Positions 1 through 40,276 of a stretch of 40,276 nucleotides of DNA are shown here, piece by piece. The stretch lies in assembly GCF_021531655.1 (NCBI RefSeq), contig NZ_JADYUF010000033.1, positions 1-40,276 on the forward strand, written 5' to 3'. Position numbers and translations under genes: made by a program. This stretch comes from Leyella stercorea. Lineage in GTDB: Bacteria > Bacteroidota > Bacteroidia > Bacteroidales > Bacteroidaceae. The notes beneath the pieces are model-generated. The model was not told where the DNA came from. It was given only the letters and a program-made list of their open reading frames with translations, and ran no database searches. Position 1 is the first letter of the stretch; every line of letters starts with the position of its first letter.

Positions 1-246
1 CCACGAATCACACTAATCTCACAAATCTTCATTGTCCCTTATTCGTGCTATTGGTGTGATTAGTGGTGGTATAAATGAATTGCATTCACCACGAATCACA
101 CTAATCTCACAAATCTTCATTGTCCCTTATTCGTGCGATTAGTGCTGTTCGAGGTGATATATATAATTTGCATTCACCACGAATCACACGAATCTCACGA
201 ATCTTCATTATCCCTTATTCGTGCGATTAGTGCTATTCGTGGTGAA
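1..246. repeat. Tandem 88-bp palindromic repeat, about 2.8 copies
   Basis: Three copies begin at 1, 89 and 177, an exact 88-bp period. Each copy is about 68 bp plus a roughly 20-bp AT-rich linker. A copy is an imperfect palindrome: the left arm carries ACGAAT-like words every 9 bp and the right arm carries their complements (ATTCGTG, GATTAGTG, ATTCGTGG). Copy 3 is the cleanest, with all three left words reading ACGAAT; copies 1 and 2 have ACTAAT and ACAAAT at the second and third words. The array begins at the window edge and may continue beyond it. A fourth, solitary copy lies at 7741-7807. No open frame of credible quality crosses it. Function unknown. Confidence 0.9.
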
Positions 247-248
247 TT

Positions 249-938
249 TTATTTCCTTCTGACAGATTTTCTTTTGCCTTTCGCCTTGCTTTTATTGCGA
301 ACGTTGGAACGCTTTTGGGGCTGAACGGTCTTGTGGTTAGAATCTTTTTTCTCTTTGATAGTCTTGCCGTTGGCTTCCGTTTTCTCTTGTTTTTTATTGC
401 CTTCAATCTCCTTTTGTTTTTTATTGGCTTTGTTGTCACCCTTCAATTGATGGGTTTTCTTGCCATAAGTGGGGAAGTGGAGGATGCCACTGGCAGGCAG
501 AGTGTATTCAGTAATTTCAAAATCAATTTCTGGGATACTCTCCGGTTCGGGCTTGAATGGCACAACGGTTTTCTTTACGGGTTCGACCCTTACTACAGCT
601 ACGCCCTGGTTGATAATGCCCAACTCTTCGGCGGCAGCGTGCGAGAGGTCGATTATGCGTCCACGTGAGTGTGGACCGCGGTCAGTAACGCGCACGATGA
701 CTTCACGCCCGTTACGTTCGTTGGTCACCTTGAGCAAAGTACCGAACGGGTGTGTGCGATGTGCGCATGTCAGACTGTCGTGATGCAGTCGTTCACCGCT
801 ACTTGTGCGTGCTCCGGTGGCTCGTTTTGAGTAGAACGATGCCTTGCCGTGCTGAATTTGCGAACTGGCTGTGGCAACAACTATTGCCACAGCCAGTGTC
901 AGAAAAGTTCTTTTTAATATCTTAGAGTTACCTATCAT
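249..938 (-). CDS. RlpA-like double-psi beta-barrel septal protein with basic C-terminal tail
   Basis: A 229-aa exported protein of the RlpA family. Family members are lytic transglycosylases, or inactive relatives, acting on peptidoglycan glycan strands. A signal peptide ([18 protein letters not shown]) precedes the double-psi beta-barrel at about residues 28-118. That domain shows [17 protein letters not shown] and [16 protein letters not shown], so the His (H60) and Asp (D86) known to be catalytic in Pseudomonas RlpA are present. There is no SPOR domain; instead residues from about 160 form a Lys/Arg/Asn/Gln-rich tail. The ATG at 938 is preferred over a TTG at 941. It starts 7 nt after the gdhA stop, so it is probably co-transcribed with gdhA. 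The fold is secure; enzymatic activity is inferred. Confidence 0.88.
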
Positions 939-945
939 CAAGTGA

Positions 946-2283
946 TTATACTATGCCCTGAGCCATCATAGCGTTGGCCACCTTCATGAAGCCAGCGATG
1001 TTAGCGCCCTTAACATAGTCGATGTAGCCGTTAGGCTGCTTGCCGTACTTGACGCACTGCTCGTGTATTGAGTGCATGATGTAGTGCAGCTTCTCGTCAA
1101 CTTCCTTCTCGCTCCAGCTCAGACGCATAGAGTTCTGAGTCATCTCAAGACCAGAAGTAGCCACACCACCAGCGTTGACAGCTTTGCCAGGGGCAAAGAG
1201 CTGGCCGGCAGCAACAAACTTCTCGACAGCTTCAGCTGTACAGCCCATGTTCGAAACCTCGGCTACGCACTCAGGATTGTGTGCGAGGATGGTCTCGGCA
1301 TCGTTGCCGTTAAGCTCGTTTTGTGTAGCACATGTCAAGTATATGTCGGCCTTAACTTCCCAAGGCTTCTTGCCTGCTACGAACTTAGATCCTGGGAACT
1401 CGTCCTCGTACGGCTGGCAAACGTCATTGCCAGAAGAACGGAGTTCGAGCATATAGTCAATCTTGTCGCCCTCGATGCCTGCCTCGTCAAGGATGTAGCC
1501 GTCGGGACCAGACAATGTGATAACCTTAGCGCCAAGCTCAGTAGCCTTCTTTGCAGCACCCCATGCCACGTTGCCGAAACCAGAAATAGCAACGGTCTTG
1601 CCCTTAAGGCTGAGGCCGCGAGTAGCCATCATCTGATTGACGAAGTAGAGAGCGCCGAAACCTGTAGCTTCAGGACGGATGCGTGAGCCACCGAACTCCA
1701 GACCCTTGCCAGTGAGCACGCCCTGATACTGGTGTGTGAGCTTCTTGTACATGCCGAAGAGGTAGCCGATCTCTCTGCCGCCTACGCCGATGTCGCCTGC
1801 GGGAACGTCCTCGTCAGGACCGATGTGGCGATAGAGCTCAGTCATGAATGCCTGGCAGAAACGCATAACTTCAGCGTCAGAACGTCCGCGGATAGAGAAG
1901 TCAGAGCCGCCTTTGCCACCGCCCATAGGCAGAGTGGTGAGTGCATTCTTGAATGTCTGCTCAAATCCGAGGAACTTCAGGATAGAGAGGTTCACTGAAG
2001 GATGGAAACGCAAGCCGCCTTTGTACGGGCCGATGGCACCGTTGAACTGTACGCGGTAGCCGATATTTACGTGTACCTCACCATTGTCGTCTGTCCAAGG
2101 CACGCGGAAGGTGATGATGCGCTCTGGCTCTACGAGTCGTTCGATGAGCTTTGCTTTCTCAAACTCAGGATGACTGTTGTATACGTCCTCTACTGAGATT
2201 AACACTTCGCGCACTGCCTGCAAGTATTCGGCTTCGCCTGGGTGCTTCGCCTCGAGATCATGCATTATTTTTTCAACATTCAT
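946..2283 (-). CDS. gdhA: Glutamate dehydrogenase, hexameric type (probably NADP-specific)
   Basis: A 445-aa cytosolic enzyme that interconverts 2-oxoglutarate plus ammonia and glutamate, the main ammonia-assimilation step in many gut Bacteroidales. The N-terminal substrate domain shows [11 protein letters not shown], the catalytic-lysine loop [12 protein letters not shown] (K124) and [18 protein letters not shown] (D164). The C-terminal Rossmann domain begins near residue 230 with [16 protein letters not shown]. Length matches the roughly 445-aa small hexameric class. The upstream region carries a -7 element at 2359-2367 and a leader of about 70 nt. The rlpA-like gene follows after 7 nt. The identity is very secure; the NADP preference is by family resemblance only. 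Confidence 0.97.
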
Positions 2284-2358
2284 AGCGATAAGGTTTTAAG
2301 TTGTTTAATAGTTTTATTGTAGTATATTACGTTACTTACGTTGTGTCACTTTGACATC

Positions 2359-2367
2359 GCAAATATA
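2359..2367 (-). promoter_or_regulatory. Promoter -7 element of gdhA
   Basis: Minus-strand TATATTTGC matches the Bacteroidetes sigma-ABfr -7 consensus TAnnTTTG(C). It lies about 75 nt upstream of the gdhA ATG. Prediction from sequence only. Confidence 0.7.
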
Positions 2368-2647
2368 GCTTTTTTACTTTTACCTACCAAATAAAATTTT
2401 GAGTTTTTGGTGTTTTTAATTTACTTTTAGATAGCCGTTAAGGATGTGTGCGATAACAAACAATATGCTATTGGCGGGCAGATATTACACATTATATATA
2501 TAGGCATATCACGTATACATATATACTTATGCCGTGTTGTATACATAAGCTTAGCATGTTATATAATATGGTCGTATCACATTGTTTTGCCTATTGATTT
2601 TATTGATTTTTTTAATTAAATACGAGTTGCTTTCTATAGTTTTTGCG

Positions 2648-2656
2648 TAACTTTGC
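2648..2656 (+). promoter_or_regulatory. Promoter -7 element of the esterase gene
   Basis: TAACTTTGC matches TAnnTTTG(C). Transcription would begin near 2662, only about 4 nt before an in-frame ATG at 2666. This argues that the ATG at 2705, which opens a typical signal peptide, is the true start. Confidence 0.75.
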
Positions 2657-2704
2657 AAAAACGTAATGAGTAAACCGAAAAACTTTAAAAACTACCTTGT
2701 TACT

Positions 2705-4819
2705 ATGAACATAAAACGAATGATTTTGCACGCTGTGCTCCCTGCATTGTTGCTCGGAGTGTTTGCCCTAAATGCTTCGCAGGCATCGGCAGCGAGCAAG
2801 AAGCAGAAGACGCAGCCCATACGTGTGGCTTGCGTAGGCAACAGCATTACCTATGGCACCGGTATTGAGGACCGTGCGCACGACTCCTATCCCTCGCAAC
2901 TGCAGCGTATGCTGGGCGAGCGGTATGTAGTGGGCAACTTCGGCAAGCCCGGTGCCACGCTGCTCTATCACGGCCACCGCCCCTATGTGGTGCAGAAGGA
3001 GTTTAAGGAGGTGCTTGCCTTCAAAGGCGACATAGCCGTGATACACCTCGGCATCAACGATACCGACCCGCGCAACTGGCCCAACTATCGCGACGAATTT
3101 GTCAAGGACTACCTCTCTATAATGGACTCATTGCGTGCTGCCAATCCAAAGGTGCGCTTCATATTGGCTCGTATGACTCCGATAGCCGACCGTCATCCGC
3201 GCTTTATTTCCGGAACCAAGCAGTGGCACGGCGAGATTCAATCCGCCATTGAGACTGTAGCACGTCTTAGCGGAGCTGAACTCATCGACTTCCACGAGCC
3301 TTTGTATCCCTATCCCAACCTCCTTCCCGACGCCATCCATCCCAATCCCGAGGGAGCCGGCATACTTGCCAGAACCGTGTACAGCGGCATTACGGGCAAC
3401 TACGGCGGCCTGCAGATGTCGCAGCTGTACACCGACTACATGGTGCTGCAGCGCAACGTGCCCCTCGACATACACGGCACAGCCAACGCCGGCGAGAAGG
3501 TGACGGTAAGCATCGACCGTCAGACCGTTACTGCCACAGCCGACAACCGTGGCAAGTGGTGCGTCGTGCTGAAGCCGATGGAGGCTGCCGACGACCTGAC
3601 GCTTACCGTCAAGGCTGGCAGACAGACCAATGTATATAGCCATGTGGCAGTAGGCGAGGTGTGGCTGTGCTCTGGTCAGTCGAACATGGCGTTCATGCTG
3701 TGCCAGGCCGAGAGCTACAAGCGCGACATCAACAATGCCAACGACCCACAGCTCCGTCTCTACGACATGAAGGGACGTTGGGAAACTTACGATGTGGCGT
3801 GGCCTGCCTCGTGTCTCGACTCGCTCAATCACTTGCAGTACTTCCGCCCCACGACATGGCAACCCACTACGCCCGACAATGCCAAGTGGTTCTCTGCCAT
3901 AGGCTATTATTACGGACGCATGCTGCGCGATTCGCTCCGTGTGCCCGTAGGATTGATTTGCAACGCCATAGGCGGATCGCCCACCGAGTCGTGGGTCGAC
4001 CGCAACACGCTCGAGACACGCTTCCCTGCCATACTGCGCAACTGGCTTCACAACGACTTCATTCAGGATTGGGTGCGCGGACGTGCCGCCAAGAACCTTA
4101 CCAACGACAACACCCGTCTGGGACGTCATCCCTACGAGCCGTGCTATCTCTACGAGAGCGGCATACTGCCGTTGCAGAAATACCCTATAAAGGGAGTGGT
4201 GTGGTATCAGGGCGAGTCGAACGCACACAACAAGGACGCCCATTCTGAGCTGTTCAAATTGCTCGTAGACAGCTGGCGCACCAATTGGAGCAACCCCCGA
4301 ATGCCCTTCTACTTCGTGCAGTTGTCAAGTCTCAACCGTCCGTCGTGGCCGTGGTTCCGCTACAGCCAGCTTGAGTTGATGAAGCACATCGACAATACCG
4401 GCATGGCTGTTACAAGCGATTGCGGCGACTCGCTCAACGTACATCCCAAGCGCAAGCAGCCCGTAGGCGAGCGTCTGGCACGTTGGGCGCTGTGCAAGAC
4501 CTACGGAATGGCCCTTACGCCATCGGGCCCTATATATAAAGGTGTGGTGCGCGAGGGCGACGCACTCGTCGTAAGTTTCGACTACGCCGACGCTCTCACC
4601 ACCTCCGACGGAAAATCGCCGTCGACCTTCGAGATAGCCGAAGAAGAGGGAATGTACTATCCCGCCACCGCCGTTGTATCGGGCAACACCGTCCGACTGA
4701 CCTCGCCGGCGGTGAAGCATCCGCGCTTTGTGCGCTACGGATGGCAACCCTTCACACGCGCCAACCTTGTCAATGGCGATGCTCTGCCAGCGTCTACGTT
4801 CAGAGGCGAAGTACAATAA
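2705..4819 (+). CDS. Secreted two-domain SGNH hydrolase / sialate O-acetylesterase-like protein
   Basis: A 704-aa exported protein with two different esterase-type domains. After a signal peptide (MNIKRMILHAVLPALLLGVF...), residues about 38-230 form an SGNH/GDSL hydrolase with nucleophile block GNSITYGTG (S47), HLGINDTD and DAIHPN, the Asp/His end of the triad. From about 235 a second unit resembles sialate O-acetylesterases: VWLCSGQSNMAF with its serine, IGGSPTESW, GVVWYQGESNAHNKDA and DSLNVHPKRK. Such proteins remove acetyl groups from sialic acids or other glycans in the periplasm or outside the cell. An in-frame ATG at 2666 is disfavoured because it is almost at the predicted transcription start. 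Stand-alone gene; the substrate is inferred. Confidence 0.9.
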   Translation: MNIKRMILHAVLPALLLGVFALNASQASAASKKQKTQPIRVACVGNSITYGTGIEDRAHDSYPSQLQRMLGERYVVGNFGKPGATLLYHGHRPYVVQKEFKEVLAFKGDIAVIHLGINDTDPRNWPNYRDEFVKDYLSIMDSLRAANPKVRFILARMTPIADRHPRFISGTKQWHGEIQSAIETVARLSGAELIDFHEPLYPYPNLLPDAIHPNPEGAGILARTVYSGITGNYGGLQMSQLYTDYMVLQRNVPLDIHGTANAGEKVTVSIDRQTVTATADNRGKWCVVLKPMEAADDLTLTVKAGRQTNVYSHVAVGEVWLCSGQSNMAFMLCQAESYKRDINNANDPQLRLYDMKGRWETYDVAWPASCLDSLNHLQYFRPTTWQPTTPDNAKWFSAIGYYYGRMLRDSLRVPVGLICNAIGGSPTESWVDRNTLETRFPAILRNWLHNDFIQDWVRGRAAKNLTNDNTRLGRHPYEPCYLYESGILPLQKYPIKGVVWYQGESNAHNKDAHSELFKLLVDSWRTNWSNPRMPFYFVQLSSLNRPSWPWFRYSQLELMKHIDNTGMAVTSDCGDSLNVHPKRKQPVGERLARWALCKTYGMALTPSGPIYKGVVREGDALVVSFDYADALTTSDGKSPSTFEIAEEEGMYYPATAVVSGNTVRLTSPAVKHPRFVRYGWQPFTRANLVNGDALPASTFRGEVQ

Positions 4820-5062
4820 CACACCCTCATTCAGAAGTTAAAGGAGTTTTTCGCAAAGCTCAAGGAAGTTTCACTACCTTCGGTCGTTAGAAATTCTTGC
4901 TAAGGCAAGCGGCAAAGCCGAGCGATAGCCATTACTCTCTTTTTACTGAATATTCAGCTGTAAGGCATACGGCTTTAAATTCTATAACTTCTTTAAATTC
5001 TATAACTTCTTTAAAATCTATAACTTCTGAACTTGCGAAAGTTCAATAAAATAATAAAAACC
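4820..5062. repeat. Non-coding repeat element with three 18-bp tandem copies
   Basis: No gene. Three tandem 18-bp units, TTTAAATTCTATAACTTC, start at 4974, 4992 and 5010. The word CAGAAGTTA near 4833 is the reverse complement of TAACTTCTG at 5021-5029, and TTCGCAAAG near 4849 is matched inversely by CTTGCGAAAG near 5034. The stretch may therefore be one palindromic-ended element about 210 bp long. GGCAAAGCCG near 4911 is a small internal hairpin. Function unknown. Confidence 0.6.
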
Positions 5063-5105
5063 AAAAACAGCGGATTAGCTCATTTGCTAACCCGCTGTTT
5101 TTTTA
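5063..5105. terminator. Bidirectional rho-independent terminator
   Basis: The stem AAACAGCGG-A-TTAGC pairs with GCTAA-C-CCGCTGTTT around a six-base loop, with a T-run on the plus side and an A-run on the left side. It would stop transcription of the esterase from the left and of the 28-aa minus-strand ORF from the right. Confidence 0.85.
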
Positions 5106-5128
5106 TTTAACAACTTACCAAATTCTTT

Positions 5129-5215
5129 TTATTTTTGCGTGTCAATCTTATGTGCCACGCTCACGGCCTGAGCAATTGTAATTGCAAGAAAGCCGAAAAT
5201 TACCATAGATACCAT
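5129..5215 (-). CDS. 28-aa hydrophobic microprotein, not recognised
   Basis: A short open frame encoding 28 residues that starts MVSMVIFGFLAITIAQ and ends HKIDTQK. A single hydrophobic stretch of about 20 residues (2-21) would span the membrane, leaving a short polar tail. Support for a real gene comes from its surroundings. A perfect -7 element (TACCTTTGC, minus strand, 5276-5284) has a TTTG at about -33 (5305-5308). A purine-rich AAAGG lies about 9 nt before the ATG, and a strong terminator (5063-5105) follows about 25 nt after the stop. A second ATG (5206) would give 25 aa. I do not recognise the family. It could instead be the leader of a small RNA. Confidence 0.55.
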   Translation of the reverse strand: MVSMVIFGFLAITIAQAVSVAHKIDTQK

Positions 5216-5275
5216 AATCTTTTTACCTTTAAGTTAAACTGTTTTCTTTAATTACTCTGTTATCCTTTTTGCACT

Positions 5276-5308
5276 GCAAAGGTAGAAAAATACGGCTGTG
5301 TACGCAAA
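5276..5308 (-). promoter_or_regulatory. Promoter of the 28-aa ORF
   Basis: On the minus strand, TTTG (5305-5308) is followed after 20 bp by TACCTTTGC (5276-5284), a full match to the Bacteroidetes -33/-7 architecture. The predicted leader is about 55 nt. Confidence 0.75.
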
Positions 5309-5396
5309 CAATACGTCTAAAACTTGATTTTTTGCTTATGTTTGTTGATGCAAGTCAAAGTATAAGGTTCATACGAACTGTGAATTGATTCATTCT

Positions 5397-6755
5397 TTAA
5401 ACTTCTGGAACTGTTGCAAGGTATTTCTTGATTTCATCGTCAGAAACAGCATAGTCATGCAAGTCGCCATTGATATAACTCTCATAGGAAGGCATATCAA
5501 TAAGTCCATGTCCAGACAGACAGAACAGAATCACCTTTTCTTCTCCAGCTTCCTTTGCCTTCATAGCCTCGCGAATAGTAGCAGCAATAGCATGACAACT
5601 CTCTGGCGCAGGAATAATACCTTCTGTACGTGCAAAAAGCATACCTGCCTCGAAAGACTCAGACTGAGGAATATCAACACCATGCATATATCCGTCCTTA
5701 ATCAACTGAGAAATAATCATACCAGCTCCATGATAGCGCAAACCACCAGCATGGATATTCGCAGGTTTGAAATCATGACCTAAGGTGTACATTGGAAGTA
5801 ATGGTGTATAACCAGCTTCATCGCCAAAGTCGTATTCAAATTTACCACGGGTCAACTTAGGGCAACTTTCCGGTTCAGCTGCAATAAAATCAGTATTCTT
5901 TCCATCCTTAATCTTATGACGCATGAAAGGGAAGGCAATTCCACCAAAGTTACTACCGCCACCAAAACATGCTATCACAGTATCAGGATACTCACCTGCC
6001 ATAGCCATCTGCTTTTCTGCCTCCAGGCCAATGACTGTCTGATGGAGAGCCACATGATTTAACACAGAGCCCAAAGTATATTTACAACCAGGAGTTGTTG
6101 TAGCCAACTCTACAGCCTCACTGATAGCAGTTCCTAATGAACCAGGATGATGAGGGTCACGAGTAATGATGTTTTTACCAGCTCTTGTACTCATAGAAGG
6201 AGAACCCTCTACTGTAGCGCCAAAGGTACGCATAATACTGGAACGATATGGTTTTTGCTGCATGGTTATCTTTACCTGATAGACAGCCGCTTCCAATCCA
6301 TAGAGTTTGGCTGCATAAGACAAAGCAGCCCCCCACTGACCAGCACCGGTTTCTGTTGTGACATTCGTGTCACCCTCTTGCTTACAATAGTAACACTGAG
6401 GCAGAGCAGAATTGATCTTATGCGAACCTAATGGGTTAGTACTCTCATTTTTGAAATAGATATGAGCTGGAGTACCTAAAGCTTCTTCCAAAGCATAAGC
6501 ACGAACCAGTGGAGTAGAACGATAGAAAGTGTATTTCTCCAATACATCTTCAGGAATATCTATCCACGTATGTTCCTGGTCTAATTCCTGCTTGGAACAT
6601 TCCTTATTGAATATATGTGAAAGATCATCAGCACTGAGAGGCTGGTGGGTCTGAGGATTCAATGGAGGCAATGGTTTATTAGGCAGGTCTGCCTGAATAT
6701 TATACCATTGCGTTGGGATTTCACTCTCCTGCAAAATAAATTTCTTCTGTTTCAT
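5397..6755 (-). CDS. trpB: Tryptophan synthase beta chain, TrpB2 type
   Basis: A 452-aa PLP enzyme of the TrpB2 branch, which joins serine (or phosphoserine) and indole to tryptophan. The PLP lysine sits in LGSHKINSA (K113), the catalytic glutamate in TTETGAGQWG (E135), and the phosphate loop is FGGGSNFGG (265-272). The N-terminal extension (LQESEIPTQWYNIQADLP) and the length of about 450 aa fit TrpB2 rather than the roughly 395-aa TrpB1. No trpA or other trp gene is adjacent. TrpB2 enzymes often work without TrpA, for example salvaging free indole. Codons are markedly AT-richer at third positions than in neighbouring genes, a hint of horizontal origin. The TrpB2 assignment is secure; its physiological role is inferred. 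Confidence 0.92.
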   Translation of the reverse strand: MKQKKFILQESEIPTQWYNIQADLPNKPLPPLNPQTHQPLSADDLSHIFNKECSKQELDQEHTWIDIPEDVLEKYTFYRSTPLVRAYALEEALGTPAHIYFKNESTNPLGSHKINSALPQCYYCKQEGDTNVTTETGAGQWGAALSYAAKLYGLEAAVYQVKITMQQKPYRSSIMRTFGATVEGSPSMSTRAGKNIITRDPHHPGSLGTAISEAVELATTTPGCKYTLGSVLNHVALHQTVIGLEAEKQMAMAGEYPDTVIACFGGGSNFGGIAFPFMRHKIKDGKNTDFIAAEPESCPKLTRGKFEYDFGDEAGYTPLLPMYTLGHDFKPANIHAGGLRYHGAGMIISQLIKDGYMHGVDIPQSESFEAGMLFARTEGIIPAPESCHAIAATIREAMKAKEAGEEKVILFCLSGHGLIDMPSYESYINGDLHDYAVSDDEIKKYLATVPEV

Positions 6756-6824
6756 GTGGTGTCATTTTATTTTAATTATTATGTCTTTCCTTACATCATG
6801 TTTGTAGACGAATCTATTTTGCGA

Positions 6825-6832
6825 CAAAATTA
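6825..6832 (-). promoter_or_regulatory. Promoter -7 element of trpB2
   Basis: Minus-strand TAATTTTG fits TAnnTTTG and lies about 70 nt upstream of the ATG at 6755. There is no strong Trp-rich leader peptide or obvious attenuator between it and the gene. Confidence 0.6.
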
Positions 6833-6994
6833 CAAAAACATTTGAGATAAAAGAAAAAAAAGCAACGATTTTGCATTTTGTCTGAAAATATCGTAAAACG
6901 GCTGATAATTGTATTCGGCCTAAATTATAAGTGTTGTGGAAATTTTGTAATGAAAATGTAACGCCTCCGCAATACGTGTGAATAGTATAATGTT

Positions 6995-7010
6995 TATCTT
7001 TGCAAACGTA
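6995..7010. promoter_or_regulatory. Palindromic double -7 element upstream of the response regulator
   Basis: TATCTTTGCAAACGTA reads as TAtcTTTGC on the plus strand (6995-7003, about 28 nt before the response-regulator ATG) and TAcgTTTGC on the minus strand (7002-7010). The two -7 elements share the central GC. The plus-strand element is the likely promoter of the two-component genes. The reverse one could give a long second leader for trpB2. Confidence 0.65.
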
Positions 7011-7031
7011 AAGAGAATAACATAAAGCACA

Positions 7032-7721
7032 ATGAAACAGAATGCACGCATACTTGTTGTAGATGACGAGCAGGACCTGCTCGAAATCCTGAAGTTCAAT
7101 CTTGAGACAGAAGGCTATGAGGTCGTGACAGCCCCGTCTGCCGAAGATGCCCTGCAGCTCGACATAGCCTCGTTCGACCTCATGCTGCTCGACGTGATGA
7201 TGGGCGGCATGTCGGGATTTGCCATGGCGCGCCAGCTTAAGGACAATCCTGCCACTGCACAGGTTCCTATAATATTCCTCACAGCGCGCGACACCGAGAA
7301 CGACACCGTGACGGGATTCAATCTCGGAGCTGATGACTATATCTCCAAGCCCTTCTCGTTGCGTGAGGTGATGGTGCGCGTGCGTGCCGTGCTGCGCCGC
7401 ACCGCCAAGGAGAACGGCGAGGAAGAGGCAAAGACGCTGTCATATCAGGGCATTGTGATGAATCTCGACCGCAAGACGGTGAGCGTAGATGGCGAGGACA
7501 TCCCCTTCACCAAGACCGAGTTCGAACTTCTCCACCTATTGCTCGACGAGCGTGGTCGCGTGTTTTCACGTCAGGAGCTCATCGAGCGCATATGGCCCAA
7601 GGACGTGCTGGTGCTCGACCGCACCGTAGATGTCAACATTACTCGACTCCGCAAGAAGATAGGACGTTTCGCCAAGTGCATCGTCACGCGCCTCGGCTTC
7701 GGCTACTATTTCGATGCCTAA
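7032..7721 (+). CDS. OmpR/PhoB-type DNA-binding response regulator
   Basis: A 229-aa transcription regulator. The receiver domain (6-120) has the acidic pocket VVDDE (D11, D12), phosphoacceptor D54 in LMLLDVMM, T84 in FLTARD and K106 in ISKPF. The C-terminal winged helix (about 134-229) shows FTKTEFELLHLLLDERGRVFSRQELIERIW and the wing GFGYYF. It is paired with the sensor kinase that follows after 100 nt. It resembles PhoB/RprY-like Bacteroidetes regulators, but the regulon cannot be told from the sequence, so no gene symbol is given. Confidence 0.95.
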   Translation: MKQNARILVVDDEQDLLEILKFNLETEGYEVVTAPSAEDALQLDIASFDLMLLDVMMGGMSGFAMARQLKDNPATAQVPIIFLTARDTENDTVTGFNLGADDYISKPFSLREVMVRVRAVLRRTAKENGEEEAKTLSYQGIVMNLDRKTVSVDGEDIPFTKTEFELLHLLLDERGRVFSRQELIERIWPKDVLVLDRTVDVNITRLRKKIGRFAKCIVTRLGFGYYFDA

Positions 7722-7740
7722 AACCGTGGTGTAACCTTCA

Positions 7741-7807
7741 CCACGAATTTCCCGAATCTCACGAATTCAGTAAACGTACAATTCGTGCGATTAGTGCGAT
7801 TCGTGTT
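7741..7807. repeat. Solitary copy of the ACGAAT palindromic repeat
   Basis: A copy of the element seen at 1-246. The left arm CCACGAAT...CCGAATCTCACGAAT and right arm ATTCGTGCGATTAGTGCG are conserved, but the loop differs. It sits between the response-regulator stop and the sensor-kinase start, so the transcript would carry a hairpin there. Confidence 0.85.
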
Positions 7808-7821
7808 AAGACAATAATATT

Positions 7822-9270
7822 ATGCGAATATCCGTTGGAACAAAACTTTACTTCAGTGTACTGTCGCTGTTTCTGCTGTTTGCTGTGTCGTTCATTATCT
7901 TCCAGCAGACACGCGAGAAGCAGTACAAGATAGACACGCTCAATCTGAAGTTGCAAGACTACAACTCGCGCATGGCTGAGTTCTACAGCAACAACGCCGA
8001 ACGCTCCGAGCAGGTGTTCAACAATTATGTGCGCCGCCACTACATGTCGCGCCTGCGTGTCACACTGATACGTCCCGACGGAAGCGTGCTGTACGACAGC
8101 CGCTTGAAGCAATACGCGCACATAAGCAATCATGCCTCGCGTCCGGAGGTGGCAATGGCGCTCAAGCACGGCTCAGGCTCTACCGTGGAGCGCAGCAGCA
8201 AGACGTTCAACAGCGACTATTTCTATTCTGCCACGTATTTTCCGCACGACTCTATCGTCATACGTTCGGCACTGCCATACACCAGCGACCTCGCCCGTTC
8301 GCTGCAAGCCGATCAGCACTACATTTGGTTTGCCGTCATAACGATACTTCTGCTCACCGTAGTGCTCTACCGCTTCACCAGCCGACTGGGCGACAACGTG
8401 AAGAAACTGCGCACTTTTGCCTCGCGAGCCGACCACGGTGAGTCGCTCGATACAGAAGATCTCATTGCATTTCCTGCCGATGAGCTGGGCGAAATAGCCG
8501 AGCGCATCATCAAGATATACAAGCGTCTGCAGTCGACACGGCGCGAACAGGACATGCTCAAGCGCCAGCTGACGCAGAACATAGCCCACGAACTCAAGAC
8601 GCCCGTGGCAAGCATACAGGGCTATCTGGAGACCATACTCGAAAATCCCAACATCAACGACCAGATGCGTGAGCAGTTCCTCGGACGCTGCTACGCCCAG
8701 AGCCAGCGCCTCACGTCGCTCCTGCACGACATCTCTACGCTCAACCGCATGGACGACGCGCCCGAGATGACGAGTACCGAGAATGTAAACATATCGCAGA
8801 TGGTGCAGAACATCCAGAAGGAGACAGCCCTGCAGCTGCAGCAGAAAGGCATGACATTTGTAAATCGTCTGCCCGACAACATCGTGGTGCGCGGCAATCA
8901 GAGTCTGCTCTACAGCGTGTTCCGCAATCTCACCGACAACGCCATTGCCTATGCGGGCGAAGGCACCACCATAACTCTTACGGCTCAGCGTCCCGGTGCC
9001 TACATAGTTGAGTCGGACATGAGCGATGAAGACGGTTCTGCCAAGTGGGCATTCACCTTTGCCGACAATGGCGTCGGTGTGTCTGCCGAGCACCTGCCGC
9101 GCCTCTTCGAGCGCTTCTATCGTGTGGACAAGGGCCGTTCGCGCAAGATGGGAGGCACCGGTCTGGGCCTTGCCATAGTCAAGAACGCCGTGCTTCTACA
9201 TGGAGGAACGATACGTGTGAGCCAGAACGAAGGCGGCGGATTGAAGTTTGAATTCTCGCTGAAGATTTAG
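7822..9270 (+). CDS. Membrane sensor histidine kinase
   Basis: A 482-aa kinase with two transmembrane segments (about 8-28 and 167-185) that bracket a periplasmic sensor domain of about 135 residues. A HAMP-like linker follows (about 186-240). The HisKA helix NIAHELKTPVASIQGYLETI carries the phosphorylated H256. The ATPase domain has the N box NLTDNAIAYA (N373), G1 DNGVG (415-419), F box LFERFYRVD and G2 GGTGLGLAI (444-452). All catalytic motifs are intact. It should phosphorylate the preceding response regulator. The stimulus is unknown; PhoR-like proteins have this architecture. Confidence 0.95.
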   Translation: MRISVGTKLYFSVLSLFLLFAVSFIIFQQTREKQYKIDTLNLKLQDYNSRMAEFYSNNAERSEQVFNNYVRRHYMSRLRVTLIRPDGSVLYDSRLKQYAHISNHASRPEVAMALKHGSGSTVERSSKTFNSDYFYSATYFPHDSIVIRSALPYTSDLARSLQADQHYIWFAVITILLLTVVLYRFTSRLGDNVKKLRTFASRADHGESLDTEDLIAFPADELGEIAERIIKIYKRLQSTRREQDMLKRQLTQNIAHELKTPVASIQGYLETILENPNINDQMREQFLGRCYAQSQRLTSLLHDISTLNRMDDAPEMTSTENVNISQMVQNIQKETALQLQQKGMTFVNRLPDNIVVRGNQSLLYSVFRNLTDNAIAYAGEGTTITLTAQRPGAYIVESDMSDEDGSAKWAFTFADNGVGVSAEHLPRLFERFYRVDKGRSRKMGGTGLGLAIVKNAVLLHGGTIRVSQNEGGGLKFEFSLKI

Positions 9271-9343
9271 CCGCTTACGGATTGTATCAGTGTCTGTTTG
9301 TTATAAATAGGATTAAAAGACCAGTTCTCTCGTTTTTTTTTCA

Positions 9344-9352
9344 TAAGTTTGC
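9344..9352 (+). promoter_or_regulatory. Promoter -7 element of the ECF sigma gene
   Basis: TAAGTTTGC matches the housekeeping -7 consensus. Transcription would start near 9358, downstream of the earliest in-frame ATG (9282), which supports the ATG at 9396 as the start. The sigma gene would then have basal transcription from the housekeeping sigma. Confidence 0.7.
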
Positions 9353-9395
9353 AGATGAAAAGAAAACGGAAGATTTTTTTTGTAAAGCCAAGCAG

Positions 9396-9884
9396 ATGCA
9401 AGCAGTCGAATTTGAGGGATTTTTTAAGGAGAATTTTTCAAAGATATATTGTTATGCCCACAGCCTTGTCCGTGACGATGAGGCTGCGCGAGACATTGTG
9501 GCCGATAGCTTTGAATATCTTTTCACCCACAATCCGCATTTGTCGAAGTCTGAAGCTTCCAATTATCTTTTTGCGATAGTACGCAACCGATGTGCTGATT
9601 TCTTCAGAAAGCAAGCCGTACATCAGCGTTATTCCGAATACATCACTTACACCACCGACAAAGCCATGTCTGCCGAATGGTCGGACCACGACGAGAAGGT
9701 GGAGGCAATCAGGAGGATGATGGGCAGTCTTACGCCCCGCACACGTGAAATTCTTGAAGCCCATTATTTGCAGGGCAAGAAGTATAGCGAGGTGGCTTCC
9801 GAACTGGGAATCAGCGAGAGTGCTGTGAAGAAACATATCATGCAGGCATTACGGATGTTCAGGGAAAATGTGATAAGGGAATGA
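9396..9884 (+). CDS. ECF-type RNA polymerase sigma factor (Bacteroidetes SusCD-linked group)
   Basis: A 162-aa sigma-70 family factor with only regions 2 and 4. Region 2 (about 5-72) shows FEGFFKENFSKIYCYAHSLV, DDEAARDIVADSFEYLF and NYLFAIVRNRCADFFRK. Region 4 (about 103-155) shows LTPRTREILEAHYLQGKKYSEVASELGISESAVKKHIMQA in outline, including a clear helix-turn-helix. The start at 9396 (MQAVEFEGFF) is chosen over 9282 because the promoter at 9344-9352 lies inside the longer frame and ECF factors of this group begin this way. The FecR gene follows after 127 nt. By family precedent it is released by FecR when the SusC partner binds substrate, and then transcribes the uptake genes. Confidence 0.93.
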   Translation: MQAVEFEGFFKENFSKIYCYAHSLVRDDEAARDIVADSFEYLFTHNPHLSKSEASNYLFAIVRNRCADFFRKQAVHQRYSEYITYTTDKAMSAEWSDHDEKVEAIRRMMGSLTPRTREILEAHYLQGKKYSEVASELGISESAVKKHIMQALRMFRENVIRE

Positions 9885-10011
9885 ATAGAATAAAAAAAGG
9901 TTAAACATTCAAACTTGCAAGTACCCCAAACGAAGCCTAAAGCTATATATGTATGCAGACAAAGCCGGTTCTATTTACTGTTGAACATACTGATAATAAC
10001 ATAGAACATAG

Positions 10012-11040
10012 ATGAATAAAGATATGAATCAAATGGATCTGGAGAATTCAGAACATCTTGACCAGATGGTTACTGAGGCCTTGATGAGAGACCGTTTGGT
10101 TTCTCCCGATGCTGATTTGGAATGGAAGAAGCTGTCAGCCCGAATGTCTGTCGGCAAGGATTCTGCTGCTTCACCGTCAGACGTAAAGCACATCCCGTCT
10201 TCAGCTTTGCGTCTGGTGTGGACCATAGTGGGCACCGTAGCGGCCATGGCGTTGATTGTTGTAGTGCTCAATTTGAAGGGATTTGACGCTGACGGCAGTT
10301 CGGTATACCAGGCAAAAGCCACACCTGCCGAGATAGTGATACTTGACGAGCAGGACAACCAACATGTGGTTAAGGGCAATGACCTGTCACTTGCTCCTGC
10401 CAGTAAGGCTGTGGTGCATACAGTAGTGGTGCCTGAAGGAAAGGACATGAAACTCACTCTTTCGGACGGAACGGAAGTCTGGCTCAATGCCAACAGCCGT
10501 CTTGCCTATCCCACCGTGTTCAATGGCAGGGAGCGCAAAGTGGAATTGCAGGGCGAGGCTTATTTCAAGGTCGCTCACGATTCCCGTCATCCGTTTATAG
10601 TATATGCCGGTGGCATGCAGACACGTGTACTGGGCACAGAGTTTAATGTTGATGCTTCCGACGCAAAGCGCCCTCACGTAACGCTTGTACGGGGAAGTGT
10701 CAAGGTTTCAAAGGCTAATATTAATAAGGTGATTGTGCCGGGTGAGGATGCAGCATTTGATGCCGGGGGCAGCATTAAGGTGAGTCGGGTAGATTTGAAT
10801 GATGTGGCTTGCTGGAAGGACGGCATTGAGATGTTCGACAATGCTTCGCTTCGCGACATTGTGATGCATATGGGCAGCTGGTATAATGTGAATGTTATAT
10901 GTCATGACGATGCATTGCTCGACATGCATCTTCGATATATGTACGATCGCCGACAAGGCATCGAGGAGGCTGTAATGATGCTTAATACGATTACAAATAA
11001 CAAAATTAAATTGCAGAATAATTCCATTTTGATAGAATAA
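10012..11040 (+). CDS. FecR-family anti-sigma factor
   Basis: A 342-aa single-pass inner-membrane regulator. The cytoplasmic N-terminus (1-66) would hold the sigma factor, and one transmembrane helix spans about 67-87 (LRLVWTIVGTVAAMALIVVV). The periplasmic FecR domain (136-231) contains TLSDGTEVWLNANSRL, VELQGEAYFKVAHD and TRVLGTEFNVDA. The C-terminal DUF4974 (about 275-340), which contacts the STN domain of a TonB-dependent receptor, contains FDNASLRDIVMHMGSWYNV. The protein has exactly two cysteines, C268 and C298, both periplasmic. Alternative starts at 10024 or 10033 are possible. Its location between the sigma gene and SusC fits a trans-envelope signalling set. Confidence 0.94.
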   Translation: MNKDMNQMDLENSEHLDQMVTEALMRDRLVSPDADLEWKKLSARMSVGKDSAASPSDVKHIPSSALRLVWTIVGTVAAMALIVVVLNLKGFDADGSSVYQAKATPAEIVILDEQDNQHVVKGNDLSLAPASKAVVHTVVVPEGKDMKLTLSDGTEVWLNANSRLAYPTVFNGRERKVELQGEAYFKVAHDSRHPFIVYAGGMQTRVLGTEFNVDASDAKRPHVTLVRGSVKVSKANINKVIVPGEDAAFDAGGSIKVSRVDLNDVACWKDGIEMFDNASLRDIVMHMGSWYNVNVICHDDALLDMHLRYMYDRRQGIEEAVMMLNTITNNKIKLQNNSILIE

Positions 11041-11137
11041 AAGCAAATTATTTTTACTTTTTCTTGTTTTTGGGGTGCCCATAGTTTCTCTTTGTGCGAT
11101 TTTATATTAAAAAGAAACAATAAACGTGCATAAAACT

Positions 11138-12526
11138 ATGAACAGGAAACTTTTGATTTTGGTGTTGGCTGGAATGTTGCTTGCACCGATAATGTCTGTA
11201 CGTGCATTTGCCGTCCGGCAAGTTGCGCAACTGGCCAAGGCTGCTGACGGAGCCGTCGGAACACAGTTCTTCAAGGGAACCTTTGCACAGGCTTTGGCAA
11301 AGGCTAAGAAGGAGAACAAGAAACTTATGGTAGATTGCTACACGCTTTGGTGTGGTCCGTGCCGCCATATGGCTAAGAATGTTTTCCCGGATGAGAATCT
11401 GGGCAAATACATGAATGCCAACTTCGTCTGCATACAGCTGGATATGGAGCATGGCGAAGGTCCCGAACTTAACAAGACGTTCAATGTCAAGGCTTATCCT
11501 ACATTTATTTTCTTTGATGCCGAAGGCAAGGAGATGAGCCGATTTGAGGGCATGTGCATGCAAGACGAGTTTCAGAAGCGCTGTGAGCGAATACTGAAGG
11601 GTGAGGCTCCGATTGTAAAGGAGGATTCAGAAACGGCAAAAAAAGTGCAACCACAGGTAGCCGAGAAAGACACAATTATAGATGAAGGCAAAGGCGTTAA
11701 CTTTATAAAAGGCTCGGACGTGCGTCTGGCTGACGTGCTGGCTCAGGCAAAACGCGAGAACAAACGGGTGCTTGTCGATTTCTGGGCGACTTGGTGTCAT
11801 GCCTGCATGAAGATGAACAATACCACATTCCGCGACACTCGTATTGGAAACCTTATGAATTACACTTTCGTCAATTATGCTGTCGATGTTGACAATGACC
11901 CCGACGGCAAGTCGCTGGTTGAGAAATTCAACATCAAGGCGTTTCCTACTTACCTTATTCTCAATCCCGACGGGACCGAATATAACAGAGTCGTTGGAAG
12001 CAATCCTGTAGAACCGTTTGCCAAAGCGTTGACCGATGCGTTGCTGGGTAAGGAAGACCGGTTTACTGCCATGGAACGAATGCAGCAGGAAGCCATTGCC
12101 AAAGCCAAGGCCGAACGCCAGTCTAAGCTGACCGCTTCGCCCAAAGCAACTCCTAAAACAAAAGTCCGCTTCATGTCAGGTACTGACGTCGTGAAGGCTA
12201 TAAAAGCGGCTAAGGCAAAGAATCGCAACCTGATGGTATTCGTTTCCGACAGTGATTACAAGTCGGATTATGTCGAGAAGTATTCATTCAACGACGGTGC
12301 TATAGCCGATTATCTCAACAATAACTTCGTATGCTTGTTTGTTGATGCCAACAGCAAGCAAGGCGATGCTGTCATTACGAAGTATGAAGTGATGGAACAA
12401 TTCCCCAGTTTCCTGCTTTTCAATAGCAAGGGCGAGTTTAAGGGATGTGCCGGTGGCGCTATGCGTGATGTAGATACTATGAAAGATACATTCAATATGT
12501 ATCTCAACTATACTCCTCAGAAGTAA
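11138..12526 (+). CDS. Periplasmic protein with three tandem thioredoxin-like domains
   Basis: A 462-aa exported protein; a signal peptide is evident in LLILVLAGMLLAPIMSVRAFA. Three thioredoxin-like domains follow, each opening with an F.kGt/s...A...AK.eNk/r pattern. Domain 1 (about 43-155) has active site WCGPC (C72, C75) and cis-Pro loop YPTF. Domain 2 (about 187-307) has WCHAC (C220, C223) and FPTY. Domain 3 (about 343-458) keeps FPSF but has SDSDYKS in place of CxxC and so should be redox-inactive. A Lys/Ala/Gln linker (about 308-342) joins domains 2 and 3. ATG 11138 is preferred over GTG 11126. It lies between fecR and susC. The fold is secure; the role is unknown. Confidence 0.9.
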   Translation: MNRKLLILVLAGMLLAPIMSVRAFAVRQVAQLAKAADGAVGTQFFKGTFAQALAKAKKENKKLMVDCYTLWCGPCRHMAKNVFPDENLGKYMNANFVCIQLDMEHGEGPELNKTFNVKAYPTFIFFDAEGKEMSRFEGMCMQDEFQKRCERILKGEAPIVKEDSETAKKVQPQVAEKDTIIDEGKGVNFIKGSDVRLADVLAQAKRENKRVLVDFWATWCHACMKMNNTTFRDTRIGNLMNYTFVNYAVDVDNDPDGKSLVEKFNIKAFPTYLILNPDGTEYNRVVGSNPVEPFAKALTDALLGKEDRFTAMERMQQEAIAKAKAERQSKLTASPKATPKTKVRFMSGTDVVKAIKAAKAKNRNLMVFVSDSDYKSDYVEKYSFNDGAIADYLNNNFVCLFVDANSKQGDAVITKYEVMEQFPSFLLFNSKGEFKGCAGGAMRDVDTMKDTFNMYLNYTPQK

Positions 12527-12592
12527 TCGAACGAATTGCTTGGAGATTGTGATTCAGATATATTGTAGTTTAATATTTATAAATGGAAAATT

Positions 12593-15500
12593 ATGGGAGA
12601 TTTAAAGTCAAGAATACTAGCATTGACAATCGTCTCTTCATCTATCACTCCTCTCTCTCATGTGAATAGTCAGGCGGCAGTGGTTGACGCTCAACCGCTG
12701 TCTGCCAATGAGTGGGCTGAGATGCAGATGGCAAAGATCAAGGGGCAGATCACGTTGGTGGAGGCGTTCAAGCGAATAGAGAAGCTTACCGGATACAGAA
12801 TCATGTATTCGTACGACGACGTTAAGAACTATAAGGCGCAGGCTGTTCCTACATACAAGGATATTCGTAAGGCATTGTCGCAGGTGTTAGGCGACCTTCC
12901 ATTGGAGTATTCTATAAATCATAAGTTTGTGTCAATAACGCCTAAACCCCAGCTGGCTTCGAATGTGTCTTTGTCGCCTACAGTGAAGGAAGGAATGACA
13001 GTTGTGCTGCAAGGTAAGGTGGTTGATGTGAATGGGGACCCGTTGCCAGGTGTTACGGTGCAGGTTGTCAAGGACCATAAAATCACTACTGTCACCAATA
13101 CCGATGGAACCTTTGCGCTGCAGTTGGACCGTGGACGTACTGTAAAGGTCGATTTCTCTTATATAGGTATGGAATCTGAGTATTATATTTTCAAGTGTCA
13201 GGAGGATTTCCGAAACCTTGTCATCAAGATGAAGGACGATGCGTCATCGTTGAAGGAAGTGGTTGTGACCGGAATGTTCAACAAACGTCGCGAGACATAT
13301 ACCGGTTCGGCCAAGACTGTAACCTCTAAGGACTTGAAGATGGCAGGAAACTCCAATCTGTTGTCGTCACTTTCGAATGTAGATCCAAGCTTTAATATTG
13401 TCACCAACGACCTGATAGGCAGCGACCCTAATAAGTTGCCCGATATAACCATGCGTGGTTCAACGGCATTAGGGTCGGATGTGAAGAGCATGCAGACCAA
13501 TGCCAGCAACAAGGTGTCAAGCAATCTGCCGCTGTTTATTATGGATGGCTTTGAGGTTAGTTTAGAGCGTTTCAATGATTTGGATGAGAATCAGGTGGAA
13601 AGCATTACGCTTCTGAAGGATGCTTCGGCAACGGCTCTCTACGGAACACGTGGTGCCAATGGCGTAGTGGTTATCACTACAAAGAAGCCGGAGAGCGGAA
13701 GACTGCGCGTCACATATAAGGGTACATTGACATTGGAGGCGCCTGACCTCGCTGGCTATAATCTTATGAATGCCAGCGAGAAGCTGAAATACGAGAAGCT
13801 TGCAGGACTTTATACCGCTGAAGATGATGTAAAGAAGCAGCAAAGTCTTGACAATCTATACAATGCACGTATGATGAACGCTGCAAGAGGAATCGATACC
13901 TATTGGCTCAAATATCCTATCCGTACCGGAGTGGGCCAGAAGCATAGTGTGCGTGTAGAAGGTGGTGATGACATTTTCCGCTATTCGGGCAATCTGCTTT
14001 ACAACAACATCAATGGCGCGATGAAGGGTTCGGAGCGCAATACGTTCACAGGTGGTGTGTTTCTTTCTTACAAATACAAGAATCTGACATTCCAGAACGA
14101 CCTTCAGATTTCAAGTAATACGTCCAAGAATTCGCCTTACGGCTCGTTCAGCGATTACACTTCGGTCAATCCTTATTACACTCCGTTTGCCGATAATGGA
14201 AGTTATGCCAAGAAATTGGAGAGCAACACGTCGTATCCTTCATTGGGTTTGAACTCTGGTGTGACTGTTTATAATCCGCTTTACAATGCCATGCTTCCTC
14301 AGAAGAACGAAAGCAAGTACACCTCTATTACAAATAACTTCGCGATAGAGTGGCACCTGAACGATGCTTTCTTTATGCGCGGTTCGCTTGGCATAACAAG
14401 TCAGAAGAACAGAAGTGACGTGTATGTAGCAGCCGAGAATACGGTTTTCGACAACTATTCTACTTCCGACTATGGCAGGAAGGGCTCTTACACATACGGA
14501 ACAGGTGAAAACAACCAGTACGAATTGAATGTCACAGCCAACTATTCCAAGACCTTTGCCAATCTGCATTCGCTCTATATGGGAATAGGATACACCCTGG
14601 CACAGACCAAGTACGAGGACTATTCGTTTCAGGCTGAAGGCATAACCAACAGCAATATGGCATTTCTGGGTGCTGCAACTTCATACGCCCAGGGAACAAC
14701 TCCTTATGGTTATGAAAGTACTGTACGCCGTGTAGGTGTGACGGGCAACTTCAACTATACATACGCCGACCGATATTTCGTTGACGGAACCTTCAAGACC
14801 GAGGGCTCGTCCCAGTTTGGCAAGGACAATCGTTTTGCTCCTTTCTTCAGTGTTGGAGCCGGTTGGAACATTCACAACGAGAAGTTTCTGAAGGGAAACA
14901 ATATTGTTAATGTGGCTCGTCTACGTCTTAGCTATGGTACAAGTGGCTCTCAGTCGTTCTCGCCTTATCAGGCTTTGACCAGTTACAAGAGCATTGACGG
15001 CTACAACTTCAATGGTTTGTATGGCGTAAAGTTGATGGGCATAGGCAATTCGGAGCTGAAATGGCAGAAGACCAAGCAATGGAACGTCGGTATTGACCTT
15101 GAACTCATCAAGAACCGTTTTGCATTTAACTTCGACTACTATAACAAGTTGACCGACGATCTTCTCTCTGATGTCAATCTTCCTACTTCGGCTGGCTTCA
15201 GCAGCTTCAAGAGTAATGTAGGACAGGTAGAGAATCGAGGATTTGAAATAGGTGCCAATGCCTACATAATCCGCAACACCAGTAAGCAGTTGATATGGTC
15301 GGTAGGTGGCACAATGATTCATAATGTCAACAAGATAAAGAAGATAAGCAACTATCTGGAATACCTGAACTCATTGATGGAGAATGAACAGGATGTCAAT
15401 CCGAGCTTCATGTACAAGGAAGGCGAGAGCATCAACACCATCTTTGCAGTACGCAGCCAGGGCATTGATCCAAGCAACGGTAAGGAGATATACGTAAAGA

Positions 15501-16018
15501 AGGACGGCACGCTTACCTATGTATGGGACAGCAAGGACAAGGTGGCGTGCGGCATCAACGAGCCTAAGTATCTTGGCACGTTCAATACGCGCTTGCGTTA
15601 TCAAGGTTGGCAGCTGAGTGCGATATTCAGTTATCGTTTCGGCGGACAGATTTACAACAGCACGTTGGCAAGCAAGATAGAGAACAACTATCCCTACAAC
15701 AACAGCGACAAGCGTGCCCTCTACGACCGTTGGAGTCTGGAGAATCCCAATGCACGCTATAAGGCCGTCAGCGATTTCTCCACAACGTACGCCACAAGTC
15801 GTTTTGTTGAGGATGAGAACACCTTGCGTCTGAACACCCTTTCATTGAGTTATGACCTTCCGACGGGCTGGCTCAGGAAGATGCATTTGCCCTTTGATTA
15901 TGTATCCGTTGCCGGATATGCCGAAGATTTGTTGTATCTGTCAAGTGTAAAGCGTGAGCGTGGAACGGATTATCCGTATGCGCGTACCTACACATTCTCC
16001 TTGACATTGCGATTCTAA
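12593..16018 (+). CDS. SusC/RagA-family TonB-dependent outer-membrane receptor with STN domain
   Basis: A 1141-aa outer-membrane transporter that imports a nutrient ligand with energy from TonB/ExbBD. After a signal region (1-30) comes an STN domain (about 52-117; TLVEAFKRIEKLTGYRIMYS), which marks receptors that signal to FecR/ECF sigma pairs. A carboxypeptidase-D-like domain spans about 137-215 (VLQGKVVDVNGDPLPGVTV). The plug begins at LKEVVVTGMF (from about 220) and includes LFIMDGFEV and LKDASATALYGTRGANGVVVITTKK. The rest is a beta-barrel ending in the typical aromatic YTFSLTLRF. It forms a pair with the SusD gene 28 nt downstream. The ligand is unknown; no CAZyme is linked. Confidence 0.97.
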   Translation: MGDLKSRILALTIVSSSITPLSHVNSQAAVVDAQPLSANEWAEMQMAKIKGQITLVEAFKRIEKLTGYRIMYSYDDVKNYKAQAVPTYKDIRKALSQVLGDLPLEYSINHKFVSITPKPQLASNVSLSPTVKEGMTVVLQGKVVDVNGDPLPGVTVQVVKDHKITTVTNTDGTFALQLDRGRTVKVDFSYIGMESEYYIFKCQEDFRNLVIKMKDDASSLKEVVVTGMFNKRRETYTGSAKTVTSKDLKMAGNSNLLSSLSNVDPSFNIVTNDLIGSDPNKLPDITMRGSTALGSDVKSMQTNASNKVSSNLPLFIMDGFEVSLERFNDLDENQVESITLLKDASATALYGTRGANGVVVITTKKPESGRLRVTYKGTLTLEAPDLAGYNLMNASEKLKYEKLAGLYTAEDDVKKQQSLDNLYNARMMNAARGIDTYWLKYPIRTGVGQKHSVRVEGGDDIFRYSGNLLYNNINGAMKGSERNTFTGGVFLSYKYKNLTFQNDLQISSNTSKNSPYGSFSDYTSVNPYYTPFADNGSYAKKLESNTSYPSLGLNSGVTVYNPLYNAMLPQKNESKYTSITNNFAIEWHLNDAFFMRGSLGITSQKNRSDVYVAAENTVFDNYSTSDYGRKGSYTYGTGENNQYELNVTANYSKTFANLHSLYMGIGYTLAQTKYEDYSFQAEGITNSNMAFLGAATSYAQGTTPYGYESTVRRVGVTGNFNYTYADRYFVDGTFKTEGSSQFGKDNRFAPFFSVGAGWNIHNEKFLKGNNIVNVARLRLSYGTSGSQSFSPYQALTSYKSIDGYNFNGLYGVKLMGIGNSELKWQKTKQWNVGIDLELIKNRFAFNFDYYNKLTDDLLSDVNLPTSAGFSSFKSNVGQVENRGFEIGANAYIIRNTSKQLIWSVGGTMIHNVNKIKKISNYLEYLNSLMENEQDVNPSFMYKEGESINTIFAVRSQGIDPSNGKEIYVKKDGTLTYVWDSKDKVACGINEPKYLGTFNTRLRYQGWQLSAIFSYRFGGQIYNSTLASKIENNYPYNNSDKRALYDRWSLENPNARYKAVSDFSTTYATSRFVEDENTLRLNTLSLSYDLPTGWLRKMHLPFDYVSVAGYAEDLLYLSSVKRERGTDYPYARTYTFSLTLRF

Positions 16019-16046
16019 AAGGATTATTAATGTAAAACAGAACAAG

Positions 16047-17549
16047 ATGAAAAAGACAATATATTCTATAATGCTTCTCATCGGAAGCGCGTTTGCATTG
16101 ACGAGTTGCAGCGATTGGCTCGACGTGAGTCCGAAGACGGAGGTGCGCGAGGGTGAATTGTTCTCCACCGAGGCTGGTTATCGCAATGCAATGTCAGGTG
16201 TTTACATCCTTTTGGGCCAGAAACCGCTCTATGGAGTGCAGGCTTCAATGTACGTTCCGGAGTTTCTGGCGCACACATGGACCACACCTTCGGAGAGTAC
16301 TGACGCCTCTGCATTCTATTTGGCAAAGAACGACTATACCAATTCTAATGTAGAGTCAACGTTAGACGATCTCTGGTCGAACTATTACAATGCCATTGCC
16401 CAGATCAACAATATACTTACCAACCTGCAGAGTTCTTCTGTAGCGTTTACGGGCAACCAACGCCAGATAATGGAAGGCGAACTTTACGGATTGCGCGCAT
16501 TCCTTCATCTCGACTTGTTGCGCTTCTTCGGTCCGGTGCCGAGCCAGACTGACGGAGCTACGGCGTGCATTCCGTACGTCAAGACATTGACTACCGACGT
16601 TGCAAACCTCAAGTCGGAGTCGTACGATGCGGTAAAGGCTGACATCATTTCCGACCTTGACAAGGCCGAAAGCCTGCTTGCCACCAGCGATCCGATTGTA
16701 GAATCCAGGGCAAGTGCCGACGATCCTGCCCGCTCGGACGATGCCGATGAAGCCAATGTCGATTTGGACGACAACGACATCTATCGTCAGTTGCACTTCA
16801 ACTATTGGGCGGTTATAGGTGCAAAGGCACGCTATTATTACTGGATAGGTGACAAGGAGAAGGCGGCAGACTATGCCCGTAAGGTGATAGAAGCCAAGGA
16901 CAAGGCAGGCAAACAGGTATTTGCGCTTTGCAATGAAGCCTACTATTCGGCACATAGCAATGCCAATCTGACAATGAAGATGGAACAGCTCTATGGCGTT
17001 TACAATTCAAGCTATCAGAATGACATATACAGGGCGTATTATTCCACATCGAATCCGCTCTTCACACAGAATGAAGAATATGTGAAGACAGCCTACGAGT
17101 CGACTCTGTATCCGGACGATATACGCTTCAAGTCGAGCAGATATTGGAAGAGCCAGATGGCAGACAATGCCATAATAACGGAATATCACTTCCTGAAATA
17201 CGCCTTCAACGGCTCGTGGTACGGCTACAATACCGTTCCCGTAATGCGATTGAGCGAGATGTATTTCATTCTCTTCGAGTGTGCTTCTATAGCTGACATG
17301 AAGCCGTATTTTGCCACATGGCGACTGTCGCGTGGCTTGGATGCCTCGATAGATGCAACCCTTACCACCGAGTCGGCTGTCGTTTCGCGCATGGAAAAGG
17401 AGTGGCGCAAGGAGTTTATGGGCGAGGGTCAGATGTTCTTCTTCTACAAGAAGCACAACTATCAGGCTTATACATGGCCTACAGCCTATACGGTTCCGAC
17501 GGGAGCCTATCAGCTGCCGAAGCCCAAGAGTCAGACAATGTATGAGTAA
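16047..17549 (+). CDS. SusD/RagB-family surface lipoprotein
   Basis: A 500-aa lipoprotein that acts as the substrate-binding lid of the SusC channel. The lipobox is ALTSC with acylated C21 and the mature N-terminus CSDWLDVSPKTE. The SusD signature follows: EGELFSTEAGYRNAMSGVYILLG near the N-terminus, then TPR-like helices including LYGLRAFLHLDLLRFFGPVP and HFNYWAVIGAKARYYYWIGD. The C-terminal RagB/SusD domain contains PVMRLSEMYFILFECA and EWRKEFMGEGQMFFFYKKHN. Length is typical. Translation is probably coupled to the flanking genes, with gaps of about 28 nt on each side. Confidence 0.96.
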   Translation: MKKTIYSIMLLIGSAFALTSCSDWLDVSPKTEVREGELFSTEAGYRNAMSGVYILLGQKPLYGVQASMYVPEFLAHTWTTPSESTDASAFYLAKNDYTNSNVESTLDDLWSNYYNAIAQINNILTNLQSSSVAFTGNQRQIMEGELYGLRAFLHLDLLRFFGPVPSQTDGATACIPYVKTLTTDVANLKSESYDAVKADIISDLDKAESLLATSDPIVESRASADDPARSDDADEANVDLDDNDIYRQLHFNYWAVIGAKARYYYWIGDKEKAADYARKVIEAKDKAGKQVFALCNEAYYSAHSNANLTMKMEQLYGVYNSSYQNDIYRAYYSTSNPLFTQNEEYVKTAYESTLYPDDIRFKSSRYWKSQMADNAIITEYHFLKYAFNGSWYGYNTVPVMRLSEMYFILFECASIADMKPYFATWRLSRGLDASIDATLTTESAVVSRMEKEWRKEFMGEGQMFFFYKKHNYQAYTWPTAYTVPTGAYQLPKPKSQTMYE

Positions 17550-17576
17550 TGTTTCAACAAAAAACGCAGTTTTATT

Positions 17577-18311
17577 ATGAAGAAATATTTATATATAGCC
17601 ATGATGGTAGTGGCGCTGTTGCCTCTGGCTTCTTGCTCCGAAAACGAACCGATGGAATATGCAGGCCAGCCGGCATTGTATTTTGACAATGAAGACATCA
17701 ACTATTCGTTCTTCTATTCGGAAGACGGGGGCGACCGTAGCAGCGTAGACATAACGGTACACGCTATGGGACCGGTGGCTGACCATGACCGTACGTTCAC
17801 CCTTTATCAGAAGAACGTAGACGAAACCGATGCTGCCCAGGCTGGTGTGCATTATGTAGGTTTTGATACTGACGTGATGAAGCAGGCTATGGTGATACCG
17901 GCAGGAAAGAGTGAGGTGAAGCTACCGATAGTATTGCTCAAGGACAACAGCCTTGCCACACAGACCGTAAAGCTGAAGATAGGAGTGCGTCCCAACGAAA
18001 ACTTCGGCGCAGGAGTGGTAGAGAAGGACAGTACAGTAATCTCGTTTTCGTCGCAAGCCATAAAGCCTGCCAACTGGAAGGACTGGTATTACGCCTTCGG
18101 AGCCTCTTGGGGAAGCGTCAAGATGCGTTTCATCATCGATGTGACTGGCATCACCAACTTTGACAATGTGCCTGACGATTACGACTATCTCATCTATCTT
18201 AACGGCAAGCTGAAATCGAAGCTGTATGAGTATAATTCCACTCACGACCAGCCTTTGCAGGAGGTGGACGGCACTCTGATAGAATTCGAGAATCCTTACA
18301 TTTGGGAATAG
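17577..18311 (+). CDS. DUF4843-family lipoprotein
   Basis: A 244-aa lipoprotein with lipobox PLASC (C20) followed by acidic residues (CSENEPMEY), compatible with export to the cell surface. The ordering YFDNEDINYSFFYSED, then VDITVHAMGPVADHDRTF, then AGVHYVGF and VIPAGKSEVKLPIVLL matches the DUF4843 family of Bacteroidetes, which is habitually encoded just after SusD. The family has no established biochemical function; an accessory part of a SusCD complex is the usual inference. Confidence 0.85.
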   Translation: MKKYLYIAMMVVALLPLASCSENEPMEYAGQPALYFDNEDINYSFFYSEDGGDRSSVDITVHAMGPVADHDRTFTLYQKNVDETDAAQAGVHYVGFDTDVMKQAMVIPAGKSEVKLPIVLLKDNSLATQTVKLKIGVRPNENFGAGVVEKDSTVISFSSQAIKPANWKDWYYAFGASWGSVKMRFIIDVTGITNFDNVPDDYDYLIYLNGKLKSKLYEYNSTHDQPLQEVDGTLIEFENPYIWE

Positions 18312-18333
18312 TAACTTAAAAGTGTAGAATGTT

Positions 18334-19848
18334 ATGACGAACAATATAATGACTAAGAGCTTGTTGGGTCTGGCCATGGCGTTGGGGCTGTTTGCCAGCT
18401 GCTATGACGACAAGGGCAACTATGACTATATATCCGAAGACGATGCCGCTGGCGTAGTGTTGGGAGCTTTGGAGGGGACAACTGTGCGTGCCAATGAGGT
18501 GCTTAACATAGTGCCGCAGATGAAAGGTGGCGAGGGCGACGGATTCTCCTATCTGTGGTACACGCTGTCGAGCGGTACGTATAATGTAAGGAGGGACACG
18601 CTGTCGCAAGAGCGCGAGCTGAATGTTCCGGTAAATCTGAAGGCGGGAAAGTACACATTGTATTATCAAGTCACCAACAGGTCGAATGGAGTATTCCGTT
18701 CGGTTGAGGCTCCGTTGACCGTTACTGCCACCGACATCACTTCCGGATGGTATGTGATGAAGGAGATTGAGGGCGGCACCGACTTCGACTACTACTCGCT
18801 TGACGGAAATAAGGCGGTCAGTTCGTTTATCACCACCTCGCTCGGAATGGAGCCGTTAAAGGGCTCGCCCGTAGGAATGGCGTTTCTCGATGGTTCGTAC
18901 AATCATGAGGAAGAGGGTGCCGACGGCAAGACAACGAAGGAAACCGGTCTGTCGGCATTTCACATCCTGACCACACATGACTTCGTAACGTTGAACGGCA
19001 GCGACTTCTCGTTGCTGAAAAACCTGCATCAGGAGTTCTACGAAGCGCCTTCATCGTTCAATTTCAGCCATCTGTTCATCGATTCGTCTTTGCGCGCCCA
19101 AGGCTTAAATACTGACTATTGCTTCCTCATAAACAACGGCAAAGTCCATACGATGGGTTCCGAGATAGGCAAGTGGGGATATCAGGGAGCCGGCGATTAT
19201 GAGTTGTACCCGACGTTGGTGGGCTGCTTTGTATCTGAGTTTGCTTATGATATGAAGAACCAGATGATTGTGACATGCAGCACGGACGGCACCGTGGAGA
19301 ATGCGAACACGCTGTCTGGCGGCGCCTTTACTGACTTTAAGGACAAGGATATGAAGGTTTCTGCGCTTGTGCCGCATGTCGGAGGCTTCTCTGCCGAGTT
19401 CTATATTGTAGCCAAGAGCGGTGAGGACGGCAGGTACTACGTGGCTGATGTCACTACCTTCCCACCTTATATTTGTGAAGCAACGTATTACGAATACGCC
19501 TCCGACAGTCCGCTCAACCAGGCAAAGATTCTCGCTTCGCCCCAGACAGCTTCTGTCATTTACTTTGCTATAGACAACAAGCTGTATATGCACAAGGTGA
19601 CGACGGGCGAGGACAGCGTTGTGAAGACATTCGCGCAGGGCGAGACCATCTCGTTCATACAGAACATAACGGGCACGGACAAGGCTGGCGAAAGCTTCAA
19701 CGATATAGTTGTCATCACCAACACCTCTGCCGGATACAATGTCTATCAGATGCCTATGGTTGGCTCGGCAGGCGAATTGCAGACCGATGTAGCGCCAGCT
19801 TATCAGGGTGAAGGCAAGGCTTCTTACCTGATGTTCCGACAGGAATAA
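18334..19848 (+). CDS. PKD-like family surface lipoprotein
   Basis: A 504-aa lipoprotein (lipobox LFASC, C23) with an acidic mature N-terminus (CYDDKGNYDY). The N-terminal part (about 25-130) fits the Bacteroidetes PKD-like family: LNIVPQMKGGEGDGFSYLWY, GKYTLYYQVTNRSNGVFRS and PLTVTATDITSGWYVMKEIE. The remainder, from about 140, is rich in beta-strand and aromatic residues, consistent with a repeat-built binding domain, but I cannot assign it. ATG 18349 is a possible alternative start. It is the last gene of the locus and is followed by a terminator. A substrate-capture role is inferred from context only. Confidence 0.8.
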   Translation: MTNNIMTKSLLGLAMALGLFASCYDDKGNYDYISEDDAAGVVLGALEGTTVRANEVLNIVPQMKGGEGDGFSYLWYTLSSGTYNVRRDTLSQERELNVPVNLKAGKYTLYYQVTNRSNGVFRSVEAPLTVTATDITSGWYVMKEIEGGTDFDYYSLDGNKAVSSFITTSLGMEPLKGSPVGMAFLDGSYNHEEEGADGKTTKETGLSAFHILTTHDFVTLNGSDFSLLKNLHQEFYEAPSSFNFSHLFIDSSLRAQGLNTDYCFLINNGKVHTMGSEIGKWGYQGAGDYELYPTLVGCFVSEFAYDMKNQMIVTCSTDGTVENANTLSGGAFTDFKDKDMKVSALVPHVGGFSAEFYIVAKSGEDGRYYVADVTTFPPYICEATYYEYASDSPLNQAKILASPQTASVIYFAIDNKLYMHKVTTGEDSVVKTFAQGETISFIQNITGTDKAGESFNDIVVITNTSAGYNVYQMPMVGSAGELQTDVAPAYQGEGKASYLMFRQE

Positions 19849-19871
19849 TCCTTTATATAACAGCAATCGTC

Positions 19872-19929
19872 AAAGACGGCTTGCAGATTGTGTCTCAAGT
19901 ATTTACACAGTCGTGCAAGCCGTCTTTTT
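19872..19929 (+). terminator. Terminator of the sigma/SusCD locus
   Basis: AAAGACGGCTTGCA (19872-19885) pairs with TGCAAGCCGTCTTTTT (19914-19929) around a loop of about 28 nt and ends in a T-run. It lies 24 nt after the PKD-like gene stop. Confidence 0.85.
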
Positions 19930-19941
19930 GTGTTGCTGAAA

Positions 19942-20051
19942 AAATGTAGTCCTTTTGCACTCCAAAAGGACTCGTTTTGCCATGTAAAAGGACTCCTTTT
20001 GCAAGCTAAAAGGACTACATTTGAGGTCCAAAAGGACTCCTTTTGAAAATC
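19942..20051. repeat. Phased 22-bp near-palindromic repeat array (array 1)
   Basis: AAAAGGACT begins at 19964, 19986, 20008 and 20030, an exact 22-bp period. Each unit centres on the 17-bp palindrome CAAAAGGA-C-TCCTTTTG or a close variant, followed by about 5 variable bases. An inverted piece at 19942-19956 is the reverse complement of 20008-20022. The array fills the gap between the locus terminator and the 3' end of birA. A related array lies at 31036-31167. Confidence 0.9.
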
Positions 20052-20061
20052 ACCATGATTT

Positions 20062-20802
20062 TCAGTCCAAAACAAACCTTACTTCCTTGAGCGTATATTC
20101 GCGTCTGGTGCCGTCAGAAAGAGCCAGATGCAGGCGTCCGTCAACCGAAACGTGGTCGATGCGGGCACTGAACTGTTCGCCCGTTGAGGTGTCTTCGTAG
20201 AGGTGTAGTCCCTCGCGGCGATACAATGCGGCATGGTATTGGCTGACGATGTGGTCGGAGTGTCCGCTTACGGCAAGCGAGTAGTAGTGGTCGAAGTGCT
20301 GCACTATCTCGTCGAGCAGCTGTTCTGTAGGAGTCTCTACACCTATTATATTATATAGCGACACTGGATTGGGCGCGTCGCTGTGAAACTCCCGTTGGTT
20401 GACGTTGATTCCGGTGCCGTATATGCAGCGTGCCAGAGTGCGCCCCTTCACCGATGTCTCGATGAGCGTGCCGCTGATTTTGCGGTCGTGCCAGTAGATG
20501 TCGTTGGGCCATTTCAGACTGATGCCGTCGGTGTAATTGTCGAGGGCAGCCTTGACAGCGAGCGCTCCAGCCATCGACAGAACGAACTGTCGGGTAATGT
20601 CGATGCTTGTCGGGCATACCAGAATGGAGAACAGCAGGTTCTTTCCAGCCTCGCTCTCCCATTTGTTGCTGCCCTGTCCGCGTCCGGCAGTCTGCCAGTC
20701 GGCGTAGACTACGGTCATACTGTCGTCCTGAGGCGACGGAAGTGCGCGCAGATAGTCGTTGGTTGAGGCTGTCTGATGTAGATGAATTATTTTGTGTTGC
20801 AT
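20062..20802 (-). CDS. birA: Biotin--[acetyl-CoA-carboxylase] ligase
   Basis: A 246-aa cytosolic enzyme that activates biotin with ATP and transfers it to the lysine of biotin carboxyl carrier proteins. Diagnostic motifs are TASTNDYLR, the biotinyl-AMP loop TAGRGQGSNKWES (GRGQG 40-44), SLKWPNDIYW (97-101) and RKISGTLIE, followed by the small C-terminal SH3-like domain. There is no N-terminal helix-turn-helix, so it is the monofunctional ligase rather than the repressor type. It diverges from tadA, with about 62 nt between the starts. Confidence 0.95.
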   Translation of the reverse strand: MQHKIIHLHQTASTNDYLRALPSPQDDSMTVVYADWQTAGRGQGSNKWESEAGKNLLFSILVCPTSIDITRQFVLSMAGALAVKAALDNYTDGISLKWPNDIYWHDRKISGTLIETSVKGRTLARCIYGTGINVNQREFHSDAPNPVSLYNIIGVETPTEQLLDEIVQHFDHYYSLAVSGHSDHIVSQYHAALYRREGLHLYEDTSTGEQFSARIDHVSVDGRLHLALSDGTRREYTLKEVRFVLD

Positions 20803-20828
20803 AATTTACGTTTTCGTATAAAATCAAT

Positions 20829-20837
20829 TAATTTTGC
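20829..20837 (+). promoter_or_regulatory. Promoter -7 element of tadA
   Basis: TAATTTTGC matches TAnnTTTG(C) about 28 nt before the tadA ATG, in the short gap shared with birA. Confidence 0.7.
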
Positions 20838-20864
20838 ATCTGCAATCAATCCAAACATACTATT

Positions 20865-21320
20865 ATGGACGAAAAACAGAAGCAACAGGCTGCCGACGAG
20901 CAGTTCATGCGCCGTGCCCTCGACGAGGCTATGGCGGCTCGCGATGCCGGCGAGATACCCGTTGGAGCGGTAGTGGTGGCTGATGGCCGCATCATAGCGC
21001 GTGCCCACAACCTCACCGAGACCCTTGGCGACGTCACGGCGCATGCCGAGATGCAGGCGATAACGTCGGCTGCCAACCAGTTGGGAGGCAAATACCTCAC
21101 CGACTGCACCCTATACGTCACCCTCGAACCCTGCATCATGTGCGCAGGAGCGATAGGGTGGTCGCAGATAAGGCGTGTGGTTTATGGCGCAACCGACGAC
21201 AAGCGAGGCTACTCGCAGTTCGCTCCCAAGGCTTTTCACCCCAAATGCACCGTCACTACGGGCGTTCTGGAAGACGAATGCAGAGAGTTGATGACGCAGT
21301 TCTTCAAGAGCAGAAGATAA
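20865..21320 (+). CDS. tadA: tRNA adenosine(34) deaminase
   Basis: A 151-aa zinc deaminase that converts A34 of tRNA-Arg(ACG) to inosine so that one tRNA reads several CGN codons. The catalytic block is TAHAEMQAI (zinc His H60, proton-shuttle E62), and the remaining zinc ligands are in EPCIMCAGAI (C90, C93). GEIPVGAVVV and ARAHNLTE are typical N-terminal motifs. Length fits TadA (about 150-170 aa). Guanine deaminase is the main alternative, but the sequence around HAE and PCIMC is TadA-like. Confidence 0.93.
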   Translation: MDEKQKQQAADEQFMRRALDEAMAARDAGEIPVGAVVVADGRIIARAHNLTETLGDVTAHAEMQAITSAANQLGGKYLTDCTLYVTLEPCIMCAGAIGWSQIRRVVYGATDDKRGYSQFAPKAFHPKCTVTTGVLEDECRELMTQFFKSRR

Positions 21321-21324
21321 TAAT

Positions 21325-21592
21325 AGGAGGCTATGGAGTCCTCGCCATAGCCTGAGTAAGCAACAATGCATATTATTGTTGTCAACAACGTTTATTATTA
21401 TTGTTGTTGTAAAATGCCGGCTAATTGCTCAGGAGGGCGTGTCAAAAGTCACAGCAGTACGCCCCGAAGGGGCAGAAGCTCATAGCCCAGGGCAACACCC
21501 TGGGTAAAAGTACACCCAAGGCGCTGCCTTGGGCTATGTGCTTTTGGGGCTTTCAGCCCGTTTTGTTTGACTTTTGACACACCCTCCTCCTA
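21325..21592. repeat. Hairpin element TAGGAGG...CCTCCTA carrying an internal MITE-like repeat
   Basis: The left hairpin (GAGGCTATGG...CCATAGCCTGAG, from 21325) and both termini (TAGGAGG, CCTCCTA) match the element at 31336-31450. The right hairpin that should follow TTGCTCAGG is missing; in its place is the 158-bp repeat listed separately. The left hairpin may also terminate tadA. Nothing coding was seen. Confidence 0.75.
21431..21588. mobile_element. MITE-like cloverleaf repeat with inverted termini
   Basis: The terminal inverted repeats are GGAGGG(C)GTGTCAAAAGTC on the left and its complement GACTTTTGACACACCCTCC on the right. Inside are perfect hairpins at 21461-21473 (GCCCCGAAGGGGC), 21486-21504 (CCCAGGG/CCCTGGG) and 21515-21533 (CCCAAGGC/GCCTTGGG). 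A longer-range stem joins CATAGCCCA (21481-21489) to TGGGCTATG (near 21530). There is no ORF. The structure resembles a non-autonomous transposon or REP-like element that folds as a cloverleaf. Confidence 0.8.
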
Positions 21593-21616
21593 CAGTTTGC
21601 AATCTCAACTGTATTA

Positions 21617-22522
21617 TTATTTCACTGCCTCCACAGTATACCCCTGTGCCTTCAGCAATTCTATCACGCCGCGTTTGCCCGGCAAATGACCCGCACCAAC
21701 AACAAACAGCGTAGGCTTTTCGCTCATAATGGCAGGCATACGCTTAGCCCAGTCGGCGTTGCGGCGGTATATCAGCTGCTCCATTTCGTCGGGAGTGGCA
21801 TCGCAGGCGGCATCAAACTTCTCGTTCATGATGTCGAGCAGCGTCTTGATGTCCTGCTTGTAGTAAGCCTCCGCCATACGTTCGGTAGTCGAAGCGTAGT
21901 AGTCGGTGTGGTTGAGGAAGCAGTCGAGCTGGGCAATCTGGCGCTTCAGCGGAGCGCCGAACATAATGCTCATCTGCAATTCCATCGTCTCAAGTCCGCC
22001 TACAGGCTCGTTGTTGTTCTTGGCTTGAAGCTGGAAGTACTGGTCGATAGTGTTGGTGGGGTCGAATTCGCCCATGTGTGCAGCCATATACTGCAACACC
22101 TGCAACTGCGAAACAAGTGCTGCAGGCGACAGACGTCCCATCTGAGCACCCACTTGCGGATTGTCCAGGCCCACGCCCATATACTGCTTGAGCAGCGCGT
22201 TGAGCTTCTTGTACTGCGTAGGGTTGAGTACTGTCTTCAGCGTCTTGCCCTCTGGCAGCATCATGTGGGCCTGCATGGCACGCAGCGAGTCAGGATTGGT
22301 CATGTCGTCCCATTTCAGTTCGCCGTACACCTGGTCGGTGTTGTCGAGCGCAGTACGTATGCCCGCCACCCTGTCTACAAACGGCGTGTTGGCAATGTGG
22401 AAAGTTCCGAACACATACGACGGCTTCTTGAGGTCCTTGCCCGAAATGCTGTACAGCAGTTGGGCATTGGCGGTGAGGGCGCAGACAAGCGCCAACAGAA
22501 CGATAGAAAACACTTTTTTCAT
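21617..22522 (-). CDS. TraB/GumN-family exported protein
   Basis: A 301-aa protein with a clean signal peptide (MKKVFSIVLLALVCALTANA). The mature part begins QLLYSISGKDLKKPSYVFGTFHI, the GTxH-type motif of the TraB/PrgY/GumN family, and ends near VVGAGHLPGKRGVIELLKAQGY, the conserved C-terminal GAGH motif. This family is related to Tiki-type metalloproteases; a protease activity here is inference. The frame is open further upstream, but the start at 22522 is chosen because the predicted promoter is at 22605-22613 and the signal peptide begins here. It diverges from the NahK-like kinase. Confidence 0.85.
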   Translation of the reverse strand: MKKVFSIVLLALVCALTANAQLLYSISGKDLKKPSYVFGTFHIANTPFVDRVAGIRTALDNTDQVYGELKWDDMTNPDSLRAMQAHMMLPEGKTLKTVLNPTQYKKLNALLKQYMGVGLDNPQVGAQMGRLSPAALVSQLQVLQYMAAHMGEFDPTNTIDQYFQLQAKNNNEPVGGLETMELQMSIMFGAPLKRQIAQLDCFLNHTDYYASTTERMAEAYYKQDIKTLLDIMNEKFDAACDATPDEMEQLIYRRNADWAKRMPAIMSEKPTLFVVGAGHLPGKRGVIELLKAQGYTVEAVK

Positions 22523-22597
22523 ATTATTTATTGTTAAATGATAAGTTACTTGTTGCAATAAATGTGTGAATTTAGCCTTTTTATTTGATATTTTGCG

Positions 22598-22613
22598 TAC
22601 ATTTGCAAATCTA
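22598..22613. promoter_or_regulatory. Palindromic bidirectional promoter core
   Basis: TACATTTGCAAATCTA contains TAcaTTTGC on the plus strand (22598-22606, towards the kinase at 22693) and TAgaTTTGC on the minus strand (22605-22613, towards the TraB-like gene). The two -7 elements share their GC, so both promoters cannot be occupied at once. Confidence 0.7.
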
Positions 22614-22692
22614 AGAGTCTTATTTTGGGTATACACCCGGTTTTATTAACGCAAATAACAGAGAAATATTTTTAAAAACAATCTATAAAAAA

Positions 22693-23775
22693 ATGAACAA
22701 TCTCAATCAAATCATCAGCCACTTCAGCATCACTGGCACCGTGGCAGACGTGAAGCCATTAGGCAACGGACTCATCAACGACACCTACAAAATCACAACA
22801 GCCGAGGCCGACGCACCCGACTATGTGCTCCAGCGTATCAACGACTCGATATTCACCGATGTCGACTTGCTGCAGCACAACATCGAGGAGGTTACCACAC
22901 ATATCCGTGAGCTGCTCGTAAAGGAGGGCGCTGACGATATAGACCGTCGCGTTCTCACATTCATCAAGGCCGACAACGGCAAGACATACATCAAGGATGA
23001 GGAGGGAAAGTACTGGCGCATCTCGATGTTTATTCCCGATGCAGTGACCGTAGACGCTGTCAATCCCGAGTCGTCATACCACGCCGGCAAGGCATTCGGA
23101 AAGTTTGAGTCGCAGGTAGCCGACATTACCGACCGTCTGGGCGAGACCATTCCCGACTTCCACAACATGGAACTGCGTCGCGACCAGCTGCGTCAGGCTG
23201 TCAAGGACGACCGTGCCGGACGTGCAGCAGGCGTCAAGGACTTCATCGACGAAATCGAGAAGTACATGGACGAGATGTGTCTTGGCGAGCGACTCTTCCG
23301 CGAGGGCAAGCTCCAGAAGCACGTATGCCACTGCGACACTAAGGTAAACAACATGATGTTCGACAAGCAGGGCCGCGTACTCTGCGTCATCGACCTCGAC
23401 ACAGTGATGCCTTCGTTGTTCGTGAGCGACTACGGCGACTTCCTGCGCACAGCAGCCAACACCATCGCCGAGGACTCTCCCGAGTTCGACAAGATCGACT
23501 TCCGCATGGACATCTTCGAGGCTTTCACACGTGGATACGTTGAGTCGGCTTCAAGCTTCCTCACTCCGCTCGAAATCTCATTGCTGCCCTACGCCGCCGA
23601 ACTGTTCCCGTACATGCAGGCAGTACGCTTCCTTTGGGACTATCTCAACGGCGACCACTACTGGAAGTGCTCTTATCCAGAGCACAACCTCACACGTGCC
23701 CGCAACCAGTGGCACCTCTTCCTAAAGGCTCGTGAGCACGAGGCAGAGATGAAGAAGTTCATCGAGAAGTTGTAG
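22693..23775 (+). CDS. APH-fold sugar kinase, NahK-like
   Basis: A 360-aa phosphotransferase with an aminoglycoside-kinase/choline-kinase fold. The N-lobe shows PLGNGLINDTYKI and YVLQRINDSIF. The catalytic loop is HCDTKVNNMMF (D215, N220) and the metal motif is VIDLDTVMP (D234, D236). The arrangement and length (about 360 aa) fit N-acetylhexosamine 1-kinase relatives, which make sugar 1-phosphates from GlcNAc/GalNAc. The substrate is inferred from resemblance only. A terminator follows at 23869-23930. No sugar-nucleotide gene is adjacent. Confidence 0.82.
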   Translation: MNNLNQIISHFSITGTVADVKPLGNGLINDTYKITTAEADAPDYVLQRINDSIFTDVDLLQHNIEEVTTHIRELLVKEGADDIDRRVLTFIKADNGKTYIKDEEGKYWRISMFIPDAVTVDAVNPESSYHAGKAFGKFESQVADITDRLGETIPDFHNMELRRDQLRQAVKDDRAGRAAGVKDFIDEIEKYMDEMCLGERLFREGKLQKHVCHCDTKVNNMMFDKQGRVLCVIDLDTVMPSLFVSDYGDFLRTAANTIAEDSPEFDKIDFRMDIFEAFTRGYVESASSFLTPLEISLLPYAAELFPYMQAVRFLWDYLNGDHYWKCSYPEHNLTRARNQWHLFLKAREHEAEMKKFIEKL

Positions 23776-24061
23776 TTGGGTTGTGATGGTGAGATGTTGT
23801 TATGTTGTAGTTTGAATAATCAAATCACACCACAACAACATTTCAACACTACACCCCCTTAACATACCAACGGCAATGTTGGCAATGTTGGGCGGAAAAC
23901 CGCTTGCCATTGTCAATGTTGCCGTTTTTTAATATTCAAATCACACCGCAACAACATTTCAACACTACACCATCACCTACACTGCAAATGCCCAATATCA
24001 ACAAAACAGCCTAATAATCTAATTTTTAGTTATTTTAATATGGTATATCAGCGGTTTTTGC
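23776..24061. repeat. Intergenic direct repeats flanking a terminator
   Basis: A 36-bp unit (TCAAATCACACC.CAACAACA... to ACTACACC) occurs at 23820-23855 and again at 23936-23971 with one mismatch, 116 bp apart. The terminator hairpin lies between the copies. The stretch at 23785-23816 (GTGATGG.GAGATGTTGTTATGTTG) is a degenerate inverted version. No gene was seen in this gap of about 320 bp. Confidence 0.75.
23869..23930 (+). terminator. Terminator after the NahK-like kinase
   Basis: AACGGCAA...GGCAATG pairs with CCATTG...TTGCCGTTTTTT, with an internal GCGGAAAACCGC hairpin at the tip and a terminal T-run. Confidence 0.8.
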
Positions 24062-24070
24062 TAACTTTGC
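24062..24070 (+). promoter_or_regulatory. Promoter -7 element of purH / mre cluster
   Basis: TAACTTTGC matches TAnnTTTG(C), about 30 nt before the ATG at 24100. No equally good element is seen directly before mreB, so this promoter may serve both. Confidence 0.7.
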
Positions 24071-24099
24071 AAATTAATCAAAGAAAATAGTAAAAGTAT

Positions 24100-24693
24100 A
24101 TGGCTGGAACAAAAAAAATCAAGACTGCGCTTATCTCAGTTTTTCATAAGGACGGTCTCGACGAGCTGTTGAAGAAGCTCAACGAGGAAGGCGTTAAATT
24201 CCTTTCTACAGGTGGTACACAGGCTTTCATCGAGTCGCTTGGCTACGAGTGCCAGGCCGTTGAGAGCGTTACATCTTATCCTTCAATACTCGGCGGACGT
24301 GTCAAGACACTGCATCCGCGCATCTTCGGCGGCATCCTTGCCCGTCGCGACAATGAGGGTGACCGTCAGCAGATGGCTGAATATGCAATTCCTGAGATCG
24401 ATCTCGTGATTGTAGACCTCTATCCTTTCGAGCAGACTGTAGCAAGCGGCGCAAGCGAAGCCGACATCATCGAGAAGATAGATATAGGTGGTATCTCGCT
24501 CATCCGTGCCGGAGCCAAGAACTTCAACGACGTTGTTATCGTTCCGAGCAAGGCAGAGTATGGCATGCTCCTTGACATTATCAACAAGAAGGGCGCAGAA
24601 ACCGACCTCGCAGAGCGTAAGGTATTTGCCGAGCACGCATTCGGCGTAAGCAGCCACTACGATACAGCAATCCACGAGTGGTTTGCAAAATAA
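24100..24693 (+). CDS. purH: IMP cyclohydrolase, stand-alone PurH N-terminal domain
   Basis: A 197-aa protein covering only the IMP cyclohydrolase (MGS-like) half of PurH, which closes FAICAR to IMP in the last step of purine synthesis. It contains TALISVFHKDGLDEL, FLSTGGTQAFIESLG, GGRVKTLHPRIFGGILARR, VDLYPFEQTV, KIDIGGISLIRAGAKNF and a C-terminus SSHYDTAIHEWF. In most bacteria these are followed by the AICAR formyltransferase domain, giving about 510-530 aa. Here the frame ends at a normal stop and no remnant of that domain is found in the next 200 bp. The formyl-transfer step must be encoded elsewhere. It lies upstream of mreB on the same strand. Confidence 0.92.
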   Translation: MAGTKKIKTALISVFHKDGLDELLKKLNEEGVKFLSTGGTQAFIESLGYECQAVESVTSYPSILGGRVKTLHPRIFGGILARRDNEGDRQQMAEYAIPEIDLVIVDLYPFEQTVASGASEADIIEKIDIGGISLIRAGAKNFNDVVIVPSKAEYGMLLDIINKKGAETDLAERKVFAEHAFGVSSHYDTAIHEWFAK

Positions 24694-24891
24694 ATTTTGA
24701 ATTTTGAATTTTGAGTTTTGAATTGTCGGCTCCGCCGATGTTGGATTAATTGATTGTAGAGTTGATAGGACAATTCCTTAATCCACAACAGTTAATCAGC
24801 GCAGGCGACAATTCAAAATTCAAAATTCAAAACTCAAAACTCCTAATCGCCGCAGGCGACAATTCAAAAATCAAAACTCAAAACTCAAAAT
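24694..24891. repeat. AATTCAAAA-type inverted and direct repeats before mreB
   Basis: The left arm at 24694-24727 (TTTTGAATTTTGAGTTTTG then AATTGTCG) is the reverse complement of two right arms that begin GGCGACAATTCAAAA at 24805-24842 and 24856-24891. The right arms are direct repeats of each other, each preceded by CGCAGGCGAC. An RNA copy could fold into either of two alternative long hairpins just ahead of the mreB start. Confidence 0.8.
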
Positions 24892-24897
24892 TTATAA

Positions 24898-25920
24898 ATG
24901 GGATTTTTTTCATTCGTACAAGAAATAGCAATGGACCTCGGCACAGCCAATACCATCATCATCAGCGACGACAAAATCGTTGTTGACGAGCCTTCGGTAG
25001 TGGCGCTCGACCGCCGCACCGACAAGATGATAGCTGTTGGCTCAAAGGCCAAGATGATGTATGAGAAGACTCACGACAATATCCGCACCATACGTCCGCT
25101 GCGCGACGGCGTTATAGCCGACTTCACCGCATGCGAGCAGATGATGCGTGGACTCATCAAGATGGTTCATACTGGCAGCCGACTCTTCTCGCCGTCACTG
25201 CGCATGGTTATCGGTGTGCCTTCGGGTTCTACCGAGGTTGAACTGCGTGCAGTACGCGACAGTGCCGAGCATGCCAACGGTCGCGACGTATATCTGATAT
25301 TCGAGCCAATGGCAGCAGCCATCGGTATCGGCATCGACGTAGAAGCACCGGAGGGCAACATGATTGTAGATATAGGTGGAGGTTCTACCGAAATCGCAGT
25401 CATTTCACTCGGAGGTATCGTGTCGAACAACTCTATCCGCACCGCAGGCGATGACCTTACAGCCGACATCCAGGAGTATATGTCGCGCCAGCACAACGTG
25501 AAAGTTTCGGAGCGTATGGCCGAACGTATCAAGATACATGTAGGTTCTGCACTCACAGAATTGGGCGATGAGGCTCCCGAAGACTTCATCGTACACGGAC
25601 CTAACCGCATCACAGCACTGCCAATGGAGGTTCCGGTATGCTATCAGGAGATAGCACACTGCATCGACAAGACCGTTGCAAAGATCGAGAACGCCGTACT
25701 CTCGGCACTCGAAAGCACTCCGCCTGAGCTCTATGCCGACATCGTCAAGAACGGTATCTACCTCAGTGGTGGCGGTGCTCTGCTTCGCGGACTCGACAAA
25801 CGACTCACCGAGAAGATCAATATTCCGTTCCACATCGCCGAGGATCCGCTCCACAGCGTGGCAAAGGGAGCCGGTGTAGCTCTGAAGAACATCGAACGCT
25901 TCTCATTCCTGATGAGATAA
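24898..25920 (+). CDS. mreB: Rod shape-determining actin-like protein MreB
   Basis: A 340-aa bacterial actin that forms membrane-bound filaments directing the elongasome. The phosphate-1 loop is MDLGTANTIII. Other actin-fold motifs are VGSKAKMMYEKT, IRPLRDGVIADF, VDIGGGSTEIAVISLGGIV (phosphate 2) and LSGGGALLRGLDKRL (adenosine). The N-terminal MGFFSFVQEIA can serve as an amphipathic membrane anchor. It heads the mreBCD-mrdA-rodA cluster. Confidence 0.98.
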   Translation: MGFFSFVQEIAMDLGTANTIIISDDKIVVDEPSVVALDRRTDKMIAVGSKAKMMYEKTHDNIRTIRPLRDGVIADFTACEQMMRGLIKMVHTGSRLFSPSLRMVIGVPSGSTEVELRAVRDSAEHANGRDVYLIFEPMAAAIGIGIDVEAPEGNMIVDIGGGSTEIAVISLGGIVSNNSIRTAGDDLTADIQEYMSRQHNVKVSERMAERIKIHVGSALTELGDEAPEDFIVHGPNRITALPMEVPVCYQEIAHCIDKTVAKIENAVLSALESTPPELYADIVKNGIYLSGGGALLRGLDKRLTEKINIPFHIAEDPLHSVAKGAGVALKNIERFSFLMR

Positions 25921-25926
25921 AACAGA

Positions 25927-26064
25927 CAAAAGTAAAAAAGTAGAAAAGTAAGAAAGTAAAAAGTGTAGGGCAATTCCTTGCAAATCGGCTTGCTATATAT
26001 AATAGGTGCCGACGTTACCTTTTTACTTTTTTACTTTTTTACTCTTTTACTTTTTTACTTTTAC
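25927..26064. repeat. AAAAGTAAAAAAGTA / TACTTTTTTACTTTT inverted repeat between mreB and mreC
   Basis: A purine-rich arm (25927-25962) built from AAAAGTA-like words is the complement of a pyrimidine-rich arm (26018-26064) ending 7 nt before the mreC ATG. The RNA could form a long A-U hairpin that would cover the mreC translation start region. Confidence 0.75.
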
Positions 26065-26070
26065 AACAAA

Positions 26071-26931
26071 ATGCGCAACCTATTAGAATTCCTTTCACGC
26101 CACAACCACTGGTTTGTCTTCGTGCTGCTTGAGGTGTTGAGCCTCACGCTGCTGTTTCATTACAACAGCTATCAGGGCAGCGTATGGTTCACATCGGCCA
26201 ACGCCGTCAGCGGCAAGGTGTACGAGTGGAGCTCGGCTGTGACCCAATATTTCTCGCTCACCGACGTCAACCGTCAGCTCACCGAGCGCAATGTGTATCT
26301 CGAACGCGAGGTGGAAATGCTTGCCGAACAGATACGCAAGACGCAGAAGGACACTACCGCTGTGGAGCGTATGCAGCAGAGCGTGATGCGACAGTATAGC
26401 ACCATACCTGCCAAGGTGGTGAGCTCGTCGCTCGACAAGGCCAACAACCTCATCACAATCGATAAGGGCAGTGCTGACGGTGTGCGCAAAGACATGGGCG
26501 TAGTGTGCGGAACGGGTGTCGTAGGCATCGTATATCTCACGTCCGAACACTACTCTGTCATAATACCTGTACTCAACGCGCAGTCGAACATAAGCTGTTC
26601 GATACGCGGACGTGGCTATTTCGGCTATCTGCACTGGAACGGCGGTTCGCCCGAATATGCCTATATCGACGACATTCCACGCCATGCCCACTTCAAGTTG
26701 GGCGACTATGTGGTGACATCGGGCTACTCGTCGGTGTTCCCATCGGGTGTTATCGTAGGACGAATCAAGCACGTTTACAACTCACCCGACGGTATGGCAT
26801 ACCGTCTTAAGGTGACATTGACCACTGACTTCACTCGTTTGCGCGACGTGTGCGTAATCAACGACACCGAGATGGAGAAGAAGATGGAGATACTTCAGGC
26901 GGCCCAGGACTCGCTCAAGGCCCGCCAATAA
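26071..26931 (+). CDS. mreC: Rod shape-determining protein MreC
   Basis: A 286-aa single-pass periplasmic protein that activates PBP2/RodA. One N-terminal transmembrane segment (about 14-31, FVFVLLEVLSLTLLFHY) is followed by a coiled coil (about 68-105, DVNRQLTERNVYLEREVEML) and the two-barrel MreC domain (about 110-270) with AKVVSSSLDKANNLITIDKG, SDGVR-like ADGVRKDMGVV, and GDYVVTSGYSSVFPSGVIVG. The frame is open back to 25978 through the repeat arm, but the start MRNLLEF at 26071 gives a normal MreC. Confidence 0.95.
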   Translation: MRNLLEFLSRHNHWFVFVLLEVLSLTLLFHYNSYQGSVWFTSANAVSGKVYEWSSAVTQYFSLTDVNRQLTERNVYLEREVEMLAEQIRKTQKDTTAVERMQQSVMRQYSTIPAKVVSSSLDKANNLITIDKGSADGVRKDMGVVCGTGVVGIVYLTSEHYSVIIPVLNAQSNISCSIRGRGYFGYLHWNGGSPEYAYIDDIPRHAHFKLGDYVVTSGYSSVFPSGVIVGRIKHVYNSPDGMAYRLKVTLTTDFTRLRDVCVINDTEMEKKMEILQAAQDSLKARQ

Positions 26932-26959
26932 ACATAACGTAATCACCCTCATACAGAAA

Positions 26960-27463
26960 ATGAATCTTAACACAGTAAGAAATTTCATATTCTTCGTCAT
27001 ACTGCTTGTCGTACAGGCACTGGTGCTCAACAACATCCACCTGTTCGGCTATGCCACCCCACTGCTGTATGTGTACTTTCCGCTTACGCTCAGACGCGGC
27101 ACTCCGCGCTGGGCAGTGCTCCTATGGTGCTTTGCCATGGGCTTGGCGGTCGACATATTCTCGTCGACTCCCGGCGTAGCTTCGGCTTCGATGACCCTCG
27201 TCGGACTCATACAGCCTTATGTACTCACATTGTTTGCACCGCGCGACAGTGCCGACGACCTGCGTCCGTCACCAATTACGCTCGGTGTATCTAAATATGT
27301 CAATTACATAATCATTATCGTTTTGTTGTACACGCTCACGTTCTTCAGTCTTGAAGCGTTCAATCTGTACAACTGGACACAATGGGCTTTGTGCACAGCG
27401 AGCAGCGCCGTGCTGACGATAGTGCTTATATTGGTAATTGAAAACATACGTCGTAAAAGATGA
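26960..27463 (+). CDS. mreD: Rod shape-determining membrane protein MreD
   Basis: A 167-aa polytopic inner-membrane protein with about five hydrophobic segments, including FIFFVILLVVQALVL, WAVLLWCFAMGLAVDIF and YIIIIVLLYTLTFF. FAMGLAVDIFSSTPGVASAS is the typical conserved centre of MreD. It lies between mreC (28 nt) and mrdA, with which it overlaps by 4 bp (ATGA), indicating translational coupling. The family is poorly conserved, so the assignment leans partly on position. Confidence 0.9.
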   Translation: MNLNTVRNFIFFVILLVVQALVLNNIHLFGYATPLLYVYFPLTLRRGTPRWAVLLWCFAMGLAVDIFSSTPGVASASMTLVGLIQPYVLTLFAPRDSADDLRPSPITLGVSKYVNYIIIIVLLYTLTFFSLEAFNLYNWTQWALCTASSAVLTIVLILVIENIRRKR

Positions 27464-29436
27464 GCAGGTACACTCTCGAAAACCGTCGCTTTGTAATTGG
27501 AGGTGTAGCCGTGGCAATTGTCACGGTGTACATTATCCGTCTGTTTACTCTCCAATTAATGAGCGACGACTATAAGAAGAACGCTGACTCCAACGCGTTC
27601 CTTAAAAAGGTTGAGTTTCCGTCGCGTGGAGCAATATATGATCGCAACGGTCAGCTGCTGGTGTACAACCAGCCCGCATACGACATTATGGTTGTAATGA
27701 ACGAAGCCAAAGGACGTATCGACACAACCGAGTTCTGCAATGCGCTTGGCATTACCAAGGAATTCTTCATAAAGCGCATGGACGACATCAAGAACTATGC
27801 GAAAAACCCAGGTTACTCGCGCTTTACGCAGCAGCTCTTCATGAGTCAGCTCAGCAACGAGGAGTTCAGCAACTTTCAGGAGAAGATGTTCAGGTTTCCT
27901 GGATTCTATGTCCAGCACCGCAGCATACGCCAGTATCAGACATCGTGTGGTGCGCACATCCTCGGCGATGTAGCCGAAGTGTCGCCTGCCGACATTGAGG
28001 AGGACGACTATTATCAGCCCGGCGACTACATAGGCAAGCTCGGTGTGGAGAAATACTATGAGAAGGAGCTGCGCGGAGAGAAGGGTGTACAGATATTGTT
28101 GCGCGACGCCCGCGGACGAATACAAGGCAAATACATGGACGGAGCCTACGACCGACAGCCCGTGGCAGGCAAGGACCTCACGCTCTCGATCGACCTTAAG
28201 TTGCAGGCTTTGGGCGAACGGCTGATGGAAGGAAAGATAGGCAGCATCGTAGCCATCGACCCGCAGACAGGCGAAGTGCTCGCTATGGTGTCGGCACCGA
28301 GCTACGACCCGCGTATCATGGTGGGACGCTCGCGCTCCAAGAACCACCGACTGCTGTCGCGCGACGCATGGAAACCGCTGCTCAACCGCTCGATTATGGG
28401 TATGTATCCGCCGGGTTCTACATTCAAGACATCCCAGGCGCTGACGTATATGACCGAAGGCATTGTTACACCTGGAACTGCTTTTCCTTGCCATCGTGGC
28501 TTTTATTGTCGCGGACTGCATGTGGGCTGTCACTCGCATGCGGCACCTATATCCCTTGTCGATGCCATTTCAACATCGTGCAACGCCTACTTCTGCTGGG
28601 GACTCTACTACATGATGGGCAACCGGTCGAAGTATAAGAATCCTTTTGAGGCAATGAACGTATGGCGCGACTATATGGTGAGCATGGGATTCGGCTACAA
28701 GCTGGGCATCGACCTGCCGGGCGAGAAGCGTGGAATGATACCTAACGCCGAATATTACGACCGCAACTACCGCGGATCGTGGAACGGACTCACCATCGTG
28801 TCAATCTCTATAGGACAGGGAGAGGTGACGCTCACTCCGTTACAGATAGCCAATCTCGGCGCAACCATAGCCAACCGCGGCTACTACTATACGCCTCACG
28901 TAGTGCGTAAGGTGCAGAACATGCCGCTCGACACGGCATATACCCATCGCCACTTCACCAAAGCCAACCACCGCTCGTACGATTATGTGGTGGCAGGCAT
29001 GCGCTCGTCGGCAATGAAGGGAACGTGCAGGGCCTTGTCGCGACTGCCGTTTGAAGCGTGTGGCAAGACCGGTACGGCACAGAACCACGGCCGCGACCAC
29101 TCCGTATTCATGGGCTTCGCTCCGATGAACAATCCAAAGATAGCCGTTGCAGTGTATGTGGAGAACGGCGGATGGGGTGCCGACTATGGTGTGCCTATAG
29201 GCGGACTGATGATGGAACAGTACATCAACGGCAAGCTGTCGCCGGCTGGTGAGGCGATAGCCGGGTCGATGCAGCATCGCCGCATAGGCTACGGACCACG
29301 CTTCCCCGGACAGGAACGCAAGGCTGCCGCAGCAAAGAAGGCTGCCGCAGCAAAGAAAGCCAAGGCTGCAAAGCAGTCGGAAGCCGACCAGCAACCCAAG
29401 CCGGTTGAAGCGAAAAGTGGCGAACAGCAACAGTAG
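27460..29436 (+). CDS. mrdA: Penicillin-binding protein 2, elongasome transpeptidase
   Basis: A 658-aa class B penicillin-binding protein that cross-links peptidoglycan during elongation together with RodA. One transmembrane helix lies at about 12-33. The pedestal domain includes FPSRGAIYDRNGQLLVYNQPAYDI. The transpeptidase domain has S320-x-x-K in MYPPGSTFKTSQ, the SxN motif in STSCNAYF (S373, N375) and GKTGTAQNHG (536-538). A Cys/His-rich loop between SxxK and SxN (PCHRGFYCRGLHVGCHSH, 343-360) sits where E. coli PBP2 binds zinc and could do the same. The tail (about 621-658) is a low-complexity Lys/Ala and Gln-rich extension. It overlaps mreD by 4 bp. Confidence 0.96.
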   Translation: MSRYTLENRRFVIGGVAVAIVTVYIIRLFTLQLMSDDYKKNADSNAFLKKVEFPSRGAIYDRNGQLLVYNQPAYDIMVVMNEAKGRIDTTEFCNALGITKEFFIKRMDDIKNYAKNPGYSRFTQQLFMSQLSNEEFSNFQEKMFRFPGFYVQHRSIRQYQTSCGAHILGDVAEVSPADIEEDDYYQPGDYIGKLGVEKYYEKELRGEKGVQILLRDARGRIQGKYMDGAYDRQPVAGKDLTLSIDLKLQALGERLMEGKIGSIVAIDPQTGEVLAMVSAPSYDPRIMVGRSRSKNHRLLSRDAWKPLLNRSIMGMYPPGSTFKTSQALTYMTEGIVTPGTAFPCHRGFYCRGLHVGCHSHAAPISLVDAISTSCNAYFCWGLYYMMGNRSKYKNPFEAMNVWRDYMVSMGFGYKLGIDLPGEKRGMIPNAEYYDRNYRGSWNGLTIVSISIGQGEVTLTPLQIANLGATIANRGYYYTPHVVRKVQNMPLDTAYTHRHFTKANHRSYDYVVAGMRSSAMKGTCRALSRLPFEACGKTGTAQNHGRDHSVFMGFAPMNNPKIAVAVYVENGGWGADYGVPIGGLMMEQYINGKLSPAGEAIAGSMQHRRIGYGPRFPGQERKAAAAKKAAAAKKAKAAKQSEADQQPKPVEAKSGEQQQ

Positions 29437-29481
29437 CCGTGGAATGTCAAACAACTATAACAACAATAGAAATAAGTATTT

Positions 29482-30957
29482 ATGCCAACAACCGACAAAC
29501 CGCAGAACTTCTGGTCGCAGGTAGACTGGATAACAATAGCCCTGTACATCGGACTTATGGCGTTCGGATGGATTAGCATTTGCGGAGCCAGCTATACATT
29601 CGGCGAGAACGACATCTTCGCCCTGAGCACCCGTTCGGGCATGCAGGTGATATGGATAGGCACGAGTATATGTCTGGGATTTGTCATTCTGATGATGGAC
29701 ACGCGCTTCTTCGACACCTTCTCGTATGTCATATACGGAGGATTGCTGTTGCTGCTATTTGCCACGATATTCAATCCGCACGACATCAAGGGTTCGCACT
29801 CGTGGCTCGTCATTGGTCCGCTCCGACTGCAGCCTGCCGAATTCGGCAAGTTCGCAACGGCACTGGCGCTTGCCAAACTGATGAGTACGTACGGCTTCAA
29901 CATAGGGCGATGGAAGGATTTCGCCGCCGCCTGCGCCGTCATCTTCATCCCTATGCTCTGCATCGTAGGCCAGCGCGAGACGGGTTCGGCGCTGGTCTAC
30001 CTCACATTCTTCCTTGTTCTCTACCGCGAGGGCATGCCCGGCAGCATACTCTTTACGGGAGTTGCCATGGTGGTATACTTCGTTGTAGGCATAAAGTACG
30101 AGAACGAGCTGATGTTCGACACGCCCACATCGGTGGGCAGATTTGTCGTGCTCATGCTCGTGCAGATATTCACGGCGTGCCTGGTCGACGTATATACCCA
30201 GCAGCGCAGGCAGACCCGCCTGATATTGGGCTACAGTCTGGGTCTTACGATTGTGGCAATGCTCTTCTCGGTGTACGTCATACGCTTCGACGTGACGCTG
30301 GTCCAGATAGCCGTATGCGTTGCCATAGCGGTGTATCTGCTGCTCAACGGACTGCGCACACGACTGCCCCAGTACTTCCTGATATTGAGTTTTGCCGTAG
30401 GATCGGTAGTTTTCTTCTACTCAGCCGACTACGTATTGAACAATGTGATGGAGCCTCACCAGCGCGTGCGTATCAATGTGCTGCTCGGACTGGACGAAGA
30501 CCTGGATGGAGCCGGCTACAATGTGCACCAGAGTGAGATAGCCATCGGTTCGGGCGGACTCAAAGGCAAGGGCTTCCTCAACGGAACACAGACCAAGCTG
30601 AAGTTTGTGCCCGAGCAAGACACCGACTTCATCTTCTGCACCGTGGGCGAAGAAGAGGGCTTTGTAGGCTCGGCAGGCGTACTGCTGATGTTCCTGGCAC
30701 TGATATTGCGACTGATGAAGCTTGCCGAACGGCAACCGTTCACCTTCGGCAGGATATACGGCTATAGTGTAGCCTCGGTGTTCCTTTTCCATGTGTTCAT
30801 CAATGTTGGAATGGTGCTGGGCCTCACCCCCGTTATAGGCATTCCGCTACCGTTCTTCAGTTATGGCGGATCGTCGCTATGGGGATTCACCATTCTGCTC
30901 TTCATCTTCCTGCGTATTGATGCCGGAAGAAATTTTGCACAGGGCAGAATTGGCTGA
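29482..30957 (+). CDS. rodA: SEDS glycosyltransferase RodA
   Basis: A 491-aa polytopic inner-membrane enzyme that polymerises lipid II into glycan strands with PBP2. Recognisable SEDS blocks are GSHSWLVIGPLRLQPAEFGKFATALALAK, the extracellular loop DEDLDGAGYNVHQSEIAIGSGGLKGKGFLNGTQTKLKFVPEQDTDFIF in outline, EEEGFVGS and the C-terminal GLTPVIGIPLPFFSYGGSSLWGF. It is longer than proteobacterial RodA (about 370 aa); the extra length lies mainly in the central helices and loops (about 170-330). It is the last gene of the elongasome cluster and is followed by a long repeat-filled gap. Confidence 0.95.
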   Translation: MPTTDKPQNFWSQVDWITIALYIGLMAFGWISICGASYTFGENDIFALSTRSGMQVIWIGTSICLGFVILMMDTRFFDTFSYVIYGGLLLLLFATIFNPHDIKGSHSWLVIGPLRLQPAEFGKFATALALAKLMSTYGFNIGRWKDFAAACAVIFIPMLCIVGQRETGSALVYLTFFLVLYREGMPGSILFTGVAMVVYFVVGIKYENELMFDTPTSVGRFVVLMLVQIFTACLVDVYTQQRRQTRLILGYSLGLTIVAMLFSVYVIRFDVTLVQIAVCVAIAVYLLLNGLRTRLPQYFLILSFAVGSVVFFYSADYVLNNVMEPHQRVRINVLLGLDEDLDGAGYNVHQSEIAIGSGGLKGKGFLNGTQTKLKFVPEQDTDFIFCTVGEEEGFVGSAGVLLMFLALILRLMKLAERQPFTFGRIYGYSVASVFLFHVFINVGMVLGLTPVIGIPLPFFSYGGSSLWGFTILLFIFLRIDAGRNFAQGRIG

Positions 30958-31035
30958 TCTCGTATTTCCTTGAAAATCAATCTTATTCGTATTTAGTTGT
31001 CGTTTGGTTCTGCCAAGCGACAACTATAATTGTGC

Positions 31036-31167
31036 TGAAGGGCAACTTCTGCTGAGCAAAAGGACAACTTTAGCTCTCCAAAAGGACTCGTTTTGCTCTC
31101 CAAAAGGATTCGTTTTGCTGTCCAAAAGGACTCGTTTTGAAAGGCAAAAGGACTCCTTTTGAAAATC
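31036..31167. repeat. Phased 22-bp near-palindromic repeat array (array 2)
   Basis: AAAAGGAC/T words begin at 31058, 31080, 31102, 31124 and 31146, again an exact 22-bp period. A degenerate unit is still in phase at 31036, and perhaps another at 31014. The core is CAAAAGGACTC[C/G]TTTTG. Units decay towards the upstream edge, where CAACTT replaces CTCGTTTT. Confidence 0.9.
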
Positions 31168-31261
31168 CGACGGAAATTAAGTGAAAAGTGAAAAGGGAAA
31201 AGTGAAAAATCCAATGGAATTTAAGTGAAAAGTGAAAAGGGAAAAGTGAAAAATCCGACGG
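31167..31261. repeat. 44-bp tandem repeat, about 2.2 copies
   Basis: Copies of CC[GA/AA][C/T]GGAA.TTAAGTG followed by AAAAGTGAAAAGGG-type purines begin at 31167, 31211 and (partial) 31255. The 44-bp period is twice that of the adjoining array and starts within a base of its phase. Confidence 0.8.
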
Positions 31262-31335
31262 GGTTGCTTTGTTCGGCAATTCGGGTGGCAATGATGTAAG
31301 TTCAGGTGTTGTGAGTGGATTGGCTAAGCAAATTG

Positions 31336-31450
31336 TAGGAGGCTATGGCGTCCCCGCCGTAGCCTGAGCTGTCAGACAGTACATTCTTATTGTTAGTTTT
31401 TTTTATACCACTGCTTGCTCAGGTTATGGCGAGGACGCCATAACCTCCTA
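31336..31450. repeat. Two-hairpin palindromic element
   Basis: The termini TAGGAGG and CCTCCTA are inverted. The left hairpin is GGCTATGGCG-TCCC-CGCCGTAGCC and the right is GGTTATGGCG-AGGA-CGCCATAACC; the halves also complement each other (GCCTGAG / CTCAGG). A related element with a different right half is at 21325-21592. Confidence 0.85.
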
Positions 31451-31583
31451 CAGTTAGGTCTTCGTTAAAACAGTCGTATCACTCCACGTTTCGGATGAGT
31501 CTTGATTATAAGTGTTTGTGACCCGATATTCGGGGAACAGTCTGATATTAAGTTTGTTTTTGAAGGCGGCAACAGCAAAAAAT

Positions 31584-31597
31584 GGCATGCGCATGCC
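31584..31597. promoter_or_regulatory. 14-bp perfect palindrome upstream of obgE promoter
   Basis: GGCATGCGCATGCC is a perfect 14-bp palindrome. Its right end is 20 bp before the -7 element of obgE, so it overlaps the expected -33 region. It could be an operator. Confidence 0.5.
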
Positions 31598-31617
31598 TAA
31601 ATGCGCGAAAAAATATT

Positions 31618-31626
31618 TATCTTTGC
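31618..31626 (+). promoter_or_regulatory. Promoter -7 element of obgE operon
   Basis: TATCTTTGC matches TAnnTTTG(C), 33 nt before the obgE ATG. Confidence 0.75.
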
Positions 31627-31659
31627 AAATATCCAATTTTTTAAAACTGATTATATATA

Positions 31660-32844
31660 ATGGCAGAATCGAATTTCGTAGACTATGTTAAGATATACTG
31701 CCGCTCGGGCAAGGGCGGCCGTGGCTCAATGCACCTGCGCCATGTGAAGTACAATCCCAACGGAGGGCCTGACGGAGGCGACGGCGGACACGGCGGCAGT
31801 ATCTATCTGCGTGGCAACCACAACTACTGGACGCTGCTTCACCTGAAGTTTCAGCGCCACGTCTTCGCTGAACACGGCGGCAACGGCGGACGCGACAAGT
31901 GTCACGGCAAGGACGGCAAGGACATCTACATCGACGTGCCTTGCGGAACTGTGGTGTACAATGCCGAAACCGGCAAGTACGTGTGCGACGTTATGCACGA
32001 CGGACAGGAAGTGCTGCTGCTCAAGGGCGGCCGTGGCGGACTGGGCAACTTCCAGTTCCGTTCGGCTACCAACCAGACTCCGCGCTATGCACAGCCCGGT
32101 GAGCCGATGGAGGAGATGACCATCATTCTCGAGCTCAAGCTCCTTGCCGACGTCGGACTCGTAGGTCTGCCCAACGCAGGCAAGTCAACACTGCTCTCTG
32201 CCGTGTCGAGCGCACGCCCAAAGATAGCCAACTATCCGTTTACAACGCTCGAACCCTCGCTCGGCATCGTCGACTATCGTGACCACAAGTCGTTCGTAAT
32301 GGCTGACATACCCGGTATTATAGAGGGCGCGAGCGAGGGCAAGGGTCTCGGACTTCGATTCCTCCGACACATCGAGCGCAACTCGCTGCTGCTCTTCATG
32401 GTGCCCGGCGACACCGACGACATAAAGCGCGAGTATGAACTTCTGCTCAACGAGCTGCGCCAGTTCAATCCCGACATGCTCAGCAAGCACCGTGTGCTGG
32501 CCGTGACCAAGTGCGACCTGCTCGACGACGAACTCATGGACATGCTGCGCGATACGCTGCCCGACGACCTGCCCGTGGTGTTCATTTCGTCGGTTACGGG
32601 TCTGGGCATACAGCAGCTCAAGGACACCTTGTGGAACGAACTCAACTCGGAGAGCAACAAGCTGCAGAGTATCACAGCCGAAGACACTCTCGTACACCGC
32701 GACAAGGACATGACACGCTTCGCTGCCGAGATGCAGGCAGAGGGCGAGGACGATATTATCTACATCGACGACGAGGATATCGAGGACGTAGACGACCTCG
32801 ACGACTTTGAATATGAAGAGGAGGACTATGATGACGCAAAGTAG
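31660..32844 (+). CDS. obgE: Obg-family GTPase
   Basis: A 394-aa GTPase that binds the 50S ribosomal subunit and links assembly to growth state. The glycine-rich Obg fold covers about 1-158 ([39 protein letters not shown] in outline). The G domain follows with P-loop [14 protein letters not shown], switch [37 protein letters not shown] and TKCD. The C-terminal tail (about 360-394) is strongly acidic and tyrosine-containing, variable in this family. It is the first gene of an operon with pgeF and an M23 peptidase. Confidence 0.97.
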
Positions 32845-33670
32845 TCAGAATCCCACCTATTATAATATAGCCGATGGCGTAACGGCCTTCTCCACAACCC
32901 GACATGGCGGAGTGGGGCAGGGTGCTTACGCCTCGTTCAATATTAACGAGTGGTGTGGCGACGATGCGCAGCACATTGCCCACAACCGACAGATACTTGC
33001 CGACGAACTGGGATTGCCATCGCAGAACATCATCATGCCACATCAGACGCACGGCATCTCTACCCGCATTATCGCAAAGGAGTTCATGACTCTGCCCGAC
33101 AACATCAAGTCTATGCTGCTCGAAGGCGTCGATGCCGTGATGACCGACCTTACGGGCGTGTGCGTCGGAGTGAGTACAGCCGACTGCATTCCCGTTCTGC
33201 TCTACGACAAGGTTCATCACGCAGTGTGCGCCATACATGCCGGATGGCGTGGCACGGTCGCCCGCATAGTATTGAAGGCAATAACCGACATGCGTGCAGC
33301 ATACCATACTGACCCCACACAGCTCAAGGCCATTATCGGTCCGGGCATTTCGGAGCGCAACTTTGAGGTGGGCAACGAGGTATACAATGCCTTTGCCGAA
33401 GCCATGTTTGACATGGATGCCGTGGCACATCGCGAAGTGAAGCGCAACGACGATGCTGCCGACCCTAAAGACAAGTTCCTGATGAAGTGGCACATCAATC
33501 TGCCGCTCTGCAATCAGATGCTACTGGAGCAGGCTGGCGTGCCCAAGGAGAATATACACGACACAGCCGTCTGCACCTTCGACAACACCGACGACTATTT
33601 TTCGGCACGCCGGCTCGGCATCAATTCAGGCCGTATATACAACGGCATATTCCTAAACCCTAAAGACTAA
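32828..33670 (+). CDS. pgeF: Peptidoglycan editing factor, YfiH/laccase-domain purine nucleoside enzyme
   Basis: A 280-aa cytosolic protein of the DUF152 (laccase-domain) family. E. coli YfiH/PgeF keeps L-serine out of the peptidoglycan stem peptide, and relatives act on purine nucleosides. The metal/catalytic triad is seen as HQTHG (H75), STADCIPV (C120) and IHAGWRG (H137). [14 protein letters not shown] and the C-terminal [14 protein letters not shown] (the F-S-x-R motif) are also family-typical. The start at 32828 overlaps the obgE end by 17 nt; an in-frame ATG at 32807 would overlap more. The stop shares one base with the next ATG (TAATG), so it is tightly coupled. Confidence 0.93.
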
Positions 33671-34797
33671 TGAAATTATTGAAAATAAGAACCCTACTAT
33701 TACTCGCTGCAGTGGTGATGACTACCACTGCAGCCGCACCCGTAAAACAACAGTTCACCGCTGCCGAACAACAGCAGATTAGCATTGCCACACCTGGACT
33801 TTTCAGCCGTTCGGATGCCTTCAACGTCGATTTCAGTCTGTTGAAGGCATCAGAATATTCGTTTCCGCTGCCCGTTGGCAAGGCCACTGTGCGCAAGAAC
33901 AATTCTGTGCAGATAGAGACTAAGGACGGCGATGCGGTGAAGGCGATGTTTGACGGAACCGTGCGCCTGTCGCGAAAGCATAACGAACTGGGCAACGTCA
34001 TAGTGATACGCCACCGCAACGGATTTGAAACCGTTTATGGCAACAATGCCGAGAACCTTGTAGATGTGGGCACCAACGTACGCGCCGGACAGACCATAGC
34101 CATCGTCGGACACAAGGACGGCAAGTTCTACTGCGACTTCTCGATTATGGTGAACGGTGCGCGTATCAATCCTTCGGCAATGATCGACGTGCACAGCCAC
34201 CGCCTGCGCCGACAGACCCTGCTCTGCGAGAAGAGTGGCAACTACGTCAATGTGAGCGTGCTGGGCGACAAGACCGACATCGAAGAGTCGGCCACCGACA
34301 TGGAGAAGGATGTGTTTGAGAAGTCGTCGACGTTCAAGTGGAATCTTGAGAAGATGGAGAAGGAGCGCTGGGCGTATCCTCTGCCGGGCGCCAAGGTGAT
34401 AAGTCCGTACGGAGGCAGGCGTCGACACTCGGGTGTCGACCTCAAGACAAAGCCCAACGACGAGATTGTGGCTGCCTTTGATGGTGTGGTGACACGCTCG
34501 TCGAGCTATTATGGCTATGGCAACTGCATCGTCATAAAGCACGCCAACGGACTGGAGACGCTCTACAGCCATCAGTCGAAGAACTTCGTGAAGGTGGGCG
34601 ATAAGGTGAAAGCCGGTCAGGTGATAGGATTGACAGGACGCACCGGACGCGCCACTACCGAACATCTGCACTTCGAGACACACTTCAAGGGCCGTCGCTT
34701 CAATCCCAACCTCATCTTCGACCATACAGCCCGAAATCTGCAGCAGTCGACCATCACGCTGACCAAGAATGGCGGCATAACGTCGAAGAAGAATTGA
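33670..34797 (+). CDS. M23-family peptidoglycan endopeptidase with a degenerate second LytM domain
   Basis: A 375-aa exported protein (signal peptide LLKIRTLLLLAAVVMTTTAAA). It contains two copies of the LytM/M23 beta-fold. The C-terminal copy (about 235-345) has all zinc and catalytic motifs: GGRRRHSGVDL (H253, D257) and TEHLHFET (H332, H334). The N-terminal copy (about 62-172) keeps the fold pattern FDGTVRLSRKHNELGNVIVIRH and VRAGQTIAIVG but has no HxxxD or HxH, so it should be inactive and perhaps substrate-binding or regulatory. It is translationally coupled to pgeF. A peptidoglycan cross-bridge or stem-peptide hydrolase in the periplasm is the likely role. Confidence 0.92.
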   Translation: MKLLKIRTLLLLAAVVMTTTAAAPVKQQFTAAEQQQISIATPGLFSRSDAFNVDFSLLKASEYSFPLPVGKATVRKNNSVQIETKDGDAVKAMFDGTVRLSRKHNELGNVIVIRHRNGFETVYGNNAENLVDVGTNVRAGQTIAIVGHKDGKFYCDFSIMVNGARINPSAMIDVHSHRLRRQTLLCEKSGNYVNVSVLGDKTDIEESATDMEKDVFEKSSTFKWNLEKMEKERWAYPLPGAKVISPYGGRRRHSGVDLKTKPNDEIVAAFDGVVTRSSSYYGYGNCIVIKHANGLETLYSHQSKNFVKVGDKVKAGQVIGLTGRTGRATTEHLHFETHFKGRRFNPNLIFDHTARNLQQSTITLTKNGGITSKKN

Positions 34798-34825
34798 TAA
34801 GTCCAGTCTTTCGGGTAAAACAAAA

Positions 34826-34874
34826 AAGAGGGGCGCTCAGTTTACGATATGATTCGTAACTGAGAGCCCCTCTT
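34826..34874. terminator. Bidirectional terminator between M23 gene and adk
   Basis: AAGAGGGGC-G-CTCAGTT pairs with AACTGAG-A-GCCCCTCTT, with an A-run on the left (34822-34827). It separates the converging obgE-pgeF-M23 and hpt-adk transcripts; the A-run gives a U-run for the minus strand. Confidence 0.85.
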
Positions 34875-34901
34875 ATGTTGTTTTATCGGGTTGCGATATT
34901 A

Positions 34902-35474
34902 TTAGAGTGCGTCGATAACAGCGCAGATGTCACCGAAGATACGCGGCAGTTCGCCGAGACCGTTGATGTGGTGATGTATGCCCTCTGCCTTATACCACTC
35001 GATGAGTGGAGCTGTCTGGTTGTGGTAAACGTCAAGACGCTTCTTGATAGTCTCAGCGTTGTCGTCCGAACGACCGCTCTCCTGGCCACGCTTTACGAGA
35101 CGTGTCATAAGCTCGTCCTCAGGAACGTCAAGCTCAATCATTGCTGCTACCTTGTGTCCGCGCTCTGCAAGCATCTTCTTGAGAGCCTCTGCCTGCGGGA
35201 TTGTACGGGGAAATCCGTCGAAGATAACGCCCTTGTGCTCCTTGCCGAAGCTGTCGTATACGCTTGCGAGGATATTAATCATAAGCTCATCGGGGATAAG
35301 CTGGCCGTTGTCAATAAATCCCTTGGCTGTCTTGCCAAGCTCTGTTCCGTTCTTGATTTCGTTGCGGAGCACGTCACCAGTTGAGATATGGTTGAAGCCA
35401 TACTTCTCGATCATAAGGTCGCTCTGGGTGCCCTTGCCTGAACCAGGGGCACCGAAAATTACGATGTTCTTCAT
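34902..35474 (-). CDS. adk: Adenylate kinase
   Basis: A 190-aa enzyme balancing ATP + AMP and 2 ADP. The P-loop is VIFGAPGSGKGTQSD. Other conserved blocks are NHISTGDVLRNEIKNGTELGK, FDGFPRTIPQAEAL, the short lid LVKRGQESGRSDDNAETIKKRLDVYHNQTAPLIEWY, and C-terminal DICAVIDAL. The short lid without zinc cysteines matches the short adenylate kinase form. It lies 62 nt after hpt on the same strand with no separate promoter seen, so an hpt-adk transcript is likely. Confidence 0.97.
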   Translation of the reverse strand: MKNIVIFGAPGSGKGTQSDLMIEKYGFNHISTGDVLRNEIKNGTELGKTAKGFIDNGQLIPDELMINILASVYDSFGKEHKGVIFDGFPRTIPQAEALKKMLAERGHKVAAMIELDVPEDELMTRLVKRGQESGRSDDNAETIKKRLDVYHNQTAPLIEWYKAEGIHHHINGLGELPRIFGDICAVIDAL

Positions 35475-35536
35475 CTTTTTAACTTAAAAATAAATATGTA
35501 CTGTTTGTTCTGTTGTTACTGATTAAGCAGTCGTGT

Positions 35537-36076
35537 CTATTCTTCCACCACTGTGTATATGTCCTTGAGGTTGCGTCCCTGCTGGTCGTAATCAAGTCCG
35601 TAGCCCACAATGAAGTCGTTGGGAATATCGAATGCCGTGTAGCGTATGTCGAGTTCGGTCTCAAGACAGTCGGGTTTGAGCAGCAGTGTGCAGATGTGTA
35701 TCGTCTCAGGCTGCTTCTCGGCGAGTTGGGCGAGAATTGCCTTCATTGTCAGTCCCGACTCGATGATGTCCTCTACGATGATGATGGTGCGGCCCTTGAT
35801 GTCATCGTTGAGACCTATCAGCTGCTTCACTTTGCCGGTAGACGATGTTCCGGCATACGACGACATCTTGACAAACGATATCTCGGCAGGCACGGTTATC
35901 TCGCGCATCAGGTCGGCTGCGAACACAAACGAGCCGTTGAGCATTGCCAACAGCAGCGGGTTCTTGTCTGCCATATCGTTGTTGATACGGTCAGCCAGAG
36001 CCTTGACACGCTTCTTGATTTCCGCCTCGGGGATAGAGGTCTTGAATGTCTTGTCTTTTATCTTTACTATACTCAT
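35537..36076 (-). CDS. hpt: Hypoxanthine (guanine) phosphoribosyltransferase
   Basis: A 179-aa purine-salvage enzyme that makes IMP/GMP from the free base and PRPP. The PRPP motif is IIIVEDIIESGLTM. The hood region LLAMLNGSFVFAADLMREI, the flexible loop VKMSSYAGTSSTGKVKQ and the base-binding DFIVGYGLDYDQQGRNL complete the family pattern. The frame is open to 36124, but a -7 element at 36099-36107 lies inside it, so the start MSIVKIKDK at 36076 is chosen. It salvages purines next to adk. Confidence 0.94.
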   Translation of the reverse strand: MSIVKIKDKTFKTSIPEAEIKKRVKALADRINNDMADKNPLLLAMLNGSFVFAADLMREITVPAEISFVKMSSYAGTSSTGKVKQLIGLNDDIKGRTIIIVEDIIESGLTMKAILAQLAEKQPETIHICTLLLKPDCLETELDIRYTAFDIPNDFIVGYGLDYDQQGRNLKDIYTVVEE

Positions 36077-36098
36077 TGATTGTTGTCTGTAATTAGGT

Positions 36099-36107
36099 GC
36101 AAAGTTA
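36099..36107 (-). promoter_or_regulatory. Promoter -7 element of hpt-adk
   Basis: Minus-strand TAACTTTGC matches the consensus about 23 nt before the hpt ATG. Confidence 0.7.
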
Positions 36108-36142
36108 CTGCAATTCGGAGACAATACAAAATAAACTGAATG

Positions 36143-37354
36143 CTATTTCAGGTGCAAAGAGTGGCCCATACGGTCGCGCTTTGTCTTGAGATAGCGCTCG
36201 TTATACTTGTTGGGCATCACTTCGATGGGCACGTTCTCTACGATTTCGAGTCCGTAAGCCTCAAGTCCTACGCGCTTGGTCGGGTTGTTGGTGAGCAGAC
36301 GCATCTTGTGTATGCCGAGGTGGCGCAGCATCTGTGCTCCGCAGCCGTAGTCGCGCTCGTCGGCCTTGAAGCCGAGGTGTACGTTGGCGTCGACTGTGTC
36401 GTAGCCCTCTTCCTGCAACTTGTATGCCTCAATCTTGTTCATCAGTCCGATGCCGCGGCCTTCCTGCTGCATGTATACTACGACGCCTTTGCCCTCCTTC
36501 TCGATCATCTGCATTGCCTTGTGCAGCTGCTGTCCGCAGTCGCAACGCATCGAACCGAGTATGTCGCCAGTTGCGCATGATGAGTGTACGCGTACGAGCA
36601 CCGGTTCGTCTTCGCTCCATTCGCCCTTGACGAGAGCCATGTGTTCCAGTCCGTTGCTCTGCTGGCGGAACGGTATGAGGCGGAAGTGTCCCCACTCGGT
36701 GGGCATGTCTACCTCTTCGCCGACCTCGATGATTGATTCCTTCTTAAGTCGATAGGTGATAAGGTCCTTTATAGTGATGATGCGCAAGCCCCATTCCTCT
36801 GCCATCTTCTGCAGGTCGGGCATGCGTGCCATTGTTCCGTCGTCGTTCATGATTTCCATAAGGGCACCGGCGGGACGCAGTCCGGCAAGACGGCAGAGGT
36901 CGATTGTAGCCTCGGTGTGTCCGCAACGGCGCAGCACGCCATTGTCCTGGGCATACAGCGGATTGATATGGCCCGGACGTCCGAATGTCTGCGGTGTCGA
37001 TGCAGGGTCGGCAAGCGCCTGTATTGTTGCTGCACGGTCGGCAGCCGATACGCCGGTGGTGCATCCTTTAAGCTTGTCGACGGTCACGGTGAACGGTGTG
37101 CCGAGCATACTTGTGTTGTCGCTCACCTGGTGGGGCAGGTCGAGCTCCTCACACCTCGACAGCGTGATAGGTGCGCAAAGCACGCCACGTGCGTTCTTAA
37201 GCATGAAATTCACTTTCTCCGGAGTAATCTTCTCGGCTGCGATTATGAGGTCGCCCTCATTCTCACGGTCTTCATCGTCAACGACGATTACAAATTTTCC
37301 TTCTTTGAAGTCTTTCACGGCATCCTCAATGCCGCTGAGTTTGAACTCTCCCAT
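36143..37354 (-). CDS. ribBA: Bifunctional 3,4-dihydroxy-2-butanone-4-phosphate synthase / GTP cyclohydrolase II
   Basis: A 403-aa riboflavin-pathway enzyme supplying both precursors. The N-terminal RibB half (1 to about 205) has [47 protein letters not shown] and [17 protein letters not shown]. The C-terminal RibA half has [24 protein letters not shown] (zinc cysteines C260, C271, C273), [19 protein letters not shown] and [21 protein letters not shown]. Both active sites look complete. It starts 36 nt after the LptF/G permease stop with no clear promoter between, so it is probably co-transcribed with it. No FMN riboswitch was recognised. Confidence 0.97.
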
Positions 37355-37390
37355 ATTTCAGATGTTTAATGTGTATCTATTAGTTATATA

Positions 37391-39310
37391 TTATAATGTG
37401 TGTCCATCGCGCTGGGCAATGGCTTTTATTCTTTCGGTTATTATGTCGTTTTCGGCCTTTATCGTGCGCAGGTCGCGCAGCAGACGCAGGCGGTATCGCC
37501 ACATGCGCATATACAGGATGAATCCCAACGGCGCTATTATAGCCGACATTATGTTGAGCCATTTGCGCTCGAAGGGCCGTGTGTGTGCCTTGACCGATAT
37601 GATAGGATATGCGCTCAGATGGTTGATGATGGTGCGGTCGCGCGAGTTGCTGAGGTCTTCTATCACATTTTTGAGCTGCTCGTATATGCCGGCAATGGCG
37701 TGGTCGGGCTCGTATCTGAAGAAGACGCGAATCCAGTTGGGCGCATGTTTCAGGTTGTGATGCTCTGAGTAGGTCGTAACTTGATTGCTTATGTCCATCA
37801 GCATATGATAGTCTGAGGCGTAGTCGGGGTCGTTGATGATAACCTCCTTGCGTGCCACGTGTCGTTTTACGCGCAAACCGAAGAATCGGCGCAAGAGGTC
37901 GATGTACACTTCGACGTTGAACACAACCGAATCGTTGGTGGCTTTATAAGTAAAGAACGCCGCCATAGGTATAAGCACGGTGGGCGCGAGGCTCAGTCCG
38001 AACCACAGAGTCCACATTCCCTTCTTCGCCATGGTCTGTCCGGTGTTGTCGAGGATATAGTAGACGATGAATACGAGCACCGATATGAGCACCGGCAGTC
38101 CCAGTCCGCCCTTGCGTATGATGGCTCCGAGCGGTCCGCCTATGAAGAAGAACACCAGACATGTAAGTGCAAGCGAAATCTTGCTGAACCATTCTATCTC
38201 GTGCTGGCGTATGATGCGGTCGCCGTCGGATGTCATCATCTGCTTGAAGTCGAGGTCGGTGGTGCGCGACCGTACTTGTTGCTGGGCATAACTGATTGCC
38301 GAACGCTGTGCATCGGACGACAGTCGGGCAAAGGCCGAGTCGACATTGTATTTCGGAGTGCTTGCAAGTGTCAGCGCACGCATTGAGTCTTTCTTCGAGA
38401 CTGGTCTTATGTTGTACACCATACGCATGTCGTCGTTGTAATATACGCGTCCGATGCTGTCGTATAGGGCTTTGATAGAGTCCTTGTCGTGTGTGATTTG
38501 TGCGAAGCCTTTAGCCTTGGCGTTGTTTGAGAGACCCGATCCGTCGTTCATATTGAAGTCGCCGTCGTAGTCGAGCAGTATTCGTTTGGCTGTGAACGAC
38601 TCTCGACGGTATGGTACAGCGGCGTTTCCGGCAAGCTCCTGGGCCTGCATGTTCTCAAACCATTCGCCGTTCCACAGCGTCATGAGCAGGTGTTTCTTCT
38701 CGGCAGTGGCTTGCAGCATGCCCGAATCGGCAAGTATTATGGCCTGGTCCTCGTACGATCCCGTCATACGATAAATCATGATGCCATACAGTTTGCCCGT
38801 ATTCAGGTCTTTCTTCTGTACGTAAATGTTTGAGTTGGGAATGCCGTCATAGAATATTCCTTCAGGAATTTCGAGCTCAGGACTCTTCTGTTTCATCGAC
38901 AGCAACATCATCATCAGATGCTTGTTGGCGTTAGGTCCGATGGTGTTCTGGAAGTATAGTGATGTGAAACAGATGAGCACGCTTATGGCAATGAGCGAGC
39001 GGAAAGCCTGCATCAGCGAGATGCCGGCAGCCTTTATTGCTGTCAGCTCCGAGCTTTCGCCCAAATTTCCGAATGTGATAAGCGATGATAGGAGTATTGC
39101 CAGTGGAAGGGCCTGCGGAACGAACATCAGACCCATGTACCAGAAAAATTCGGCAAGCACGTCCATCGACAAGCCCTTACCTACGAGCGTGTCGATATAG
39201 CGCCACAGAAACTGCATCATCAGCACAAACTGGCAGATGAAGAAGGTTCCGATGAACAGAAGACCGAATTGCTTTGCTATGAATATGTCTAATTTCTTTA
39301 TTCGAAACAT
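37391..39310 (-). CDS. LptF/LptG-family permease, long Bacteroidetes form
   Basis: A 639-aa inner-membrane protein of the YjgP/YjgQ family, which extracts lipopolysaccharide for transport with LptB2. N-terminal membrane helices (about 14-36, 58-81 and 100-120) include FVPQALPLAILLSSLITFGNLGESSELTAIKAAGIS, the conserved coupling region. A periplasmic beta-jellyroll follows (about 125-370). The C-terminal helices contain LALTCLVFFFIGGPLGAIIRKGGLG, then VLISVLVFIVYYI and ALSLAPTVLIP-like segments to about 455. A further 180 residues, including one more hydrophobic segment near 600, make it longer than the roughly 360-aa proteobacterial versions. LptF cannot be told from LptG here. Confidence 0.9.
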   Translation of the reverse strand: MFRIKKLDIFIAKQFGLLFIGTFFICQFVLMMQFLWRYIDTLVGKGLSMDVLAEFFWYMGLMFVPQALPLAILLSSLITFGNLGESSELTAIKAAGISLMQAFRSLIAISVLICFTSLYFQNTIGPNANKHLMMMLLSMKQKSPELEIPEGIFYDGIPNSNIYVQKKDLNTGKLYGIMIYRMTGSYEDQAIILADSGMLQATAEKKHLLMTLWNGEWFENMQAQELAGNAAVPYRRESFTAKRILLDYDGDFNMNDGSGLSNNAKAKGFAQITHDKDSIKALYDSIGRVYYNDDMRMVYNIRPVSKKDSMRALTLASTPKYNVDSAFARLSSDAQRSAISYAQQQVRSRTTDLDFKQMMTSDGDRIIRQHEIEWFSKISLALTCLVFFFIGGPLGAIIRKGGLGLPVLISVLVFIVYYILDNTGQTMAKKGMWTLWFGLSLAPTVLIPMAAFFTYKATNDSVVFNVEVYIDLLRRFFGLRVKRHVARKEVIINDPDYASDYHMLMDISNQVTTYSEHHNLKHAPNWIRVFFRYEPDHAIAGIYEQLKNVIEDLSNSRDRTIINHLSAYPIISVKAHTRPFERKWLNIMSAIIAPLGFILYMRMWRYRLRLLRDLRTIKAENDIITERIKAIAQRDGHTL

Positions 39311-39335
39311 TATATATATATAGGTATACCGAATT

Positions 39336-39344
39336 GCAAAATTA
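39336..39344 (-). promoter_or_regulatory. Promoter -7 element of the LptF/G-ribBA operon
   Basis: Minus-strand TAATTTTGC lies about 26 nt before the permease ATG. A short run of alternating TA (39311-39322) fills the leader. Confidence 0.65.
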
Positions 39345-39429
39345 GCATAAATATTTCATAAACTATTACTTTTTATGTTTTTTTGCAGACGTGCTGCTGC
39401 AAAATACCTATACGTTGTGTGCCGTCGTA

Positions 39430-39825
39430 TTACACCCCGCTTGTGCGGCGCAATCTTTCGAAGTTGTGGCTCCATGTGTCCTGCAGCCATTCGAGATCGT
39501 CGTTTGACACAAAATCGGTGATGTGCAGCGTGTATTGACCCGACAGTGTGCTGCGTTCCATACGAATCTCTACAAACGATTCGTCGTCTTCGTCGTCCCA
39601 TTGCCATCGCACTCGCTCGTACCGCTCGTTGAATGTCAGTGTGGCTTGGCGGGTCTCGTGGTGTCGCCAGTCGTCGCCCCAGGCAAACTCAATGTGCTTG
39701 CCGTTCATTTTCACGTCGTCGGCAATCCAGCGGTTTAGTCCTTCGGCTGTGCCGATAAGTTGCCACACGATATTGCGTGATGTAGAATTGAGCGTGTGCT
39801 CAATCTCGATTCTTTTCTTGTCCAT
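39430..39825 (-). CDS. START-like domain protein
   Basis: A 131-aa small cytosolic protein, nearly all one SRPBCC/START-like domain: IEIEHTLNSTSRNIVWQLIGTAEGLNRWIADDVK, then FAWGDDWRHHETRQATLTF, YERVRWQWDDEDDESFVEIRM and a C-terminal helix LEWLQDTWSHNFERLRR, in outline. It fits the Bacteroidetes START-like family, whose members have no known ligand. The start MDKKRIEIEHTL at 39825 is preferred over an upstream frame extension to 39867. The promoter is at 39916-39924. Confidence 0.85.
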   Translation of the reverse strand: MDKKRIEIEHTLNSTSRNIVWQLIGTAEGLNRWIADDVKMNGKHIEFAWGDDWRHHETRQATLTFNERYERVRWQWDDEDDESFVEIRMERSTLSGQYTLHITDFVSNDDLEWLQDTWSHNFERLRRTSGV

Positions 39826-39908
39826 GCTATTGTTTAAAGTTACACATTTGCAGCTTCGATGCCGCATGGTTAGGTCTTAGTGTAATGGTTGATGCTTTAA
39901 TATTGTTA

Positions 39909-39924
39909 TACCTTTGCAAAGATA
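39909..39924. promoter_or_regulatory. Palindromic double -7 element upstream of the START-like gene
   Basis: TACCTTTGCAAAGATA contains TAtcTTTGC on the minus strand (39916-39924, towards the START-like gene) and TAccTTTGC on the plus strand (39909-39917, towards the tRNA). The tRNA also has its own element at 40031. Confidence 0.65.
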
Positions 39925-40030
39925 GTGCAAATTTCATACATATCGGTATGAAAATGTATACTTTTTCATGTTTTTCGACAAAAAAGATAAAAAAAGAGCC
40001 GAAAAATTTTGGATATAAACAAAAATGTAT

Positions 40031-40039
40031 TACCTTTGC
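40031..40039 (+). promoter_or_regulatory. Promoter -7 element of the tRNA gene
   Basis: TACCTTTGC, a full consensus match, ends 18 nt before the tRNA 5' end. Confidence 0.75.
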
Positions 40040-40057
40040 ACCCGCAATCAAGACGAT

Positions 40058-40131
40058 GGCGGGATAGCTCAGCTGGTTAGAGCGCATGATTCATAATCAT
40101 GAGGTCCCCAGTTCAATCCTGGGTCCCGCTA
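40058..40131 (+). tRNA. tRNA with anticodon CAU, probably elongator tRNA-Met
   Basis: A complete 74-nt cloverleaf. Acceptor GGCGGGA pairs with TCCCGCT with a terminal G-U, discriminator A; D stem GCTC/GAGC; anticodon stem CATGA/TCATG with loop TTCATAA and anticodon CAT; T stem CCCAG/CTGGG with loop TTCAATC. The CCA is not encoded. The anticodon stem lacks the three G-C pairs of initiator tRNA, so it is not tRNA-fMet. Elongator Met is most likely; tRNA-Ile(CAU) modified with lysidine cannot be excluded. Confidence 0.95.
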
Positions 40132-40141
40132 CTCTTCCAAG

Positions 40142-40173
40142 GCTCATAACACAATGTGTTGTGAGCTTTTTTT
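40142..40173 (+). terminator. Terminator of the tRNA gene
   Basis: GCTCATAACAC pairs with GTGTTGTGAGC (one U-G), followed by seven Ts, starting 10 nt after the tRNA. Confidence 0.85.
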
Positions 40174-40276
40174 ATGTTATTATAATATATCGGATGCTTT
40201 TAGGGATCAAATAATATTGTTGTGTTTTTAACAATCTGCATTTCTTATACAAACAACTGTTTTACCCTATAAAGAT

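Follow-up and report, generated by a model that had tools for sequence, protein, structure and literature searches.

Several classes of small repeated sequences in bacterial genomes are relevant to the locus described here. According to excerpts of its description, BrickBuilt, a MITE/minisatellite of Porphyromonas gingivalis for which P. gulae is the other reported host, is intergenic with 19 copies in one strain; each element has 1 to 22.8 spacerless tandem copies of a 23-nt repeat, enclosed by a leader and a tail, and has IS5-like inverted ends (PMC4596501). The same excerpts mention 22-nt tandem repeats for P. gingivalis W83 (PMC4596501). REP/BIME sequences are characterized, in the sections of PMC3733652 that concern them, as small intergenic palindromes with many copies and inverted neighbors. 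Phased A-tract curved DNA of bacterial genomes is presented in parts of PMC4132750 and PMC3940949 as a genome-wide periodic bias, and the intergenic TAACTGA repeats are, in a portion of PMC4679880, 7-nt direct repeats. Full-text literature searches, covering mostly papers outside subscription, returned no recognized description of the array class reported below.

The window, by which we mean the whole 40,276-nt stretch of Leyella stercorea DNA that was analyzed, carries two arrays of 17-bp palindromic units with a period of 22 bp. Array 1 (19941..20045, no strand assigned) has five units with 5-bp spacers, starting at 19941, 19963, 19985, 20007, and 20029, the first of which is degenerate, and array 2 (31057..31161, no strand assigned) has five units starting at 31057, 31079, 31101, 31123, and 31145. 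A preliminary description of array 1 was right about the exact 22-bp period but counted four units, missing the degenerate first one, and placed each of them (19964, 19986, 20008, and 20030) one base late, which left off the first base of the palindrome; array 2 was not among its observations. Tandem Repeats Finder independently calls period 22 at 19950-20045 and at 31057-31161. Searching both strands of the window with the unit consensus (up to 3 mismatches) gave 17 matches, all inside the two arrays, where 0.07 were expected, and none of 100 dinucleotide shuffles of the window reached this number. The 22-bp-period palindrome array at 19941-20045 is confirmed as real. CRISPR repeats are separated by spacers of about 20-70 bp; the array spacers of 5 bp are indeed too short, as had been remarked from the sequence, and CRISPR was rejected.

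Array 1 lies between a PKD_2-domain protein gene of a SusC/SusD locus (18334..19848, + strand) and a biotin ligase family gene (20062..20802, − strand) whose end is 17 bp from the array, and array 2 lies between an FtsW/RodA family gene (29482..30957, + strand) and the Obg GTPase gene (31660..32844, + strand). At gathering score Rfam gave no match to the window arrays, its sole hits in the window and in 14 loci of the relative An906 being tRNA and SRP RNA, and no near match to window positions 15000-36000 was found among the PLSDB plasmids. Other repeats are also seen in the window: an 88-bp tandem repeat of 2.8 copies at its edge (1-245), a 44-bp tandem repeat immediately beyond array 2 (31162-31261), and a second dispersed palindromic repeat (GGAGGCTATGGCGTCC type) at 21319-21368 and 31328-31450, which matches An906 at some 20 or more places, in some cases next to arrays.

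The orthologous blocks of Leyella (Prevotella) stercorea An906 (handle G001) show 87-97% identity with the window, which places the latter in L. stercorea or a close sister. A scan of the GTDB genomes with the pattern returned 9 stretches, of which 5 lie in An906 and 4 in unrelated bacteria; the latter four were rejected as arrays because on inspection they are single palindromes with chance neighbors. With up to 2 mismatches An906 has 64 forward pattern matches versus 2 for the reversed pattern, and the tandem pattern in the An906 dialect matched none of 99 other relatives and no viral contigs. Neither window array is found at its orthologous position in An906. The interval between the FtsW/RodA and Obg genes is ~670 bp in the window, array 2 included, and ~45-65 bp in An906; the right flank of array 1 is common to both genomes from 20069 onward, and its left neighbor in the SusC/SusD locus has no An906 match by DNA search. 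Array 1 resembles a four-unit array elsewhere in An906, some spacers included. Array 2 together with about a dozen flanking bases (31057..31174, no strand assigned) is 87% identical to a non-orthologous place on An906 contig C110 (from ~202200 on), where the same array copy also has beside it a module 82% identical to the companion module of the window, a long inverted repeat at 31250..31510 (no strand assigned). In this way ~370 bp, including array 2 and the ~260-bp palindromic module, are common to the window and the non-orthologous An906 place; parts of the companion module also match further places in An906, and the 44-bp repeat is missing from the An906 copy. The likeness of both window arrays to these copies in An906 shows descent.

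Two forms are present in An906, namely plain arrays and a 388-bp dispersed element whose array is more varied and follows almost the same lattice. Among 27 aligned copies of the element the ends are fixed and the array is central. Its copies are often just ~70% alike pairwise, with a nearly constant length (387-390 bp in 25 of 26 measured copies, 412 bp in the remaining one). A direct ATATTTG motif is common to both ends, and a search of An906 with the end motifs (up to 3 mismatches) found 40 right ends (control 1) and 29 left ends (control 0); neither end motif is present in the window. Rfam at gathering score gave no match to the element in the 14 An906 loci. At L063:10947-11333, for example, and at ~25 further An906 loci, the left end has a hairpin (CCGCTCAAAACT...AGTTTTGAGCGG) and the right end is conserved and promoter-like. 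In a DNA search with the 388-bp element, 6 of 149 genomes matched besides An906; four of these (G013, G040, G054, and G106) did so through an array whose core differs.

The common design, YAAAAG-N5-CTTTTR plus 5 bp at period 22, with mostly 3-5 units and mostly intergenic, was found in 11-15 of 399 sampled genomes of the family. With the period fixed at 22 and up to 3 mismatches, 21 of the 399 genomes matched: 11 with two or more forward hits and none in the control (G001, G005, G011, G154, G207, G257, G285, G404, G437, G452, and G504), 4 with control hits about equal to forward hits (G205, G241, G340, and G496), and 6 with one hit each, among which G537 also has one control hit; 6 further genomes have control hits without forward hits. 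A 395-genome sample of the phylum matched only in G001 and G154, the latter also in the family sample, with no control hit. When a three-unit pattern was allowed periods of 18-30 bp, 10 of the 399 family genomes matched; the arrays listed are exactly at 22 in G001, G011, G340, G437, and G496, single places are at 22 in G497 and G537, and single off-lattice places are found in G179, G336, and G396, and the reversed control gave matches in G205, G340, and G496. A two-unit pattern with gaps of 0-30 bp gave 302 hits in G011, G437, and G496, and among the hits listed all span 37 or 59 bp, corresponding to unit distances of 22 or 44; its reversed control had 0 hits in G011, 3 in G437, and 29 in G496, where the pattern itself had 21. 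G496 also harbors a second, unrelated family of 22-bp palindrome arrays (TTCATGAA type; L189 ~2032-2124 and L190 ~1955-2045), which look intergenic (ORFs are listed for L189 only). Because two reversed-type places in G496 belong to this family, at least part of the control hits are a second array family.

The central bases of the unit are genome-specific (e.g., GGACTCC, GGTCATC, GGCCGTC, GTGCCAC, and GCATTGC). The outer A and T positions of the unit (2-3 and 15-16) are conserved at 73-100% across five unit sets, and the core varies between sets; inside G011, two core positions are equally conserved (95-96%). The preliminary description had looked for 22-bp phasing despite spacer divergence, and this is borne out by an exact lattice that several species keep although their cores and spacers differ, a result that favors a DNA-level site. 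A variable period in related genomes, which it took as a sign of a simple mobile or slippage repeat, was not seen apart from the three off-lattice single hits.

Statistics on lattice, unit number, and placement were obtained from one 1.98-Mb contig (C3) of the relative G011, in which unit-like 17-mers were scored out of 12 and pairs were counted at up to 120 bp apart. Among pairs scoring at least 11/12, 196 of 199 are at multiples of 22 (0 pairs in a triplet-shuffled control), and at score 10 the figure is 377 of 464 (28 pairs in the control). The 97 arrays of C3 comprise 4 with two units, 15 with three, 38 with four, 37 with five, 2 with six, and 1 with eleven, so that 94 of 97 have no more than five; 13 of 15 G437 loci have four units and 15 of 20 G011 loci have five. 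Of the C3 arrays with at least three units, 92 of 93 are mostly outside ORFs on a contig that is 85.6% ORF-covered according to a simple caller, and in a smaller locus set an ORF of at least 150 aa is overlapped by 2 of 15 G437 arrays and by none in the other groups. Even spacing of C3 arrays along the chromosome was not seen (CV 1.11 vs. a null mean of 0.96, with 93% of nulls at or below the observed value).

A4 and T4 tracts are spaced 11 bp apart, both inside the unit and across the spacer, and an array of three to five units would therefore form a curved segment of ~60-105 bp with its sites nearly on one face. Curvature was predicted by two wedge models for arrays of at least 81 bp, a threshold that leaves out four shorter An906 arrays. 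Predicted curvature is above the dinucleotide-shuffle median in 79 of 79 arrays from six groups, the group mean z being 3.3-10.7 in both models. Of 3652 places scored in the window, the 12 with the highest curvature overlap arrays 1 and 2 by one model, and the most curved stretch by the other, a simple A-tract model, is a non-array one (~39898-40046). For an idealized array both models put the curvature peak at period 21, with period 22 ~30% lower. Two TTCATGAA-type loci of G496 are predicted by the first model to be little curved (0.042 and 0.053).

The explanation that we tentatively favor, at rather less than even confidence, is that the arrays are curved docking sites for several cooperating dimers, a kind of architectural DNA that has been copied around the genome. 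Each unit would be a near-symmetric site for a putative protein dimer, and a putative lineage-specific DNA-binding protein would load in a cooperative manner, with as many as 4-5 dimers on one array, and by loading would bend or insulate intergenic DNA. HU-type proteins would be natural candidates for this protein, the HU protein PG0121 of P. gingivalis being studied for structured DNA (PMC3969353). The central 7 bp would drift with each genome's own version of the protein, giving rise to the dialects, without change to the outer A/T bases or to the 22-bp lattice; the arrays would spread through copying, partly inside 370-390-bp non-coding repeats. The arrays are dispersed, and the period, the limit on unit number (seen on one contig in full and at loci of other genomes), the absence of a sense-strand folding bias (see below), the mostly intergenic placement, and the dialects suggest that the DNA acts double-stranded, as a fixed-size module that is read or bent. 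The binding protein, its cooperativity, and a physiological role of the arrays are inferred. An essential role is made less likely by the patchiness of the arrays, for which 378 of 399 family genomes gave no match. Inverted neighbors, a lean toward 3' ends, and dispersal keep two other explanations alive, REP-like hairpins and mobile passengers.

It is possible, although in our view doubtful, that the arrays are REP/BIME-like hairpin repeats, which would act in a folded, single-stranded state (DNA or RNA) and owe their spread to a hairpin-acting transposase. Like such repeats, they are palindromic, mostly intergenic, present in tens of copies, and patchy among genomes, with a dialect in each genome. 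Perfect inverted copies of the 7-bp core are found in G011 in 9.9% of 262 pairs of neighboring units versus 2.1% expected (z = 9.2) and in 6.4% of 187 pairs of next-but-one units (z = 3.9), with no excess beyond; this excess is not demanded by protein binding alone, whereas hairpins do demand inverted neighbors. Direct core identity within G011 arrays is near the between-array level (z = 2.1 for neighbors and ~0 beyond), and thus the units are not slippage copies and inverted neighbors are favored. In tandem gene pairs, the arrays are closer to the 3' end of the upstream gene in 32 of 43 cases from five groups, and on C3 in 22 of 31 plain arrays (P = 0.03) and 33 of 55 of all arrays (P = 0.18). 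The 388-bp elements of An906 fold better in their native form than after a swap of units (z = −5.5 and −3.6) or of spacers (z = −5.1 and −5.2); inherited structure also counts in these z values because the swaps were made without position matching. The same test gave z = −2.3 and −3.1 in G011, a mild folding loss for units; on the other side, it gave hardly any folding loss in G437 and plain An906 arrays, and the unit swap had the opposite effect in G496 (5 loci). These counts leave out L150, a near copy of L135, and, for the plain An906 arrays, also L076 and L101. Pairing matrices by unit position, from which arrays of other unit numbers were left out, show weak signals (best z = 2.8). REP-like repeats also sit poorly with the absence of a sense-strand folding bias (the sense strand lower in 30 of 54 tandem contexts, P = 0.34) and with divergent gene pairs that are not clearly avoided, the C3 contexts being near background (55 tandem, 23 convergent, and 15 divergent vs. 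322, 114, and 133). The exact 22-bp lattice and the limit of five units are foreign to REP, the five unit sets share no GTAG/CGTC tag at the end of the palindrome, and a rough scan of the 1.98-Mb contig for a RAYT transposase motif, run on ORFs of 100-450 aa without a positive control, found none.

A role in segregation or in the nucleoid was raised in the preliminary description. On C3, AT-rich units (AAAAATAAWTTATTTTT type) form 33 clusters that follow the 22-bp lattice (L212-L311), with scored arrays on both sides of 10 clusters, on one side of 18, and on neither side of 5. Some AT-core clusters occur in places ~11 kb apart, e.g., 704.5, 715.7, 819.4, and 830.1 kb. The origin of C3 was assigned to the best DnaA-box cluster (803.2-803.5 kb), near the GC-skew minimum at 795 kb; a parS-like site is present at 834.5 kb, and two scans of C3 for dnaA motifs returned no convincing match. 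Within 300 kb of oriC there are 24 of the 33 AT-core clusters, versus 9.3 expected from intergenic gaps (P = 1.6×10−7), and their median distance from oriC is 157 kb versus 513 kb, a value as low being reached in 0 of 20000 permutations. The distance windows are post hoc, since they were first centered on the GC-skew minimum and the DnaA-box oriC was placed afterwards, and the permutation of the median is the cleaner origin test, in one contig of one genome. The plain arrays are not gathered at oriC (13 of 54 on C3 within 300 kb vs. 15.3 expected), and the enrichment of all C3 arrays within 200 kb of the origin (33 of 93 vs. 19 expected) is because of the arrays beside AT-core clusters. The AT core was found in two of the 399 genomes, G011 (11 forward hits) and G027 (2). 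A segregation or nucleoid role thus finds no support in the plain arrays of this contig, and its AT-core clusters are strongly origin-proximal. That there is a Prevotella-type chromosome-organizing system, in which a putative protein would read docking arrays for three to five dimers on the 22-bp lattice, its specificity would drift with the sites, and the AT-core class would mark an origin macrodomain or centromere-like zone, is conceivable but rather unlikely.

We also consider it unlikely that the arrays are passengers of small, MITE-like non-coding elements that move or recombine, being a structural part or an end of such elements without host function. The arrays had been expected to move with a flanking element if they were simple mobile repeats, and this holds for some of them: array 2 is found within ~370 bp at a non-orthologous An906 place with its 260-bp module, 27 arrays are central in the fixed-ended 388-bp element, and array 1 matches an An906 array including some spacers. 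Shared flanks of 240-300 bp or more are also seen in some G011 and G496 arrays; other arrays have no such common flanks. At one intergenic site that is orthologous in G496, G340, and G205 (L170, L119, and L208), the left flank and the first units are nearly letter-identical, and the sequences part within the array at unit starts, the unit at which they do so differing, and run on into unlike right flanks. Such divergence inside the array suggests that arrays can also be end points of rearrangements, and both window arrays are likewise at or in differences from An906. Against passengers, the flanks of 47 plain G011 arrays (out of 54, those without four or five units being left out) show neither target duplication (direct repeat 5.60 vs. 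5.68 expected) nor inverted ends (5.49 vs. 5.71 expected). Moreover, the same lattice lies within different flanking elements in several species, so that what persists is the array and not one element.

Very improbably, the arrays are bidirectional transcription terminators or 3' mRNA hairpins: the gene-end lean in tandem contexts and T-rich edges on some arrays fit this, and gene contexts near background, divergent sites included, and the lack of a sense-strand folding bias do not. A slippage minisatellite, to which the tandem 22-bp repeats might seem to point, is next to negligible and was rejected on account of the unit number limited to ~5 and the near-null direct identity within arrays, units of the same array being barely more alike than those of different arrays (15.8 vs. 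15.2 of 22 in nine arrays from An906 and the window). Curved docking sites for protein dimers remain our tentative choice, and the interpretation given in the preliminary description is, overall, partly supported.

Spacing that is exact to the base pair across species around a changing center would be unusual for bacterial non-coding DNA. If a protein does read the arrays, a major gut lineage would have a novel nucleoid-type factor, for which hundreds of variant sites exist naturally. If they are not, they would be a new class of REP-like repeats, and the lattice and the unit limit would need another explanation.

BrickBuilt, REP/BIME, and phased A-tract DNA are known relatives in kind of the arrays, and in each of the first two a tested defining feature is not shared. 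As far as the excerpts on BrickBuilt go, the arrays are similar in being intergenic and from Bacteroidales, and the 388-bp element of An906 likewise has repeats between a leader and a tail; the arrays differ in their period of 22 with 5-bp spacers, in having no more than five units in 94 of 97 cases, and in occurring in several species. Unlike the IS5-like inverted ends of BrickBuilt, the ends of the 388-bp element are direct (ATATTTG), and there is no inverted flank excess at the 47 plain G011 arrays. The repeats of P. gingivalis W83 have the same length as the array period and come from the same bacterial order, a likeness drawn from their mention alone, without sequence. The TAACTGA repeats, as they appear in the portion cited above, differ from the arrays, which are palindromes on a 22-bp lattice. 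In comparison with the imperfect palindromes of 20-40 bp that characterize REP/BIME, the unit of 17 bp (39 bp for inverted pairs), the intergenic placement, and the many copies are alike, whereas the rigid 22-bp lattice and the small, limited unit number are not, nor is there a GTAG/CGTC end tag common to the dialects, GTAG being found inside some An906 cores. Finally, the arrays share with phased A-tract DNA, as outlined in the parts cited, A/T tracts at ~11 bp and would belong to it by model prediction, but they are discrete palindromic modules with a species dialect.
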